This document shows positions 1 through 64,000 of a stretch of 64,000 nt of DNA, piece by piece. The DNA lies in the NCBI RefSeq assembly GCF_014699135.1, contig NZ_JACOFT010000005.1, positions 186,288 to 250,287 of the forward strand. The letters run 5' to 3'. This DNA comes from Cognatundibacterium aquatile (lineage in GTDB: Bacteria; Pseudomonadota; Gammaproteobacteria; Burkholderiales; Burkholderiaceae_D). The stretch's first letter is position 1, and each line of letters begins with the position of its first letter. Both the position numbers and the translations under genes were made by a program. The notes beneath the pieces are model-generated. The model did not search any database. It saw only the letters and a list, made by a program, of their open reading frames with translations, and had not been told where the DNA came from.

Positions 1-470
1 ATACCGAAACGGCGGATCTTGAACGTGAGCGCAAAGAGCTGGCGGCAGATCCTGCGCATGAGCATGAAGAATTGCGGGATATTTACATTGCCCGTGGCCT
101 CGATGCAGAACTGGCGGCTGCGGTGGCGACACAACTGATGACACACGATGCACTCGGTGCGCATGGACGCGATGAGCTTGGGATTTCCGATGCATTGGCG
201 GCAAGGCCTGTGCAGGCGGCTCTGTCATCGGCAGCCACGTTTGCAATCGGTGCGGTTTTACCTTTGCTGGTGGTTTTCTTGTTTCCCGTCCATTGGCTGA
301 TGTGGTCGGTCGCGATCAGTGCGCTGCTGTTTCTTGCTTTACTGGGGTCGGTTGCGGCGTATGCCGGTGGTGCCTCGGTGACGGTGGCGGCTGCCCGCGT
401 TACCTTCTGGGGAGCGCTGGCGATGGCGCTGACGGCCGGCGTCGGTACCTTGTTTGGCGTTGCGGCCTGA
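1..470 (+). CDS. VIT1/CCC1 family membrane protein, 3' part
   Basis: This is the C-terminal part of a vacuolar iron transporter (VIT1/CCC1) family protein. The 5' end lies outside the window and the reading frame is open from base 3. The visible part starts with a charged, soluble helical stretch (ERERKELAADPAHEHEEL), followed by an IYIARGLDAELA segment and HDALGAHGRDELGI, which are typical of the cytoplasmic loop of bacterial VIT proteins. Two or three hydrophobic helices then close the protein. In characterised relatives the family moves Fe2+ or Mn2+ across a membrane, and the acidic/His loop binds metal; the substrate here is inferred from family only. A strong hairpin terminator follows 80 bases downstream. 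Confidence 0.85.
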   Translation, partial: TETADLERERKELAADPAHEHEELRDIYIARGLDAELAAAVATQLMTHDALGAHGRDELGISDALAARPVQAALSSAATFAIGAVLPLLVVFLFPVHWLMWSVAISALLFLALLGSVAAYAGGASVTVAAARVTFWGALAMALTAGVGTLFGVAA

Positions 471-550
471 GGCTGTCTGCCGTCTTTCCGTAGCTGTCTT
501 GAATTCTTGTGACTGCGGATCAGTGTGTCAGTATGCAAAATGACATCCGC

Positions 551-578
551 AAAAAGCCCGGTCACGCCGGGCTTTTTT
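551..578. terminator. Bidirectional intrinsic terminator
   Basis: An 11-bp stem (AAAAAGCCCGG / CCGGGCTTTTT) with a 5-base loop and T runs on both strands. It lies between two convergent genes, the VIT-family gene and the lipoprotein gene, and can serve both. Confidence 0.9.
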
Positions 579-595
579 TATACTGAAAAATCGTA

Positions 596-1465
596 TCAGC
601 TAAGAGCCTGTGCCAGTGCTGTTTTCACATCTGTATCAGTCCAGTTAATCACACGGCTTTCCGACGTGTTACTGCAGGTGAGTTTGACCTGTGTGGTTGA
701 AACGAATTGCACGCCAACATTGACGCATGTCGAACCTGCCGTACCGACAGCCACCGTGTATTGTCCGCTGGCAGGACGCTGACTCATATTGGTTGAGTCA
801 GCATTGACGACGAGATTGCTGGATGTGACAACCCGATTGGCGTTGCCATGATTACGGGTATAAGTAAAGCCGCTGGTCGTACTCAGGCTGCTACCGCTAT
901 TGGTGCTGATGCTGGAAACCGACCCCACGCTGAAGCTTGAGCCCGTTGTCAGGGAGATACCCAGGGTGCCATTCATCACCTGAGTCATTTCCTTGCCCGT
1001 AGTCGATGTGTCGTCGGTCGCGCTGAAATTGATGGTGTTAATCGTATAGCGTGTTGTGCCTATGCTGCTGCCATCTTTTACAGTGATATCACCATTATTT
1101 TGCAGTGTCGCTGATTTGATGCTGCCGACTTGAACCGGGATACCGGTTAGCCCACCCAGGTAGCCGTTGTCCGCCGGAAACCTGCGGATGCAGTTGTTCA
1201 TCGTTGTCAGACTGGTGAGATACGAAACACTACCGCCACCGCCGCAACTGCCGTTGTTGCCAGCGATGACAGCCATGTCGTGAAAGTTTGCCAGCATTTG
1301 CGTACCAGTCCAGCTTTCAGCGAATACCGTCAGTGCTTCGGTCAATCCAGCGCTCGTGGTTCCTGTTGTTGAGCCTGATGTCTTGCTGGTATCGTCGCCA
1401 CCACACGCGCTGAGAGCGGCGATCATAGTGATCATGAGCAGACTGTTTTTGCTAACTGGTTTCAT
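596..1465 (-). CDS. Hypothetical lipoprotein, Ser/Thr/Gly-rich
   Basis: A predicted 289-residue secreted lipoprotein of unknown function. The start at 1465 is chosen because it has an AAGGA site just upstream and gives a classic lipoprotein signal: basic N-terminus, hydrophobic core, then LSAC with the lipidated Cys at about residue 21. A longer frame reaches 1582 but puts the signal peptide 39 residues inside. The mature part opens with an Asp/Ser/Thr/Gly linker and is rich in Ser, Thr, Gly and Asn throughout, with few charged residues. It has scattered cysteines (for example SCGGGG and NNCI) that could pair in the periplasm. I recognise no domain. It stands alone, read toward the VIT gene and sharing its terminator. 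Confidence 0.75.
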   Translation of the reverse strand: MKPVSKNSLLMITMIAALSACGGDDTSKTSGSTTGTTSAGLTEALTVFAESWTGTQMLANFHDMAVIAGNNGSCGGGGSVSYLTSLTTMNNCIRRFPADNGYLGGLTGIPVQVGSIKSATLQNNGDITVKDGSSIGTTRYTINTINFSATDDTSTTGKEMTQVMNGTLGISLTTGSSFSVGSVSSISTNSGSSLSTTSGFTYTRNHGNANRVVTSSNLVVNADSTNMSQRPASGQYTVAVGTAGSTCVNVGVQFVSTTQVKLTCSNTSESRVINWTDTDVKTALAQALS

Positions 1466-1592
1466 AGACGTCCTTGAAAAAATCGGCTGACATTTCATGA
1501 TGAGCAGGTCAGGTCTGCCCCATTGACAACATGGTAAGCCCGTATTGTAACGGGTAATATCCAAGATGGCAGGGCTATTCAAGCGGATTCGG

Positions 1593-2150
1593 TCATCGGG
1601 AGGATGTTTGTGAATTGTTATCTAGCTTGTGGATCACGGCCAATGCTTCTTTGGTCCATTGTATGCGCCCCTCTTCGTAGGCGATTCCGGCTTTCAGAAT
1701 CAGATAGTGAATTTCGTTTTCGCGCGACAGTGATGGCGCGTTAAAGTCACGCTCTTCGATTGTCCGATAATTGGCCAACTCCTGTTCATGCAGATGCAAG
1801 CGTTTTTCCAGTTCCTCGCTGATTCCCAGCGGACCAATGGCAGCTTCAGCCCGCAGTTTCAGCATCAATTCATCGCGCAGACGCAGTGGGGCGGCGCTTT
1901 CGGCGGCCCAGCGCTGCAATTCTGCACGTCCTGCTGGCAATACCTCGAATCGCTTTTTACCCGCGCGGCCACCTTCGACCTCACTCGAGCTGACCCAGCC
2001 GTTTTCCTCCATACGTGCGAGTTCACGATAAATCTGCTGATGCGTCGCATGCCAGAAATAACCGATGGATTTATCAAAGCGGCGTGCCAGTTCATAACCG
2101 GAACAGGGTTTTTCGATCAGGGAGGTCAATAAGGCGTGGGGCAGGGACAT
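1593..2150 (-). CDS. PadR-family transcriptional regulator
   Basis: A 185-residue PadR-type repressor. The N-terminal winged helix (about residues 1-80) reads ALLTSLIEKPCSGYELARRF, then the recognition part around HQQIYRELARMEENGWV and a basic wing (GGRAGKKRFEVLPAGR). The C-terminal half is helical and matches the Vir_act_alpha_C type found in PadR proteins. PadR proteins act as dimers that release DNA on binding phenolic or other small ligands; the ligand here is unknown. The frame extends to 2201, but 2150 fits the family N-terminus and keeps the gene clear of the inverted repeat at 2193-2214. It is divergent from fadH, so it probably controls fadH and itself. Confidence 0.88.
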   Translation of the reverse strand: MSLPHALLTSLIEKPCSGYELARRFDKSIGYFWHATHQQIYRELARMEENGWVSSSEVEGGRAGKKRFEVLPAGRAELQRWAAESAAPLRLRDELMLKLRAEAAIGPLGISEELEKRLHLHEQELANYRTIEERDFNAPSLSRENEIHYLILKAGIAYEEGRIQWTKEALAVIHKLDNNSQTSSR

Positions 2151-2192
2151 AACAGTACTAGAGTAATTATTCGAGCTTGGTTGGCGACATTT

Positions 2193-2214
2193 TATATGCA
2201 ACCAGTTGCATATA
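2193..2214. promoter_or_regulatory. Inverted repeat, probable PadR operator
   Basis: A perfect inverted repeat with 10-bp arms (TATATGCAAC / GTTGCATATA) and a 2-base centre, sitting between divergent padR-like and fadH genes. PadR-family operators are commonly dyads with ATGCAAC-like half sites, so this is the likely binding site. It lies 43 bases upstream of the regulator start and 86 upstream of fadH, in good position to act on both. Confidence 0.7.
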
Positions 2215-2290
2215 TAAAGTTGTTTCGTTATTCTCTCGCTATCCCTCGTATCGTCTGCTCCATGCGACTGATACTGTTTTTCTCCAATAA

Positions 2291-4315
<2,025 letters not shown>

Positions 4316-4338
4316 TAAAAAAAAGGGAGGAGACATTG

Positions 4339-4785
4339 ATGAATCAACTGCACCCACAAGCAGCGGCATCTTTACAGCGCTGGCATCAAATGATTGCTGC
4401 ACGTGATCTTAACGGGCTGGCGGAGATCGTTCATCCCGAAGCTGTATTTCGCTCACCGATGGCGCATCAGCCGTACGCCAGCGCGCAGGCGGTCGTGCTG
4501 ATCCTGGGCACGGTGATACAGGTATTTCAGGATTTTACTTATCACCGCGAATTCGTGTCAGACGATGGGCTCAATGTGGTGCTTGAATTCAGTGCCAGAG
4601 TCGGCGACAAACAGCTCAAGGGGATTGACATGATTGCTTTTGACGATACCGGCAAGATACGGGATTTTGAAGTGATGGTCAGACCGATGAGTGGTTTACA
4701 GGCGCTGGGTCAGGAAATGGGCGCCAGACTGGCACAATATTTACCTGCTTATAAAGCTGCTAAAACTGCTAAAGCGGCAGAGTGA
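4339..4785 (+). CDS. SnoaL/NTF2-like protein
   Basis: A 148-residue protein of the NTF2-like (SnoaL-type) cone fold. The N-terminal helix (LQRWHQMIAARDLNGLAEIV) followed by HPEAVFRSPM and a sheet with FQDFTYHREFVSDD is typical of this fold. These proteins bind or isomerise small hydrophobic molecules, or have no known activity. The ATG at 4339 has a strong GGGAGGAG site; a TTG directly before it is not needed. It lies 23 bases after fadH and probably shares its transcript, which suggests a role in fatty acid or enoyl-type substrate handling, but nothing in the sequence fixes one. Confidence 0.78.
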   Translation: MNQLHPQAAASLQRWHQMIAARDLNGLAEIVHPEAVFRSPMAHQPYASAQAVVLILGTVIQVFQDFTYHREFVSDDGLNVVLEFSARVGDKQLKGIDMIAFDDTGKIRDFEVMVRPMSGLQALGQEMGARLAQYLPAYKAAKTAKAAE

Positions 4786-4794
4786 TTCTGACAA

Positions 4795-4834
4795 ATACCG
4801 GATACTGCGGCAGGTATTGCCGCATATTCGGTAT
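4795..4834. terminator. Long imperfect hairpin between convergent genes
   Basis: A dyad with inner arms TGCGGCA / TGCCGCA around a 5-base loop and outer arms ATACCG / CGGTAT, lying between the convergent SnoaL-like genes. There is no T run, so it is only a possible terminator or transcript-end stabiliser. Confidence 0.45.
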
Positions 4835-4838
4835 GCGC

Positions 4839-5279
4839 TTACTTGTTCGCGGCCCGCTTTAAAAAACGCATCAGACCTCCGAGCACCGGGAGCTTTTCGT
4901 ACAGTTCCTCGGCGGCATCCCAATAATCTCTGTGCATGGTGACGCGTCCATCGGTGGCAAAGCAGATGTGGGTCGCACCGCGTATGCATTGTTCTTCCCT
5001 GCTGAAACGCTTCATCGTGAACAGGAAATCCCAGCATAAAAATGCATTGTCACCTTGCAGTACGGTAGAGGTGACCAGAAAACGCGGTTGATCCACCTGC
5101 TCAAACATATGCAGAAAAATTCGTTTGATATTATTTGTGCCACGCACTTCATTAAACGGGTCTTTGAAATAAGCATCTTCGGTATAAATCCGGCCAATAT
5201 CATCGACCCCGTTGAGGCTGATGGTTTCAAAAAAACTCACCAGTTTATCCAGACTGGCCTGATGTTCCTGAGGGCTCAT
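4839..5279 (-). CDS. SnoaL/NTF2-like protein, last gene of the lipid operon
   Basis: A 146-residue NTF2-like protein. It has the fold's helical start (LDKLVSFFETIS), the pattern IYTEDAYFKDPFNEVRG and a later sheet strand with CWDFLFTMKRF. It is the last gene of the minus-strand operon; its ATG follows the SDR gene's TAA directly. SnoaL-like proteins often close the conserved COG2907/DUF1365/Cfa/DUF3833/SDR clusters, so a part in the same lipid-modifying pathway is inferred. It is not closely similar to the NTF2-like protein encoded tail-to-tail with it at 4339-4785. Confidence 0.8.
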   Translation of the reverse strand: MSPQEHQASLDKLVSFFETISLNGVDDIGRIYTEDAYFKDPFNEVRGTNNIKRIFLHMFEQVDQPRFLVTSTVLQGDNAFLCWDFLFTMKRFSREEQCIRGATHICFATDGRVTMHRDYWDAAEELYEKLPVLGGLMRFLKRAANK

Positions 5280-6047
5280 TTATAGTCCTGTCACTTTATG
5301 TACAAGATAAAAATAACCGCGATAAGGCAGTAAACGTGCCAGTCGCAGCCAGTTGGTAAAACGTTTAGGGAAATGAATATGAAATTCCCCTTGCTCCAGA
5401 CCCCGCACCAATGCTTGCGCTGCAGCCGGTGCTGTCATTAAGGCCGGCATATCAAAATCGTTGTTTGCCGTCATCGGCGTGGCGACAAAGCCGGGATTAA
5501 TCATATACACCCCAATGTTTTTCGGATGCAGATCCACATACAGTGATTCGCACAGATTAATGATCGCCGCCTTACTTGGTCCGTACGCCAGTGCTTTTGG
5601 CAAACCGGAATAGCCAGCAACCGAACCGACGATGCCGATACCGCCCGCACCCTGTTTTAACAAGGTGGGCAGTATTACCTCCAGGCACTGATACACCCCA
5701 CGCACATTGACGTCGAGCACGTGATTGGCGTCGGCGAGATTAAAACTGTCTGCCCGCATTTCATTGTAGGCGCCGGCGACCACTAAAACCAGATCAAGCT
5801 GTTGCCACTCTGCGAGCAACTGCGTATGCGCTGTTTGTAAACTGACGAGAGCTGTCATATCCAGTGGCAAGGGCAATGCTTTCGGGTAGGCTAGTGCGAT
5901 GTGTTGCAGTTGCTCCCTGTTACGGGCAGAGAGAGCGACTGTCGCGCCTTTGGTCAGTAGCAGCCGTGCTACTTCGGCGCCTATCCCGGTTGATGCGCCG
6001 ATGACCCAGACACGCTTTCCTTGCCAGTCGCGTATGCGTGGATTCAT
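5280..6047 (-). CDS. Short-chain dehydrogenase/reductase (SDR)
   Basis: A 255-residue SDR oxidoreductase. The nucleotide-binding motif GASTGIGA is near residue 18. The catalytic Ser is in GIVGSVAGYSG and the Tyr-x3-Lys pair is in AYGPSKAA. The C-terminus (LARLLPYRGYFYLVHKV) is hydrophobic and basic and may touch membrane. Family knowledge predicts an NAD(P)-dependent alcohol/ketone step; the operon suggests a lipid-derived substrate. Its ATG overlaps the stop of the DUF3833 gene by 4 bases (ATGA), so the two are translationally coupled. Confidence 0.9.
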   Translation of the reverse strand: MNPRIRDWQGKRVWVIGASTGIGAEVARLLLTKGATVALSARNREQLQHIALAYPKALPLPLDMTALVSLQTAHTQLLAEWQQLDLVLVVAGAYNEMRADSFNLADANHVLDVNVRGVYQCLEVILPTLLKQGAGGIGIVGSVAGYSGLPKALAYGPSKAAIINLCESLYVDLHPKNIGVYMINPGFVATPMTANNDFDMPALMTAPAAAQALVRGLEQGEFHIHFPKRFTNWLRLARLLPYRGYFYLVHKVTGL

Positions 6048-6601
6048 TTTGTCTGTCCATCGCGTTTTGTGAATGACAAGGTGACACTGCCGAGATCAAC
6101 GCCAAATTTGCGCATGATCGCACGGTTCAGCATGACCTTTTCATCCATCAGCACCATCACATCGTCAAAATCAACGTGATACACAGTGCCATCAACAGGA
6201 AGTGCCAACACATAATTCCAATGCAGAGTGTTACCGGAAACGATGCCCTGCGCTTCTCCGATCACGTCCGGGGCAGTACCCGTAAAGCGGTCAGGCGCAG
6301 TCTGTTTCAAGGTCCAGATACGTTTTTGTTTAGTGCCGTCAGAGTAAGTAAAGTCTTCATCCAGCGTGCCGGTATCGCCATTCCATTGGCAACGCATGAC
6401 GACGGTGAAGCGTTTGACTATCTTGCCGGAACGGTCCTGAAACATACCCCACGCGTCGAGCGTGCCATTAAAGTATTGCTGCAATACGAGCTGCGGCTTT
6501 TCCTTCGCATAAAGAGCCGGGTCATAAGTGCTGGCGCAGGATGCCAGCAACAGACTGGCAGCCAGTACGACAATATTTTTAAATACGTGATGTAGTTTCA
6601 T
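6044..6601 (-). CDS. DUF3833 family lipoprotein
   Basis: A 185-residue DUF3833 protein. The signal peptide ends in LLLASC with the lipidated Cys at about residue 22, so the protein is anchored on the periplasmic side of a membrane. The family pattern is clear: LVLQQYFNGTLDAWGMFQDR, then MRCQWNGDTGTLDEDFTYSDG. The beta-rich remainder resembles lipocalin-like lipid carriers. Start 6601 gives the best signal peptide; an in-frame ATG at 6622 just after the previous stop is the alternative. DUF3833 genes sit with Cfa/COG2907/DUF1365 genes in many proteobacteria, as here. Biochemical function is unknown. Confidence 0.85.
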   Translation of the reverse strand: MKLHHVFKNIVVLAASLLLASCASTYDPALYAKEKPQLVLQQYFNGTLDAWGMFQDRSGKIVKRFTVVMRCQWNGDTGTLDEDFTYSDGTKQKRIWTLKQTAPDRFTGTAPDVIGEAQGIVSGNTLHWNYVLALPVDGTVYHVDFDDVMVLMDEKVMLNRAIMRKFGVDLGSVTLSFTKRDGQTK

Positions 6602-6626
6602 AGTGTCTTTCAGCGGAGACATTCAG

Positions 6627-7193
6627 TCATTGATAGGTTTTTTCCGAATTGCCCAGCAACTTGTTGCGTAAATCAGGCGCAGAGGTTTTTTTGTCTAACC
6701 AGATCGCAAAAAAAGAGTGTGCAAATTCCGGGTCGCGAATTTCACCGAGAAGTTTGCCGTTCAGATAAAAACGCGCCGCTTCATTCGGAATATGAATACC
6801 GGTAATCCGGCTGCCTTCTTTGACATCCGGAAAAATTCCCTTCATCTGCAGCAGCCATTGCTGCCGTTTTTCCGTTGTGCCGAGTTTCAGTTTGCCGATT
6901 TCATCGATGCTGGCTTCGGCGATTTTGCTGCCATAGAGATTTCTGGCGTAGGTCAGATCCAGCGCGAAACGTTGCCGCATGTCGGATGGACTTCCTGTCG
7001 ACATCCAAAGCGCAGCGTCATAAATTGCCAGCCCGAACCAGCGGTAGGTGCCGGTTCCCTGCAACACTGCATGCGGTATCTCATCACGTATCGGCGGCGG
7101 TGCCTCATTTGCCGCAGCCTTAACACTACAGGCCAGACTGCAGATGCTCAGCAAGAGAGTAGACAGATAACGGTGTGCGGCAACGGTTATCAT
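6627..7193 (-). CDS. Chalcone-isomerase-like periplasmic protein
   Basis: A 188-residue secreted protein of the bacterial chalcone-isomerase-like family. It has a signal peptide (ends near KAAANEA), then VLQGTGTYRWFGLAIYDAALW and ARNLYGSKIAEASIDEI, which are typical of this fold. In other bacteria such proteins accompany Cfa and COG2907 genes and are thought to bind fatty acids rather than flavonoids; no isomerase activity should be assumed. The start at 7193 is chosen because it overlaps the cfa stop by 4 bases (ATGA) and begins a proper signal peptide; the frame extends upstream to 7253. Confidence 0.82.
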   Translation of the reverse strand: MITVAAHRYLSTLLLSICSLACSVKAAANEAPPPIRDEIPHAVLQGTGTYRWFGLAIYDAALWMSTGSPSDMRQRFALDLTYARNLYGSKIAEASIDEIGKLKLGTTEKRQQWLLQMKGIFPDVKEGSRITGIHIPNEAARFYLNGKLLGEIRDPEFAHSFFAIWLDKKTSAPDLRNKLLGNSEKTYQ

Positions 7194-8434
7194 TTTTTGA
7201 CCAAGGTAAATTGCGCCACATCGATATTTCCGGCGCGGAATCCGGCTTCGCAATACGCGAGATAAAATTCCCAGGTGCGTAAAAATTCATCGTCGAATCC
7301 CTGTGCCCTGACTTCCGACAGTTTTTCCATAAATGCTTTACGCCACTCCAGTAAAGTGCGTGCGTAGTCGAGGCCAAAGGTAAAAGTATCAATCACCTGT
7401 AAGCCGTGTTGCTCTGCCAGCTGGTGAAACTTTTCTATCGACGGCAACATGCCGCCGGGAAAAATATATTGCTGAATAAAATCGGTGCCTTTGCGATAAC
7501 GCTCAAATAATTCATCCGCAATCGTGATGCTTTGTATGCAGGCTCGCCCGCCTTGTTTCAGATTACGTTGCAGACAGGCGAAATAGCCGGGCCAGTATTC
7601 TTCCCCGACTGCTTCAAACATTTCTATCGAAGCGATGGCATCGTAGTCACCATGGGCATCGCGGTAATCCTGTATCTGCAGATCGCTGCGTGCATGCAGA
7701 CCGGCGCGTTGCAGGCGTTCGCGGGCAAAATGTAATTGTTCGGTCGATAGCGTCAATCCTGTCACATGGGCTTGTGCATCGCGTGTTGCCATCTCAGCGA
7801 AACCACCCCAGCCACAGCCGATTTCCAGCACTTTGGCTTGCGTAGGCAGATTCAGTTGTTGCAGGATGCGGCGGTATTTCATCTGTTGCGCATCGTGCAG
7901 ACTTTCCACCTGATCCGAGGAAAAGATGGCGCTGGAATAGGTCATGGAAGGGTCCAGCCACAGACGATAAAAGTCGTTACCGATATCGTAGTGGGCATGA
8001 ATATTTTTTTTACTGCCCGCTTTCGAGTTCCGGTTCAGCAGATGTTTGATGCGGTACAAAAGATTACCCCACCAGGTGCCGTAGATGACGGATTCGAGTT
8101 GCGCGCGGTTACGCGTTATCAGTTCTATCAGTCCCGCCAGATGTGTGCTTGTCCAGTGACCGGCAATATAGCTTTCGGCAAAACCGATGTCGCCGGATTT
8201 CAGTACTGCGCGGCAGAGCTGCCAGTTATTCATTTCCAGCATCACGTGGCGGTTGCCGTCATCAGCACGGCCAAAGCGCGCGATCTGCCCATCCGGAAAC
8301 TGTATGCTCAGACTACCGTGCTCCAGCCGGTTCAGTAAGCCAATAACAAAGCGGGCTTCGGCAGGAAACTGCGTGGTGTCCAGTTGTTTTGTCTGGCTGT
8401 TGTCAGGCGACAAAGTAGGATGCAAAGTGCTCAT
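7190..8434 (-). CDS. cfa: Cyclopropane-fatty-acyl-phospholipid synthase family methyltransferase
   Basis: A 414-residue S-adenosylmethionine-dependent methyltransferase of the Cfa family, which adds a methyl or methylene group to double bonds of acyl chains in membrane phospholipids. The N-terminal lipid-binding part includes SIQFPDGQIARFG. The catalytic part has HYDIGNDFYRLWLDPSMTYS and the SAM motif VLEIGCGWGGFAEMA, then SIEMFEAVGEEYW, all classic for Cfa. Length is slightly above E. coli Cfa. In this operon type the enzyme may not make plain cyclopropane lipids: relatives next to COG2907/DUF1365 take part in methylated or furan fatty acid formation. Its ATG overlaps the DUF1365 stop (ATGA). 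Confidence 0.92.
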   Translation of the reverse strand: MSTLHPTLSPDNSQTKQLDTTQFPAEARFVIGLLNRLEHGSLSIQFPDGQIARFGRADDGNRHVMLEMNNWQLCRAVLKSGDIGFAESYIAGHWTSTHLAGLIELITRNRAQLESVIYGTWWGNLLYRIKHLLNRNSKAGSKKNIHAHYDIGNDFYRLWLDPSMTYSSAIFSSDQVESLHDAQQMKYRRILQQLNLPTQAKVLEIGCGWGGFAEMATRDAQAHVTGLTLSTEQLHFARERLQRAGLHARSDLQIQDYRDAHGDYDAIASIEMFEAVGEEYWPGYFACLQRNLKQGGRACIQSITIADELFERYRKGTDFIQQYIFPGGMLPSIEKFHQLAEQHGLQVIDTFTFGLDYARTLLEWRKAFMEKLSEVRAQGFDDEFLRTWEFYLAYCEAGFRAGNIDVAQFTLVKK

Positions 8435-9258
8435 CGGCTAACCTCTTGCGATGGTGGAGTTGGTTTGGAAAAAAATGGAACTCGTTTTAACCACAGGCGC
8501 AATGCTTGCAGATGGATGCGGGCAACGACACCGAAAGTCATCAGCGGGTAGCGCAACATCACTTTGACGATCTGTTGATCGGTCATTGCCTGCTCCTCAC
8601 CAGAGACGCTGGTGATCAGCACCGGCCCCTGACGATCGTCATAATCAATTCGGGCAATGTGACGTATGTTGTGTTGCGCATCGTGCTGCTGCGTCTGTAA
8701 AAAACGGAAGCGGTAATTGCCCTCTACTGCACAGAAAGGCGAAACGTGAAAGATTTTTTTTGCATGCAATTCCTGCCCGTTGAGCAGCGTGTCGCCTTGC
8801 TCCAGTAAATAGATATGCTTTTCACCAAAGGTATTGCGAACCTCACAGACAATCGCTCTGAGGCTGCCATTGCGGCGGTGGCAAAACCAGAAAGACACAG
8901 GATTAAACACATAGCCAAGCACGCGTGGAAAACATTGCAGCCAGATTTCGCCATCAGCATCGTTGATGCCGTGCTCGTGCAATATCGCATCGAGCCAGTT
9001 GCTGAGCGGCTGTTGAGCATCGCCATGATCTTTGTCGAAAAATGACAGCAGATTAAAACGATTGTGTGAAAAAAAGCGGGCATGCACCGGCAAGGTTTGT
9101 GACGTCAGCACACGTACAGGTACACGGATAAAAAAGACGCCGTAGCGAAACGCATTTTTTGCCGGGCGCAGGCGTTTATGCATGACCTCACCGGTACACA
9201 GACGTATCGTCGGTGATGCGGTCTGCTGTTTCAGTGTAGCGTTATCTGTTTGTGTCAT
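8431..9258 (-). CDS. DUF1365 family protein
   Basis: A 275-residue DUF1365 (COG3496) protein. The family signature is clear: LCTGEVMHKRLRPAKNAFRY at the start, then FSHNRFNLLSFFDKDHGD, then VFNPVSFWFCHR and a VCEVRNTFGEKHIYL segment. Function is not established. It occurs almost always beside the COG2907 FAD oxidoreductase and Cfa, as here, and is thought to work on membrane lipids with them. It lies 31 bases after the oxidoreductase gene and overlaps cfa by 4 bases. Confidence 0.88.
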   Translation of the reverse strand: MTQTDNATLKQQTASPTIRLCTGEVMHKRLRPAKNAFRYGVFFIRVPVRVLTSQTLPVHARFFSHNRFNLLSFFDKDHGDAQQPLSNWLDAILHEHGINDADGEIWLQCFPRVLGYVFNPVSFWFCHRRNGSLRAIVCEVRNTFGEKHIYLLEQGDTLLNGQELHAKKIFHVSPFCAVEGNYRFRFLQTQQHDAQHNIRHIARIDYDDRQGPVLITSVSGEEQAMTDQQIVKVMLRYPLMTFGVVARIHLQALRLWLKRVPFFSKPTPPSQEVSR

Positions 9259-9289
9259 CGTTTATTGGGCTGAGATAAAGCGATCGGTG

Positions 9290-10576
9290 TCAGGCTGCAA
9301 GTGGCCTCACCAGCGTCTGGCTGGCGATAATATTTTTTGCGACTCGCAAGCCGGATTTCAGGCCATCCTCGTGGAAGCCGTAACCCGTCCAGGCCCCAGC
9401 AAACCAGATCTGTCGTTGGCCCTGTATCTGATTCAGCATCGTTTGCGCTTTCACTGCTGCGGCATCGAACACAGGATGGGCATAATCAAAGCTGGCAATG
9501 ATGTTTTCCGGTGCCGGGTCCTGAATTGGATTCAGGCTGACGATAACCGGGGTTGTGAATGGCAGCGGCTGCAATTGATTGATCAGATAATGCACGCAGA
9601 CTTGCGGCTCTTTTCCATTCGCACTCTGGTAATTCCAGGCGGACCAGGCTTTGCGGTTCTCCGGCAGGAAGCTGGCGTCGGTGTGCAGTACCGCGCGGTT
9701 AGGCTGGTATTTCACTGCCGATAATATCTGTTGTTCCGCGGCGCTGCTGTCTGTCAGCATTTTCAACGACTGATCGCTGTGTGTCGCCATGACGACGTGG
9801 TCAAACTCTTCAATGCCTTTTGCCGATATGACGCTGACCCGTCCTGATGCACTGTTCTGTACCGCACTGACTGGCGTATGCAGATAGGTGTGGGCAATAT
9901 GTGGCAGAAGCTGTTCAACATAATGTCGGGCACCGCCTTTGACGGTACGCCATTGCGGCCTGTCGTTGACTTGTAATAAGCCGTGGTTGTGGCAAAAACT
10001 GACGAACGACGATAAAGGAAATTCCATCATGGTCGCAGTCGGGCAAGACCAGATGCAGGCGGCCATCGGCAACAGATACCAGTGGATAAATTCTTCGCTA
10101 TAACGATGCTGCTGCAAAAACTGACCCAACGGAATGTGGAAATCATGCGTTGCTTCCGCTTTTGCCATCGCGGTCGTCTGTTTATTGAAACGCAGGATGT
10201 CGCGCAACATGCGCAGAAAGCGTGGATTCAACAGGTTACGTCGTTGTGTGAACACGGTATCCAGATTGGCACCTGCCCATTCCAGATATCTTCCGGCTAT
10301 CGGCATTTTGACCGAGAACGACATATCAGTCGCGACAGTTTCTATTTGCAGTTCTTTAAATAACCGGACCAGATTCGGATAGGTTTTGTGGTTAAACACC
10401 AGGAAGCCGGTATCGACGCCATAGGTTTTTCCTTCCAGCGTCACATCAACGGTATGCGTGTGTCCGCCAAAATAACTGTCTGCCTCAAACAGACTGACTT
10501 CGTGGTGTGCGCGGGATAATTCATAAGCGCAGGAGAGGCCGGAGATGCCGGAACCGATGACCGCAATTTTCATCAT
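9290..10576 (-). CDS. FAD-dependent oxidoreductase, COG2907 type
   Basis: A 428-residue flavoprotein of the amine-oxidase/phytoene-desaturase-like group (COG2907). The FAD-binding motif IGSGISGLSCAYELS starts at about residue 6, followed by ADSYFGGHTHTVDV. The C-terminus has WFAGAWTGYGFHEDGLKSG, the usual FAD-closing motif of this group. It is the first gene of a seven-gene minus-strand operon and likely oxidises or desaturates an acyl chain in the same pathway as Cfa and DUF1365. Two consecutive ATGs (10576 and 10573) are possible starts; neither has a clear ribosome site. About 160 bases separate it from the TetR operator. Confidence 0.88.
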   Translation of the reverse strand: MMKIAVIGSGISGLSCAYELSRAHHEVSLFEADSYFGGHTHTVDVTLEGKTYGVDTGFLVFNHKTYPNLVRLFKELQIETVATDMSFSVKMPIAGRYLEWAGANLDTVFTQRRNLLNPRFLRMLRDILRFNKQTTAMAKAEATHDFHIPLGQFLQQHRYSEEFIHWYLLPMAACIWSCPTATMMEFPLSSFVSFCHNHGLLQVNDRPQWRTVKGGARHYVEQLLPHIAHTYLHTPVSAVQNSASGRVSVISAKGIEEFDHVVMATHSDQSLKMLTDSSAAEQQILSAVKYQPNRAVLHTDASFLPENRKAWSAWNYQSANGKEPQVCVHYLINQLQPLPFTTPVIVSLNPIQDPAPENIIASFDYAHPVFDAAAVKAQTMLNQIQGQRQIWFAGAWTGYGFHEDGLKSGLRVAKNIIASQTLVRPLAA

Positions 10577-10697
10577 TTTTTAACGATAAATTTTTTTGTA
10601 ATGAATGCCGCCCAACAAGCTTGCATTCCCGACTTACGCTTATTTCAGCCATGTTCTGTTACCGACCTGACCGGGAGGAAATACAGATTTCTACCCG

Positions 10698-10726
10698 TTG
10701 CCGATACGCCTGAGTTAAAATATGAC
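10698..10726 (+). promoter_or_regulatory. Predicted promoter of the tetR gene
   Basis: A -35 like TTGCCG (10698-10703) and a -10 like TATGAC (10721-10726) are separated by 17 bases. A transcript from here would start near 10733, directly in front of the palindrome at 10737-10762. Prediction by eye. Confidence 0.4.
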
Positions 10727-10736
10727 CTGGTGTTTC

Positions 10737-10762
10737 ATTTCATGACTGATCAGTCATGAAAT
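10737..10762. promoter_or_regulatory. 26-bp perfect palindrome, probable TetR operator
   Basis: The 13-base half site ATTTCATGACTGA is followed directly by its exact reverse complement. The core TGACTGATCAGTCA resembles TetR-family operators. It overlaps the first possible ATG of the tetR gene and lies just after a predicted promoter, so a bound repressor would block it. It probably also acts on the divergent lipid operon starting at 10576. Confidence 0.75.
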
Positions 10763-11424
10763 ATACTACAAAGTTTAAAGTTGTACAGAAAAAAATGATA
10801 AAGCTAAAAATTCCCTTTAAAAAACAGCAGTTTGACGCGCGTGAAGAAGCGATCATTGATGCGGTCAATCATCTTTTATCTGATAAAGGGTATGACCTGA
10901 TGACGATGGATGATGTCGCTGATGCGGTCGGCATCGCGAAAGGTAGTCTGTACAAACACTTTTCTTCGAAAGAAAAGCTGGCAGCGGCCGCGCTGACCCG
11001 TCTGCTGAAAGCAACACTGGAAGAATTAGACACCCTGCCAGAAGACATGCCTGCGATAGAAAAAATCAGGCACATTCTTGCCTGGTCACTGCGTTTGCGT
11101 TTGCAAGGGGGCGTGCCGCATCTGCCATCGACAAGCCGCGCGTTGCAACGTAGCCTGATGCTGAATCTCGATTACGTGACAGTGGCTTTGCGGATCAACA
11201 AGCGTTTTTATGCACTGGTGGCAACCGCACGTAAGCAAGGCGCTTTGACGGCGTTGGTGCCAGATGATGTGCTGGTGTACACCTTGTATTCACGTGCTTG
11301 CGATCCGACGATGGAGTTTCTGGTGCGCGACCAGCGGTTGACGCATGAGCAGATCGTCGCAGCGATGGTGCATGCGACTATCGGTGGATTTTTATCAGAG
11401 CAGGCGAGAGCACCGGTGGCGTAA
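10756..11424 (+). CDS. TetR-family transcriptional regulator
   Basis: A TetR-type repressor of up to 222 residues. The helix-turn-helix occupies about residues 29-75 (AIIDAVNHLLSDKGYDLMTM, VADAVGIAKGSLYKHFSSKE). The C-terminal ligand-binding half is not diagnostic. The ATG at 10756 lies inside a perfect palindrome that looks like its operator and has no ribosome site; an in-frame ATG at 10795 (209 residues) is an equally good or better start. It is divergent from the COG2907/cfa operon, and local autoregulation with control of that operon is the simplest reading. A strong hairpin terminator follows at 11471. Confidence 0.88.
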   Translation: MKYTTKFKVVQKKMIKLKIPFKKQQFDAREEAIIDAVNHLLSDKGYDLMTMDDVADAVGIAKGSLYKHFSSKEKLAAAALTRLLKATLEELDTLPEDMPAIEKIRHILAWSLRLRLQGGVPHLPSTSRALQRSLMLNLDYVTVALRINKRFYALVATARKQGALTALVPDDVLVYTLYSRACDPTMEFLVRDQRLTHEQIVAAMVHATIGGFLSEQARAPVA

Positions 11425-11470
11425 CATACGCTCTCTTCTGGTTGTTCCTGTAATCCGTGTACTACATCAA

Positions 11471-11514
11471 AAAAAGGCTGGAAGCCCTTATAAACAGGGG
11501 CTTCCAGCCTTTTT
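11471..11514. terminator. Strong bidirectional terminator
   Basis: A 17-bp stem (AAAAAGGCTGGAAGCCC and its exact complement) with a 10-base loop, A run before and T run after. It separates the convergent tetR and glutathione peroxidase genes. Confidence 0.95.
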
Positions 11515-11544
11515 ATTAACGGTGTTTGTCTGTAGGTCGTCAGC

Positions 11545-12123
11545 TCATTCCACCAGCGCTTTTTCTATATCGGCGACCAGCTTTTTATCGTCCGGCTTAG
11601 TCATGCTGCTGTAAGCGGCAACAACGTTGCCTTTACGATCGATCAGGTATTTGTAGAAATTCCACTTCGGCGTTGTGCCTGTCGCTTTGACCAATTGAGC
11701 GTGCAGCGGATTGATGTCTTTGCCGGTCACGGATGACTTGGCAAACATAGGAAACTTCACACCATAAGTGTTGTAGCAAAAATCGGCGATTTCCTTACTG
11801 TTGCCCGGCTCTTGCTTGCCGAAATCATTCGACGGAAAACCGAGTACGACCAGACCTTTGCTGCTGTATTTGGCATAGGCTTTTTCCAGCCCCTCGTATT
11901 GATTGGTAAAGCCGCAATAGCTGGCAGTATTGACGACCAATGCGACTTTCCCTTTGTACTGACAAAGATCTTGCGGCGCATCGTCTTGCAGGCGATTGAA
12001 TTTGTGATTCAGGATGGCCGGGCAGGCATCCGCTTCCTCAGCGAAGGCCGGGCTGCTGATTGCAGCCAGACTGCCAATAACGGCGGAACAGACAACAGAA
12101 TACACAACAAAATGTCGCAGCAT
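11545..12123 (-). CDS. Glutathione peroxidase, exported
   Basis: A 192-residue thioredoxin-fold peroxidase of the glutathione peroxidase family that reduces peroxides with thiols. It carries a signal peptide (ends SSPAFAEE), so it acts in the periplasm, which is less common than the cytoplasmic form. The peroxidatic residue is Cys in NTASYCGFTNQY, not selenocysteine. The Gln region is FPSNDFGKQEPG and the Trp motif is WNFYKYLID. The start at 12123 has GAAGGAG upstream; the frame runs on to 12489 without a signal. It is divergent from the sulfate-binding protein gene and ends at the shared terminator. Confidence 0.9.
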   Translation of the reverse strand: MLRHFVVYSVVCSAVIGSLAAISSPAFAEEADACPAILNHKFNRLQDDAPQDLCQYKGKVALVVNTASYCGFTNQYEGLEKAYAKYSSKGLVVLGFPSNDFGKQEPGNSKEIADFCYNTYGVKFPMFAKSSVTGKDINPLHAQLVKATGTTPKWNFYKYLIDRKGNVVAAYSSMTKPDDKKLVADIEKALVE

Positions 12124-12291
12124 GGAGGTCTCCTTCATGAAAGAAGCACATAGTAGCCTAGCCAGTAAAAAACTGCTGATCAGGCTCTTTATATGAAAAA
12201 TGAATATAGATCGTAAAAATACTTCGTTTTCAAATATAAAGTCGCGAATTATTCTGACATCCTCGTTAAACACTGATTCCAAGGATTCCAG

Positions 12292-13305
12292 ATGAAAGCA
12301 AAAAAACTCCTGCTCCTCGCCAGCTTCGCGTTTGCCGGTGCGATTCATGGTGGCACCCAAGCTGCAGACATCACGCTGCTGAATGTTTCCTACGATCCGA
12401 CACGCGAACTGTATCAGGACGTGAATCAGGCGTTTGCAAAACAATGGCAGGCAAAAACCGGCGACAAAGTCACGATCAAACAGTCGCATGGCGGCTCCGG
12501 CAAACAGGCACGTTCGGTGATCGATGGTCTGGATGCCGATGTCGTGACACTCGCGCTGGCGTATGACATCGACGCGATTGCGAATGTGGGTTTGCTGTCA
12601 AAAGCCTGGCAAAAGCGTCTGACACACAATGCTTCGCCTTACACATCCACCATCGTTTTCCTCGTGCGTAAAGGGAATCCTAAAGGCATTAAAGACTGGG
12701 CCGATCTGATTAAGCCCGGCGTATCTGTGATTACTGCGAATCCGAAAACTTCCGGCGGTGCGCGCTGGTCGTATCTGGCGGCGTATGGTTATGCGCTGAA
12801 ATTGCCAGGCGGTAGCGACGCGTCGGCAAAAGAATATGTGCAAAAGCTGTTTAAAAATGTGCCTGTGCTGGATTCCGGTGCGCGCGGTTCAACGGTGACA
12901 TTTACCGAACGCGGTATTGGCGACGTGCTGTTGTCATGGGAAAACGAAGCCTATCTGGGACTCAAAGAATTCGGCGCGGATAAATTTGAAATCATCACAC
13001 CGTCCATCAGTATTCTGGCTGAGCCACCGTTGTCCGTCGTCGATAAAGTGGTCGATAAACGCGGCACGCGCAAAGTGGCTGAGGCTTATCTGAATTACCT
13101 CTACACCGACGAGGCACAAGACATTATCGGTAAAAATTTCTATCGTCCGGTCAGTGAAAAAGCGGCGAAAAAATATGCCGGGCAATTCTCGAAAATCAAG
13201 TTATTCAATATTGATGACACCTTCAGTGGCTGGACTGTTGCTCAGAAAACCCATTTTGCCGATGGCGGTGTATTTGATCAGATTTATCAGCCAAATAAAA
13301 AATAA
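12292..13305 (+). CDS. sbp: Sulfate ABC transporter periplasmic binding protein
   Basis: A 337-residue periplasmic sulfate/thiosulfate-binding protein. The signal peptide is [16 protein letters not shown] to TQAADI. The family pattern [17 protein letters not shown] is at the start of the mature protein, and [12 protein letters not shown] supplies the backbone and Ser contacts that hold sulfate. It delivers sulfate to the CysTWA importer, whose genes lie 6.5 kb downstream beyond the ssu genes. AAGGA ribosome site upstream. It precedes ssuE by 32 bases, so sbp and ssuE may be one transcript. Confidence 0.93.
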
Positions 13306-13337
13306 TTGACGCTATCGAGCGCATTGAAGGAATCACT

Positions 13338-13922
13338 ATGACTATTCTCCTGCTTTCCGGTAGCCCGTCTTCGCCGTCGCGCTCCACTCGTCTGCTGCAG
13401 TATGCCGGTGAGAAACTCAATGCGCTCGGACAACGTACCGTCAGCCTGCATGTCCGCGATCTGCCGGCGGAAGCGCTGATGAATGCGGATTTTTCCGATA
13501 CCGAACTGAATGTCGCCAGATTATTGGTCGAGCGCGCCGATGCGCTGGTGATTGCCACGCCGATTTACAAAGCGGCTTACAGCGGCTTGTTAAAAGCATT
13601 TTTAGACATACTGCCGCAAGACGGCCTGAGCGGAAAAATTGTATTGCCATTGGCGACAGCCGGTAGCCAATCGCACATGCTGGCACTCGATTACGCCTTG
13701 CGCCCGGTACTGACATCGCTGTCGGCACGTCATGTACTGCCGGGCGTCTATGCAACCGATGCACAGGTTCAGTGGCACGAACAGCAAGGCTTACAGTTGG
13801 ATGCCGCGATAGCACAGCGAGTTGCTGACGGAGCACAATTACTGGCCGAGAGCCTCTCGTCTTTACGGCATATACAGGCATCGAAACCGGCAGTCGCAGA
13901 ACTGATGTGCTGTCGTGCCTGA
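13338..13922 (+). CDS. ssuE: NAD(P)H-dependent FMN reductase SsuE
   Basis: A 194-residue flavodoxin-fold reductase that supplies FMNH2 to the alkanesulfonate monooxygenase SsuD. SGSPSSPSRSTRLL at residues 7-20 is the phosphate-binding loop, and ATPIYKAAYSGLLKAFLD plus LPLATAGSQSHMLALDYALR are characteristic of SsuE. Good GAAGGA site upstream. Together with ssuADCB it forms the complete desulfonation set, which releases sulfite from alkanesulfonates when sulfate is scarce. A gap of about 170 bases before ssuA may hold a second promoter. Confidence 0.92.
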   Translation: MTILLLSGSPSSPSRSTRLLQYAGEKLNALGQRTVSLHVRDLPAEALMNADFSDTELNVARLLVERADALVIATPIYKAAYSGLLKAFLDILPQDGLSGKIVLPLATAGSQSHMLALDYALRPVLTSLSARHVLPGVYATDAQVQWHEQQGLQLDAAIAQRVADGAQLLAESLSSLRHIQASKPAVAELMCCRA

Positions 13923-14094
13923 ATTGTGCCTGACTTGCACCTGAACTCATGCGGGTTCAGGAAATGACAGGTTCATCAATCGTGGTTTTCTGAACCGCTG
14001 CAACACCGGATATTTACCAGCAATCCCGTAAGCGTTACCGCAATGCCAGATTTCCGGCAGGGGTAAGTCTTGCCTTATCAGTCAAGGAAATGAA

Positions 14095-15153
14095 ATGAGT
14101 GAAAATCAGAATACTATCCTGCAACGCCGTCATACACGTTACGTTGAACAGGTGAAAAAGACCACTGCACTGCGCCGCAGCGTGCTGACCGGCATGCTGG
14201 CATTGACGGCGATTGCTTTTGCCGGAGGCCTGAATGTCGCTCATGCGCAAACGAAAGTCGCAGCGAAAAGTGTCTTGCGCATCGGCTACCAGAAGTACGG
14301 CACGCTGACTGTGCTGAAAGGCAGTGCCAGCCTCGAAAAACGCCTTGCGCCGCTGGGTGTGGAAGTGAAATGGACAGAGTTTCCGGCGGGCCCGCAATTG
14401 CTGGAAGGTCTGAATGTCGGCAGTGTTGATTTCGGCACAACTGGCGAAGCGCTACCGATTTTCGCACAGGCGGCCGGTGCCGATTTGCTGTACGTCGGCA
14501 ATGAACCTGCGGCTCCTGCAGGCGAAGCGATCGTCGTACCGAAAGGCTCTACACTCAAATCGGTGGCGGACCTGAAGGGCAAAAAAATCGTACTCAACAA
14601 AGGCTCGAATGTGCATTACCTGCTGGTGAAGCTGCTGGAAAAAGCCGGGCTTGCGTACAAAGATGTGGAAGTCGTATTTCTCGCGCCCGCCGATGCGCGT
14701 GCCGCATTTGAGCGCGGCAGCGTTGATGCCTGGGCGATCTGGGATCCGTTTCTGGCGGCCGCTGAAAAGCAGCTCGGCGCCCGCGTGTTGGCTGACGGTA
14801 AAGGCGCTGTCAGCAACCACCAGTTCTATCTCGCTTCACGCTCTTACGCACAGAAGCATCCCGAGATCATCAGTGTGATTCTGGATGAGATCGCCAAGAC
14901 CGGCGACTGGAGCGCAAAGAACATCAAGGCAACCGCAGCAATTCTGTCGGTGCAGGTCGGTCTGGAACCGACAATCGTTGAACTGTCCGTCGGCCGTTTT
15001 TCTTATGGAGTGAAGCCCTTGTCTGAGGCCGTGATTCAGGAACAGCAAAGCATTGCAGATACCTTTGCCGATCTGAAGCTGATTCCGAAACGCATCAACG
15101 TACGCGATGCAGTCTGGCTGCCATCCGGCGCTAAAACATCTGTCCTGAAATAA
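14095..15153 (+). CDS. ssuA: Alkanesulfonate ABC transporter binding protein SsuA
   Basis: A 352-residue periplasmic binding protein for aliphatic sulfonates. [16 protein letters not shown] opens the mature part, then [22 protein letters not shown] and [19 protein letters not shown], all typical of SsuA. The signal peptide is unusually long: about 30 polar, basic residues come before the hydrophobic core and the cut near NVAHAQ. A start closer to the core is possible but no ATG there has a better site. It is the first of ssuADCB, spaced 13 bases from ssuD. Confidence 0.92.
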
Positions 15154-15166
15154 AGAAAGAAATGCG

Positions 15167-16318
15167 ATGAGCTTGAATATTTTCTGGTTTATTCCTACCC
15201 ACGGCGATACGCGCTATCTCGGTACCAGCCACGGTGCGCGCGAAATCAGTTATGACTACCTGCGACAAATCGCGGTGGCAGCCGACACTCAGGGTTACGA
15301 TGGTGTGCTGCTGCCGACCGGTCGCTCTTGCGAAGATGCCTGGGTCGTTGCTTCGAGTTTGATCAGTGCGACGAAAAAACTGAAATTTCTGGTGGCGGTT
15401 CGTCCCGGGCTGAGCAGTCCGGGTCTGGCGGTGCGCATGGCGTCCACCTTTGATCGTTTGTCGAACGGGCGCTTGCTGGTCAATATCGTTACCGGTGGCG
15501 ATCAGGGCGAACTCGAAGCCGATGGCGTCTTTGCCGACCACGAAAAACGTTATGAAATCACGGAAGAATTTTTACGTATCTGGCGCGCGTCGCTGGCCGG
15601 TGAGGGCGGCGATGCCGGTTATGATTTCAGCGGCAAACACCTGACTGTGAAAGGTGCGAAGACTCTCTATCCACCGGTGCAAAAGCCGCATCCGCCTTTG
15701 TATTTCGGCGGCTCATCGGCACCGGCGCACGAGCTCGCAGCGGAACAGGTTGACGTTTATCTGACCTGGGGCGAACCACCTGCGGCCGTCGCTGAAAAAA
15801 TCGCCGACATGCGCGCACGCGCCGCTAAGCATGGCCGCACTTTGCGCTTTGGTATCCGCCTGCATGTGATTGTGCGTGAAACCAATGAAGAAGCCTGGGC
15901 GGCGGCAAATGATCTGATCCGTTATGTTGATGATGAGGTGATTGCGCGCGCGCAGAAAGCGTTTGCGAAGATGGATTCAGTCGGTCAGCAAAGGATGTCG
16001 GCACTGCATGGCGGCAAGCGCGACAAACTCGAAGTCTCGCCGAATCTGTGGGCGGGCGTCGGGCTGGTGCGCGGTGGTGCCGGAACGGCGCTGGTCGGTG
16101 ATCCGGAAACGGTGGCGGCGCGCATCAAAGAATATGCGGCACTCGGCATTGAGACCTTTATTTTTTCCGGTTATCCGCATCTGGAAGAATCGTATCGTTT
16201 CGCCGAACTGGTCTTTCCGCTGATAGGAAAATCGGTGCCGCGTGTCACGAGTTCGCTCACAGGCCCTTTCGGCGAAGTGATCGCGAATTCCATCGCACCG
16301 CAGGTTTCGCAAAGCTAG
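15167..16318 (+). CDS. ssuD: FMNH2-dependent alkanesulfonate monooxygenase SsuD
   Basis: A 383-residue luciferase-like monooxygenase that cleaves the C-S bond of alkanesulfonates with FMNH2 and O2, giving an aldehyde and sulfite. The N-terminus [16 protein letters not shown], the [20 protein letters not shown] segment and INIVTGG-like [15 protein letters not shown] match SsuD. Length is the family norm (about 380). It is cytoplasmic, depends on SsuE for reduced flavin, and is followed by the permease gene after 9 bases. Confidence 0.95.
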
Positions 16319-16327
16319 GAGCACAGT

Positions 16328-17224
16328 ATGGCGTCGCCGCTTAAAACTGAGATCAATGAATTCAATGAGTTTGCTGCACTTGCAGACGACTTGTCGCAGA
16401 CCTTCCGACGTCGCGAATCGGCGCGCCCAGCCACGCCGTGGCGTCAGCATGCCTTGCGCATTTTGCGTGCCTTGGCACCGTGGGCGGTGCCGCTGTTATT
16501 GCTGGTGATCTGGCAGGTATCGGCGCAACAGGGCTGGTTATCGAGCCGTATTCTGCCGGAGCCGCTGGCAGTCGCGAAGGCCTTCTGGAATCTGAGCGTT
16601 TCAGGTGAAATTTTTATCCACGCAAAAACCAGCCTGTGGCGTGCGGTGTCGGGCTTTGTGATTGGCGGTGGTCTGGGCTTGTTACTCGGTTTGCTGACCG
16701 GCACTTTCCGCAGCGCTGAAACCCTGCTCGATACCAGCTTGCAGATGATACGCAATATCCCGGCGCTGGCGCTGATACCGCTGGTGATTTTATGGTTTGG
16801 TATCGATGAAACGGCGAAGCTGTTTCTGGTGTCGGTCGGCGTATTTTTTCCGGTGTACCTGAATACCTTTCACGGCATACGTTCGGTTGATCAGGGCTTG
16901 ATAGAAATGGCGCGCAGCTATGGCTTGTCGGGCTGGGCTTTATACCGCGATGTGATTTTGCCCGGCGCTTTGCCTTCTATTCTGGTCGGCGTGCGTTTTG
17001 CGCTGGGGCTGGTGTGGGTCTTGCTGATCGTTGCTGAAACCATTTCAGCGCAGGCGGGTATCGGCTACATGACCATGAATGCGCGTGAATTTTTACAGAC
17101 CGATGTCGTGCTGGTGGGGATTTTGCTGTACGCCCTGCTGGGGAAAATCGCCGATGTGTTGTCACGCGCACTTGAACATTACTGGCTGCGCTGGCATCCG
17201 GGTTATCAGAGAAAGCTTGCATGA
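16328..17224 (+). CDS. ssuC: Alkanesulfonate ABC transporter permease SsuC
   Basis: A 298-residue inner membrane permease of the SsuC/TauC group. A 45-residue polar N-terminus precedes about six membrane helices. The coupling-helix region [26 protein letters not shown] is the binding-protein-dependent transport signature that docks on the ATPase. AGGAG site before the ATG. Its stop overlaps the ssuB ATG (ATGA), coupling permease and ATPase translation. Confidence 0.93.
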
Positions 17225-18264
17225 TGCCGAACATTTTATATTCACCTTCACCAGCGGTGGCGCGTATCGCCGCGCTCAGGCAAGAGCTGGACGACGGCAT
17301 CAGCCAAGTCACTGAATATGCGGCGCAGCCGACATCTGCTGCGGACGTGATCAGACAATACAGCGGGCAGGACAGCAGACAAGACAGTAGAAAAGAACTG
17401 AGCCCAGCGCAGAAATCGCCGCAGATTTCACCTCTGCCACATTTGCCACGTCAGATGCCGCAATCAGGCACGGCCATCCGTATTCAGAATTTGCAAAAAT
17501 CGTACAAGGCCCGCAGCGTGCTGAAGTCGTTGCAACTAGATATCGAAGCCGGTGAGTTTGTCGCGGTGATCGGTCGCAGCGGCTGCGGTAAAAGCACCTT
17601 GCTGCGCCTGATCGCCGGTCTGGAAAAAGCCGACAGCGGCAGCCTGGAGTTTGCGCAGCACGATGGACAGAACAACGGGCAAAACAACAGCCGTCCGGAA
17701 ACCCGCGTGATGTTTCAGGATTCACGCTTGCTGCCGTGGAAAACCGTGCTCGATAACGTCGCCCTCGGTTTAAGCGGTCGTCGCAGCGATGCAGTTGCGG
17801 CGCTGAACAAGGTCGCGCTGGCTGAGCGCGCTGGCGAGTGGCCATCGGTGTTGTCCGGTGGTCAGCGTCAGCGCGTTGCGCTGGCCAGAGCGCTGGTGCA
17901 TGAGCCGACCCTGTTGCTGCTGGATGAGCCACTGGGTGCGCTTGATGCATTGACCCGCATCGAGATGCAAAGCCTGATTGAGCAACTCTGGCAACAGCGC
18001 GGCTTCACCGCTTTGCTGGTCACGCATGATGTGCAGGAAGCGATTGCACTGGCTGATCGTGTGATTCTGATTGAAGACGGTCAGATCACGCTGGATCAGA
18101 AAATCGATTTGCCGCGGCCACGCGCGCGTGGCAACCCGGTCTTTGCCGCGCTGGAAGAGCAGATACTGGCGCGGGTGTTGCAGCGCCCGGCGCAGCAGCC
18201 GGATGCGGAACTCGGCGACGTGTCGCTGCTCCGCACGGTCAACCAGGTGACCTGGGCGATTTAG
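17221..18264 (+). CDS. ssuB: Alkanesulfonate ABC transporter ATPase SsuB, extended N-terminus
   Basis: A 347-residue ABC ATPase for sulfonate import. Walker A is [17 protein letters not shown], the Q-loop is [20 protein letters not shown], the signature is [19 protein letters not shown] and Walker B is [12 protein letters not shown]. The ATPase core starts only near residue 80; a Gln/Ser/Asp-rich leader with a short repeat (QDSRQDSR) comes first, and a small insert (GQNNGQNN) lies before the Q-loop. Normal SsuB is about 250-270 residues. An in-frame ATG at 17455 would give that size but has no ribosome site, whereas 17221 overlaps the ssuC stop, so I keep 17221. Confidence 0.9.
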
Positions 18265-18307
18265 GTTTCAGCTCTGCTGGCAGCTTCAAATCAGCATCAA
18301 ATCAGTA

Positions 18308-18405
18308 TAAAAATACTCCGGGGGAGTATGTTTTAAAGCCCAATGAATTCAAGGACATTAGGGGTGTTTTATTAAAAAAGCGGGGGAGTATCTGTTTTTC
18401 GGGAT
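18308..18405. repeat. Intergenic repeat element, copy A
   Basis: A roughly 95-base element shared with copy B at 35661-35757. It starts with a dyad (ATACTCC, three G, GGAGTAT), followed at similar spacing by GCCCAATG and TTCAAGGA, and ends with GGGGGAGTATCTG. In copy B the same right-hand block is present as its reverse complement. It lies between ssuB and the molbindin gene. The nature of the element is unknown; a miniature transposable element or a structured RNA are both possible. Confidence 0.6.
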
Positions 18406-18431
18406 ATTTTCCGCATCACAAAGGAAGAAAA

Positions 18432-18647
18432 ATGACAATTCAGGCGATTAATGTACGTAACCAGTTCCGCGGCAAAATCAAAGCGATTATCGAAGGCGAT
18501 GTTGTCTCCGAAGTCGATGTCGAAACCCCGGCCGGCATCGTGACATCCGTGATCACGACGCGTTCTATCCGCGATCTGAATCTGGTGGTCGGCAGCGACG
18601 TGGTGGCGCTGGTGAAGGCCACCGAAGTCTCGATCGCGAAACTGTAA
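18432..18647 (+). CDS. Molbindin (single Mop/TOBE domain protein)
   Basis: A 71-residue protein made of one Mop (TOBE) domain: INVRNQFRGKIKAIIEGDVV, then VDVETPAGIVTSVITTRSIR and a closing VGSDVVALVKATEVSIAKL. Such molbindins assemble into rings that bind molybdate or tungstate, oxyanions much like sulfate. A strong AAGGAAG site precedes the ATG. Its position between the sulfonate and sulfate transporter genes is of interest because molybdate can enter through sulfate transporters. Storage or buffering of molybdate is inferred from the family; the link to sulfur uptake is inference from position. Confidence 0.88.
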   Translation: MTIQAINVRNQFRGKIKAIIEGDVVSEVDVETPAGIVTSVITTRSIRDLNLVVGSDVVALVKATEVSIAKL

Positions 18648-18743
18648 CTGCGCGTACTACGCGTCTTCACAGCGACCACGCACTGACTTACTACTGAAGG
18701 CGTTGCAGCGCGAAACAAAGCGTGGCCGCTGAAGGGAGGAAAT

Positions 18744-19613
18744 ATGCATCATCTGACATTACAAAATTATCTGAGCCGCCTGCGTCATTCCATGGCCAGC
18801 AGCCATCTGTGGCTGGACGAGCAGGGGCGCGCCCGCGGACGCTATTTCAATGCGAGCCTGACCAGTGCGTTTCAGGCGATACGCTCGGGTGTGGATCATC
18901 AGATCGTTGCTTATGAAGCTTATGCCCGCAGCTATGATCCGGGCGATCAGGGACTCAATATCTGGAAGTTGCTGGAATACGTCGCGAATGATGATGAATC
19001 GGTGGAGCTGGATCGTCTCTGCCGCTTGCTGCATACGCTGAATTTTTATCGTCAGCAGCCAGAGCCGGGGCTGGATTTGTATCTGAGCGTACACAGCCGC
19101 TTGCTGGCCGCTGTGGAAGGCAATCACGGCAACGCGTTTCGCCGCATACTCAATACACTGGAAATACCGCATGAACAGATTATTCTGCAACTGCCGCTGA
19201 TCACGCCGAGCCAGCGCTGGGTGCTGACGCATGTCGCTGAAAATTATCGCCGCAACGGTTTTCGCATCGGCGTGAATGCCAGCACCTTGGAACAAGCGGG
19301 TGATTTACTTGACCGCATACGGCCTGATGCGATCAAAATCGACATCTGCGCGGCTAATCATGCGCCAGCGCAGATCAGTCTGCTGCAACGTGCAGATCAG
19401 GCGCAGTGCAATATCATTTTCCGGCGCATAGAAAATGAAGCGCGCTTGCTATCGCTGCAACAGGCGAACGACACGGCCAGCCCGTATCTGGTACAGGGCT
19501 TTTTGTTTGACTTACCGAAAGCAACGCTGGTCGGACAAGCAGTGGTGCTGCCAGCGGCCACATCCCATGTAAGCGCGACCGTTGCAGCTACCGGGGCGGA
19601 ACTGTCGGGCTGA
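18744..19613 (+). CDS. Degenerate EAL-domain protein
   Basis: A 289-residue protein with an EAL-type barrel that has lost its catalytic residues. Matching parts: SAFQAIRSG and AYEAYARSY (residues 41-64, Glu58 in place of the EAL Glu), IKID (197-200), IIFRRIENEARL (214-225) and YLVQGFLFDLP (238-248). Missing: the Asn of the second strand (LYLSVHS), the Glu of the third (IILQLPL) and the DDFG pair (RIGVNASTLEQAG). Phosphodiesterase activity on cyclic di-GMP is therefore unlikely; a binding or protein-interaction role is inferred. GGGAGGAAAT ribosome site. It sits between the molbindin and cysT, inside the sulfur gene block. Confidence 0.82.
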   Translation: MHHLTLQNYLSRLRHSMASSHLWLDEQGRARGRYFNASLTSAFQAIRSGVDHQIVAYEAYARSYDPGDQGLNIWKLLEYVANDDESVELDRLCRLLHTLNFYRQQPEPGLDLYLSVHSRLLAAVEGNHGNAFRRILNTLEIPHEQIILQLPLITPSQRWVLTHVAENYRRNGFRIGVNASTLEQAGDLLDRIRPDAIKIDICAANHAPAQISLLQRADQAQCNIIFRRIENEARLLSLQQANDTASPYLVQGFLFDLPKATLVGQAVVLPAATSHVSATVAATGAELSG

Positions 19614-19788
19614 GCCGCAGTGTTTCGGTTGCCTCGGTTGCTGCCGTCGTCGCAGTCGCCCTGGTGACTGACTTCGGCCTTGCTATATGTGTTTATCATC
19701 TAAAGACATAACAAAAAATTCGTTTTTCTTATATCAAAATCCTGCCAATATTTGCCATCTTTAGTTGAATCAGTAATAAAGGCTGACT

Positions 19789-20649
19789 ATGGCATCTGCT
19801 GCAATTGCAACAGGCGGTCAACCGACCAGTAAACGCGTGCTTCCCGGCTTTCATCTTTCGCTGGGATTTACCTTGTTTTACCTGGCGTTGATTGTCTTAA
19901 TCCCGCTTTCTGCGGTTTTTCTGAAAACCTTCACCATGACCTGGCAGGCGTTCTGGGAAACCGTGACATCTGATCGTGTCATGGCATCGTATCGCCTGAC
20001 TTTCGGTGCGTCTTTTCTGGCCGCGCTGATCAATGTGCTGTTTGGCGGCATCGTTGCCTGGGTATTGGTGCGCTATAAATTTCCAGGCAAGCGTCTGATT
20101 GATGCACTGGTCGATCTGCCATTTGCCTTGCCGACAGCAGTCGCCGGTATCACGTTGGCGACTTTGTATGCGCCGAATGGCTGGATAGGCAAATTGCTGA
20201 CACCGCTCGGCATCAAAGTCGCGTTCACACCTTTAGGCATACTGATCGCCCTGACATTCATAGGCTTACCTTTTGTGGTGCGCACGGTGCAACCGGTACT
20301 CGAAGAAGCCGAAAAAGAACTCGAAGAAGCCGCGCTGAGTCTGGGCGCCAGCCATTGGCAAGTATTCGCACGGGTGATTTTCCCGACGATATTGCCTGCG
20401 ATGCTGACGGGCTTTGCGCTCGCGTTTGCACGGGCGACCGGCGAATACGGCTCGGTGATTTTTATCGCTGGCAACATGCCGATGATTTCAGAAATCACAC
20501 CGCTGTTCATGATTACCAAATTAGAACAATACGATTACGCCGGTGCCACCGCCATCGCTGTCGTGATGTTGTTGCTGTCGTTTGTTCTGCTGCTGTCAAT
20601 TAACGCTTTGCAGGCATGGACGCGCAGCCGGCAAGGAGGAAAAGAATAA
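19789..20649 (+). CDS. cysT: Sulfate ABC transporter permease CysT
   Basis: A 286-residue inner membrane permease of the sulfate/thiosulfate importer (CysT, also called CysU). It has the Arg/Pro start ([20 protein letters not shown]), six helices and the ATPase-docking loop [25 protein letters not shown]. The stop overlaps the cysW ATG by one base. An A+T-rich gap of about 175 bases upstream probably holds the CysB-dependent promoter, though I could not define the site. Confidence 0.94.
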
Positions 20650-21554
20650 TGAGCACCACCACTATTTCATCAGCCTTACCGGTCGCAAACCAACGTCGTG
20701 CTGAACCCGCGATCACTCCGGCAGCGACGCTGGAACCTTTGTGGATACGCGTCACGCTGACCCTGATCGCATTCGCGTTTCTGACCTTGTTTTTATTTGT
20801 GCCGCTGACGGCGGTGTTTGCCGAAGCCTTGAAAAAAGGCTGGCAGGTATATCTGGAAGCGATCGTCGAACCGGATGCCTTGTCGGCGATTAAATTAACG
20901 CTGATTGCGGCGGGCATTGCGGTGCCGCTGAACCTGATTTTCGGTGTCGCCGCCGCCTGGACGATTGCGAAATTTGAGTTTCGTGGCAAGAGCGTTTTAC
21001 TGACGCTGATCGATTTACCGTTTTCAGTGTCGCCCGTGATTTCAGGCTTGGTGTATGTGTTGCTGTTCGGTGCGCAGGGCTGGTTTGGCGAATGGTTGCG
21101 CGATCACGATATCAAAATTCTGTTCGCAGTTCCGGGCATCGTACTGGCGACGATTTTTGTCACTTTTCCGTTTGTCGCGCGTGAGCTGATTCCGTTGATG
21201 CAGGCGCAAGGTAGTGAGGAAGAAGAAGCCGCGCTGGTGCTGGGCGCATCAGGCTGGCAAACCTTCTGGCATGTGACTTTGCCGAACATCAAATGGGGTT
21301 TGCTGTATGGCGTGATCCTGTGTAATGCGCGGGCGATGGGCGAATTCGGCGCGGTGTCAGTGGTGTCTGGTCACATTCGCGGCGAGACCAACACCATGCC
21401 TTTGCAAGTCGAAATTTTATATAACGAATACAACTTCGTGGCGGCGTTTGCGGTGGCCTCGTTGCTGACCTTGCTGGCCTTGCTGACACTGGCATTAAAA
21501 ACGATCGTTGAATGGCGCACCAATGAGAGTCGCGCCCCCATTTCTGAAGAATAA
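20649..21554 (+). CDS. cysW: Sulfate ABC transporter permease CysW
   Basis: A 301-residue permease, partner of CysT. Typical segments are [16 protein letters not shown]-like [38 protein letters not shown] and the docking loop [19 protein letters not shown]. The reading frame extends back to 20616, but the ATG at 20649 is right: it overlaps the cysT stop (TAATG) and has AAGGAGGAAAA in front. cysA follows 15 bases later. Confidence 0.94.
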
Positions 21555-21569
21555 GCTGGAGCGAAAATC

Positions 21570-22634
21570 ATGAGTATCGCCGTTCATCAATTAAATAAAC
21601 GTTTTGGTCAATTTACTGCGCTGAATAATGTTTCGCTGGATTTTCCCGATGGCGAACTGACGGCCTTGTTAGGGCCGTCCGGCTGCGGAAAAACAACTTT
21701 GCTACGCATCATCGCCGGTCTGGAATTTGCCGACAGCGGCCAGGTCTTGCTCGATGGTCAGGACGCTTCGCAACAGCATGTGCGTGATCGTCAGGTTGGC
21801 TTTGTGTTTCAGCACTATGCCTTGTTCAAGCACATGACGATATTTGAAAACATCGCATTTGGTTTGCGGGTAAAGCCAAAAAATGTGCGTCCGTCGGAAG
21901 CGCAGATCAAAGAAAAAGTCACGAAACTGCTGGAACTGGTGCAGCTGGACTGGCTGGCGGATCGTTATCCACCGCAATTGTCCGGCGGTCAGCGGCAGCG
22001 TATCGCGCTGGCACGTGCACTTGCCGTAGAGCCGCGCGTGCTGTTGCTCGATGAGCCTTTCGGTGCGCTCGATGCGAAGGTGCGTAAAGAGCTGCGCCGC
22101 TGGTTGCGTCGTCTGCATGATGAATTACATGTGACCAGTATTTTCGTCACGCATGATCAGGAAGAAGCACTCGAAGTCGCCGACAAGATCGTGTTGATGA
22201 ATCAGGGTCAGGTCGAACAGGTCGGTGCGCCTGCCGAGGTATATCAGCATCCGGCCACACCGTTTGTGTATGGATTTCTGGGTAACGTCAATCTGTTCCG
22301 TGGTCGTGTACATGAAGGCATACTCGATGCCGGTGGTGTGCCGTTTGAAGCACCGGGTCATGCCGATACCAAAGATGCCTTCGGCACGGCGTATGTGCGT
22401 CCACATGAATTCGAGATCGACCGCTATGCGCCGGGTGCCGAGGGGCTGGTTGTGCAATTGCGGCGCGTGCACAGCATAGGCCCGCTGGCGCAACTGGAAA
22501 TGGAGCGTGATGATAACGGCGATCTGGTCGAAGCGATGATATCGAGCGAGCGTTATCTGCAATTACAACTGAAAGTCGGCGAGTCTCTGGTGGTCAAACC
22601 CAAGCGCTTACACGTCTTTGTCGATAACAACTGA
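21570..22634 (+). CDS. cysA: Sulfate/thiosulfate import ATPase CysA
   Basis: A 354-residue ABC ATPase. Walker A is [20 protein letters not shown], the signature is [19 protein letters not shown], Walker B is [12 protein letters not shown] and the switch His is in [14 protein letters not shown]. After residue 240 a TOBE-like regulatory domain follows ([10 protein letters not shown]). It energises CysTW uptake of sulfate delivered by the binding protein encoded at 12292. Length fits the CysA norm. Confidence 0.95.
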
Positions 22635-22647
22635 GCGGAGATATACC

Positions 22648-23580
22648 ATGAATTTTCAACAATTACGCTCGATCAGAGAAGCTTCCCGACGTGGTTTTAA
22701 TCTGACCGAAGTCGCCAATGTTTTATTCACTTCGCAGCCAGGTGTCAGCCGCCAGATCCGCGAGCTGGAAGAAGAGCTGGGCGTGGATATTTTTGAACGC
22801 AATGGCAAACGTCTGACCGGCCTGACTGAGCCCGGAAAAGGCATCCTGCCCATCATAGAACGTTTGCTGCTGGAAGCTGAAAATCTGCATCAGGCCGGCA
22901 GTGAATATTCAGATCAGACCAAAGGCACGCTGGCGATTGCCACCACGCATACGCAAGCGCGCTATGTGTTGCCGAAAGTGGTGCAACAATTCCGTCAGGC
23001 ATTTCCAGAAGTACGCATCGCCTTGCAACAAAGCTCACCCGAACACATCGCTGAATGGGTGATGTCAGGTAAAGCCGATATCGGTATTGCGACTGAGGGC
23101 TTATCGCAATTCAAGGATCTGGTGTCGTTCCCATGCTACGAATGGAATCACGTGATCGTCGTGCCGGAAGGCCATCCTTTGTTGCGTAAAGAAATGCTGA
23201 CGCTGGAAGATCTGGCAAATTATCCGTTGATCACGTATGACGTCGGTTTCACCGGTCGCGGTCATATTGATGCGGCTTTTGTCGATGCCGGTTTGCGCAC
23301 CGACATCGTGCTGACCGCGATGGATTCTGACGTGATTCAACAATATGTCGCGCTTGGATTGGGCGTAGGCATCGTGGCGTCGATGGCGATAGAAACGAAT
23401 CGTACCAATGGCTTACGCACCATCGCTGCCGATCATTTGTTCACGCCGAATGTGACCCGGCTGGCGGTGCGGCGCGGTGCGTATTTACGCACCTACACTT
23501 ATGATTTTATCCGCCAGTTTGCGCCAGCGCTGAGTAAGGAAGACATCCGCAAGGCGATTGCGGACGCTGACAATAACTGA
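22648..23580 (+). CDS. cysB: LysR-type regulator CysB
   Basis: A 310-residue LysR regulator of sulfur assimilation. MNFQQLRSIREASRRGFNLT with LFTSQPGVSRQIRELEEELG is the CysB/Cbl-type helix-turn-helix. The effector domain contains ATTHTQARYVLPKVV and LQQSSPEHIAEWV; the TTHTQARY part contacts sulfate or O-acetylserine-type ligands in CysB. Start 22648 is the family start and follows GGAG; the frame begins at 22618. Adjacent to the transport genes it most likely activates them under sulfur limitation. The paralogue Cbl cannot be excluded, but only this one is present here. Confidence 0.92.
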   Translation: MNFQQLRSIREASRRGFNLTEVANVLFTSQPGVSRQIRELEEELGVDIFERNGKRLTGLTEPGKGILPIIERLLLEAENLHQAGSEYSDQTKGTLAIATTHTQARYVLPKVVQQFRQAFPEVRIALQQSSPEHIAEWVMSGKADIGIATEGLSQFKDLVSFPCYEWNHVIVVPEGHPLLRKEMLTLEDLANYPLITYDVGFTGRGHIDAAFVDAGLRTDIVLTAMDSDVIQQYVALGLGVGIVASMAIETNRTNGLRTIAADHLFTPNVTRLAVRRGAYLRTYTYDFIRQFAPALSKEDIRKAIADADNN

Positions 23581-23732
23581 TTGACCGCAGAACGCTGCTT
23601 GCGCAGCCTGCTTAATAATCGACATAAGAACTGGCATTCACGTCTATCTGCGTGATGGCCGAAATACGCCGTGTACAATGGCCGCTTTTCCAGGCGGCTA
23701 TTTTTTCGTCGCTATTTTCTGAATGAATCCGT

Positions 23733-24212
23733 ATGCCTGAATTTGAACAAAAAATCTGTACCCGTGCCACATTGGCAGAGCGGGTTGCTGCATTACCCAA
23801 ACCCGTGGTGATGACGAATGGCGTCTTTGATATTTTGCATCGTGGTCATGTGACCTATCTTGCTCAGGCCAGAGAACACGGCGCGTCGCTGGTGGTAGCA
23901 CTGAATACGGATGCTTCGGTCAGGCGTTTGGGTAAGGGGGATGACCGCCCGGTGAACACCTGTGCTGATCGCATGGCCGTGGTTGCGGCATTAGAAGCAG
24001 TCAGCCTGGTGGTCGATTTCGATGAAGATACCGCGTTGGAAGCGGTACTCAGCGCGCATCCGGATATCTATGTCAAAGGCGGTGATTACGACATGAGCGC
24101 GATTCCGGAAGGGCAGGCGGTGCTGGCGTATGGCGGTCAGGTGGCAGCGATTGATTTTGAACACGATCGTTCCACCAGCAAGTTGCTGGCGAAAGTCCGG
24201 GCGCAAAACTGA
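23733..24212 (+). CDS. rfaE2: D-glycero-beta-D-manno-heptose 1-phosphate adenylyltransferase
   Basis: A 159-residue nucleotidyltransferase making ADP-heptose for the lipopolysaccharide core. The active-site motif is TNGVFDILHRGHVTYLAQAR (HxGH type, here HRGH), and KGDDRP plus DIYVKGGDY are the family's other marks. It is the stand-alone second domain of the enzyme that is fused to the kinase in enteric HldE, so a separate kinase gene is expected elsewhere. It ends at a hairpin terminator convergent to trmL. Confidence 0.92.
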   Translation: MPEFEQKICTRATLAERVAALPKPVVMTNGVFDILHRGHVTYLAQAREHGASLVVALNTDASVRRLGKGDDRPVNTCADRMAVVAALEAVSLVVDFDEDTALEAVLSAHPDIYVKGGDYDMSAIPEGQAVLAYGGQVAAIDFEHDRSTSKLLAKVRAQN

Positions 24213-24219
24213 CACCGGC

Positions 24220-24254
24220 GTCCGGCTTTTCTGTGATGCCGGACACATTTTTTT
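24220..24254 (+). terminator. Intrinsic terminator after rfaE2
   Basis: A 7-bp stem (GTCCGGC / GCCGGAC) with an 11-base loop, followed within a few bases by a run of seven T, 8 bases after the rfaE2 stop. Confidence 0.8.
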
Positions 24255-24258
24255 AAGG

Positions 24259-24729
24259 TCAGGCGCCGCCGGTAAAACCGTTCTGGCGCCAGGCTTCGTA
24301 AATGACGACCGCCACGGTATTCGACAGATTCAGGCTGCGATTGTCTGGCCGCATCGGCAAGCGTATGCGCTGACTGAGAGGAAAAGATTCACGCAATTCT
24401 GTCGCAAGTCCGCGCGTTTCTGCACCGAAGACGAAATAATCGCCGGGGTGAAAGGCGACGCTGGAAAATGCCGTCGAGCCATGCGTGGTCATTGCAAACA
24501 TTCTTTGTGTGTCCGGTTGTTCACTCGCCAGAAACGCTTCCCAGTTTTTATGCACTTTCATCGTCGCATAGTCGTGATAATCAAGGCCAGCGCGTTTCAT
24601 CTTACTGTCGTCAAGTGGAAAACCCAGCGGTTCTATCAGGTGTAGCTGGGCTCCGGTGTTTGCGCATAAGCGGATGATATTGCCGGTATTCGGCGGAATT
24701 TCAGGTTCTACGAGGACGACGTGAAACAA
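24259..24729 (-). CDS. trmL: tRNA (cytidine(34)-2'-O)-methyltransferase TrmL
   Basis: A 156-residue SPOUT-class methyltransferase that 2'-O-methylates the wobble base of certain leucine tRNAs. The N-terminus FHVVLVEPEIPPNTGNIIRL and the trefoil-knot part FVFGAETRGL plus IRLPMRPDNRSLNLSNTVAV are diagnostic. The start codon is TTG at 24729, supported by AAGGAAA 7 bases upstream and by the family N-terminus; no ATG is available. It lies just downstream of comF on the same strand. Confidence 0.93.
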   Translation of the reverse strand: MFHVVLVEPEIPPNTGNIIRLCANTGAQLHLIEPLGFPLDDSKMKRAGLDYHDYATMKVHKNWEAFLASEQPDTQRMFAMTTHGSTAFSSVAFHPGDYFVFGAETRGLATELRESFPLSQRIRLPMRPDNRSLNLSNTVAVVIYEAWRQNGFTGGA

Positions 24730-24738
24730 GGCGTTTCC

Positions 24739-25485
24739 TTAATAAGTGTGATGTGGAGTGCGGGCAAAAACATAGTTGCTGACTTTGCGTGCGCCAAAAC
24801 GTTTCAGCATTGTAGCGATTTCGTGCAGGGTCATGCCAGTGGTGATGACATCATCTACGATACCGATATGCCTGCCCTTGATGGTTTGCAGTAGCTGATC
24901 GTCAGGAACAAAGGCGTTTTTCACATTCCGCATACGTGCATCGGGCGCTAGACTGCTTTGTTTGGCGGTTTCTCTGGTTTTGTGCAATGTCTGTGGATGC
25001 AAGGGGATGCCGAGATGTTGCGCCAGTGGTCTGGCTATTTCCAGTGCCTGATTGAATCCGCGTTCTGTCAGCCTGTTTTGGCTTAATGGCACGACGCAGA
25101 GAAAGTCGGGCAAATCCTGATGCTGCTGGCGCAGAATGGCATCGCGCAACATTGCGGCAAACACCGGGGCGAGCGCCAGATGATGGCCGAATTTTAACGA
25201 CAGTACCAGGCGGTCTTGCGGTGCTTCGTAATCGCAGGCAACGATGGTGCTGTCGAAGGCCGGTGGATTTTGCAGACAGTCGCCACAACGCGGCGTATTG
25301 GCACCCGGCGGCATACTCAAACCGCACTGTTCACAACGACAGATGTCGCGCGGAAAATAGGTGATCAGACACTGTTCGCAAATGACATCCGGATTCTGGG
25401 CATGACATAAGGCACAACTGCACGGCAGCAGTTGTGTCAACGAAGCTTGCCAGCTTTTATGCAATATTTGCCGTAAGTGCATCAT
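24739..25485 (-). CDS. comF: ComF family protein (phosphoribosyltransferase fold)
   Basis: A 248-residue ComF-type protein. The N-terminal zinc-binding part has Cys pairs (CSCALCHAQ, CEQC, CRCEQCGLS, CGDC). The C-terminal half is a phosphoribosyltransferase fold with the PRPP loop GIVDDVITTGMTLHE and GFNQALEIARPLAQHLG. ComF proteins support DNA uptake or use of exogenous DNA as a nutrient; the exact reaction is not known. It precedes trmL by 9 bases, so the two are probably co-transcribed, and it is divergent from bioC. Confidence 0.9.
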   Translation of the reverse strand: MMHLRQILHKSWQASLTQLLPCSCALCHAQNPDVICEQCLITYFPRDICRCEQCGLSMPPGANTPRCGDCLQNPPAFDSTIVACDYEAPQDRLVLSLKFGHHLALAPVFAAMLRDAILRQQHQDLPDFLCVVPLSQNRLTERGFNQALEIARPLAQHLGIPLHPQTLHKTRETAKQSSLAPDARMRNVKNAFVPDDQLLQTIKGRHIGIVDDVITTGMTLHEIATMLKRFGARKVSNYVFARTPHHTY

Positions 25486-25574
25486 CTGTTTGTGCCGTCA
25501 TGCAGCGGCCGTAATCACAAGCGTGTAAACTCCCGCATTATCTCACTCAAACAGACGCCAAGATCGTTTTCCTT

Positions 25575-26489
25575 ATGCTCAGTGCACCTATCGACACAAG
25601 GCTGGTTCGTCAGCTTTTTTCTCACCCGGCAAAAATCGCGGGTTCTGATTTTTTACGTCGGGAGATTGCCGGGCGTATGCGGGAAAAGCTGGAACTGGTG
25701 CGGATCACACCCGCGCAGATACTCGATGCCGGTTGCGGAACCGGTGCCGATGTCGCTGAATTTCAACGCATGTATGCCGGAGCGCAAGTGCTGGCGCTGG
25801 ATGCCGCACCCGCGATGCTGGCAGAAATTCAGGACCAAGAACGGGCAGCGATGAGTGCGGTTGGCCGTTTGTTTGCAAAATGGACGCCGGTCGCCTTACG
25901 TGGTGAGCAGGGCGCAAATCTGATTTGTGGCGACTTTGCCAAATTGCCTTTGCCATCGCAGTCACTCGATCTGATCTGGTCGAATCTGGCCTTGCACTGG
26001 CATCCGCAACCCGATCTGGTGTTTGCGGAATGGCGCCGCGCCTTGCGCACCGATGGCTTGCTGATGTTTTCATGCTTCGGGCCGGATACTTTGAAAGAAT
26101 TACGCCAGGCTTATGCTGACGTTGATGAATTTCCGCACACCTTGCCGTTTGTGGATATGCATGATTTCGGCGACATGCTGGTGAATGCCGGTTTTTCCAC
26201 ACCTGTGATGGATATGGAAAAAATCACGCTGACGTATCAGGACACAGAAAAATTGCTGGCCGACGTGCGTGCGCTTGGCGGCAATCCGCTGCTGAGCCGT
26301 CGTCAGGGTCTGAGCGGAAAACATGCGCATCAGGCAATGCTGAAGGCGTTGGAGCAGCAACGCGCTGCCGATGGCCGTATTGCCTTGAGTTTTGAGGTGG
26401 TTTACGGGCACGCTTTTAAGCCAGTCAATAAGAAAACGGCTGCAGGCGAATCCATCGTCCGCTTCGATTTACCAAAAAAACGGCCTTGA
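25575..26489 (+). CDS. bioC: Malonyl-ACP O-methyltransferase BioC-like
   Basis: A 304-residue SAM-dependent methyltransferase. The SAM motif is ILDAGCGTGADVAEF (near residue 49), then VLALDAAPAML and the WSNLALHWHPQPDLVFAEW and FSCFGPDTLKELRQAYAD segments that mark BioC. BioC methylates malonyl-ACP to start the pimeloyl chain of biotin. The Burkholderiales form often lies beside comF, as here, apart from the other bio genes. Length is slightly above enteric BioC. I see no BirA operator upstream. Confidence 0.85.
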   Translation: MLSAPIDTRLVRQLFSHPAKIAGSDFLRREIAGRMREKLELVRITPAQILDAGCGTGADVAEFQRMYAGAQVLALDAAPAMLAEIQDQERAAMSAVGRLFAKWTPVALRGEQGANLICGDFAKLPLPSQSLDLIWSNLALHWHPQPDLVFAEWRRALRTDGLLMFSCFGPDTLKELRQAYADVDEFPHTLPFVDMHDFGDMLVNAGFSTPVMDMEKITLTYQDTEKLLADVRALGGNPLLSRRQGLSGKHAHQAMLKALEQQRAADGRIALSFEVVYGHAFKPVNKKTAAGESIVRFDLPKKRP

Positions 26490-26592
26490 TTTTGTTTGAT
26501 CTGGATTAAAGAAGCATCTTAAAGTGATAAGCAAGCGCTATTATTCGTTGTTTCATTTGCGCCAGATCATTGATTTCTTGTTTGTATTCTGC

Positions 26593-26622
26593 TTGATATC
26601 CTTTTAAGTTACACCTTATACT
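26593..26622 (+). promoter_or_regulatory. Predicted promoter of the cytochrome oxidase operon
   Basis: TTGATA (26593-26598) and TATACT (26617-26622), each five of six to consensus, are separated by 18 bases. The leader to the coxB ATG would be about 93 bases. By-eye prediction. Confidence 0.5.
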
Positions 26623-26721
26623 CACGACGTTGTAGAAGTTGCCAGCACGCACTTTGTAACAATATTCCGCGTCCTGGTACGACAAATTCATAAGAATTCT
26701 AAACGGGGTTTTGGGGATATC

Positions 26722-27894
26722 ATGAAACATGGAAAGCGATTAAAGTCGTTCATGCTGGGTGCCTCGCTCCTGGCGGCAGGACTGCCCGCGTGGGCAGTGG
26801 TCGACAGCCAGGGTGGACCGGCAGTGCGCCAGTTAAATTTACAAACACCTGTCACACAAATAGCGGAACAAATTTACTCGATACATAACCTGATGCTGGT
26901 TATATGTCTGGTCATTTTTGTGGCCGTCTTCGGAGTCATGTTTTACTCCATCCTGAAACACAGGAAATCTCTCGGCCATAAGGCAGCCTCTTTTCACGAA
27001 AGTACGACAGTCGAAATTGCATGGACTGTGGTGCCTTTTCTGATCGTGATCGGCATGGCGCTGCCAGCGACCAAAACAGTCGTGGCGATGAAAGATACCT
27101 CGAACGCTGATATCACGATTAAAGCCACTGGTATGCAGTGGAAATGGGGTTATGACTACCTCAAAGGTGAAGGCGAAGGCATTTCTTTCTTATCGACCTT
27201 ATCCACACCCCGCACCCAGGTTGGCTCTCCCGGCGTTGCGCCGACCGAAGCCCGTGGCGATAATTATCTGCTTGAAGTCGATAATCAGGTCGTCGTCCCT
27301 GTGAATAAAAAAGTACGCATTATCACCACTGCCAACGACGTTATTCACTCCTGGACGATTCCGGCTTTCGGTGTGAAGCAGGATGCGATTCCCGGCTTCG
27401 TCCGTGATACCTGGTTCAAAGCAGAAAAAATTGGCGTCTATCGCGGTCAGTGTGTGGAGCTGTGCGGTAAAGAACATGCATTTATGCCTATCGTTGTGAA
27501 TGTGGTTTCTGACGACGACTATAAAAAATGGGTCGATACCAAGAAAAAAGAAATGGCCGCCAAAGCGGATGACCCGAATAAAGTCTGGACGGTCGACGAG
27601 TTAAAACAGCGTGGTGAGAAAGTCTATGCCGCCAACTGTGTTGCCTGCCATCAGGCTAGCGGCAAAGGTGTTCCGGGTGCATTCCCTGCATTAGAGGGGT
27701 CGCTGATTGTCAACGGTGCCAAAGCGGGTCAGGTTGGTATTTTGTTGAACGGCAAAAATGCGATGCCATCGTGGAAATCCACTTTGTCCGACACGGAAAT
27801 CGCCGCCGTCATCACCTATACCCGTAACAGCTGGTCTAATAAAGCCGCTGAAAATATCGTCCAACCAGCTGAAGTTCTGGCTGCGCGTAAGTAA
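26722..27894 (+). CDS. coxB: Cytochrome c oxidase subunit II with fused cytochrome c
   Basis: A 390-residue subunit II. After a signal peptide (ends LPAWAV) come two membrane helices, then the cupredoxin domain with the CuA ligands His209, Cys244, Glu246, Cys248, His252 and Met255 ([12 protein letters not shown]). A C-terminal class I cytochrome c follows, with heme motif CVACH at 306-310 and axial Met348 (MPSWK). The fused heme makes this a caa3-type oxidase, taking electrons from cytochrome c and passing them to subunit I. GGGG ribosome site upstream. First gene of a run that includes all three core subunits and their assembly factors. Confidence 0.96.
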
Positions 27895-27926
27895 ACGTAC
27901 TAAACGTACCGGAAACAGGAGACAAG

Positions 27927-29522
27927 ATGAGCACCACAACTGTTGATCACGCTCACGATCATTCGCACGACCACGCGCACGACCATCCTCATGGTTTCCG
28001 CCGCTGGTTGTTTGCCACCAATCATAAAGATATCGGTAGTCTGTATTTATGGTTTGCATTCACGATGCTGTTATCAGGCGGCGTTCTCGCCCTGATTATC
28101 CGTGCTGAGTTATTTCAGCCCGGGCTGCAACTGGTGCAACCGGAATTCTTTAACCAATTGACGACCATGCATGGCCTGATCATGGTGTTCGGTGCGATCA
28201 TGCCGGCCTTCGTTGGTTTCGCCAACTGGATGATCCCGCTGCAAATCGGCGCATCCGATATGGCGTTTGCGCGGATGAATAACTTCTCATTCTGGCTGAT
28301 GCCACCCGCCGCGATTCTGCTGGTGTCGTCATTCTGGGTACCGGGTGGTGCAACCGCAGCAGGCTGGACGCTGTATGCACCGTTGTCCACACAAATGGGA
28401 CCTGGTATGGACATGGCGATTTTTGCAGTCCACATCATGGGTGCATCGTCCATCATGGGCTCGATCAACATCATCACTACGATTCTGAACATGCGCGCTC
28501 CAGGCATGACGCTGATGAAAATGCCGATGTTCTGCTGGACTTGGTTAATTACGGCTTACCTGCTGATCGCGGTGATGCCGGTATTGGCTGGTGCGATCAC
28601 CATGACCCTGACTGACCGTCATTTCGGCACGTCCTTCTTCAACGCTGCCGGTGGCGGTGATCCTGTGATGTATCAACACATTTTCTGGTTCTTCGGACAT
28701 CCAGAGGTGTACATCATGATTTTGCCAGCGTTCGGTATTATTTCCCAGATCGTGCCTGCGTTTGCGCGCAAGCCTTTGTTCGGCTATGCATCGATGGTGT
28801 ATGCAACTGCATCGATCGCGATTCTGTCGTTCATCGTCTGGGCGCATCACATGTTTACCACCGGTATGCCAGTGACGGCGCAGTTGTTCTTCATGTATGC
28901 CACCATGCTGATCTCGGTTCCTACCGGTGTGAAAGTATTTAACTGGGTGGCAACGATGTGGAAGGGCTCGATGACTTTCGAAACGCCGATGTTGTTTGCG
29001 GTTGGTTTCATTTTCGTCTTCACCATCGGTGGTTTCACTGGACTGATACTGGCGGTGACGCCGATTGATATTCAGTTGCAGGATACTTACTACGTGGTCG
29101 CGCATTTCCATTATGTGCTGGTCGCCGGTTCGCTGTTTGCCTTGTTCGCGGGTTACTACTACTGGAGCCCGAAATGGACAGGCTTCATGTATAACGAAAC
29201 TCGCGGTCAGATTCATTTCTGGCTGTCGCTGATCACATTTAACATCACTTTCTTCCCTATGCATTTCCTGGGGTTGGCCGGGATGCCACGTCGTTATGCT
29301 GATTATCCGGCGCAATTTACTGACTGGAATACGGTCGCTTCGGTCGGTGCGTTTGGTTTCGGTCTGATGCAGGTGTATTTCATACTGGCGGTCGTGATTC
29401 CTTCGATCAGAGGTGGAAAAGCTGCACCAGCAAAACCATGGGAAGGCGCAGAAGGGCTGGAGTGGACAGTACCAAGTCCGGCACCGTTCCACACCTTCGA
29501 AGAGCCTCCTGTCGTTAAATAA
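27927..29522 (+). CDS. coxA: Cytochrome c oxidase subunit I
   Basis: A 531-residue, twelve-helix heme-copper oxidase core that reduces O2 and pumps protons. Heme a ligands are His82 (TMHGLIM) and His395 (HFH); heme a3 is held by His393. CuB ligands are His258, His307 and His308, with Tyr262 placed for the His-Tyr cross-link (GHPEVY). The N-terminus carries a His/Asp-rich stretch (residues 7-25, [17 protein letters not shown]) that may bind metal and is longer than usual. GGAG site before the ATG; directly after coxB. Confidence 0.97.
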
Positions 29523-29571
29523 TGAATAAAGGCAGAGGTGCCGGATAATTTTCCGCTACATCTGAATAAAA

Positions 29572-29679
29572 ATGAAAAACGACAACAAACCTAACAACTT
29601 ACGCACTGCATTAATCCTGCTTTCTGTCGCGTTGATATTTTTTATCGGCGTGTTTGTCAAACAGGGCTTATTGCGGTGA
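29572..29679 (+). CDS. Cytochrome oxidase small assembly protein
   Basis: A 35-residue single-helix membrane protein starting MKNDNKPNNLRTALILLS and ending KQGLLR. The pattern, a short polar head with NLRTALIL then a hydrophobic helix, matches the small assembly protein regularly found between coxA and ctaG in Burkholderiales. Its position here is the same: 49 bases after coxA and 13 before ctaG. The precise role in oxidase assembly is unknown. It is easily missed by gene callers because of its size. Confidence 0.8.
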   Translation: MKNDNKPNNLRTALILLSVALIFFIGVFVKQGLLR

Positions 29680-29692
29680 AGCGGAATACCTG

Positions 29693-30283
29693 ATGTCTGG
29701 ATCAGACGAAAACTCGAAGACTGAAGCCCATCAGCTGAATGCCAGAATGTTTGGCAAGCTGCTGTTGATCGCGGTCATGATGTTTGGTTTTGGCTATGCG
29801 TTGGTACCGATTTACAAACAGATTTGTGAGTTGACTGGTGTGAATATCCTGACGCCAAAAGATATTTCGTTAAAAGAAGTCAGCAATTCTCAAATCGACA
29901 AAACGCGTGAAATTACTGTTGAGTTTGATGCGAACACGCAAGGGCCATGGCGTTTCCGCCCTACGGTTTCCAGCATCAAGGTGCATCCGGGTGAAATGAC
30001 GCAAGTTGTTTATGAGGTGGTGAACAAACAGTCTTACAAGATGGATGCGCAGGCGATACCGAGCTATGCACCGCAGCAGGCAAGTAATTACTTCAAAAAG
30101 ATGGAGTGTTTTTGTTTTCAACAGCAGACGCTGAATGCGAACGAGGCACGGCAAATGCCAGTGGTGTTTTACATTGACCCTGCGTTGCCGAAAGACGTGA
30201 AAACCATCACCTTGTCATATACGTTTTTTGAAGTCGGTGGTAAGAGCAAGGTAGCAAGTTCTGGCACACAAGGAAAAACATGA
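29693..30283 (+). CDS. ctaG: Cytochrome c oxidase assembly protein CtaG (Cox11)
   Basis: A 196-residue copper chaperone that inserts CuB into subunit I. It has one N-terminal membrane helix (LLLIAVMMFGFGYALVPIYK) and a periplasmic beta domain. The copper-binding pair is Cys139 and Cys141 in ECFCFQQQ, and EITVEFDANTQGPWRFRPT is the conserved start of the soluble domain. The ATG at 29693 is preferred over upstream codons at 29654, which overlap the 35-residue gene. It overlaps the DUF2970 gene by 4 bases. Confidence 0.94.
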   Translation: MSGSDENSKTEAHQLNARMFGKLLLIAVMMFGFGYALVPIYKQICELTGVNILTPKDISLKEVSNSQIDKTREITVEFDANTQGPWRFRPTVSSIKVHPGEMTQVVYEVVNKQSYKMDAQAIPSYAPQQASNYFKKMECFCFQQQTLNANEARQMPVVFYIDPALPKDVKTITLSYTFFEVGGKSKVASSGTQGKT

Positions 30284-30495
30284 GTGATCTGAAGCAGGCG
30301 ACGCAACGTAAGGTATCGTTTCTGGCGACGATGAAAGCGGTGTTCTGGTCATTTCTGGGTATCCGTAAGAAAAATGATTACGAGCAGGACGCCGCGCATC
30401 TGAATCCGGTGCACGTGATCATTGCGGGCATCATCGGCGCCCTGATCTTCATTTTTGTGCTGGTGCTGGTCGTCAAGTCTGTCGTCGCAAAATAA
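30280..30495 (+). CDS. DUF2970 membrane protein
   Basis: A 71-residue DUF2970 protein: an amphipathic part with TMKAVFWSFLGIRKKNDYEQD, then one C-terminal membrane helix (VIIAGIIGALIFIFVLVLVV). DUF2970 proteins are restricted mainly to beta/gammaproteobacteria and lie in oxidase operons next to ctaG, as here. Function is unknown; a role in assembly is inferred from position. Its ATG overlaps the ctaG stop (ATGA). Confidence 0.88.
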   Translation: MSDLKQATQRKVSFLATMKAVFWSFLGIRKKNDYEQDAAHLNPVHVIIAGIIGALIFIFVLVLVVKSVVAK

Positions 30496-30534
30496 TAATT
30501 CGAGTAGTACATTCAAATGTATCGGGAGATGGAA

Positions 30535-31395
30535 ATGAGTACTTCAAACGCGAAAGCCCCTTATTACTTCGTGCCTGGACCGTCAAAGTGGCCGGTGTTG
30601 GCGGGAGCCTCCTTGTTGCTGACCATGATAGGCGCATCTGCCTGGGTGAATGCAGTGAGCTGGGGCTCTTATGTCAACTTTGCGGGTATTTTTCTGACAA
30701 TGGTGGTGTTGTATAACTGGTTTGGTGATGCGATTGCCGAATCGGAAAGCGGCAAATACAGCGCCCGGATTGATGTCTCTTACCGCTGGAGCATGAGCTG
30801 GTTCATTTTTTCAGAAGTCATGTTCTTTGCTGCTTTTTTTGGCGCATTGTTTTATGCCCGAAGTATTTCCATGCCATGGCTGGCCGATCTGGATCACAAA
30901 GTATTATGGCCGGATTTTTCAGCGCAGTGGGGTAATGCTGGCCCTGCCGGCACGGTTGAAGCGTTTAAAACGATGGGACCATTTCCTATCCCGACGATTA
31001 ATACCGCATTGCTGCTGACATCGGGCGTCACACTGACGATCTCGCATCATGCCTTGCGTGCCGGCCACCGTGGCACTACGGCTTTCTGGCTGGCTGCCAC
31101 CGTCTTGCTGGGCGCGGTGTTCATGGGCTTCCAGGTTTATGAATACATGCATGCCTACAGTGAACTGAATCTGAAACTGACCTCCGGCATTTATGGTTCG
31201 ACTTTCTTTATGCTGACCGGCTTCCACGGTTTCCATGTGACGATGGGAGCGATCATGTTGTCGGTGGTGCTGTACCGTGTTCTGAAGGGGCATTTCACAC
31301 CAGAACAGCATTTCGCTTTTGAAGGCGCAGCGTGGTACTGGCACTTTGTTGACGTGGTCTGGCTGGGATTGTATGTCGTTGTCTACTGGCTCTGA
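30535..31395 (+). CDS. ctaE: Cytochrome c oxidase subunit III
   Basis: A 286-residue seven-helix subunit III. APYYFVPGPSKWPVLAG at the start, SEVMFFAAFFGALFYARS in the middle, GFHGFHVTMGAIML and the C-terminal WYWHFVDVVWLGLYVVVYWL are all standard. The ATG at 30535 has GGGAG at the right distance; in-frame ATGs at 30517 and 30529 would add 6 or 2 residues. It stabilises the core oxidase. A bidirectional terminator follows at 31431, so the first cox transcript probably ends here. Confidence 0.95.
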   Translation: MSTSNAKAPYYFVPGPSKWPVLAGASLLLTMIGASAWVNAVSWGSYVNFAGIFLTMVVLYNWFGDAIAESESGKYSARIDVSYRWSMSWFIFSEVMFFAAFFGALFYARSISMPWLADLDHKVLWPDFSAQWGNAGPAGTVEAFKTMGPFPIPTINTALLLTSGVTLTISHHALRAGHRGTTAFWLAATVLLGAVFMGFQVYEYMHAYSELNLKLTSGIYGSTFFMLTGFHGFHVTMGAIMLSVVLYRVLKGHFTPEQHFAFEGAAWYWHFVDVVWLGLYVVVYWL

Positions 31396-31430
31396 TTCGC
31401 GCAGCAGACTGAGCTGATTCGTTTTCAAAT

Positions 31431-31461
31431 AAAAAAGCCGCACATGTGTTGCGGCTTTTTA
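31431..31461. terminator. Bidirectional terminator after ctaE
   Basis: Stem AAAAAGCCGCA / TGCGGCTTTTT with a short loop, A run and T run. It lies between the convergent ctaE and DUF2909 genes. Confidence 0.9.
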
Positions 31462-31484
31462 TTGTCGCTAAAGATGTCGCTGAC

Positions 31485-31685
31485 TTATCTGATGCCGGTA
31501 GGCTGAATCAGCCCGAAATGATTGGCCAGTAATATCAGGATAAACAAGCTGATGGAAAAACCGACTCGGAAAGCGAGTGCTTTGACAGTACGGTTACTGC
31601 GCCCTTTGTCCTTCATCAGATAAACTAATGCCGATCCCATGCTGAAGATGATGAGGAAAAAAGCAATGGCGACGAGAATTTTCAT
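31485..31685 (-). CDS. Twin transmembrane protein (DUF2909)
   Basis: A 66-residue protein with two membrane helices (about residues 3-23 and 40-60) joined by a basic loop MKDKGRSNRTVKALAFR. This fits DUF2909, a family of small twin-helix proteins found beside SURF1 genes in Burkholderiales oxidase loci. Function unknown. It is read opposite to its neighbours, divergent from the SURF1 gene only 50 bases away. Confidence 0.85.
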   Translation of the reverse strand: MKILVAIAFFLIIFSMGSALVYLMKDKGRSNRTVKALAFRVGFSISLFILILLANHFGLIQPTGIR

Positions 31686-31735
31686 ACTGACTCTTTGACT
31701 AAGCGTTATGCTGGGTTGGCCGATCTCTTATTGTA

Positions 31736-32473
31736 ATGCTTTTCATGCCTATTTCTTTCCGTTTCAGACTATTACCTTTCCTCGCGACCATTGCTGTCGT
31801 TGTCGTGGGGCTGAATCTGGGCATGTGGCAAAGCCGGCGTGCTGCGGAAAAAGAAGCGATCGCCGCAAAGATGGCGGAACGTATGAACAGCCCTGCCACG
31901 CAATGGCGCAGTGACACACCGGAGGAACAATTACAGCCTTTCAGTAAGGTGACGTTGCGCGGGCAGTTTCTCGAGACCTGGCCTATGTATCTGGATAATC
32001 GCCCCATGCAAGGCAGGGCAGGACTGTATGTATTGATGCCATTTAAGCTTGAGGGTAGTCGCCGCCATATTCTGGTTGCACGTGGTTGGCAAGCCCGAAA
32101 CCCGCAGGACAGAACCGTGTTGCCGCGCTTGTTCACACCTTCAGGTACGATAGAAATTCAAGGCATTGTCAAAGAACATCTTGATCGTGTCATGCAACTG
32201 GGGCAGCCTGAACCGTATAAGCCCGGTGCGATTTTGCAAAATCTGGAGATCGCCAGCCTCGCGGCGGAAACCGGGTTAGCATTTTATCCTTTGATCGTCG
32301 AGCAGACATCGCTAACCGAAGACCATCTGCAACGCGATTGGCCAGCACCTTCGCTGGGGATCGATAAACATAAAGGATATGCATTTCAGTGGTATGCCTT
32401 GTCATTGATGGCAGGGATTTTTTTTGTAGTGACAGGAATACGTCGTGGAAAAAACGCAGAATCAAAAAACTAA
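31736..32473 (+). CDS. SURF1 family oxidase assembly protein
   Basis: A 245-residue SURF1 protein that helps deliver heme a to subunit I. It has one helix at each end (FRLLPFLATIAVVVVGLNLG and WYALSLMAGIFFVVTG) and a periplasmic domain between. GMWQSRRAAEKEA, TLRGQFLETWPMYLDNRPM and LVARGWQARN are typical of the family. The start is unsure: 31736 and 31745 are both ATG with weak ribosome sites. The 3' end overlaps the next gene by 29 bases. Confidence 0.9.
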   Translation: MLFMPISFRFRLLPFLATIAVVVVGLNLGMWQSRRAAEKEAIAAKMAERMNSPATQWRSDTPEEQLQPFSKVTLRGQFLETWPMYLDNRPMQGRAGLYVLMPFKLEGSRRHILVARGWQARNPQDRTVLPRLFTPSGTIEIQGIVKEHLDRVMQLGQPEPYKPGAILQNLEIASLAAETGLAFYPLIVEQTSLTEDHLQRDWPAPSLGIDKHKGYAFQWYALSLMAGIFFVVTGIRRGKNAESKN

Positions 32474-33068
32474 AGGACGCTGGAAATTACTCATCGTGCT
32501 GGCCGTCTGTGCCGCACCGATGATAGCGTCTTATCTCGCTTATTACGTGATCAAGCCGGAAGGCCGAACCAATTACGGCACGATACTCGATCCGCGCCTG
32601 TACCCCATGCCAGAGCTACATGCGCGCTTGCTGGGTGCGAGCGATGCCAACGATACAAGCAATGCGGACAAACAGAATGGCTTGATGGCGTATCGTGGTA
32701 AATGGATCATGCTGACAATCAGCAGCGGTTCCTGCGATGCCGCATGTCAGAAAAAGCTGTATGACTTGCGCCAACTGAGGCTTGCGCAGGGCAAGGAAAT
32801 GGACAGAATCGAACGGGTCTGGGCTGTCGTTGACGAACAAGCTGTCGATACCTTATTACTGCGTGAATACGATGGCATGCATGTGCTGAAAGCTGATGCA
32901 GACGCGCTCAGAAAATGGCTGCCGACAGAAAATGGAAGCCAGATCAGCGAACACATTTATATGATCGATCCATTGGGGAATCTGATGATGCGTTTCCCGA
33001 AAAATGCCGATCCGAATAAGATCAAAAAAGATATCAGCAAGCTGTTGCGTGCATCTGCGATAGGGTGA
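32445..33068 (+). CDS. Membrane-anchored SCO-like protein of the oxidase operon
   Basis: A 207-residue protein with one N-terminal helix (LLIVLAVCAAPMIASYLAYYV) and a periplasmic thioredoxin-like domain. It shows Cys97-x3-Cys101 (SCDAAC) and a later His170 (SEHIYMIDPLGNLMMRF). These stand at the positions of the SCO copper ligands, CxxxC and the His before a strand ending in a D-x-x-G turn, as also seen in the SCO protein at 35032. A copper or thiol role in CuA assembly is therefore inferred. It starts with GTG (AGGAA upstream), overlaps SURF1 and precedes ctaA by 3 bases. Such genes are usually listed as hypothetical or oxidase-associated. Confidence 0.8.
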   Translation: MEKTQNQKTKGRWKLLIVLAVCAAPMIASYLAYYVIKPEGRTNYGTILDPRLYPMPELHARLLGASDANDTSNADKQNGLMAYRGKWIMLTISSGSCDAACQKKLYDLRQLRLAQGKEMDRIERVWAVVDEQAVDTLLLREYDGMHVLKADADALRKWLPTENGSQISEHIYMIDPLGNLMMRFPKNADPNKIKKDISKLLRASAIG

Positions 33069-33071
33069 CGC

Positions 33072-34145
33072 ATGTTTTTACAACTCGCTCTGATAGCTTT
33101 GTGTGTCGCCGTTTTGCCCTTGTCTGTTGTAATCTGGTCGCGGGACACCGACAAACACCGCAAGCTGATTGCGGTCACCGTGGCGCTGACGTTTGAACTG
33201 ATTATGTTCGGTGCTTTCACCCGACTGACAGATTCCGGTCTCGGCTGCCCTGACTGGCCCGGTTGCTATGGTCAGGCGAATCCTTTGCAATCACACGCCG
33301 ATATCCGTGCGGCAGAGGCGGCGATGCCGCATGGCCCGGTGACACTGCAAAAAGCCTGGATAGAAATGATCCATCGTTATCTGGCGATGAGTGTCGGTGT
33401 ACTGATCATCGCCCAGGTTTATCTCGCGTGGCGACGACGCCATGCCACAGGCATCTCGCCGTGGTTGGCCAGCTTTTTGTTGGCATTTGTTTGTCTGCAG
33501 GGCGCATTCGGCGCGTGGACCGTCACACTCAAACTGCAACCCGTGATCGTGACTACGCATCTGCTACTCGGGATGGGCTTGCTGGCGCTACTATCGGCGT
33601 CGCTCGAGCAGCATAGTCAGGCGCATGTCATTCAGACGGCTCAGGTATCCGGCTTGCGCTGGCCTGCGACTATTGCCTTAGTCTTACTCTTCATGCAAAT
33701 TGCTTTGGGTGGCTGGGTCAGTACCAACTACGCTGCATTGGCTTGCCACGATTATCCCTTGTGTAATGGCGCAGTGATACCGACAATGGATTTTGAACAC
33801 GGATTCAGTTTGTGGCGGCAACTGGGGCAGACTGCGAGCGGCGATTATTTACCATTTACGGCCTTGGTTGCCATTCATTGGGTACACCGCAATTTCGCCC
33901 TGCTGGTCGCGGTTGTGGTTGCCGTGGTTGCGTGGCGTGCCATGCACTTACCCGGATTTCAACGTCTGGGTCGTCAACTCATGCTGGCGATGGCAGCGCA
34001 ATTCCTGATCGGGGTTTCGACCGTCTTTTTTTCCTGGCCCTTGTTGCTGGCGGTATTACATAACGGTGGGGCGGCTACCTTAGTGCTGTTGCTGACCATG
34101 TTAAACTACCGGGTCAGGCAGACGAAACTGATTGCCACACACTGA
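33072..34145 (+). CDS. ctaA: Heme A synthase CtaA (COX15)
   Basis: A 357-residue, eight-helix membrane oxidase that converts heme O to heme [24 protein letters not shown] near residue 40 is the diagnostic loop, with [23 protein letters not shown] and [13 protein letters not shown] providing the heme-binding histidines. A second Cys-bearing loop is [12 protein letters not shown]. It is followed 5 bases later by ctaB, whose product feeds it. Confidence 0.95.
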
Positions 34146-34150
34146 CAGAT

Positions 34151-35035
34151 ATGACGACAATAAGCCTGACCTCCAACCGTTTTGCTCAATACTGGGCGCT
34201 GACCAAACCGCGCGTGACGCAACTGGCGGTGTTTTGTGCCGTCATCGGCATGTTTCTGGCCACGCCCGATTTACCCGACTGGCGTGTCGTGGTGGCCGCA
34301 ACCATCGGCATCTGGCTGTTGGCTGGTGCCGCTTTTGCGGTGAATTGCCTGGTCGAGCGCGAGATTGATTCGCGCATGGCGCGTACCGCAAGGCGCGCCA
34401 CAGCCGCCGGTGAAATCAGTGCATCCCAGACCTTATTGTTTTCAGGCGTGATCGGTGGTGCTGGTATGTGGGTGCTCTACACGCTGGTGAATCCGCTGAC
34501 GATGTGGCTCACCTTTACCACCTTTGTCGGTTATGCCGTGGTGTACACCATTATTCTGAAGCCAGCGACGCCACAGAATATTGTGATTGGCGGTTTGTCT
34601 GGCGCGATGCCACCGGCACTCGGCTGGGCCGCGGTAGCAAACGATGTTCCTATGCAAGCGTGGTTGCTGGTGATGATAATTTTTGTCTGGACGCCGCCGC
34701 ATTTCTGGGCGCTGGCGATGTACCGGCGCGATGACTACGCGCGCTCAGGTCTGCCTATGCTGCCGATTACGCATGGCCCCGAATTTACCCGTTTTCATAT
34801 CTGGCTATATACCATCGCCTTGTTTGCGACGACGATGCTGCCGTATGCCGTGCAGATGAGCGGCCTGATTTATCTTGTCAGTGCCGTCATTCTCGGGGCG
34901 ATTTTCCTCTGGTACGCATGGCGGATTTATCGCAATTACAACGATATTCTCGCCCGCAAAACATTCGCTTATTCGATCATTTACCTATCGCTGCTGTTTG
35001 CCGCGCTGCTGGTCGATCATTACATACGACTATGA
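34151..35035 (+). CDS. ctaB: Protoheme IX farnesyltransferase CtaB
   Basis: A 294-residue UbiA-type prenyltransferase that adds farnesyl to heme B, giving heme O. It is a polytopic inner membrane protein. The start [20 protein letters not shown], the first Asp-rich motif region [18 protein letters not shown], and the loop [21 protein letters not shown] are diagnostic. Its stop overlaps the start of the SCO gene (ATGA). Confidence 0.95.
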
Positions 35036-35613
35036 ACTTACTCAAAAAATTATTCGCTTGCGCTCTGATCGCAGGGCTGGCGGCTTGCGGCAAACCCGGA
35101 GAAAAATTTAATAATACCGACCTCACCGGGCTCGATTATGCGCAGGATTTTTCCCTCACCGATCACAATGGCAAAGCCCGTACGCTGAAGGATTTTCGCG
35201 GCAAGCTGGTGGTCATGTTCTTCGGTTACACCCAATGTCCTGATGTCTGCCCGACCACGATGGTGGAAATGGCGAACGTGATGCAGAAAATGGGGCCGCA
35301 GGCAGATAAAGTGCAGGTCTTGTTCGTCACGATAGACCCTGAACGCGATACGCAGGCATTGATGGCGGCGTATGTGCCGAACTTTGACCCGCGCTTCCTC
35401 GGTTTGTATGGCGATGCCGCCGCGACGGCAAAAGTGGCAAAAGACTTCAAAGTGTATTACCAGAAAGTGGACGGAAAAACGCCGACCAGTTACACCATGG
35501 ATCACACGGCGGGCAGCTATGCCTTTGACACCGAAGGCCGCATCCGTTTATTCCTGCGCCATGGACAAGGTGCAGAACCTATCGTTCACGATTTAAAGCT
35601 GTTACTGAAGTAA
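35032..35613 (+). CDS. SCO family copper chaperone
   Basis: A 193-residue SCO1/SenC lipoprotein. The signal peptide ends LIAGLAACG, so the protein is lipid-anchored at about Cys19-20 on the periplasmic side. The copper ligands are Cys69 and Cys73 (CPDVCP) and His158 (YTMDHTAG). It supplies copper to the CuA centre of subunit II. The ATG at 35032 overlaps the ctaB stop; the frame runs on upstream but without a signal. Last gene of the oxidase block. Confidence 0.94.
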
Positions 35614-35660
35614 TTTTTCTGAACAGCCTGGCGCGGGCATATAAAACGGCCTGCTGAGCC

Positions 35661-35757
35661 TTAAATATACTGGGGGGAGTATATTTAAATGCCCAATGTT
35701 TTCAAGGAGATCAGGTGCAAAATCACAGATACTCCCCCTTTTTATCGATTTTCAGGG
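35661..35757. repeat. Intergenic repeat element, copy B
   Basis: Related to copy A at 18308-18405. It opens with TATACT, six G, AGTATA, then GCCCAATG and TTCAAGGA as in copy A. Here the right end reads ATACTCCCCC followed by TTTTT, so the left GGGGGAGTAT (35673-35682) and right ATACTCCCCC (35729-35738) can pair across a 46-base loop and might end transcription of the SCO gene. In copy A the right block is reversed and such pairing is lost. Confidence 0.6.
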
Positions 35758-35767
35758 AATAAACAAT

Positions 35768-35798
35768 AAAAAAAGGCACTCCGCAGAGTGCCTTTTTT
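35768..35798. terminator. Bidirectional terminator between SCO gene and rpoH
   Basis: Stem AGGCACTC / GAGTGCCT with a 4-base loop (CGCA), flanked by A and T runs of six or more. It serves the convergent oxidase operon and rpoH. Confidence 0.93.
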
Positions 35799-35812
35799 CA
35801 TGTGCGGTGTGA

Positions 35813-36703
<891 letters not shown>

Positions 36704-36774
36704 TGTGTTGTTCCTCTCAATTACTGCAGTCCGAGCAAAAAAATAACTCTGAACAAACGTACTATTTCCTAATA

Positions 36775-36801
36775 TTAGCACTCTCTTGAGAAGAGTGCTA
36801 A
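36775..36801 (-). promoter_or_regulatory. CIRCE element (HrcA operator) of rpoH
   Basis: Exact match to the CIRCE consensus: TTAGCACTC, nine bases, GAGTGCTAA. It lies in the leader or promoter region of rpoH, 72 bases before the ATG. CIRCE is bound by the repressor HrcA and normally controls groESL or dnaK-type operons, so rpoH here should be derepressed on heat shock through HrcA. Confidence 0.93.
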
Positions 36802-36992
36802 TTCTCGTGAAAATGATGATTTCATCAAGATGAGGTCAGAGGTAAAAGCGGGTATTCCAGACTCTCGCCGAGTATTGTTGCCAGTGGTCGCCACTGGTAA
36901 CTCTGCAGAAATTTCTGGAATCGGCTTTCTTACTCTGCTTTAAACAGGCGGTTAGAGCAGCGATTTTTGGGAAAGTTGCAAATCATTATGTA

Positions 36993-37907
36993 TCAGTTTG
37001 TTCGCGCCAGTTGACGGCGGACGGACAGATAAGCCCCAGCCAGACCCAGTAACATGCTGACACCCAGCAACATCAGGCTGGGTAATATGCCCAGCGGTAC
37101 CAGCCGGAATTCGGAGGCATAAAGTTTGGCAAATTCCGCAATGGCCTGATTCAGTGGCTGCAGAGAGGCAGCAATGGCGGCCAGTGCCAGGCTTCCTGCC
37201 AGCAAACCCAGCAGCGCGCCGGTGTAATAGTAGGGGCGATGAATAAAGCTGTTGGTCGCACCTAACAAACGGGTAACGGAAATTTCAGCCTGATGCGAAA
37301 TCACTTGCAGACGGGTCGCATTAAACACGACCACAATCACGACTACGCCCAGTGTCGTTGCCAGAAACAGCAAACCTATCTGCAATATCTGCACAAGTGC
37401 CGCCAGCCGTTTAACCCATGCTGAGTCAACCTGAACCACCTCAACATCGGGCAAGGCCTGCAGTTGTTCGACCAGTTTATCGAGTTTTGCTGCATCATTA
37501 TTCGACAGCGAAAGCACGTAAGCATCCGGCAGGGGATTGCCGCCCAGTGTTGATAGCACTTCTGCGAGGCTGGACGCATCCTGCATCGCCGCCAGTGCTT
37601 TTTCTTTTGGTGTAAAGCTCAGTTTGCCGCTGATGTTGCTGTCTTTCAGCAGACGCTTGATTGGTACTGACAAAGCGGTCGCATTTTCACGCGCGGTGTC
37701 GGTCGTCATAAATATACTGATTTCCGGTTCTATCGATAACTGTGAAGAGATAGGACGGATATTTTCAATCAGCGTGAGTCCGGCAATCGGCAGCGCCAGC
37801 GCGATGGCGACCACCAGCACATTGAAGATAAAATTTCCGGTACCGGCGCGCAAGTGGGTGAATGCGCTTTTCAGTGCAAACAGATGTTCACGAAACCAGA
37901 TGGTCAT
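36993..37907 (-). CDS. ftsX: Cell division protein FtsX
   Basis: A 304-residue, four-helix inner membrane protein, partner of FtsE. It regulates septal peptidoglycan hydrolases and divisome assembly. After the start MTIWFREHLFALKSAFTHLR come one helix, a periplasmic domain (LSIEPEISIFMTTDTAREN to VEVVQVDSAWVKRL) and three more helices with VISHQAEISVTRLLGATNSF, the usual FtsX coupling motif. Start 37907 has AAGGAA upstream; the frame reaches 37967. It lies 35 bases after ftsE. Confidence 0.93.
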   Translation of the reverse strand: MTIWFREHLFALKSAFTHLRAGTGNFIFNVLVVAIALALPIAGLTLIENIRPISSQLSIEPEISIFMTTDTARENATALSVPIKRLLKDSNISGKLSFTPKEKALAAMQDASSLAEVLSTLGGNPLPDAYVLSLSNNDAAKLDKLVEQLQALPDVEVVQVDSAWVKRLAALVQILQIGLLFLATTLGVVVIVVVFNATRLQVISHQAEISVTRLLGATNSFIHRPYYYTGALLGLLAGSLALAAIAASLQPLNQAIAEFAKLYASEFRLVPLGILPSLMLLGVSMLLGLAGAYLSVRRQLARTN

Positions 37908-37942
37908 AGGGATTTCCTTGAAGGCGTAATAGCAGGCGGAAG

Positions 37943-38617
37943 TCAGGCGGCAGCGCCTGTTGTCCATGAATCCGAGATTTGTCCATTGCTCAGATAGATC
38001 ACGCGGTCGGCCTGATCCAGGAATTGCTCATCGTGACTGGATATGATGCAAGTGACGCCGGCGCTCTGGAATGCTTTTAACGCGCTCAGCACTTTATTCG
38101 CATTGTCTCTGTCCAGAAACGCGGTAGGTTCGTCAGCCAGAATAATTTTGGGGCGATTCACGATCGCACGCGCAATGGCAACACGCTGCTGTTCGCCACC
38201 GGAAAGCTCCAGCGGCAAGGCATTGGCTTTATCCAGCAATCCGACTTTTTCCAGTGCGACGCAGGCACGTGATTCTGCTTCATTCGAAGTAGCGCCGGTC
38301 ACAATCAGCGGCAGCATGACGTTGTCGAGAACGCTGCGGTCGGTCAGTAATTTCTGATCCTGCAAAATTAATCCGAGCTTGCGGCGCAAATACGGCAGGC
38401 TACCGGTTTTGAGTTTGCTGACATCCTGACCATTGACGATGACATGGCCGCTGGTCGGCTTTTCTATGCCTGCGATCATTTTTAATAAAGTCGATTTTCC
38501 GGCACCAGAGGGGCCCGCCAGAAAAATGAGTTCTCCATCCTGGATGGTCAGAGAGATATCGCGCAAAGCGTAGGCATCACGCGAATATTGTTTAGTGACG
38601 TTATCGAATTCGATCAT
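37943..38617 (-). CDS. ftsE: Cell division ATP-binding protein FtsE
   Basis: A 224-residue ABC ATPase. Walker A is [18 protein letters not shown], the signature is [19 protein letters not shown], Walker B is [12 protein letters not shown] and the switch His is in [10 protein letters not shown]. It forms the FtsEX complex at the septum and does not transport a solute. Normal length. It lies 26 bases downstream of ftsY. Confidence 0.95.
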
Positions 38618-38643
38618 GATCGTTGCACTGACTGTCTGTGATT

Positions 38644-39756
38644 TTAATTAAACAAGGCGTCGACGAATTCCTGCGCGTTGAATGGTTGCAGATCCTCGAT
38701 CTGCTCGCCGATGCCAATGAAATAGACTGGTATCGGGCGGGTCTTCGCAATTGCAGCCAGAACGCCGCCTTTTGCTGTGCCATCTAATTTGGTGATGATC
38801 AAACCGGTCAGTTGCAATGCATCGTCAAACGCCCTGACTTGTGCCAGCGCGTTTTGTCCGGTGTTGCCATCAATGATCAGCAACACTTCCTGCGGTGCGC
38901 CTTCCATGCCTTTGGCAATCACACGCTTGATCTTTTTCAGTTCTTCCATCAGATGCAATTGAGTCGGCAAACGCCCTGCGGTATCGACCATCACCACATC
39001 TGTGCCACGTGCACGCGCGGACGCAACGGCGTCAAACGCAACCGCTGCCGGATCGCCGGATTCCTGCGAAATCACCGTCACATCATTGCGCTCACCCCAG
39101 ACCGATAATTGCTCGCGCGCTGCAGCGCGGAAAGTATCGCCAGCCGCCAGCAACACGGACTGATGGTGCACTTGCATGTGCTTCGCGAGTTTGCCTATGG
39201 TGGTGGTTTTTCCTGCGCCGTTAACGCCGGCAATCATCATGACCAGCGGCTGATGACGACCCAGTTCCAGCGGCTTTTGCAAAGGTGTGAGCAATTCCAG
39301 CAAAAGCGTTTTGAGCGCTGTTTTGACTTGTTCTGCTTCGGTTAATTTTTCTTCTTTGACTTTCTTTTTCAGCGTATCGAGCAAAAACAAGGTTGCTTCA
39401 ACGCCTGCGTCAGATGTCAATAACGCTGCTTCGAGTTCGTCATATAGCTCATCATCAATACGCGCGCCGATAAACAGCGTGGTCAGATTCGATGAGGTTT
39501 TGGCCAGACCAGCTTTCAGACGGCTCAGCCATGAACGCTTTTGTTCAGGTTGTGGCGCAGGAGCCGACGCAGACGTAGATGCAACTTCGTCGACTGCCGT
39601 TGTCGCCGTCGTGGTCACTGGCTGTGCTGCTGGTTCAGCAATTGTCTGCGGCAGCTCGGCAGGCGTAGTCGGTATTGCCGCAGAAGCAGGCGTAGCAACG
39701 ACTTCTGGCGTTACTACCGGTTCTTCTTTGGGTTTTCTTTTGAAAAAACTAAACAT
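38644..39756 (-). CDS. ftsY: Signal recognition particle receptor FtsY
   Basis: A 370-residue SRP receptor GTPase that brings ribosomes making membrane proteins to the SecYEG translocon. The N-terminal part (residues 1-75) is rich in Ala, Thr, Pro and Val and is poorly conserved. The NG domain has the G1 loop GVNGAGKTTTIGKLA, the RAAAREQL motif, DTAGRLPTQ and the closing TKLDGTAKGG. The start at 39756 (MFSFFKRKPKEEP) is the usual amphipathic head; the frame begins at 39801. Divergent from rsmD. Confidence 0.95.
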   Translation of the reverse strand: MFSFFKRKPKEEPVVTPEVVATPASAAIPTTPAELPQTIAEPAAQPVTTTATTAVDEVASTSASAPAPQPEQKRSWLSRLKAGLAKTSSNLTTLFIGARIDDELYDELEAALLTSDAGVEATLFLLDTLKKKVKEEKLTEAEQVKTALKTLLLELLTPLQKPLELGRHQPLVMMIAGVNGAGKTTTIGKLAKHMQVHHQSVLLAAGDTFRAAAREQLSVWGERNDVTVISQESGDPAAVAFDAVASARARGTDVVMVDTAGRLPTQLHLMEELKKIKRVIAKGMEGAPQEVLLIIDGNTGQNALAQVRAFDDALQLTGLIITKLDGTAKGGVLAAIAKTRPIPVYFIGIGEQIEDLQPFNAQEFVDALFN

Positions 39757-39867
39757 CGGATGATTTTGTCGGAGAGGGGAAGCTGCAAACTGCTGACCCA
39801 AGTATTAGAATGCAGCCATTCTAACAGACCGCGCCGGGTAATTTGACTTACCAGTGTCATTCAACTA

Positions 39868-40527
39868 ATGAAAACCAAGACTAAAAAACCCGTATCTCCT
39901 CAAAGAGTCGCCCATCAGGTGCGAATCATTGGCGGCCAGTGGAAGCGCAGCTTGTTAAGCGTGATTGAGGCCGATGGCCTGAGACCAACGCCAGACCGTG
40001 TCCGTGAAACGACATTTAATTGGTTGAACCATCTTTTTAACGCGAATTGGGCGCAAGTCAGTTGCCTGGATTTATTTGCCGGCAGCGGTGCACTGGGATT
40101 TGAAGCCGCCAGCCGTGGTGCGCGTCTGGTCACGATGGTGGAGTCACATACGCCGGCGTTCAAGCAGCTCGAACAGGTTAAAGCTAAACTCGAAGCGCAT
40201 CAGTGCCAGTTGCTCAGGGGCGATGCTGGTAAAGTGATCACGAGCGTTGCTGCCGAAGGGAAAAAATTTGACCTGATCCTGCTCGATCCGCCTTTCGGGC
40301 AGGGCTGGCTGGCAAAAATTTTGCCTGTTTGCCGCGAAGCGCTGAGTAATGATGGGTATGTTTACGTCGAAGCAGAATTCCCGCTCGACGAGCAAAGTAG
40401 TGACCCGGATATGCAGGAATTGCTGAGCGGATGGCAGGTGATACGGGCGGATAAAGCCGGAAGTGTGTATTTCCATATTCTGCAACGCAACATTTTGCAG
40501 CATAATGCGCACGAAAATCAGGCATAA
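39868..40527 (+). CDS. rsmD: 16S rRNA (guanine(966)-N2)-methyltransferase RsmD
   Basis: A 219-residue methyltransferase acting on G966 of 16S rRNA in the 30S particle. The start VRIIGGQWKRSLLSV and LRPTPDRVRETTFNWL, the SAM motif CLDLFAGSGALGFEAASRG and the catalytic LILLDPPFGQGW (DPPF) are diagnostic. It is divergent from ftsY, as in many proteobacteria, and upstream of coaD, a common neighbour. Confidence 0.95.
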   Translation: MKTKTKKPVSPQRVAHQVRIIGGQWKRSLLSVIEADGLRPTPDRVRETTFNWLNHLFNANWAQVSCLDLFAGSGALGFEAASRGARLVTMVESHTPAFKQLEQVKAKLEAHQCQLLRGDAGKVITSVAAEGKKFDLILLDPPFGQGWLAKILPVCREALSNDGYVYVEAEFPLDEQSSDPDMQELLSGWQVIRADKAGSVYFHILQRNILQHNAHENQA

Positions 40528-40582
40528 TGCCAGATCAATTTAGTGCATATCATTATGCAAACAGCGCAAATAGCGAAAATAA

Positions 40583-41086
<504 letters not shown>

Positions 41087-41119
41087 AGCGTTACTGCCAT
41101 GCCGCAGATGCGCAGATGA

Positions 41120-41395
<276 letters not shown>

Positions 41396-41413
41396 TTTCG
41401 TTGCCGCAGCCGG

Positions 41414-42544
41414 TTATTCGCAACGCACCTGATTTCTGCCGGAACGTTTAGCATCATACAAAGCGCGGTCGGCGCGAGAGATCATTTCTCTTGCCACCGC
41501 AGTCGCCTCGCCCAGATTGTGTTTCTCCGACACGGTCGTCAATCCGATAGAAATCGTGGTGGAACAATGTCCCTTATCTGACAGTGTAAATGGTTTGCCT
41601 GCGATGCTGCGACGTATGCGTTCTGCTACCAGCATGGCGTCCTGCAGATTGGCGTTAATCAGTAAAACTACAAATTCCTCACCGCCGAAACGCCCCAGCG
41701 TATCGCTGAGCCGTAACTCTGCCTTGATCCGCTTTGCCACTTCACACAAAACATCATCACCGCCCTGATGACCATGCTGGTCATTAATTTTCTTGAAAAA
41801 ATCGATGTCCAGATACATACAGGCGATGCCGTAAGACTGGCGACGGGCGCGAGCAATTTCCTCCAGCGTGCGTTGTTCGACATAGCGGCGATTACTGACA
41901 TTCGTCAGTGGGTCTGTCAGACCGATATAAACGAGTCGTTCATTATTCAGAACATTTTCTAAACAGATCGCAATGATGGAACCCAGGCGCTCAATGAAAT
42001 CGGTTGCCATCGTTGTCAGGAAACGCTCTGCACTGAAGCTGCCCAGATTCAGATAGCCGATCAGGCGGTTTTGCCGCAGCAGCGGAATGACCGCAACACT
42101 GGCGGGTTTTTTGGCGCAGCTGCGATATAAGTTACCGTACAGATGACCCTGATATTTGCCTAACAACGGTTTGTAAGACAGCAGTGCTTTGGTCTGTAAT
42201 TCGTGTTCGTGGCGGACAAAAAGCAGGCCGGGAAACTCTTGCAGGTCAATGCGCAGATCGTTCAGCATTTGTTGTAAATCCTGACGCGGATCGACCAGAG
42301 CGAGGGTCACGATATCAAGATCGGACGTGTTTGCCAGTTCGCTGAAAATATAGCTGATCAGTTCTTTGAAATGACTCGCACCGATGATTTTCAATTCAAA
42401 ACTCTGATGACGCGCAAGTATGCTTTGATTCCTGTGAGCCAGTTCCAGGATATCGTCGAGCTGTGAGCGGAGGGCGTGATTCTCCACCCGGAGATTTTCC
42501 AGACTTTGTGCCTGACGTCTGGCGTTCACATTGGCTCTGTCCAT
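41414..42544 (-). CDS. Diguanylate cyclase with DUF484-like sensory domain
   Basis: A 376-residue protein. An N-terminal coiled stretch (about 10-40, LENLRVENHALRSQLDDILE) leads to a GAF-like DUF484 domain (about 45-205). The GGDEF domain (about 210-375) has the active site GRFGGEEFVVLL and the metal/substrate part YLDIDFFKKINDQHGHQGGD, so it should make cyclic di-GMP. An RxxD inhibitory site (RIKAELRLSD) precedes the GGEEF by the right distance. No membrane helices, so a cytoplasmic sensor. AAGGAAG ribosome site. It ends convergent with the ferredoxin gene. Confidence 0.92.
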   Translation of the reverse strand: MDRANVNARRQAQSLENLRVENHALRSQLDDILELAHRNQSILARHQSFELKIIGASHFKELISYIFSELANTSDLDIVTLALVDPRQDLQQMLNDLRIDLQEFPGLLFVRHEHELQTKALLSYKPLLGKYQGHLYGNLYRSCAKKPASVAVIPLLRQNRLIGYLNLGSFSAERFLTTMATDFIERLGSIIAICLENVLNNERLVYIGLTDPLTNVSNRRYVEQRTLEEIARARRQSYGIACMYLDIDFFKKINDQHGHQGGDDVLCEVAKRIKAELRLSDTLGRFGGEEFVVLLINANLQDAMLVAERIRRSIAGKPFTLSDKGHCSTTISIGLTTVSEKHNLGEATAVAREMISRADRALYDAKRSGRNQVRCE

Positions 42545-42576
42545 ACTTCCTTATTTTTTTCGAGAGAATGCGGTAT

Positions 42577-43425
42577 TCAAAACGCAATCGGCATCTCAAC
42601 TTCATCGCCGACGCGTAGTACTAAACCCGCACCTTGTTCGAGGATGACGTTCATGCCAAATGTAATTTCGCCATCAACAATCGGGTTGGCGCGATAGCTT
42701 TGTAAAATGTCGACGGGGCTTGCGCCGACTTCACCCGTCAATTGATCGACCGCCGGAATCGGGCAGCGCGGGCAGGGTTTAACAGGACGCAGCTGTATGC
42801 CATTTTCCAGCAGATAGCTGGCGGCATAGTCTTCCTCGAATGCCTCAACGCCCTCAATGACGATGTTAGGGCGGAAGCGGTTCATGGGGACGGCCTGACG
42901 TCCTTGTGCAATGGCTCTGCGATTCAGATCTTCGAGTGAGGCCTGCGCAATCAATAGTAAAGGGTAACCATCCGCAAAGTGGGTCGGCGCCAGTGTGTCG
43001 CCAGTCCATTTGGTATTGGCGTAACGCTGTGCCTGTGGCGAGAAACGCACCAGCCGGCATCGCGTACCTAAGGCTTGGCTAAACCAGATCGCCGCTTCTT
43101 CACCGGCATCATTTGCGATGACTTCCGTTTCCCATATCTGGACAGTGATTTTTTGCGCATCGGCATTCGCTTTGAGCGAAATACTCAGCGTTGCCATCGC
43201 ATCGGTATCGACGCGTAAGGTGTCACCAGCAATCGTTATCCGCAGACAGGCCATGCGGGGATATTCACGTTGCGTCAGAAAAAGACCGCTCTCATCGACC
43301 AGCATCCATTCACGGTCACTGACACCGCCGTAGCTCAATCCACTCGCGGTTATCACTGCTTCTGTCAGCGCAATGCCAGCACAGGATTTGATTGGATACA
43401 TCGTGAGTTCGGAAATGGAGGGCAT
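42577..43425 (-). CDS. MOSC domain protein
   Basis: A 282-residue MOSC protein with the N-terminal beta-barrel domain (ELTMYPIKSCAGIAL, YGGVSDREWMLVDESG) and the C-terminal MOSC domain (MNRFRPNIVIEG). The conserved Cys motif is PVKPCPRCPIPAVDQLTG, whose first Cys would ligate molybdenum in relatives such as YcbX/mARC. Those enzymes reduce N-hydroxylated compounds with a ferredoxin-like domain; that domain is absent here, so a separate electron donor is needed. Stands between the diguanylate cyclase and the GlxA-type regulator. Confidence 0.9.
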   Translation of the reverse strand: MPSISELTMYPIKSCAGIALTEAVITASGLSYGGVSDREWMLVDESGLFLTQREYPRMACLRITIAGDTLRVDTDAMATLSISLKANADAQKITVQIWETEVIANDAGEEAAIWFSQALGTRCRLVRFSPQAQRYANTKWTGDTLAPTHFADGYPLLLIAQASLEDLNRRAIAQGRQAVPMNRFRPNIVIEGVEAFEEDYAASYLLENGIQLRPVKPCPRCPIPAVDQLTGEVGASPVDILQSYRANPIVDGEITFGMNVILEQGAGLVLRVGDEVEMPIAF

Positions 43426-43515
43426 GCGGTAAATCTGAGAGTAAATGCGGTCAGGTCAACTATTTTAATGCCTTATGGCAAAACCGGTGAGTTTAAATTG
43501 TCAATCACATCACTT

Positions 43516-44532
43516 TTAAGGTGCATCAGCGGTGCCACGGAATTGCAGACGGTAGGCGGAAGGCGAAATTTTCAGCACTTGTGCAAAATACCGTCGCATC
43601 AGTAGGGCGGAGCCGAAACCGGCAGCGGATGCAATCTCTTCGATAGTCTGCCGGCTCGATTCCAATTGCCGTTGCGCATAGTTCAGTCTTTGATGCAGCA
43701 GCCACTTGCCAACCGTGGTTCCTGTCAGTTGCTGAAAATGACGGGTAAATGTTCTGCGACTCATCAGCGCTTTATTGGCCAGCATATCCAGCGTTTGCGT
43801 CTGATCTAAATGACTGTGCATCCAATGTAAGACTTTCCCTAAGCGATCGTCGCTGGCAAGTACCGGTATGGGTTGTTCTATGTATTGCGCTTGTCCGCCC
43901 TGACGATGGGGGGCTACCACCAGCCTGCGTGCAACCTGATTCGCTAACTCGGCACCAAAGTAGGTGCGCAGCAGATGAAGGCAGCAATCAATACCCGCCG
44001 CGGTTCCTGCCGATGTCGTGATTTTGTCCTGATCAACGTACAGTACATCCGGCTTGACATGGACTTGCGGATAGCGACTCGCAAACTCCTGCGCCAGTGC
44101 CCAATGGGTCGTTGCCTCGCGTTGATTCAGCAAACCAGCATCGGCTAATACGAAAGCGCCGAGGCAAAGGCCAACGATATGTGCTCCGTTTTTGTTAGCC
44201 ACGCGCAGCAATTTGATTAACTCGTCCGGCGTCGTTCGTAAATCTTCGTGCCACGATGGAATGATAATGATGTCGGCTCGCCTGAGTGTTGACAGGCCAT
44301 ATTTGGTTTCCAGCGTATAGCCTGCACTGGTTCTGATTTTGTGATTTCCCGCTGTGCCCGCCTGCGAGCAGACACGTAAGCGTATTTCAGGGGTGTCAGC
44401 GTATTTATGCAAGTCACCGAACACCAGGCTGGGTACCGATAAATGAAACGGGCTGATGCCATCAAACGCCAGCACGCCAATCGTAAGCGGCGATGCAGCG
44501 GATTTTATTAATGTGGTAGATGGAGTTGACAT
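43516..44532 (-). CDS. GlxA-type AraC regulator with DJ-1/PfpI domain
   Basis: A 338-residue transcription factor. Residues 20-190 form a DJ-1/PfpI amidotransferase-like sensor; the nucleophile-elbow region is HIVGLCLGAFVLADAGLL with its Cys retained. The C-terminal AraC domain has two helix-turn-helix units (LDMLANKALMSRRTFTRHF and IEEIASAAGFGSALLMRRYF). The start 44532 fits the family; the frame reaches 44613. Divergent from the cysteine hydrolase gene with 133 bases between starts, so the latter is its likely target. Confidence 0.9.
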   Translation of the reverse strand: MSTPSTTLIKSAASPLTIGVLAFDGISPFHLSVPSLVFGDLHKYADTPEIRLRVCSQAGTAGNHKIRTSAGYTLETKYGLSTLRRADIIIIPSWHEDLRTTPDELIKLLRVANKNGAHIVGLCLGAFVLADAGLLNQREATTHWALAQEFASRYPQVHVKPDVLYVDQDKITTSAGTAAGIDCCLHLLRTYFGAELANQVARRLVVAPHRQGGQAQYIEQPIPVLASDDRLGKVLHWMHSHLDQTQTLDMLANKALMSRRTFTRHFQQLTGTTVGKWLLHQRLNYAQRQLESSRQTIEEIASAAGFGSALLMRRYFAQVLKISPSAYRLQFRGTADAP

Positions 44533-44665
44533 GGCCTGATTGTATCTAAATATGTCAATCGGGTCACTCTGAAAGACAGCGAATTTCACGCAAAATATTC
44601 GTTCATACAGCACCGCATTTGTTGCTGATACTGAGTTGCCTCGCTTATCTGAAAAAGGAAAATAT

Positions 44666-45331
44666 ATGTCTGCTCCCGCATTAAACCCGTCCGCACCGCG
44701 CCGCGCCCTGATTGTGATTGACGTGCAGAATGAATACTTCAGTGGTCAGATGCGCATCAGTTATCCCGATCCGCAATCGTCTTTGCAGCAGATAGGCAGG
44801 GCGATGGATGCTGCGCATCACGCAGGAATTCCTGTTTTGATTATTCAGCATTCTGCGCCTGAAACGTCACCGGTGTTCGCCCGTGGTTCCGCAACCTGGG
44901 CATTGCATGACGAGCTTATGCAACGACCGTTTGATGTGTTAATAGAAAAAGCCAAGGCCAGCGCATTTAGCGGAACAACACTGGATGCGCAATTGCAGGC
45001 ATTACAGATCGACACGCTGAGCATCGTTGGCTATATGACGCATAACTGCAATGCCAGCACCGTATTTGAGGCTGCGCATCGTGGCTATCAGGTCGAAATC
45101 CTGAGCGATGCCAGCGGCTCGCTGCCGTACCGCAATGCTGCTGGCGCTGCCAGTGCGGAAGAAATCCACCGCGTATTTCAGGTCGTATTTCATTCAAATT
45201 TTGCCAGCTCCTGTACGACAGACCAGTGGTTAGCTGCACTTGAGCAACAAGTCCCGCTCAGTCGCAGCAATGTCTATACTTCGCACCAGGACGCAATCAG
45301 CAAACCGCCAGCAAGCCGTGAGCAGCCCTAA
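44666..45331 (+). CDS. Isochorismatase-family cysteine hydrolase
   Basis: A 221-residue hydrolase of the isochorismatase-like fold. The triad is Asp19 (VIDVQNEYF), Lys95 or Lys97 (EKAKASAF) and Cys128 (YMTHNCNAST). Relatives act on amides such as nicotinamide, N-carbamoylsarcosine or ureas; the substrate here is unknown. The reading frame opens at 44636, but the ATG at 44666 has AAAGGAA upstream. Its control by the divergent GlxA-type regulator is inferred from position. The C-terminal 20 residues are polar and low in conservation. Confidence 0.88.
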   Translation: MSAPALNPSAPRRALIVIDVQNEYFSGQMRISYPDPQSSLQQIGRAMDAAHHAGIPVLIIQHSAPETSPVFARGSATWALHDELMQRPFDVLIEKAKASAFSGTTLDAQLQALQIDTLSIVGYMTHNCNASTVFEAAHRGYQVEILSDASGSLPYRNAAGAASAEEIHRVFQVVFHSNFASSCTTDQWLAALEQQVPLSRSNVYTSHQDAISKPPASREQP

Positions 45332-45344
45332 GCGCTGACGCCAA

Positions 45345-45376
45345 TAAAAAAGCGGAGCCCGGTTATGAGCTCCGCT
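45345..45376 (-). terminator. Terminator of ychF
   Basis: Stem AGCGGAGC / GCTCCGCT with a 10-base loop. The T run lies on the minus-strand transcript, so it ends ychF, whose stop is 49 bases away; it may weakly act on the plus strand too. Confidence 0.85.
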
Positions 45377-45424
45377 TGCTAGCGTGCAATCAGGCCTGAA
45401 CAGATCTGACTTTTATTGTCCGAC

Positions 45425-46516
<1,092 letters not shown>

Positions 46517-46539
46517 AGTGTTTTGCCGATCAGATTGAA

Positions 46540-47934
46540 TTAACCCGCTATTTTACCGGATTTGACTGCCATTCTGACCCGGATACTGCTGATACGCTGC
46601 AAATAAGCGAGTAACAGGCCGCCGGCAATGGTTAATCCGAGGATCAGACCGATCCAGAATCCTTGCGATGCCATTGGTGACGATGGCCGCCACGGCATCC
46701 ATTCCGGCGCTAATCCCAGCAGGCAGCCTATCGGCAGGGCAAAACCATAAAACGCCATCAGATGAATCAGCATCGGGGTACGGGTGATTTTGTAGCCACG
46801 GATTGCGCAGGATGCTGTGACCTGCGCTGCATCGGATAACTGGAAAATAGCGGCGAACAACAGCAGATCCGCCGCTAGTTTTTGCACTGCCGGGTCTGAG
46901 GTATATGCTGCCGCGATACTGTCGCGGAAGACCGTAATGCCGGTGGCGGAGACAAATGAAAAGGCAAGCGAGAGGCCAACCCCAACCCAGGATACAAAGC
47001 GCGCGCGCAGCTCATCGCCTTCGCCGAGTGCCTGACCGACGCGGGTCGTCATGGCGATGCCCAAGCTCATCGGCACCATGAATACCAGCGAGGAAAAATT
47101 CAGCGCAATCTGATTCGCCGCGACTTCAATCACACCGAAACGGGCGATCAGCAAACCGACTGAGGCAAATGCCGATACTTCGGCAAAATACGTGACACCA
47201 ATAGGCAGACCCAGCTTGAGCGTGGAGCGAATTTCAGCCCAGTGTGGCGGCTCGACATGCGAAAACGGATTGGTCGCACGATATGCCGGAGCGCGTCGCA
47301 TCCACCAGATCATCGTACCGAACATCAACCAGATACCGACGCCGGTCGCGACCGCGCAGCCGCTGGCGCCGAGTTGTGGCAGACCGAAATGGCCATAGAT
47401 CAGCAGCCAGTTCATGACGACATTAAACAGCAGCCCGCCCAATGCCATCACCATCACAGGCTTGGTCTGATTCAGACTGGTGGTGTAGCCATACAAGGCG
47501 CGGTACATCGCAAAAGCAGGCATGCCTATGCTGATGATATGCACAAAGCGGCTCGCTTTTTCCTGTACTTCCGGCTGCAGTTGCAGATGTGAAAATACAA
47601 GCGTGGACGCATTCAGTAACAGGCAGGCGATTAAACCGACGCCAAGACCCAACCACAGCGATTGCCTGACGATATGCGGAACGCGCTCGTATTGTTCAGC
47701 GCCGACTTCATGCGAAACGACAGCATTGACCGCCATCATGATGCCCATCACCGTCACCAGCACGATAGTCCAGAGTGAAGTGCCGAGCGAGACGGCAGCC
47801 AGCTCTTCGGCATTGAAATGCCCGGTCATCGCAACGTCGGCGACACCCATGCCTACTGTGGCAAGCTGGCCGATTAAAACAGGCCAGGCAATTTGCCAGA
47901 GAGCGGCGGCTTCGGTGCGGATGCGGGTTTTCAT
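46540..47934 (-). CDS. MATE family multidrug efflux transporter
   Basis: A 464-residue, twelve-helix exporter of the NorM/DinF type that exchanges cationic compounds for H+ or Na+. The start [20 protein letters not shown] and the mirrored second half ([19 protein letters not shown]) show the family's internal repeat. Substrates cannot be read from sequence. It precedes ychF and may share its transcript. Confidence 0.9.
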
Positions 47935-48116
47935 GCTGAACTTCTGTCTTTCTTGAAAGGATCAGCATCTTAACCGATCACTGTGACAGACTCAAAAAAT
48001 CTGCACCAAAATTGGGATGACCGGGGCAGTTTTATTTCATCACCAAGTAAATATGCGCCGTACAGAGCATTTATCTCTTGTAAGGCGCATATTGATTGGG
48101 GCTATGTATTTGAAAT

Positions 48117-48153
48117 TCAGTTCAGCTAAGTCAGTTCAACTAAGTCAGTTTAG
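48117..48153. repeat. 14-bp tandem repeat, about 2.6 copies
   Basis: The unit TCAGTTCARCTAAG occurs twice (48117-48130 and 48131-48144) and a third partial copy TCAGTTTAG runs into the stop codon of the patatin gene. A hairpin-like pair ATGCGCC / GGCGCAT lies just before it (48053-48091). The rest of the gap 47935-48149 holds nothing recognisable. Confidence 0.6.
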
Positions 48154-49262
48154 TGATTCAGGAGGCGGACTTGCGACATGTCCGGCCGTGCGATGAACGC
48201 TGCGAGATCATCGCGCATACGGGCGCTGTCTGCGATCGCGATTTTCCATTGCTGAACGCGCAGCGCATGATTCAGCCCGTAATGGAAAAAATCCTGCCGA
48301 TCCGGCAGTTTGCCGCGCGGCAGTTGCCGTACAAATTCTGGCGAAGGCGAAATCATGATCACATTGTCGACCCAGTTGCGATGACGGCCTTGGCCTGCAC
48401 GTCGCCACGGCAGCGCTTTATCGAGCCAGCCGGGGATGATGCGGTCGGTGAAATGCGGATACAACACCAGCCCGGCATCGCCCTTGTCCGCATTGCTTAG
48501 TATGCGCTCGTAAGGCAGGGCCAGATGGTAATCGATCATGCCGCCATCCCAGTAGGTGCCAGCCGGTGCGCCTGGAATCTGCCTGACCGGTTCCATCACC
48601 AGCGGCAGGGTGCCGGATGCCAGTAATGCGGGCGCGAGATTGTCGGTGCTTAAGTCGCACAAATGGGTAGGGAAATGATCGAATGGCTTTTCCAGCCAGG
48701 TGCTAGCTGCGGCGCGATTGCCGATGACCACGCGTTCTATATGCCGCGCCAGAAAATCGCGTGACAGCAGATTGGCGAATGCGGCGCTGGCGAAACCGGC
48801 TCTCGCCTGCATTGCGGTGGTGGGTGACTGCAACAGACCACGCCCGCGATTCGTCAGTATCTGCAAATGCTGTAAAGGGTGATTGACGATTTCATGCTCG
48901 TAGCCGCTGATGAAACGCTGCAATAATTGCGTGATCTCTTGCGTCACCAGCGCGGCGGGAGGTTTTTCCGGATACTGCTGTTCGCAATACAGATCGGCCA
49001 GCCTTTGAAATGCCGCGACAGGATTCGCACAACTTGCCGCCGCCATGCGCCAGGCACCGATGGATGCGCCGATCAGCGTGCGCTGGCGCGGTGCTGCAGG
49101 CAGCCATTCACCGAACAACCATTGATCCAGTCCTTGCAAAATCAGACCTTTGGGGCCACCGGCAGCAGCGGGAATCAGCGCGATATCTGCTGCCTGCAGA
49201 CCATGTTGCTGAAGGTGCGCAAAGGCCGTTTTTCCGGCAAAAATCTGCATGGAAGAAGGCAT
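48150..49262 (-). CDS. Patatin-like phospholipase
   Basis: A 370-residue patatin-domain protein. The oxyanion loop is PAAAGGPKGLILQGLD, the nucleophile is in LIGASIGAWRMA (GxSxG) and the dyad Asp is in YWDGGMIDYHLALPYE (DGG). No signal peptide, so cytoplasmic or secreted by another route; a lipid acyl-hydrolase role is inferred from the catalytic residues. Starts 16 bases after pth on the same strand, probably the last gene of a uvrA-pth-patatin transcript. An ATG at 49250 is an alternative start. Confidence 0.88.
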   Translation of the reverse strand: MPSSMQIFAGKTAFAHLQQHGLQAADIALIPAAAGGPKGLILQGLDQWLFGEWLPAAPRQRTLIGASIGAWRMAAASCANPVAAFQRLADLYCEQQYPEKPPAALVTQEITQLLQRFISGYEHEIVNHPLQHLQILTNRGRGLLQSPTTAMQARAGFASAAFANLLSRDFLARHIERVVIGNRAAASTWLEKPFDHFPTHLCDLSTDNLAPALLASGTLPLVMEPVRQIPGAPAGTYWDGGMIDYHLALPYERILSNADKGDAGLVLYPHFTDRIIPGWLDKALPWRRAGQGRHRNWVDNVIMISPSPEFVRQLPRGKLPDRQDFFHYGLNHALRVQQWKIAIADSARMRDDLAAFIARPDMSQVRLLNH

Positions 49263-49278
49263 CTCTAAGTTGTCCCGC

Positions 49279-49854
49279 TTACTTTGCGCTGGTATGCAGA
49301 CGGGTCATCGCTTCGGCGGTCTGACCTTCGACCATCAGGGGCAGCACATCTAAACTTTTTGCTATCGCTTCGTCGATCAGTGGCTGCTCTTCTTTACGCG
49401 GCCGATGCAGTACGAAATCGGCGACGCCCTGATTCAGATTCAGCGTGCGCGGATGGCCGATACCAATCCGTAGTCGCCAGTAATCTTGCGTGCCCAGCGC
49501 TGCCGTAATATCTTTGAGCCCGTTATGGCCGCCCGAAGATCCGCCTTTTTTCAGTTTGGCGACACCGGGCAGCATATCGAGTTCATCGTGCACGACCAGC
49601 ACCTGATCCGGCGTGATTTTATAAAAGCGGCAGATCGCACCGACAGATTGCCCGGACCGGTTCATAAACGTTTGCGGTTCCAGCAGCCAGACTTCCTCTC
49701 CCGCAATACGTGTTTTACCGACCAGCGCATTAAAATTTTTATCGCGCTGCAAGCTGACCCGTAGCTGATCGATCAGCCAGAAGCCAGCATTGTGGCGGGT
49801 TTGTTCATACTCAGGCCCCGGATTACCGAGGCCGACAATCAGACGAATAGACAT
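49279..49854 (-). CDS. pth: Peptidyl-tRNA hydrolase
   Basis: A 191-residue enzyme that frees tRNA from peptidyl-tRNA dropped by ribosomes. [21 protein letters not shown] holds the catalytic His (RHN), followed by [23 protein letters not shown] and [15 protein letters not shown], all standard. Only 7 bases after uvrA. The ribosomal L25 gene that often precedes pth is not here. Confidence 0.96.
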
Positions 49855-49861
49855 GGTGAGA

Positions 49862-52804
49862 CTACTTCTTGCGTTTCTTTAAAAGAGGTAACAGGTATTT
49901 GCCGGTCACGCTGTCGGGATTGGCGGCAACTTGTTCCGGTGTTCCGGTGGCGATGATGCGGCCACCGCCAGCGCCGCCTTCGGGGCCCAGATCAATCAGC
50001 CAGTCAGCGGTTTTAATCACGTCCAGATTATGTTCGATGATGACCAGCGTATTGCCCTGATCGCGCAGTCTGTGTATCACTTTCAGCAACAGGGCGATAT
50101 CGTGGAAATGCAGACCTGTCGTTGGTTCATCGAGAATATACAGCGTGCGGCCGGTATCACGTTTCGATAATTCCAGCGACAGTTTGACGCGTTGCGCTTC
50201 ACCGCCGGACAAGGTGGTGGCGCTTTGTCCGAGGCGGACATAACCCAGTCCCACATCCAGCAAGGTCTGTAATTTACGCGCAATCACGGGAACAGGTTTG
50301 AAGAATTCATGCGCATCTTCGACGGTCATTTCCAGCACCTGATGGATGTTTTTTCCTTTGTACTGTACTTCCAGCGTTTCGCGGTTATAGCGCTTGCCGT
50401 GACAGACATCACATGGTACATACACATCCGGCAGGAAATGCATTTCGACTTTGATCACGCCGTCGCCCTGACAGGCTTCGCAGCGACCGCCTTTGACGTT
50501 GAATGAAAAACGGCCTGCGCTGTAACCGCGTTCTTTGGCGGTTGGCACGGTCGAAAACAAATCGCGTATCGGTGTGAACAAACCGGTGTAAGTCGCCGGA
50601 TTAGAGCGAGGTGTGCGTCCGATCGGTGCTTGATCAACCGAGATCACTTTATCGAAATGCTCCAACCCGCTGACATGATCAAATGGTGCCGGTTCGGTTT
50701 GCGAGCCATACAGATGGCGCGCCGCGACGTGATACAGCGTGTCGTTCACCAGTGTGGATTTGCCTGAGCCAGAGACACCAGTGACGCAGGTCAGCAAACC
50801 AACCGGCAAATGCATGGTCTCATTTTTGAGATTATTGCCACGCGCACCGGCGATGACTAATTGCTTGTCCGGATGGCTTTCATGACGCTTGGCCGGTACT
50901 GAAATTTCCAGTTCGCCACTCAGGTATTTTGCGGTCAGTGAGCGTGTGTTTGTCATGATGTCATCCAGCGAACCCTGCGCGATCACTTCGCCACCATGCA
51001 CGCCAGCACCGATACCCATATCGACCACAAAATCGGCGCAGCGTATTGCGTCTTCATCGTGTTCGACGACCAGCACGCTGTTACCAATGTCGCGCAGATG
51101 TTTGAGCGTGTCGATCAGTCTGTCGTTATCGCGCTGATGCAAGCCGATGGAAGGTTCATCCAGTACGTACATCACGCCAGTCAGCCCGGAGCCAATCTGC
51201 GATGCCAGACGGATGCGCTGGGCTTCACCGCCGGAGAGTGTATCGGCGCTGCGTTCGAGTGACAGATAATCGAGGCCGACGTTATTCAGGAAAGTCAGGC
51301 GTGCCGTGATTTCTTTGATGATACGGTCGGCAATATCGCGTTTCGCACCGTGTAAGGTCAGATGTTCAAAGAAATGCAAAGTCTCGCGCAAAGGCATGGC
51401 GCTGATATCGTAAATCGCTTTTTCCTGTTTGCCTGCGCCAACTTTGACATTGCGTGCCTCTACCCGCAGACGCGCACCGTCACACGATGGGCATTGTTTT
51501 TCATTGATGAATTTCGCCAACTCTTCTTTCACCGCCATCGAGTCGGTTTCACGATAGCGGCGTTGCAGGTTGGTCACCACACCTTCAAACGTGTGCTCTT
51601 TGATGACGGTACGGCCTTTTTCGTTGATGTAGGTAAACGGTATGGTTTGTTTGCCGGAGCCGTACAAAATGATTTGCTGCGCTGATTCCGGTAATTGCTC
51701 AAACGGCGTATCAATATCAAATTCATAGAATGCCGCCAGGTTCGACAGCATCTGGAAATAAAACTGATTACGGCGATCCCAACCTTTAACGGCGCCGCTC
51801 GCTAATGATAGATTCGGGAAAGCGACGATGCGTTTAGGATCGAAAAATTCGATATGACCCAGCCCATCACATTCCGGACAAGCGCCCATAGGATTGTTAA
51901 ACGAAAATAGACGCGGTTCCAGCTCTTGCAAGGAATAGCCGCAGATAGGGCAGGCAAATTTATTCGAAAATAACTGTTCCTGCTGACTATCCATATCCAC
52001 GATCAGTGCGCGGCCATTCGCAATCCGCAGGCAGGTTTCAAAAGACTCCGCCAGACGTTGCTTGATTTCTTCTTTGACTTTCACGCGATCAACGACAACA
52101 TCGATCGTATGCTTTTCAGTTTTCTTCAGCTTAGGCAAATCATCGACTTCATAAATCTTCGCTTCATGCGTGCCGCTTTGCACACGGAAACGAACGAAAC
52201 CTTGCGCCTGCATTTGCTCGAACAGATCGACATGCTCGCCCTTACGGTTGGATACCACAGGTGCCAATATCATCAGTTTGGTATCTTCCGGCATTGCCAG
52301 CACGGTATCGACCATTTGCGATACCGATTGCGCGGCCAGTGGATTTTCCGGATGATCCGGGCAATATGGCGTGCCGACGCGGGCGTACAACAGGCGCAGA
52401 TAGTCGTGAATTTCGGTGACGGTACCGACGGTCGAGCGCGGATTATGCGAAGTCGCTTTCTGCTCAATAGAAATCGCAGGTGACAGGCCTTCGATCAGAT
52501 CGACATCCGGTTTTTCCATCAGCTGCAAAAACTGCCGTGCGTAGGCCGACAGCGATTCCACATAACGACGCTGGCCTTCAGCGTACAACGTGTCAAACGC
52601 CAGCGACGATTTACCTGAACCCGATAAGCCAGTAATCACGACCAGCTTATTGCGCGGCAAATCGATGTTGATGTTTTTCAGGTTATGCGTACGCGCGCCG
52701 CGTACGCGGATCAGCTCGCGCTTCTGCATACGGGCAATATCGTCCGCATCGAACTCGATTTCGGCTGGTTTTGGTGCTTTAGCGGCTTTTGGTCGTGTCG
52801 TCAT
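49862..52804 (-). CDS. uvrA: Excinuclease ABC subunit A
   Basis: A 980-residue damage-recognition ATPase of nucleotide excision repair. It has two ABC modules: Walker [21 protein letters not shown] and [17 protein letters not shown], signatures [18 protein letters not shown] and [18 protein letters not shown]. Two zinc sites are CPICGY with CPEC and CEACQGDG with CDVCHG. The ATG at 52804 gives a 30-residue Ala/Lys-rich head before the usual start [15 protein letters not shown]; the frame extends to 53038, over the divergent MFS gene. No clear LexA-type box in the 118-base gap. Confidence 0.97.
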
Positions 52805-52922
52805 GATATTTGATCTGAATTTGGGCTGAGGCAAGCAACCTGCTACTATAACGGGTTTTTGAACATTACCGCAGGCTCGTCTTTGCTTTGCGCAAATTAC
52901 CTCACGTGGGCGAGTTTTTAAT

Positions 52923-54164
52923 ATGACTATGGCAACAAAATCCGATAGCACTGGTGCAATACAAAGTGAATCATCCGGGATGAGCCGCGATGAAATCCGT
53001 TCCGCCACATCATTAGCGTCGATCTTTGCCTTGCGCATGCTCGGATTATTTTTGATTTTGCCAGTCTTTGCGATACACGCAAAAACGCTGCCGGACGGCG
53101 ATAACGCCTTGCTGGTCGGGCTGGCGATGGGGATTTATGGTCTGAGCCAGGCATTTGGTCAGATTCCATTTGGCATTGCATCGGATAAATTTGGCCGCAA
53201 ACGTATCATCGTCATCGGTCTGATTTTATTTGCCGTTGGTGCGTTTGTCGCTGCATCCGCCACCACCGTCATGGGCGTTCTGATCGGCCGGGCGATTCAA
53301 GGCGCAGGTGCAATTTCCGCCGCCATTACTGCCTTAATCGCTGACTCGACGCGCGACGAGCACAGAACCAAAGCGATGGCGATGGTAGGTGGCTCTATCG
53401 GTTTGACGTTTGCCTTGTCGCTGGTGATCTCCCCCTTGTTGTATCAGAGCATCGGTATGGGCGGCATTTTTGCGCTGACTGGGGTACTCTCGCTGATCGC
53501 GATAGTTGTCGTTTTATATGTCACACCGGATGCCCCTGCCTTGCAGCACGAGCCTGTGCCCTTATCCGTTGTCCTGAAAAACCGCGAACTGATGCGCTTA
53601 AATTATGGCGTGTTTGTACTGCATCTGTCACAGATGGCGATGTTTGTCGTCGTGCCTTCGGTGTTGGTTCAGTTTCTCGATTTGCCGGTTGCATCGCACT
53701 GGAAAATCTATTTACCGATTATGTTTGCGTCGTTTATTGCGATGCTGCCAGCGATTTTTATCGGTGAAAAATATGGCAAGATGAAACAGGTGTTTGTCGG
53801 TGCGATTGCCTTACTGTTGTTGGTGCAGCTGGGTTTCTGGCAGTTCCTGCAACAGCCTTTTGCTTTGGTCAGTTTATTGTTTGCCTTTTTTGTGGCTTTC
53901 AATATTTTAGAAGCGAGTCAGCCATCGTTAGTCTCGCGTATTGCGCCGCCTGCAGCGAAAGGTGCGGCACTGGGCGTGTATAACACCTTGCAAGCGATAG
54001 GCTTGTTTTGTGGCGGCGCTGTGGGTGGGTGGGTCAAACAAAATCTTAGCGGATCAAGCGTCTTTATTGTATGCGCAATAATGACGGTGCTGTGGCTTAT
54101 AATCGCGATCAACATGCCCGACATTGCTAAACGCACGAAAGCAGCGCCCGCAGTGCAGGCTTAA
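52923..54164 (+). CDS. MFS transporter
   Basis: A 413-residue major facilitator superfamily protein with twelve helices. [20 protein letters not shown] and [17 protein letters not shown] hold the loop 2-3 motif (DKFGRKR), and [20 protein letters not shown] is motif C-like of drug exporters. The conserved C-terminal part [20 protein letters not shown] fits the YfcJ/YajR-like exporter group; the YAM domain of YajR is absent. Substrate unknown. It sits between uvrA and ssb, a frequent betaproteobacterial order. Confidence 0.9.
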
Positions 54165-54203
54165 TTAATACACATTTGAATTACAGGAAAACAGGAGAAT
54201 TAC

Positions 54204-54695
54204 ATGGCATCCGTGAATAAAGTCATCATCGTCGGCAATCTTGGCCGCGACCCTGAAACACGCTACATGCCAAGTGGTGACGCGATGACCAGCATTACCG
54301 TCGCGACAACCGATAGCTGGAAAGATAAAGCGACTGGCGAAAAGAAAGAGCAGACCGAATGGCATCGCATTACCTTCTTTGGCAAGCTCGCTGAAATCGC
54401 TGGCCAGTATCTGAAAAAAGGCTCACAAGTCTACGTCGAAGGCAGCTTACGCACTCGCAAATACACAGACAAAGACGGCGTCGAAAAATACGCAACCGAC
54501 ATCAAGGCGGACAGCATGCAGATGCTGGGCGGTCGTCAGGGCATGGGCGGCGGCGCAGCCATGGATGACAGCGGTTACGGCGGCGGAGCACCTGCTCCCG
54601 CTCCACGCCAGGCCGCAGCGCCTGCGCCACGTCAGGCCCCAGCTTCTCGCCCGGCACCGAACTTCTCAGATATGGATGACGATATTCCGTTTTGA
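54204..54695 (+). CDS. ssb: Single-stranded DNA-binding protein
   Basis: A 163-residue SSB. The OB-fold (residues 1-110) starts [20 protein letters not shown] with [22 protein letters not shown] Gly/Pro/Ala/Gln-rich linker (about 112-152) follows, and the acidic tip DMDDDIPF binds partner proteins of replication and repair. GGAG site before the ATG; ends at a terminator 30 bases on. Confidence 0.97.
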
Positions 54696-54723
54696 GACCC
54701 AGTATTCTTTAGTTTGTAAACTA

Positions 54724-54758
54724 AACCCTACAAGTCTTTGATTTGTAGGGTTTTTTCT
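54724..54758 (+). terminator. Terminator of ssb
   Basis: Stem AACCCTACAA / TTTGTAGGGTT with an 8-base loop and a run of six T. Confidence 0.92.
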
Positions 54759-54759
54759 T

Positions 54760-55278
54760 GTTTGCAGAGAAAAATAAATACAAATTTTTTTTATAAGATG
54801 TTTGCGATTTGATTAGCAAAAAGAAATATGTTGAATAACGATAAGTCTTTGATATATATGGAATTGTTTTCCTCAGAAATAAAGAAAATTTATATCTTTA
54901 AAAGAAATGTAAATCAATGTAATTGTTAAAAAATAATTTCTTATATTGCACTATGATTTTCACGCATTAATCCGTCTCATTTTTTGGATAAATCGTCGGA
55001 GATTGATGACTGTATCCAAAAAATCATATCGGTCGCCGGCATCGTACTCAAGGGCAATGCCGCGTAAATTGATCGTAACAAAAACTTGATCTCTATTCCG
55101 GTGGTAGCGGCGTGTACGCAGTGGCGACACGCTTGCATGTCATTTGATCGCTCTTATCGATCTCTGCGACACGATGGAAAAGAAGAGTATCCGGGTTTAT
55201 TTACTCCTCGCTGGCGAACATTGTTGTTGCCAGCAATAGGTTGATCTCAATTTCAAATTTATTAGGTGAGGATTCCAT
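54760..55278. other. A+T-rich intergenic region
   Basis: About 520 bases without a recognisable gene. The first 200 are strikingly rich in A and T compared with the flanks. A short frame at 55137-55244 (35 residues, starts MSFDRSYRSL) has no ribosome site and no family I know. The region probably holds the promoter of the following lipoprotein. Confidence 0.6.
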
Positions 55279-56049
55279 ATGTGGTCAGGAAATAAAACGC
55301 CGTATCTCAAGCAAAGTATCGCTCTGACACTTTTGATATGCACTACTGCTTGTGGGAATAGTTCCAGCAGTTCAGCCAATCCAGATGGCAATAACAGTAG
55401 CTCAGCGGGATCGGGTTACGAGGTGGTAACGGTGACAAAACCTGAGAACCTTGCGCAGTATCGCGACTGGTATAAAAATGGTTATGACGCCTGCGTCGGT
55501 TTCGCGCAAATAAAAAATCTGCCAGTCAAGCCGTTTATTGATATTCCAGCTGATTTCATTATCGATAAAGATACATATGTCAGCGATGGAAAAAATTATT
55601 CGCATACAACGGTCAGTAACGTCATCAAGGTCGATATGACTCCGGAAAGCGGCTGTGCCTCGTCGATCGCAAAAACAGAAACATTACGTGTTGTGAACAA
55701 TGGAAACAGCTATCACATTGATGTTCAGGAAAATGGCGAGCGTGTCTCGCAGCCTGTGCAAGCAGAAACTAAAGGTGGCGAGGAAAATAGCGCAATCTAT
55801 ACCGATGCCAAGGTGGTCAATGGCATCCAATTGAAATGCTTGCCAGAAAGTGCGACGACGCAAATTGCAGGTCAGGTTTGCATGATTGAAACCCAGGGTT
55901 CGACCAAATTTATCGGCTACGACGGTAAATACGTGGCAGGTTATGTCAGGGCATTGACTGCAAAAGATCAGTTCGGTGTCGTCATTACTGAACCGGTTTC
56001 GGTGAAAGTCAGCGCGTCCATAGATCCTAAGGTTTTCAATATCAAATAA
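55279..56049 (+). CDS. Hypothetical lipoprotein
   Basis: A 256-residue secreted lipoprotein of unknown function. The signal peptide (LKQSIALTLLICTTACG) ends in a lipobox with the lipidated Cys at about residue 25, then a Ser/Asn/Gly-rich linker (residues 28-45). The rest is a mixed domain with four or five cysteines (for example DACVGF, SGCASS, LKCLPE, QVCMIE) that may form disulfides. No known domain. GGTGAGGA ribosome site upstream. A short frame with a TadE-like start overlaps its stop by one base, suggesting a link to a former pilus or secretion gene set. Codon use is more A+T-rich than the surrounding genes. Confidence 0.78.
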   Translation: MWSGNKTPYLKQSIALTLLICTTACGNSSSSSANPDGNNSSSAGSGYEVVTVTKPENLAQYRDWYKNGYDACVGFAQIKNLPVKPFIDIPADFIIDKDTYVSDGKNYSHTTVSNVIKVDMTPESGCASSIAKTETLRVVNNGNSYHIDVQENGERVSQPVQAETKGGEENSAIYTDAKVVNGIQLKCLPESATTQIAGQVCMIETQGSTKFIGYDGKYVAGYVRALTAKDQFGVVITEPVSVKVSASIDPKVFNIK

Positions 56050-56241
56050 TGACACAGTTGGCGCACAGTCGATTTCAACAAGGGCAAGCCATGATGGAGT
56101 TTCTGGTATTTGCCGGCGTCGCAATCAGCCTTTTTTCAGGCATCTTATATCTTGGTAATTCCATGATATTCAAGCGCATATGATCCAGGCCGCTCGCTAC
56201 GCGGCATGGGAAAGGACTGTGCACGATAACGCCAACTTATA
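56049..56241 (+). pseudogene. Frameshifted TadE-like pseudopilin remnant
   Basis: The open frame from the ATG at 56049 gives 44 residues: QQGQAMMEFLVFAGVAISLF, then GILYLGNSMIFKRI and a TGA at 56181. GQAMMEFLVF is the TadE/TadG type processing site and hydrophobic helix. The next frame continues with IQAARYAAWERTVHDNANL up to TAG at 56239-56241; RYAAWERTV is what follows the helix in such proteins. Removing one AT of the ATAT at 56178-56181 joins the two frames. The joined product is still only about 63 residues, so the gene is also truncated. Translation is coupled to the lipoprotein gene (TAATG). Decay or a sequencing error are both possible. Confidence 0.65.
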
Positions 56242-56765
56242 GGATTCCTGATTCAACAGCGGCTTCTGACGTAAAGAAATTTCAGCAATGCGGACGCTAG
56301 AAAATCGGTGTGATCCGATAAAAATTTTGGCACAAATACATTGTAAAAATTTAACAAATATTTACTTAAGTTAAATCTTGTGTGCTGATGTTTTTTTATG
56401 AAAATATCAGGATATTATTCCGCCTGTTCTGGCATGAATAAATAAACATCCAGTGTTTCTTTGAATCAGGTTTCTTGGACAGAACATGCCTGCTGACAAT
56501 GAACTCGTGTTCATTATTTTTTTATGTGGCAGGTTGCTCTCGGGGAAATAAATGGGGGCGTAGCGCCGGAGTTTGCGCTAATGCATAAAAAAATGAATCT
56601 GGAATATGGTACTGAAATGAAAGACATATCCAGCTTGCACAGATAGGCACAACTTGATATCGGTCAATATCGATCGCAGTGCGTCAGTCCTAGAATCGGA
56701 TATGACATGCGCAAACAGTGTGTTTGTCTGACCGATCAAATTCAACAAGAAAAAGAGTCTACATT
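56242..56765. other. Intergenic region before the chemoreceptor
   Basis: About 520 A+T-rich bases with no convincing gene. The first part may be further decay of the TadE-like gene: one frame gives RIPDSTAASDVKKFQQ but no family match. A hairpin with T run is listed separately. No flagellar sigma-28 promoter could be seen in front of the chemoreceptor. Confidence 0.5.
56498..56523 (+). terminator. Possible intrinsic terminator
   Basis: Stem AATGAAC / GTTCATT with a 4-base loop, followed by a T-rich run (ATTTTTTTTA-like). It could end transcripts from the lipoprotein region. Confidence 0.55.
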
Positions 56766-58490
56766 ATGAAATGGTTTAACAACTTAAAAATTGCCTCCAA
56801 GTTATTGCTGTCATTTTCGATCGCAATCGTGCTGAGCATTTTTCTCGGTGTTTTTTCCATCGTCCAGTTAAGTAAGGTCAATGAAGCTGCAACTGCGGTT
56901 GCGACTAACTGGCTGCCAAGCATACAAGTCTTGGGGCGGGTAAAAATGGCGATGGCGCGCATCCGTAGTTTTGAACAACAGCATATTCTGGCAACGACGC
57001 CGGAAGATATGCAGACCGCAGAAAAAAATGCTGCAAAGCAGGTCGACGATTTGATCTCTTTACAAAAAAAATATGAGTCGCTGATCAGTGAAGAAGAAGA
57101 GAAAAAGATTTATCCGGAAGTAGCAAAAAGCATTACTGTATTTCTGGCGGAGCACACCAAGATCATTGAGTATTCTTCTAAGCGGACGAAAGAAGAAGCC
57201 ATTACCCTAATGCGCGGTGAATCGACAAAGGTTTATCGTGCCATGCTGGCCGAGGTGGATAAGCTGGCAGATATCAATGATGCCGGCGCTGAGAAGTCGA
57301 GTGAATTTGCTGGAAAAACTTATAGCGATTCCAGAACCTGGATCGTCGTACTGATAGTCGTGATTGCGGTTCTGTCATTTACGTTCGCTTACTGGATTGC
57401 GCGCTTAATCTCAGTGAAGCTGAATGAGGCTGTGACGATTGCAAATACGATCGCAGGCGGCAATCTGAATCAGCAAATTCACGTTACTTCACAAGACGAA
57501 ACAGGTCTCTTGCTGCAGGCATTAAAAGAAATGAACAGCAGTTTGCAGAATATTGTCGGCCAGGTGCGCGATGGAACAGACACGATTGCGACAGCGTCGG
57601 CGCAGATCGCCAGTGGCAATCTGGATTTGTCTTCGCGTACAGAACAACAGGCAAGCTCGCTTGAAGAAACCGCATCGTCCATGGAAGAACTGACCTCCAC
57701 CGTAAAACAAAACGTGGATAATGCCCGTCAGGCCAATGTGCTTGCTGTGGCAGCTTCTGAAGTTGCGGTCAAAGGCGGTGCTGTTGTTTCGCAGGTGGTC
57801 GATACGATGGGGGCGATCGATACTTCGTCTAAGAAAATTGTCGATATCATCAGTGTGATTGATGGCATCGCTTTTCAGACAAATATTCTGGCACTGAATG
57901 CCGCGGTTGAGGCCGCGCGTGCAGGTGAGCAGGGGCGTGGTTTTGCCGTCGTTGCCAGTGAGGTGCGTAGTCTCGCGCATCGCTCCGCCAGTGCTGCGAA
58001 GGAAATCAAGCAGTTGATTGATGATTCCGTTAGTAAAGTTGATACCGGTAGCCGTCTGGTGGACCAGGCTGGTGTGATGATGGAAGAAATCGTTAACAGC
58101 GTGAAACGTGTCACTGACATCATGGGAGAAATTACCTCAGCCAGTATTGAACAGGAAGCCGGAATCGAACAAATTAATCAGGCGATTACGGAAATGGATA
58201 CTGTTACCCAGCAGAATGCCGCACTGGTGGAAGAGGCCGCTGCTGCCGCTGCTTCTTTACAGGATCAGGCTGCAGATCTGGCGCAAGTGGTCAGCGTGTT
58301 TCAGTTGTCCGGTGGCAGTGCTATTAATCTGAAAAGCACAGTAAAAGAAGTGAGAGACACGAAGACCCAGAGCCGCATCAGCCAGGCAAAACACGAGCCT
58401 GTATTGAAAAAAAGTAAAAAGGCGACGCCACAACTGACCAGCGTAAGCGCAGCTAAACCTGCCAGAAATGATGAGTGGGAAGAGTTCTGA
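56766..58490 (+). CDS. Methyl-accepting chemotaxis protein
   Basis: A 574-residue chemoreceptor. An N-terminal helix, a periplasmic four-helix-bundle ligand domain (about 35-205), a second helix (WIVVLIVVIAVLSFTFAYW), a HAMP domain (about 225-275) and a long signalling coiled coil follow. The tip that contacts CheA and CheW is IDGIAFQTNILALNAAVEAA with RAGEQGRGFAVVASEVR. Methylation helices show paired Glu/Gln. The tail ends DEWEEF, close to the NWETF-type tether that holds CheR and CheB. The ATG at 56766 is chosen over 56718 because it starts the typical MKWFNNLKI head. Ligand unknown. Confidence 0.95.
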   Translation: MKWFNNLKIASKLLLSFSIAIVLSIFLGVFSIVQLSKVNEAATAVATNWLPSIQVLGRVKMAMARIRSFEQQHILATTPEDMQTAEKNAAKQVDDLISLQKKYESLISEEEEKKIYPEVAKSITVFLAEHTKIIEYSSKRTKEEAITLMRGESTKVYRAMLAEVDKLADINDAGAEKSSEFAGKTYSDSRTWIVVLIVVIAVLSFTFAYWIARLISVKLNEAVTIANTIAGGNLNQQIHVTSQDETGLLLQALKEMNSSLQNIVGQVRDGTDTIATASAQIASGNLDLSSRTEQQASSLEETASSMEELTSTVKQNVDNARQANVLAVAASEVAVKGGAVVSQVVDTMGAIDTSSKKIVDIISVIDGIAFQTNILALNAAVEAARAGEQGRGFAVVASEVRSLAHRSASAAKEIKQLIDDSVSKVDTGSRLVDQAGVMMEEIVNSVKRVTDIMGEITSASIEQEAGIEQINQAITEMDTVTQQNAALVEEAAAAAASLQDQAADLAQVVSVFQLSGGSAINLKSTVKEVRDTKTQSRISQAKHEPVLKKSKKATPQLTSVSAAKPARNDEWEEF

Positions 58491-58520
58491 GTTTTGAGTT
58501 CAGAATAACGATATTAGGAT

Positions 58521-58557
58521 AAAAAACGCACTCGATTTTTATGTCGAGTGCGTTTTT
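58521..58557. terminator. Terminator after the chemoreceptor gene
   Basis: Stem AAAAACGCACTCGA / TCGAGTGCGTTTTT with a loop of about 8 bases and A/T runs on both sides; serves the convergent DUF4148 gene too. Confidence 0.93.
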
Positions 58558-58618
58558 CATTTTGGCAGAGCTCTGAGAGAGCAGACCAGTCTGGCCATTT
58601 TTCCGGTACCGTCGGTGC

Positions 58619-58861
58619 TTATTTTTTGTCAGCTTTGGCAGTTTCTTTTTTTGCTGCGTTGGCTTTTGCTAATTCAGTTTTTTGCGCTTCGTACCAGATC
58701 ATTCCTTCCATACCAACTTCTTCACCCTGAGCGCGCGCCTGCACCAGTTCAGCGACAACTTCGGCACGGGTTTTAGGAGCTGGTGTCGTTGTTTCTGCTG
58801 CAAAGACTGCACTTGTGCTGAGGCTGATCAGGCCAGCAATGAATAAATATGTTGTTTTCAT
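58619..58861 (-). CDS. DUF4148-like small exported protein
   Basis: An 80-residue protein with a signal peptide (cut near SAVFAAE). The mature part has TRAEVVAELVQARAQGE, the DUF4148 pattern, then a Lys/Ala-rich charged tail. DUF4148 proteins are abundant, small, periplasmic and uncharacterised in Burkholderiales. Divergent from the LysR gene, with 270 bases between; nothing else is recognisable in that gap. Confidence 0.8.
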   Translation of the reverse strand: MKTTYLFIAGLISLSTSAVFAAETTTPAPKTRAEVVAELVQARAQGEEVGMEGMIWYEAQKTELAKANAAKKETAKADKK

Positions 58862-59131
58862 TTAAGTTTCCAATTCAGTTATCAAGAGTCAAAATGCCCT
58901 ATCCCTGATGCTTATGCTGCCGATAGCATTGCGGCCTACATACAACCCGGTAAAAGTGGTCTTTGAGTGTGCCGAACGACGATCTATAAGGTGGGGATCT
59001 GGCTTTGTTGAATAAGCGTATTGTGTCAAAGGCTTATTGACGGACGAAGTGTAGGCTTTTCTTTTTAATCAAAAAAGACGAGTATCGGGAATATACTATT
59101 GCTTATAGCGGAACAATAAGGGGCTTGAAAA

Positions 59132-60079
59132 ATGGACAGGCTACAATCAATGCGCATATTTTCCAAGGTCGTTGAGTTGGGCGGATTTGCCAGAGCCGCA
59201 GCTGCTCTGGAGATGTCAAATGCCGTTGTGACCCGCTACGTCGCAGACCTTGAATCACATCTCGGTACGCGCTTATTAAACCGGACTACGCGCAAATTAT
59301 CGCTGACTGAAACCGGGCATGTTTATCTCGAACGCGTCCGCCAGATTTTGGCTGATATCGAAGATGCTGATGCGATTGCTGCAACATCAGCAAAAAAGCC
59401 GAGTGGCACCTTGCGGATTTATTCGGTGCCGGGCTTTGGCGTGTCACAACTGGCCCCTTTGCTGCCACTTTTTGCAAAAAAATTCCCCGATATTATTCTG
59501 GACATCAAAATTTCTTCGCATTCTATCGATATGGTGGAAGAGGGGATTGATGTTGGTTTTTTTCTTGATTTACAAAAAATCGATAGCAGCATGATCGCCC
59601 GTCAACTGGCAGCACCGGAAGTCATGTTGTGCGCGACACCTGAATATCTGCGAGCCAACGGCACACCGCAAACTTTAGACGATATCTCTCAACATCGGTG
59701 TCTGAATTATGGCTTTGATTTTATGCGTCACAATTGGATGATTCACGAGCGGGATGCGGAAGAGTTCTCTTATCCCGGGAAATCAAAACAAGCGTTAAAG
59801 CAGATACCAGTCAATAGCCGGGTTGTTTCGAATAACACAGATATTCTCCGGGAATGTGCTCTTGCCGATATGGGCCTGGTCTTATTGCCATCCTATTCGT
59901 TGGAAAATGATATCCGCAGCGGTCGCCTGATCCGGCTGCTTCCTGATCACTTGTTTGGTAGTGTCACTATTTTCATGGCTTACCCCAGTCGCCGTTTGCT
60001 TTCTGCAAAAGTCCGAAGTTTTATTAATTTCATCGTTGAAAAATTTCCGCACGCTGGCATGACGCAGCAGACACTTTGA
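59132..60079 (+). CDS. LysR-family transcriptional regulator
   Basis: A 315-residue LysR regulator of the DmlR/AaeR-like branch. The helix-turn-helix is MRIFSKVVELGGFARAAAAL with VVTRYVADLESHLGTRLLNR; RTTRKLSLTETG follows as usual. The effector domain starts at about residue 90 (PSGTLRIYSVPGFGVSQLAP). It lies 266 bases before the export genes on the same strand, so it may control them, but a role at the divergent DUF4148 gene is also possible. Confidence 0.9.
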   Translation: MDRLQSMRIFSKVVELGGFARAAAALEMSNAVVTRYVADLESHLGTRLLNRTTRKLSLTETGHVYLERVRQILADIEDADAIAATSAKKPSGTLRIYSVPGFGVSQLAPLLPLFAKKFPDIILDIKISSHSIDMVEEGIDVGFFLDLQKIDSSMIARQLAAPEVMLCATPEYLRANGTPQTLDDISQHRCLNYGFDFMRHNWMIHERDAEEFSYPGKSKQALKQIPVNSRVVSNNTDILRECALADMGLVLLPSYSLENDIRSGRLIRLLPDHLFGSVTIFMAYPSRRLLSAKVRSFINFIVEKFPHAGMTQQTL

Positions 60080-60345
60080 TCTGCCATAAAAAAATTGCAT
60101 GTACCCTGAGCTTGAACAGTCTGTGAAGTGATGATTTCACTTATTATTAGATTGGCATCCTGAAGGTAGGCGTTTTTAACATCGGTGTTGTATCACTTGG
60201 CTCACTTGTTCAGTCAGCGGTGGTGTTTTTAGTCGCCGTATGTTCAGGGTATCGCTGTCAGCGAAGTTGAACCGGTATTGATCTGAGAATCAACAGTGCG
60301 GCTGAGGAAATTTCCACTAGACGTCAGGAACAAAGGTGATGAAGT

Positions 60346-61875
60346 ATGTTGCATGGATATCGGTATCAAAAATCCCGAAATGATCGCTCTGACGATGTAT
60401 CTGCCGGACTTCCTGTGCAGCTGATATCAATGACGTCAACGACGCTGCTGCTTGCGTTGCTGGCAGGCTGTACGTTATCTGCACCGGCACATCAATCGTC
60501 TGCATCGCCTGTTGCTGAGGTTTATACCGAGGCACCGGCGCACGATGCAGGTATCCCTGCCACTCAGATCAGTTGGCAAACGTATTTTACTGACCCGGCT
60601 CTGCGTCATCTCATTGAGCTGGCCTTAGCCAATAATCGCGACGTGCGCGTTGCTGTGTTGCGTGTGCAGGAAATGCGCGCGGCTTACGGCATACAACGGG
60701 CAGATCGTTTGCCTACGATTGCTGGCAGTCTGGATGCGACGCGTACTGCTGTGCCCGGCGATCTGAATGTATCGGGTCGACCAGTTGTTGGTAACCAGTT
60801 TCAGCTTGGTGTTGGCTTCAGTAGCTGGGAGATTGATTTCTGGGGGCGTGTGAGTAGTTTGAATGCGGCTGCATTGGAAACGTATCTTGCCAGCGATGCG
60901 ACCCGCCGCGCGACGGCGCTGAGTCTGATCACACAAATAGCGAACAATTATCTTGCTTTGCGCGAAACGGATGAGCGTCTGATGCTGGCACAACGCACTG
61001 TCGCGAGTCGCGCCGAATCCTTGCGTATATTTCGTCGTCGTGTCGATCTGGGGGCAACTTCCAGACTTGAACTGACGCAGGTCGAGTTGTTGTCGCAACA
61101 GGCAATGGCATTGCAGGCGCAACTCGAACATACACGTGCGACCCAGATCAATGCATTGACCTTGTTGGTGGGGCTACCACTGCAACTGCCGCCTGCGTCC
61201 GGGCAATTCAATGCTCTGCCTCCATTACCTGAATTGAAGGCTGGGTTGCCCTCAGATCTGCTATTGCAGCGACCGGACATACTCGCTACCGAGCATGCGC
61301 TGCGAGCAGCACAAGCGAATATGGCTGTCGCTCGGGCTGCTTTTTTTCCACGAATTGCCTTAACCGCGTTTGCTGGCACAGCAAGTGCTGAGTTAAACGG
61401 ATTATTCAGCAGTGGCAGTCAGGCATGGACTTTTTCACCGAGCATTACCTTACCGATTTTTGACAGTGGCAGACGCGAGGCAGTTACTGAAGTCGCCCGG
61501 TTGCGGCGCGAGCAGGCTGTTGCCCGTTACGAGCAAACAGTGCAGGCTGCTTTCAGGGATGTTGCTGATGCTTTAGCTGCGCGCCACTGGTTGGCAGCAC
61601 AGGAAGGAATTGCGCGCGAGACCCTGAAAGTACAGGCTGAGCGTGCACGGTTGGCGAAGCTACGCTATGACCATGGTTCGGCACGCTATCTGGAAGTGTT
61701 GGATGCAGAACGTGATTTGCTGTCGAGTGAGCAGCAACTGGTACAAATACATCGCGCCAGCCTGTCAGCACAGGTCGCACTTTTCGCGGCACTTGGCGGC
61801 GGCAGTCAGTTTGTTGATGAATTATCTGTGTCTACTGTCGATCCCGTATCGGTGCCCAAAAACAATCAGGAATAA
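60346..61875 (+). CDS. NodT-family outer membrane efflux lipoprotein
   Basis: A 509-residue TolC-like outer membrane channel of the NodT/OprM lipoprotein type. The lipobox is LLALLAGC (Cys at about residue 42 from this start), and two outer membrane efflux repeats follow: WQTYFTDPALRHLIELALAN, VGFSSWEIDFWGRVSSLNAA and RPDILATEHALRAAQANMAV are signature segments. The ATG at 60346 has AAGGTGATGAAG upstream; 60430 (MTSTTLLLALLAG) would give a normal signal length but lacks a site. First of a three-gene export set; a terminal channel for the transporter below. Confidence 0.92.
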   Translation: MLHGYRYQKSRNDRSDDVSAGLPVQLISMTSTTLLLALLAGCTLSAPAHQSSASPVAEVYTEAPAHDAGIPATQISWQTYFTDPALRHLIELALANNRDVRVAVLRVQEMRAAYGIQRADRLPTIAGSLDATRTAVPGDLNVSGRPVVGNQFQLGVGFSSWEIDFWGRVSSLNAAALETYLASDATRRATALSLITQIANNYLALRETDERLMLAQRTVASRAESLRIFRRRVDLGATSRLELTQVELLSQQAMALQAQLEHTRATQINALTLLVGLPLQLPPASGQFNALPPLPELKAGLPSDLLLQRPDILATEHALRAAQANMAVARAAFFPRIALTAFAGTASAELNGLFSSGSQAWTFSPSITLPIFDSGRREAVTEVARLRREQAVARYEQTVQAAFRDVADALAARHWLAAQEGIARETLKVQAERARLAKLRYDHGSARYLEVLDAERDLLSSEQQLVQIHRASLSAQVALFAALGGGSQFVDELSVSTVDPVSVPKNNQE

Positions 61876-61879
61876 ACGC

Positions 61880-62950
61880 ATGAATCCGACTATCAAAAAA
61901 ATCGTCTTGCTTGTTACAGTAGTTGCCATTGCAATCACTGCCTATGTTGTTTATCAGCGCCGGAATGGGGCGGATCCTAGTGACAGTGTGGTGAGCGGTA
62001 ATGGTCGTATTGAAGCGACTGAAATCGATGTCGCGACCAAGCTCGGTGGGCGGGTGCAGGAGATTCTTGTTGCCGAGGGGGAGTTTGTTAAAGCAGGGCA
62101 ATTGCTGGCGCGTATGCAAATCGATAGTTTGCAGGCGCAAAGAGATGAAGCCGTAGCACGTCAGCAGCAAGCTGAATATGCGGTGAAAGGCGCCGAAGCA
62201 CAGGTTGCCTTACGCGAGAGTGATTTGCAGGCAACGCAGGCGTTGGTAGTGCAGCGCGAAAGTGAACTCGATGCGGCACAACGGCGACTGGCTCGCTCGG
62301 AAACGCTGTTCAAAGAAGGTGCTTCATCCGGTCAGGAACTCGATGATGATCGCGCACGTGTCAACAGTGCGGCCGCTGCCCTTGCCGCCACCAAGGCGCA
62401 GGTCCGGGCGGCAAATGCAGCGGTGACAGCGGCCGTGACACAAGTCACCGGGGCGCAGTCGAGCGTCCGGGCCGCTGCCGCGACCACTGCCCGGATCGAT
62501 GTCGAACTGGCTGACAGCGAATTGAAAGCGCCACGTGCCGGACGGGTTCAATATCGTGTTGCGCAGCCGGGTGAAATTCTGGGCGGTGGTGGCAAGGTGC
62601 TGAATCTGGTTGATCTCTCAGATGTCTATATGACGTTTTTCGTGCCGGAAAGTGTTGCAGGGAAAGTTGCGCTTGGCAGTGAGGTGCGTATCGTTCTGGA
62701 TGCGGCGCCGCAGTTCGTGATCCCAGCCAAAGTGTCGTTTGTTGCCAGCACGGCGCAGTTCACTCCGAAGACCGTCGAAACGGCCAGCGAACGTCAGAAA
62801 CTGATGTTTCGCGTGAAAGCCAGAATTGATCGCGATTTATTGCTCAAGTACCTGCAACAGGTAAAAACGGGTTTGCCGGGCGTCGCGTGGATTAAGCCTG
62901 ATACGCAAGCGGCATGGCCAGCATCGCTTAATTTGAAAGCGCTGCCGTGA
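61880..62950 (+). CDS. HlyD-family periplasmic adaptor protein
   Basis: A 356-residue membrane fusion protein (YhiI/HlyD type). It has one N-terminal helix ([20 protein letters not shown]), the barrel-sandwich halves ([20 protein letters not shown] and [20 protein letters not shown]), and between them a long Ala/Gln-rich coiled coil of about 110 residues. It links the inner membrane ATPase/permease to the NodT channel. The start at 61880 is 4 bases after the channel gene; its stop overlaps the GTG of the next gene. Confidence 0.92.
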
Positions 62951-64000
62951 GCCTGTCTGCTTCAGCATCACCTGTCGTGCGTGGTCAAAACCTGCGGCTG
63001 AATTACGCCAAGGTTTGTGCGCTGGATGATATTACGCTGGATATCCCAGCGAATTGTATGGTGGGGATTATCGGCCCCGATGGTGTTGGTAAATCCAGCT
63101 TGTTATCGCTGATTTCCGGCGCACGTGCCTTGCAGCAGGGATATCTTGACGTGCTCGGCGGCGATATGGCCAGCCGTCACCATCGTGAGCAGGTCTGCCC
63201 CCGCATTGCATATATGCCGCAGGGGCTCGGTAAGAATCTTTCCCCGACTTTGTCGGTTGAAGAAAACCTGCAATTCTTTGCCAGTCTGTTTGGGCATGAT
63301 GCCACCGAGAGTCGTCGCCGCATTGATGAGTTGACGCGCAGTACCGGTCTGTCTCCTTTTCTGGATAGGCCAGCGAGCAAATTATCCGGCGGTATGAAAC
63401 AGAAACTCGGTTTGTGTTGTGCGCTGATTCACGATCCGGATTTACTTATTCTGGATGAGCCGACTACTGGTGTCGATCCGCTGGCTCGTGCACAGTTCTG
63501 GGATTTGATTGCGCGTATTCGCGTCAGTCGTCCGGGTATGAGTGTCATCGTTGCGACGGCGTATATGGATGAAGCGCAAGGGTTTGACTGGCTGGTGGCG
63601 ATGGATGATGGTCAGGTGCTGGCGACCGGAACACCTGCTGAACTGATGCAGAAAACGGCGACCCTCTCGCTGGAGGCAGCCTTCATTGGTTTGCTGCCGG
63701 AGATCAAGCGGCGTGGACACCAGCGAGTCGAAATCCCGCCGCTGACGATGGCCGACAGTGCTGCTGTCGCAATTGAGGCACAAAATCTGACGATGCGCTT
63801 CGGTGATTTTGTGGCGGTTGACCATGTCAGTTTTCGCATCCGGCGCGGTGAAATATTTGGCTTTCTCGGTTCGAATGGTTGCGGTAAATCGACCACGATG
63901 AAAATGTTGACAGGTTTGCTGCCTGCGACTGAAGGTGATGCATGGTTGTTTGGTCAGAAAGTGAATCCGCACGATATCGCGATTCGTCGTCGTGTCGGTT
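62947..64000 (+). CDS. RbbA-like double ABC ATPase/permease, 5' part
   Basis: The first 351 codons of a large ABC transporter protein that runs off the window. It starts with GTG overlapping the HlyD stop (GTGA). The first ATPase module has Walker [14 protein letters not shown], an Asp variant typical of RbbA/YhiH, the signature [19 protein letters not shown] and Walker [15 protein letters not shown] linker follows (about 230-280), then a second module begins ([19 protein letters not shown]) with Walker [20 protein letters not shown]. In relatives an ABC-2 permease domain is fused behind. With the HlyD and NodT proteins it should form an export pump; the substrate is unknown. Confidence 0.9.

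Follow-up and report, generated by a model that had tools for sequence, protein, structure and literature searches.

Does the palindrome that lies upstream of rpoH in this genome place the gene for sigma-32 under the HrcA repressor, and how far does such an arrangement extend? The heat-shock response is commonly taught from E. coli, in which rpoH is driven from several promoters and further controlled through mRNA structure and protein turnover, and the level of sigma-32 is set largely after transcription. The window analysed here (the whole 64-kb stretch of DNA) contains the sequence TTAGCACTC-N9-GAGTGCTAA at 36775-36801, a perfect CIRCE (the HrcA operator) with 0 mismatches. An initial sequence-only reading had described exactly this match in front of rpoH, and both the site and the identity of the downstream gene were recovered, the gap between the palindrome and the ATG being 71 bases (36704-36774) rather than the 72 that had been claimed. 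No other site in the window comes within 3 mismatches of the operator, and a chance palindrome was rejected on the basis of an expectation of 0.01 per window in dinucleotide-shuffled sequence.

The rpoH gene occupies 35813..36703 on the minus strand, with its ATG at 36703, and encodes a protein of 296 residues that matches the sigma-32 equivalog TIGR02392 (413.5 bits; cut-off 323.1). Its best match among named genomes is the RpoH of Undibacterium rivi (99%, the window's own genome possibly being excluded from the comparison), and it contains the stretch QRKLFFNLR, which we take to resemble the RpoH box, a region linked to control by chaperones and proteases. A Shine-Dalgarno-like GAGAGG, judged by eye, is present at 36713..36718 on the same strand. 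Upstream and in the same direction are ftsX (36993..37907, minus strand) and then ftsE (37943..38617, minus strand), named from best matches that fall below their cut-offs (TIGR00439, 238.3 bits against 255, and TIGR02673, 256.5 bits against 264.85, respectively), and the resulting order ftsE-ftsX-rpoH is the same as that of E. coli K-12. An intrinsic terminator was considered and rejected: a scan of 36650-37050 returned one candidate, on the plus strand at 36935-36960, which is near chance (0.3 expected). A promoter scan of the same interval gave one promoter-like match, again on the plus strand (36786-36814) and near chance (0.5 expected). Known RNA families were rejected for the region, nothing in 35700-37100 reaching an Rfam cut-off, as was any marked RNA structure in the rpoH leader: when folded as a single sequence, the leader and early coding RNA gave a z-score of +1.30, with 186 of 200 shuffles folding at least as well.

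Extending the search to the whole genome (3,897,549 bases in 17 contigs, up to 3 mismatches) returned just two CIRCE sites, one at rpoH and the other 260 bases before groES with the same arms. The absence of hrcA had been named in advance as grounds for abandoning HrcA control of rpoH. The gene is in fact present in one copy at C11:144152-145150, matching TIGR00331 with 317.6 bits against a cut-off of 197.2, and the idea survives on that count; the site precedes a heat-shock gene in a genome that also carries hrcA, as an HrcA operator should. The complementary sigma-32 signals were sought with the pattern CTTGAAA-N11-16-CCCCAT, scored out of 13 and compared with 200 shuffles. Good matches precede groES (12/13), grpE (12/13) and dnaK (11/13), for which 0, 0 and 1 of the 200 shuffles, respectively, were as good. 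In the 300 bases before rpoH the best score is 9/13, equalled by 157 of 200 shuffles, and autoregulation of rpoH by sigma-32 was rejected on these figures; the match before hrcA (10/13, with 28 of 200 shuffles as good) is not convincing. At groESL, the CIRCE (L001 1379-1405) is accompanied by a separate, gene-proximal sigma-32-like promoter, CTTGAAA-N14-CACCAT. Within 3 mismatches there is no CIRCE at hrcA (C11:144152) or at grpE-dnaK-dnaJ (C1:887986) in this genome, whereas class relatives such as G337, G358 and G254 have a third CIRCE beside hrcA. The rpoH gene is thus associated with a CIRCE and no convincing sigma-32-like promoter, grpE and dnaK show the reverse, and groESL has both. This distribution of motifs suggests a circuit in which HrcA would govern rpoH and groESL, while sigma-32 would govern grpE, dnaK and groESL. 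The earlier statement that the palindrome joins two heat-shock systems is apt for this genome, given the way in which the two kinds of element are divided among the genes.

Related genomes had been suggested as a place to look for CIRCE at rpoH, and the site is found there without exception: it lies within 600 bases upstream of the gene, 57-185 bases from the matched start, in all 80 nearest named RpoH loci (the best 80 of 320 relatives found in named genomes), with 0 mismatches in 52, 1 in 27 and 2 in 1. These loci are titled mostly Undibacterium, Collimonas, Herbaspirillum, Duganella, Massilia, Janthinobacterium and other Oxalobacteraceae, some by a higher taxon only. In the 23 of the 80 that were inspected the arms are constant and the 9-base loop is variable.

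We then compared the presence of the site with that of hrcA across the order, in a survey of 200 genomes with a CIRCE threshold of 2 mismatches. Genes for HrcA were found in 177 genomes, CIRCE in 176 and rpoH in 197; hrcA and CIRCE occur together in 175 and are both missing from 22. The exceptions are two genomes with hrcA and no CIRCE (G029 and G182) and a single genome, G184, with CIRCE and no hrcA, in which the site is not at rpoH (8 mismatches there). The regions upstream of 120 of the 198 listed rpoH genes were examined, comprising 98 from hrcA-bearing genomes and all 22 from hrcA-less genomes; three hrcA-less genomes of the order were identified by elimination. A site is present at 98/98 of the former (97 genomes from 43 families; 0, 1, 2, 3 and 4 mismatches in 32, 40, 21, 3 and 2 genes) and at 0/22 of the latter (5, 6, 7 and 8 mismatches in 1, 5, 6 and 10). 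The two sites with 4 mismatches, in G025 and G133, are degenerate and come close to the best hrcA-less genome with its 5. In one genome, G046, there are two rpoH genes, preceded by CIRCE with 1 and 2 mismatches. Fisher values for the association are tiny, although they were computed ignoring relatedness, and for that reason the contrasts within families constitute better evidence. The same difference between hrcA-bearing and hrcA-less genomes is repeated inside families f4, f23, f30, f33 and f50, and in f50 even within one genus, g99 (G160 versus G190). We interpret these contrasts as five or more independent losses in the order, besides families f18, f39, f40 and f43, of which no sampled genome has hrcA. 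HrcA control of rpoH, as first proposed from the letters of the window, therefore finds strong comparative support, with the site present in 80/80 near relatives and tracking hrcA throughout the part of the order that was examined.

Aligning the order sites also revealed conservation that extends beyond the operator. Numbered in the direction of rpoH, positions 28-30 lie just past the 27-base palindrome and are conserved too: among the 98 order genes T30 occurs in 97 (99%), A29 in 85% and A28 or T28 in 86%, and in the 80 nearest named loci both A29 and T30 are invariant. Together with T25-A26-A27 of the downstream arm, these bases form the hexamer TAATAT (36772..36777, minus strand; the last three bases of the arm and three beyond it), a candidate -10 element for a sigma-70 promoter of rpoH. 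It is preceded by TG at positions 22-23 (36779..36780, minus strand), inside the downstream arm and invariant in 98/98, a pattern typical of extended -10 promoters. A -35-like element, at a spacing of 18 bases, would be supplied by the hexamer that opens the upstream arm, TTAGCA (36796..36801, minus strand). The 99 mismatches over the 98 order sites are distributed unevenly, 77 being in the upstream arm and 22 in the downstream one. The most frequent, A3 to G in 41/98, converts TTAGCA to TTGGCA, towards TTGACA. The proposed promoter is missed by a plain sigma-70 consensus scan, scoring 8/12 by our own count against a threshold of 9, and the case for the overlap rests on conservation for this reason. 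It nevertheless seems, from the aligned bases, that the palindrome holds the sigma-70 promoter of rpoH. The groESL CIRCE of this genome lacks the T30 extension.

The 22 rpoH upstream regions from hrcA-less genomes of the order were scored, alongside block shuffles, with a profile restricted to the promoter positions. A clear relic at the old place was detected in two genomes, G033 and G180, with 0/100 shuffles reaching the score. In G180 and G033 the old place reads TTGGCA or ATAGCA, and TGGTAGAAT or TGATAAAAT; 4 of the 5 and 4 of the 6 mismatches in the G033 and G180 relics, respectively, fall on the 7 operator-only positions, numbered 7-9, 19-21 and 24, so that 4 of the 7 are changed in each. 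G160 has an extended -10 at the customary distance, but 23/100 shuffles are as good, and the remaining hrcA-less upstreams are weak or negative (G039, 2/100; G154, 3/100; and the other 17). Since clear relics are confined to G033 and G180, persistence of the promoter is established for two genomes and not as a general outcome.

Beyond the order the association holds less tightly. In a survey of the class (184 genomes), hrcA was found in 134 and CIRCE in 135, with 132 + 47 genomes concordant for the two and 2 + 3 discordant. By coordinates, CIRCE lies at rpoH in 25/28 class genomes outside the order among those listed for both, a count that excludes three genomes without a listed rpoH place as well as the window's genome and G048. 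From the 149 rpoH places listed (147 genomes), 80 upstream regions were fetched, namely all 33 listed as hrcA-less, 5 hand-picked from among the 28 genomes just mentioned and 42 spread over the remainder. With up to 3 mismatches, a site is found at rpoH in 39/47 hrcA-bearing cases, and 33 of these 39 sites also have T30; 4 of the 8/47 that lack a site had been chosen because their coordinates showed none. In the hrcA-less group (30 class genomes having been assigned to that status by elimination), 4/33 rpoH genes keep a site and the other 29 have at least 6 mismatches. The rule linking site to hrcA is thus strict in the order, as examined, and loose in the class (98/98 versus 0/22, compared with 39/47 versus 4/33). 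Gaps in draft assemblies may explain some of the class exceptions. The four hrcA-less genomes that keep the site are G316, G309, G264 and G379, with 0, 1, 3 and 3 mismatches; these cases may reflect recent loss of hrcA, an assembly gap or recognition of the site by something other than HrcA.

At the level of the phylum, a draw of 80 genomes contained CIRCE in 43. The site lies at rpoH in 3/3 class genomes, in 8/10 of a distant family, f207 (sampled n=19), and in 0/28 others, counts which again leave out the window's genome and G048. Two members of f207 display tandem CIRCE pairs with starts 62 bases apart (G426:C138:35390/35452 and G446:C28:43019/43081). The supposition that the arrangement is a trait of the betaproteobacterial lineage was correct insofar as it is widespread in the order and too narrow in that 25/28 class genomes outside the order and 8/10 of f207 share it. 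CIRCE at rpoH has the look of an old and well-preserved trait, not of a peculiarity of one genome, and it usually disappears along with HrcA. The class in question is Gammaproteobacteria in the GTDB sense, which we take to include the betaproteobacteria. We lean slightly towards the view that a promoter within a CIRCE was the ancestral form of rpoH control in this class, with HrcA/GroE sensing placed above sigma-32, and that the mode seen in E. coli is derived. Under such a history, loss of hrcA would leave the operator half of the element to decay, while the promoter half could persist.

Taking the locus and the comparisons together, we consider it highly probable that the palindrome is a genuine HrcA operator overlapping the sigma-70 promoter of rpoH, and that HrcA represses the gene by excluding RNA polymerase until it is relieved by heat. 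We infer the binding, the repression, the transcription start and the heat response from the DNA. Because the proposed -35 and extended -10 elements lie inside the palindrome, occupation by HrcA would shut out RNA polymerase and vice versa, and rpoH would be kept low at normal temperature. On heat shock HrcA would lose activity, since GroEL would be titrated by unfolded protein and/or HrcA would itself be heat-labile, and both groESL and rpoH would be derepressed. The new sigma-32 would then transcribe grpE and dnaK, and also groESL from its second promoter, and the recovered GroEL would re-activate HrcA and so close the loop. The HrcA of Campylobacter jejuni has both properties, its binding being stimulated by GroE and the protein being directly heat-labile (in the available part of PMC8533110), and the activity of Caulobacter crescentus HrcA is GroESL-dependent (as excerpted from PMC8119881); by analogy, GroE stimulation and heat-lability may also apply in this genome. 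Levels of RpoH and GroEL increased in parallel from 30 to 36 C in one insect symbiont (PMC12617022).

A possible, if rather unlikely, alternative is that HrcA binds the site and matters little there, rpoH being set mainly by translation and protein stability with the operator merely trimming basal transcription. In favour of this, the RpoH protein retains the QRKLFFNLR stretch that resembles the RpoH box. Moreover, a CIRCE need not act: one CIRCE-bearing groESL operon of Rhizobium leguminosarum was unaffected by an hrcA knockout (available portion of PMC3989490). In nitrogen-starved Xylella fastidiosa, hrcA rose about four-fold and rpoH two-fold at 8 and 12 h (available portion of PMC3224663), a joint rise that does not look like simple repression, if the Xylella rpoH has a CIRCE. 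Against a negligible role, the site is conserved almost perfectly in the 80 nearest loci and across 43 families and has been lost repeatedly together with hrcA, and we conclude on these two grounds that it has fitness value. The poor folding of the leader and the lack of an Rfam match also speak weakly, from a single folded sequence, against an RNA thermometer as the site of control.

Alternatively, the palindrome might work chiefly at the RNA level, as a hairpin that influences the stability or translation of a longer mRNA from an upstream promoter or from ftsEX; read-through could transcribe it, because ftsX lies upstream in the same direction. This is very improbable. Selection acts on the exact bases of the arms and not on their pairing, as the one-sided mismatches (77 upstream, 22 downstream) indicate, in the order the site disappears with hrcA, and the conserved -10-like bases place the expected transcription start downstream of the palindrome. 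That the element is the operator of some other repressor, or a product of chance, we regard as scarcely credible. The four class genomes that keep a site without hrcA would be accommodated by another repressor, and HrcA binding is predicted here from sequence; against this, the small expectation in the window, the dependence on hrcA in the order and the identical arms at groESL all point to HrcA itself.

If repression of rpoH by HrcA works as proposed, a large part of the class would have a transcriptional repressor, HrcA with GroE as its sensor, above sigma-32, and the enteric mode would have arisen later as a simplification. The function of HrcA control of sigma-32 could be tested directly in lineages that have lost hrcA naturally, in one case within a genus, and through the relics in which promoter bases survive without the operator bases.

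Compared with known systems, E. coli K-12 (NC_000913) shares with the window the encoded sigma factor and the ftsE-ftsX-rpoH order. Used as a control, it gave no hrcA match; a 7-kb stretch spanning its rpoH holds no CIRCE within 3 mismatches, and the best candidate in the 600 bases upstream has 7. Permina and Gelfand reportedly described the HrcA/CIRCE and sigma-32 regulons of beta-, gamma- and epsilon-proteobacteria in 2003, and may list CIRCE at rpoH; Ueki and Lovley are said to have studied RpoH in Geobacter sulfurreducens in 2007, work that may bear on HrcA. We take the latter organism to belong, by present taxonomy, to another phylum. An experimental test of HrcA at rpoH is not reported in the available parts of PMC545781, PMC12617022, PMC3135505, PMC1978210, PMC11764788, PMC3224663, PMC8119881, PMC8533110 or PMC3989490. 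Caulobacter crescentus employs the same repressor, operator and GroESL dependence as are proposed here, but its target is groESL, with rpoH not mentioned as a target in the available text of PMC8119881, whereas the targets predicted for the window's genome include rpoH. The closest parallel is Geobacter sulfurreducens, for which a perfect CIRCE before rpoH was predicted in 2004 at a listed position of -51; the predicted regulon also includes groESL, as in the window's genome (PMC545781, in part). The two differ in that hrcA-grpE-dnaK-dnaJ has a CIRCE in Geobacter, while hrcA, grpE and dnaK have none here, and in that the promoter overlap proposed for the window's genome is not described for Geobacter in the same portion of PMC545781. 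In view of that 2004 prediction the arrangement is of a known kind, and what the present analysis adds to it is its breadth, its co-loss with hrcA and the proposed overlap between operator and promoter.
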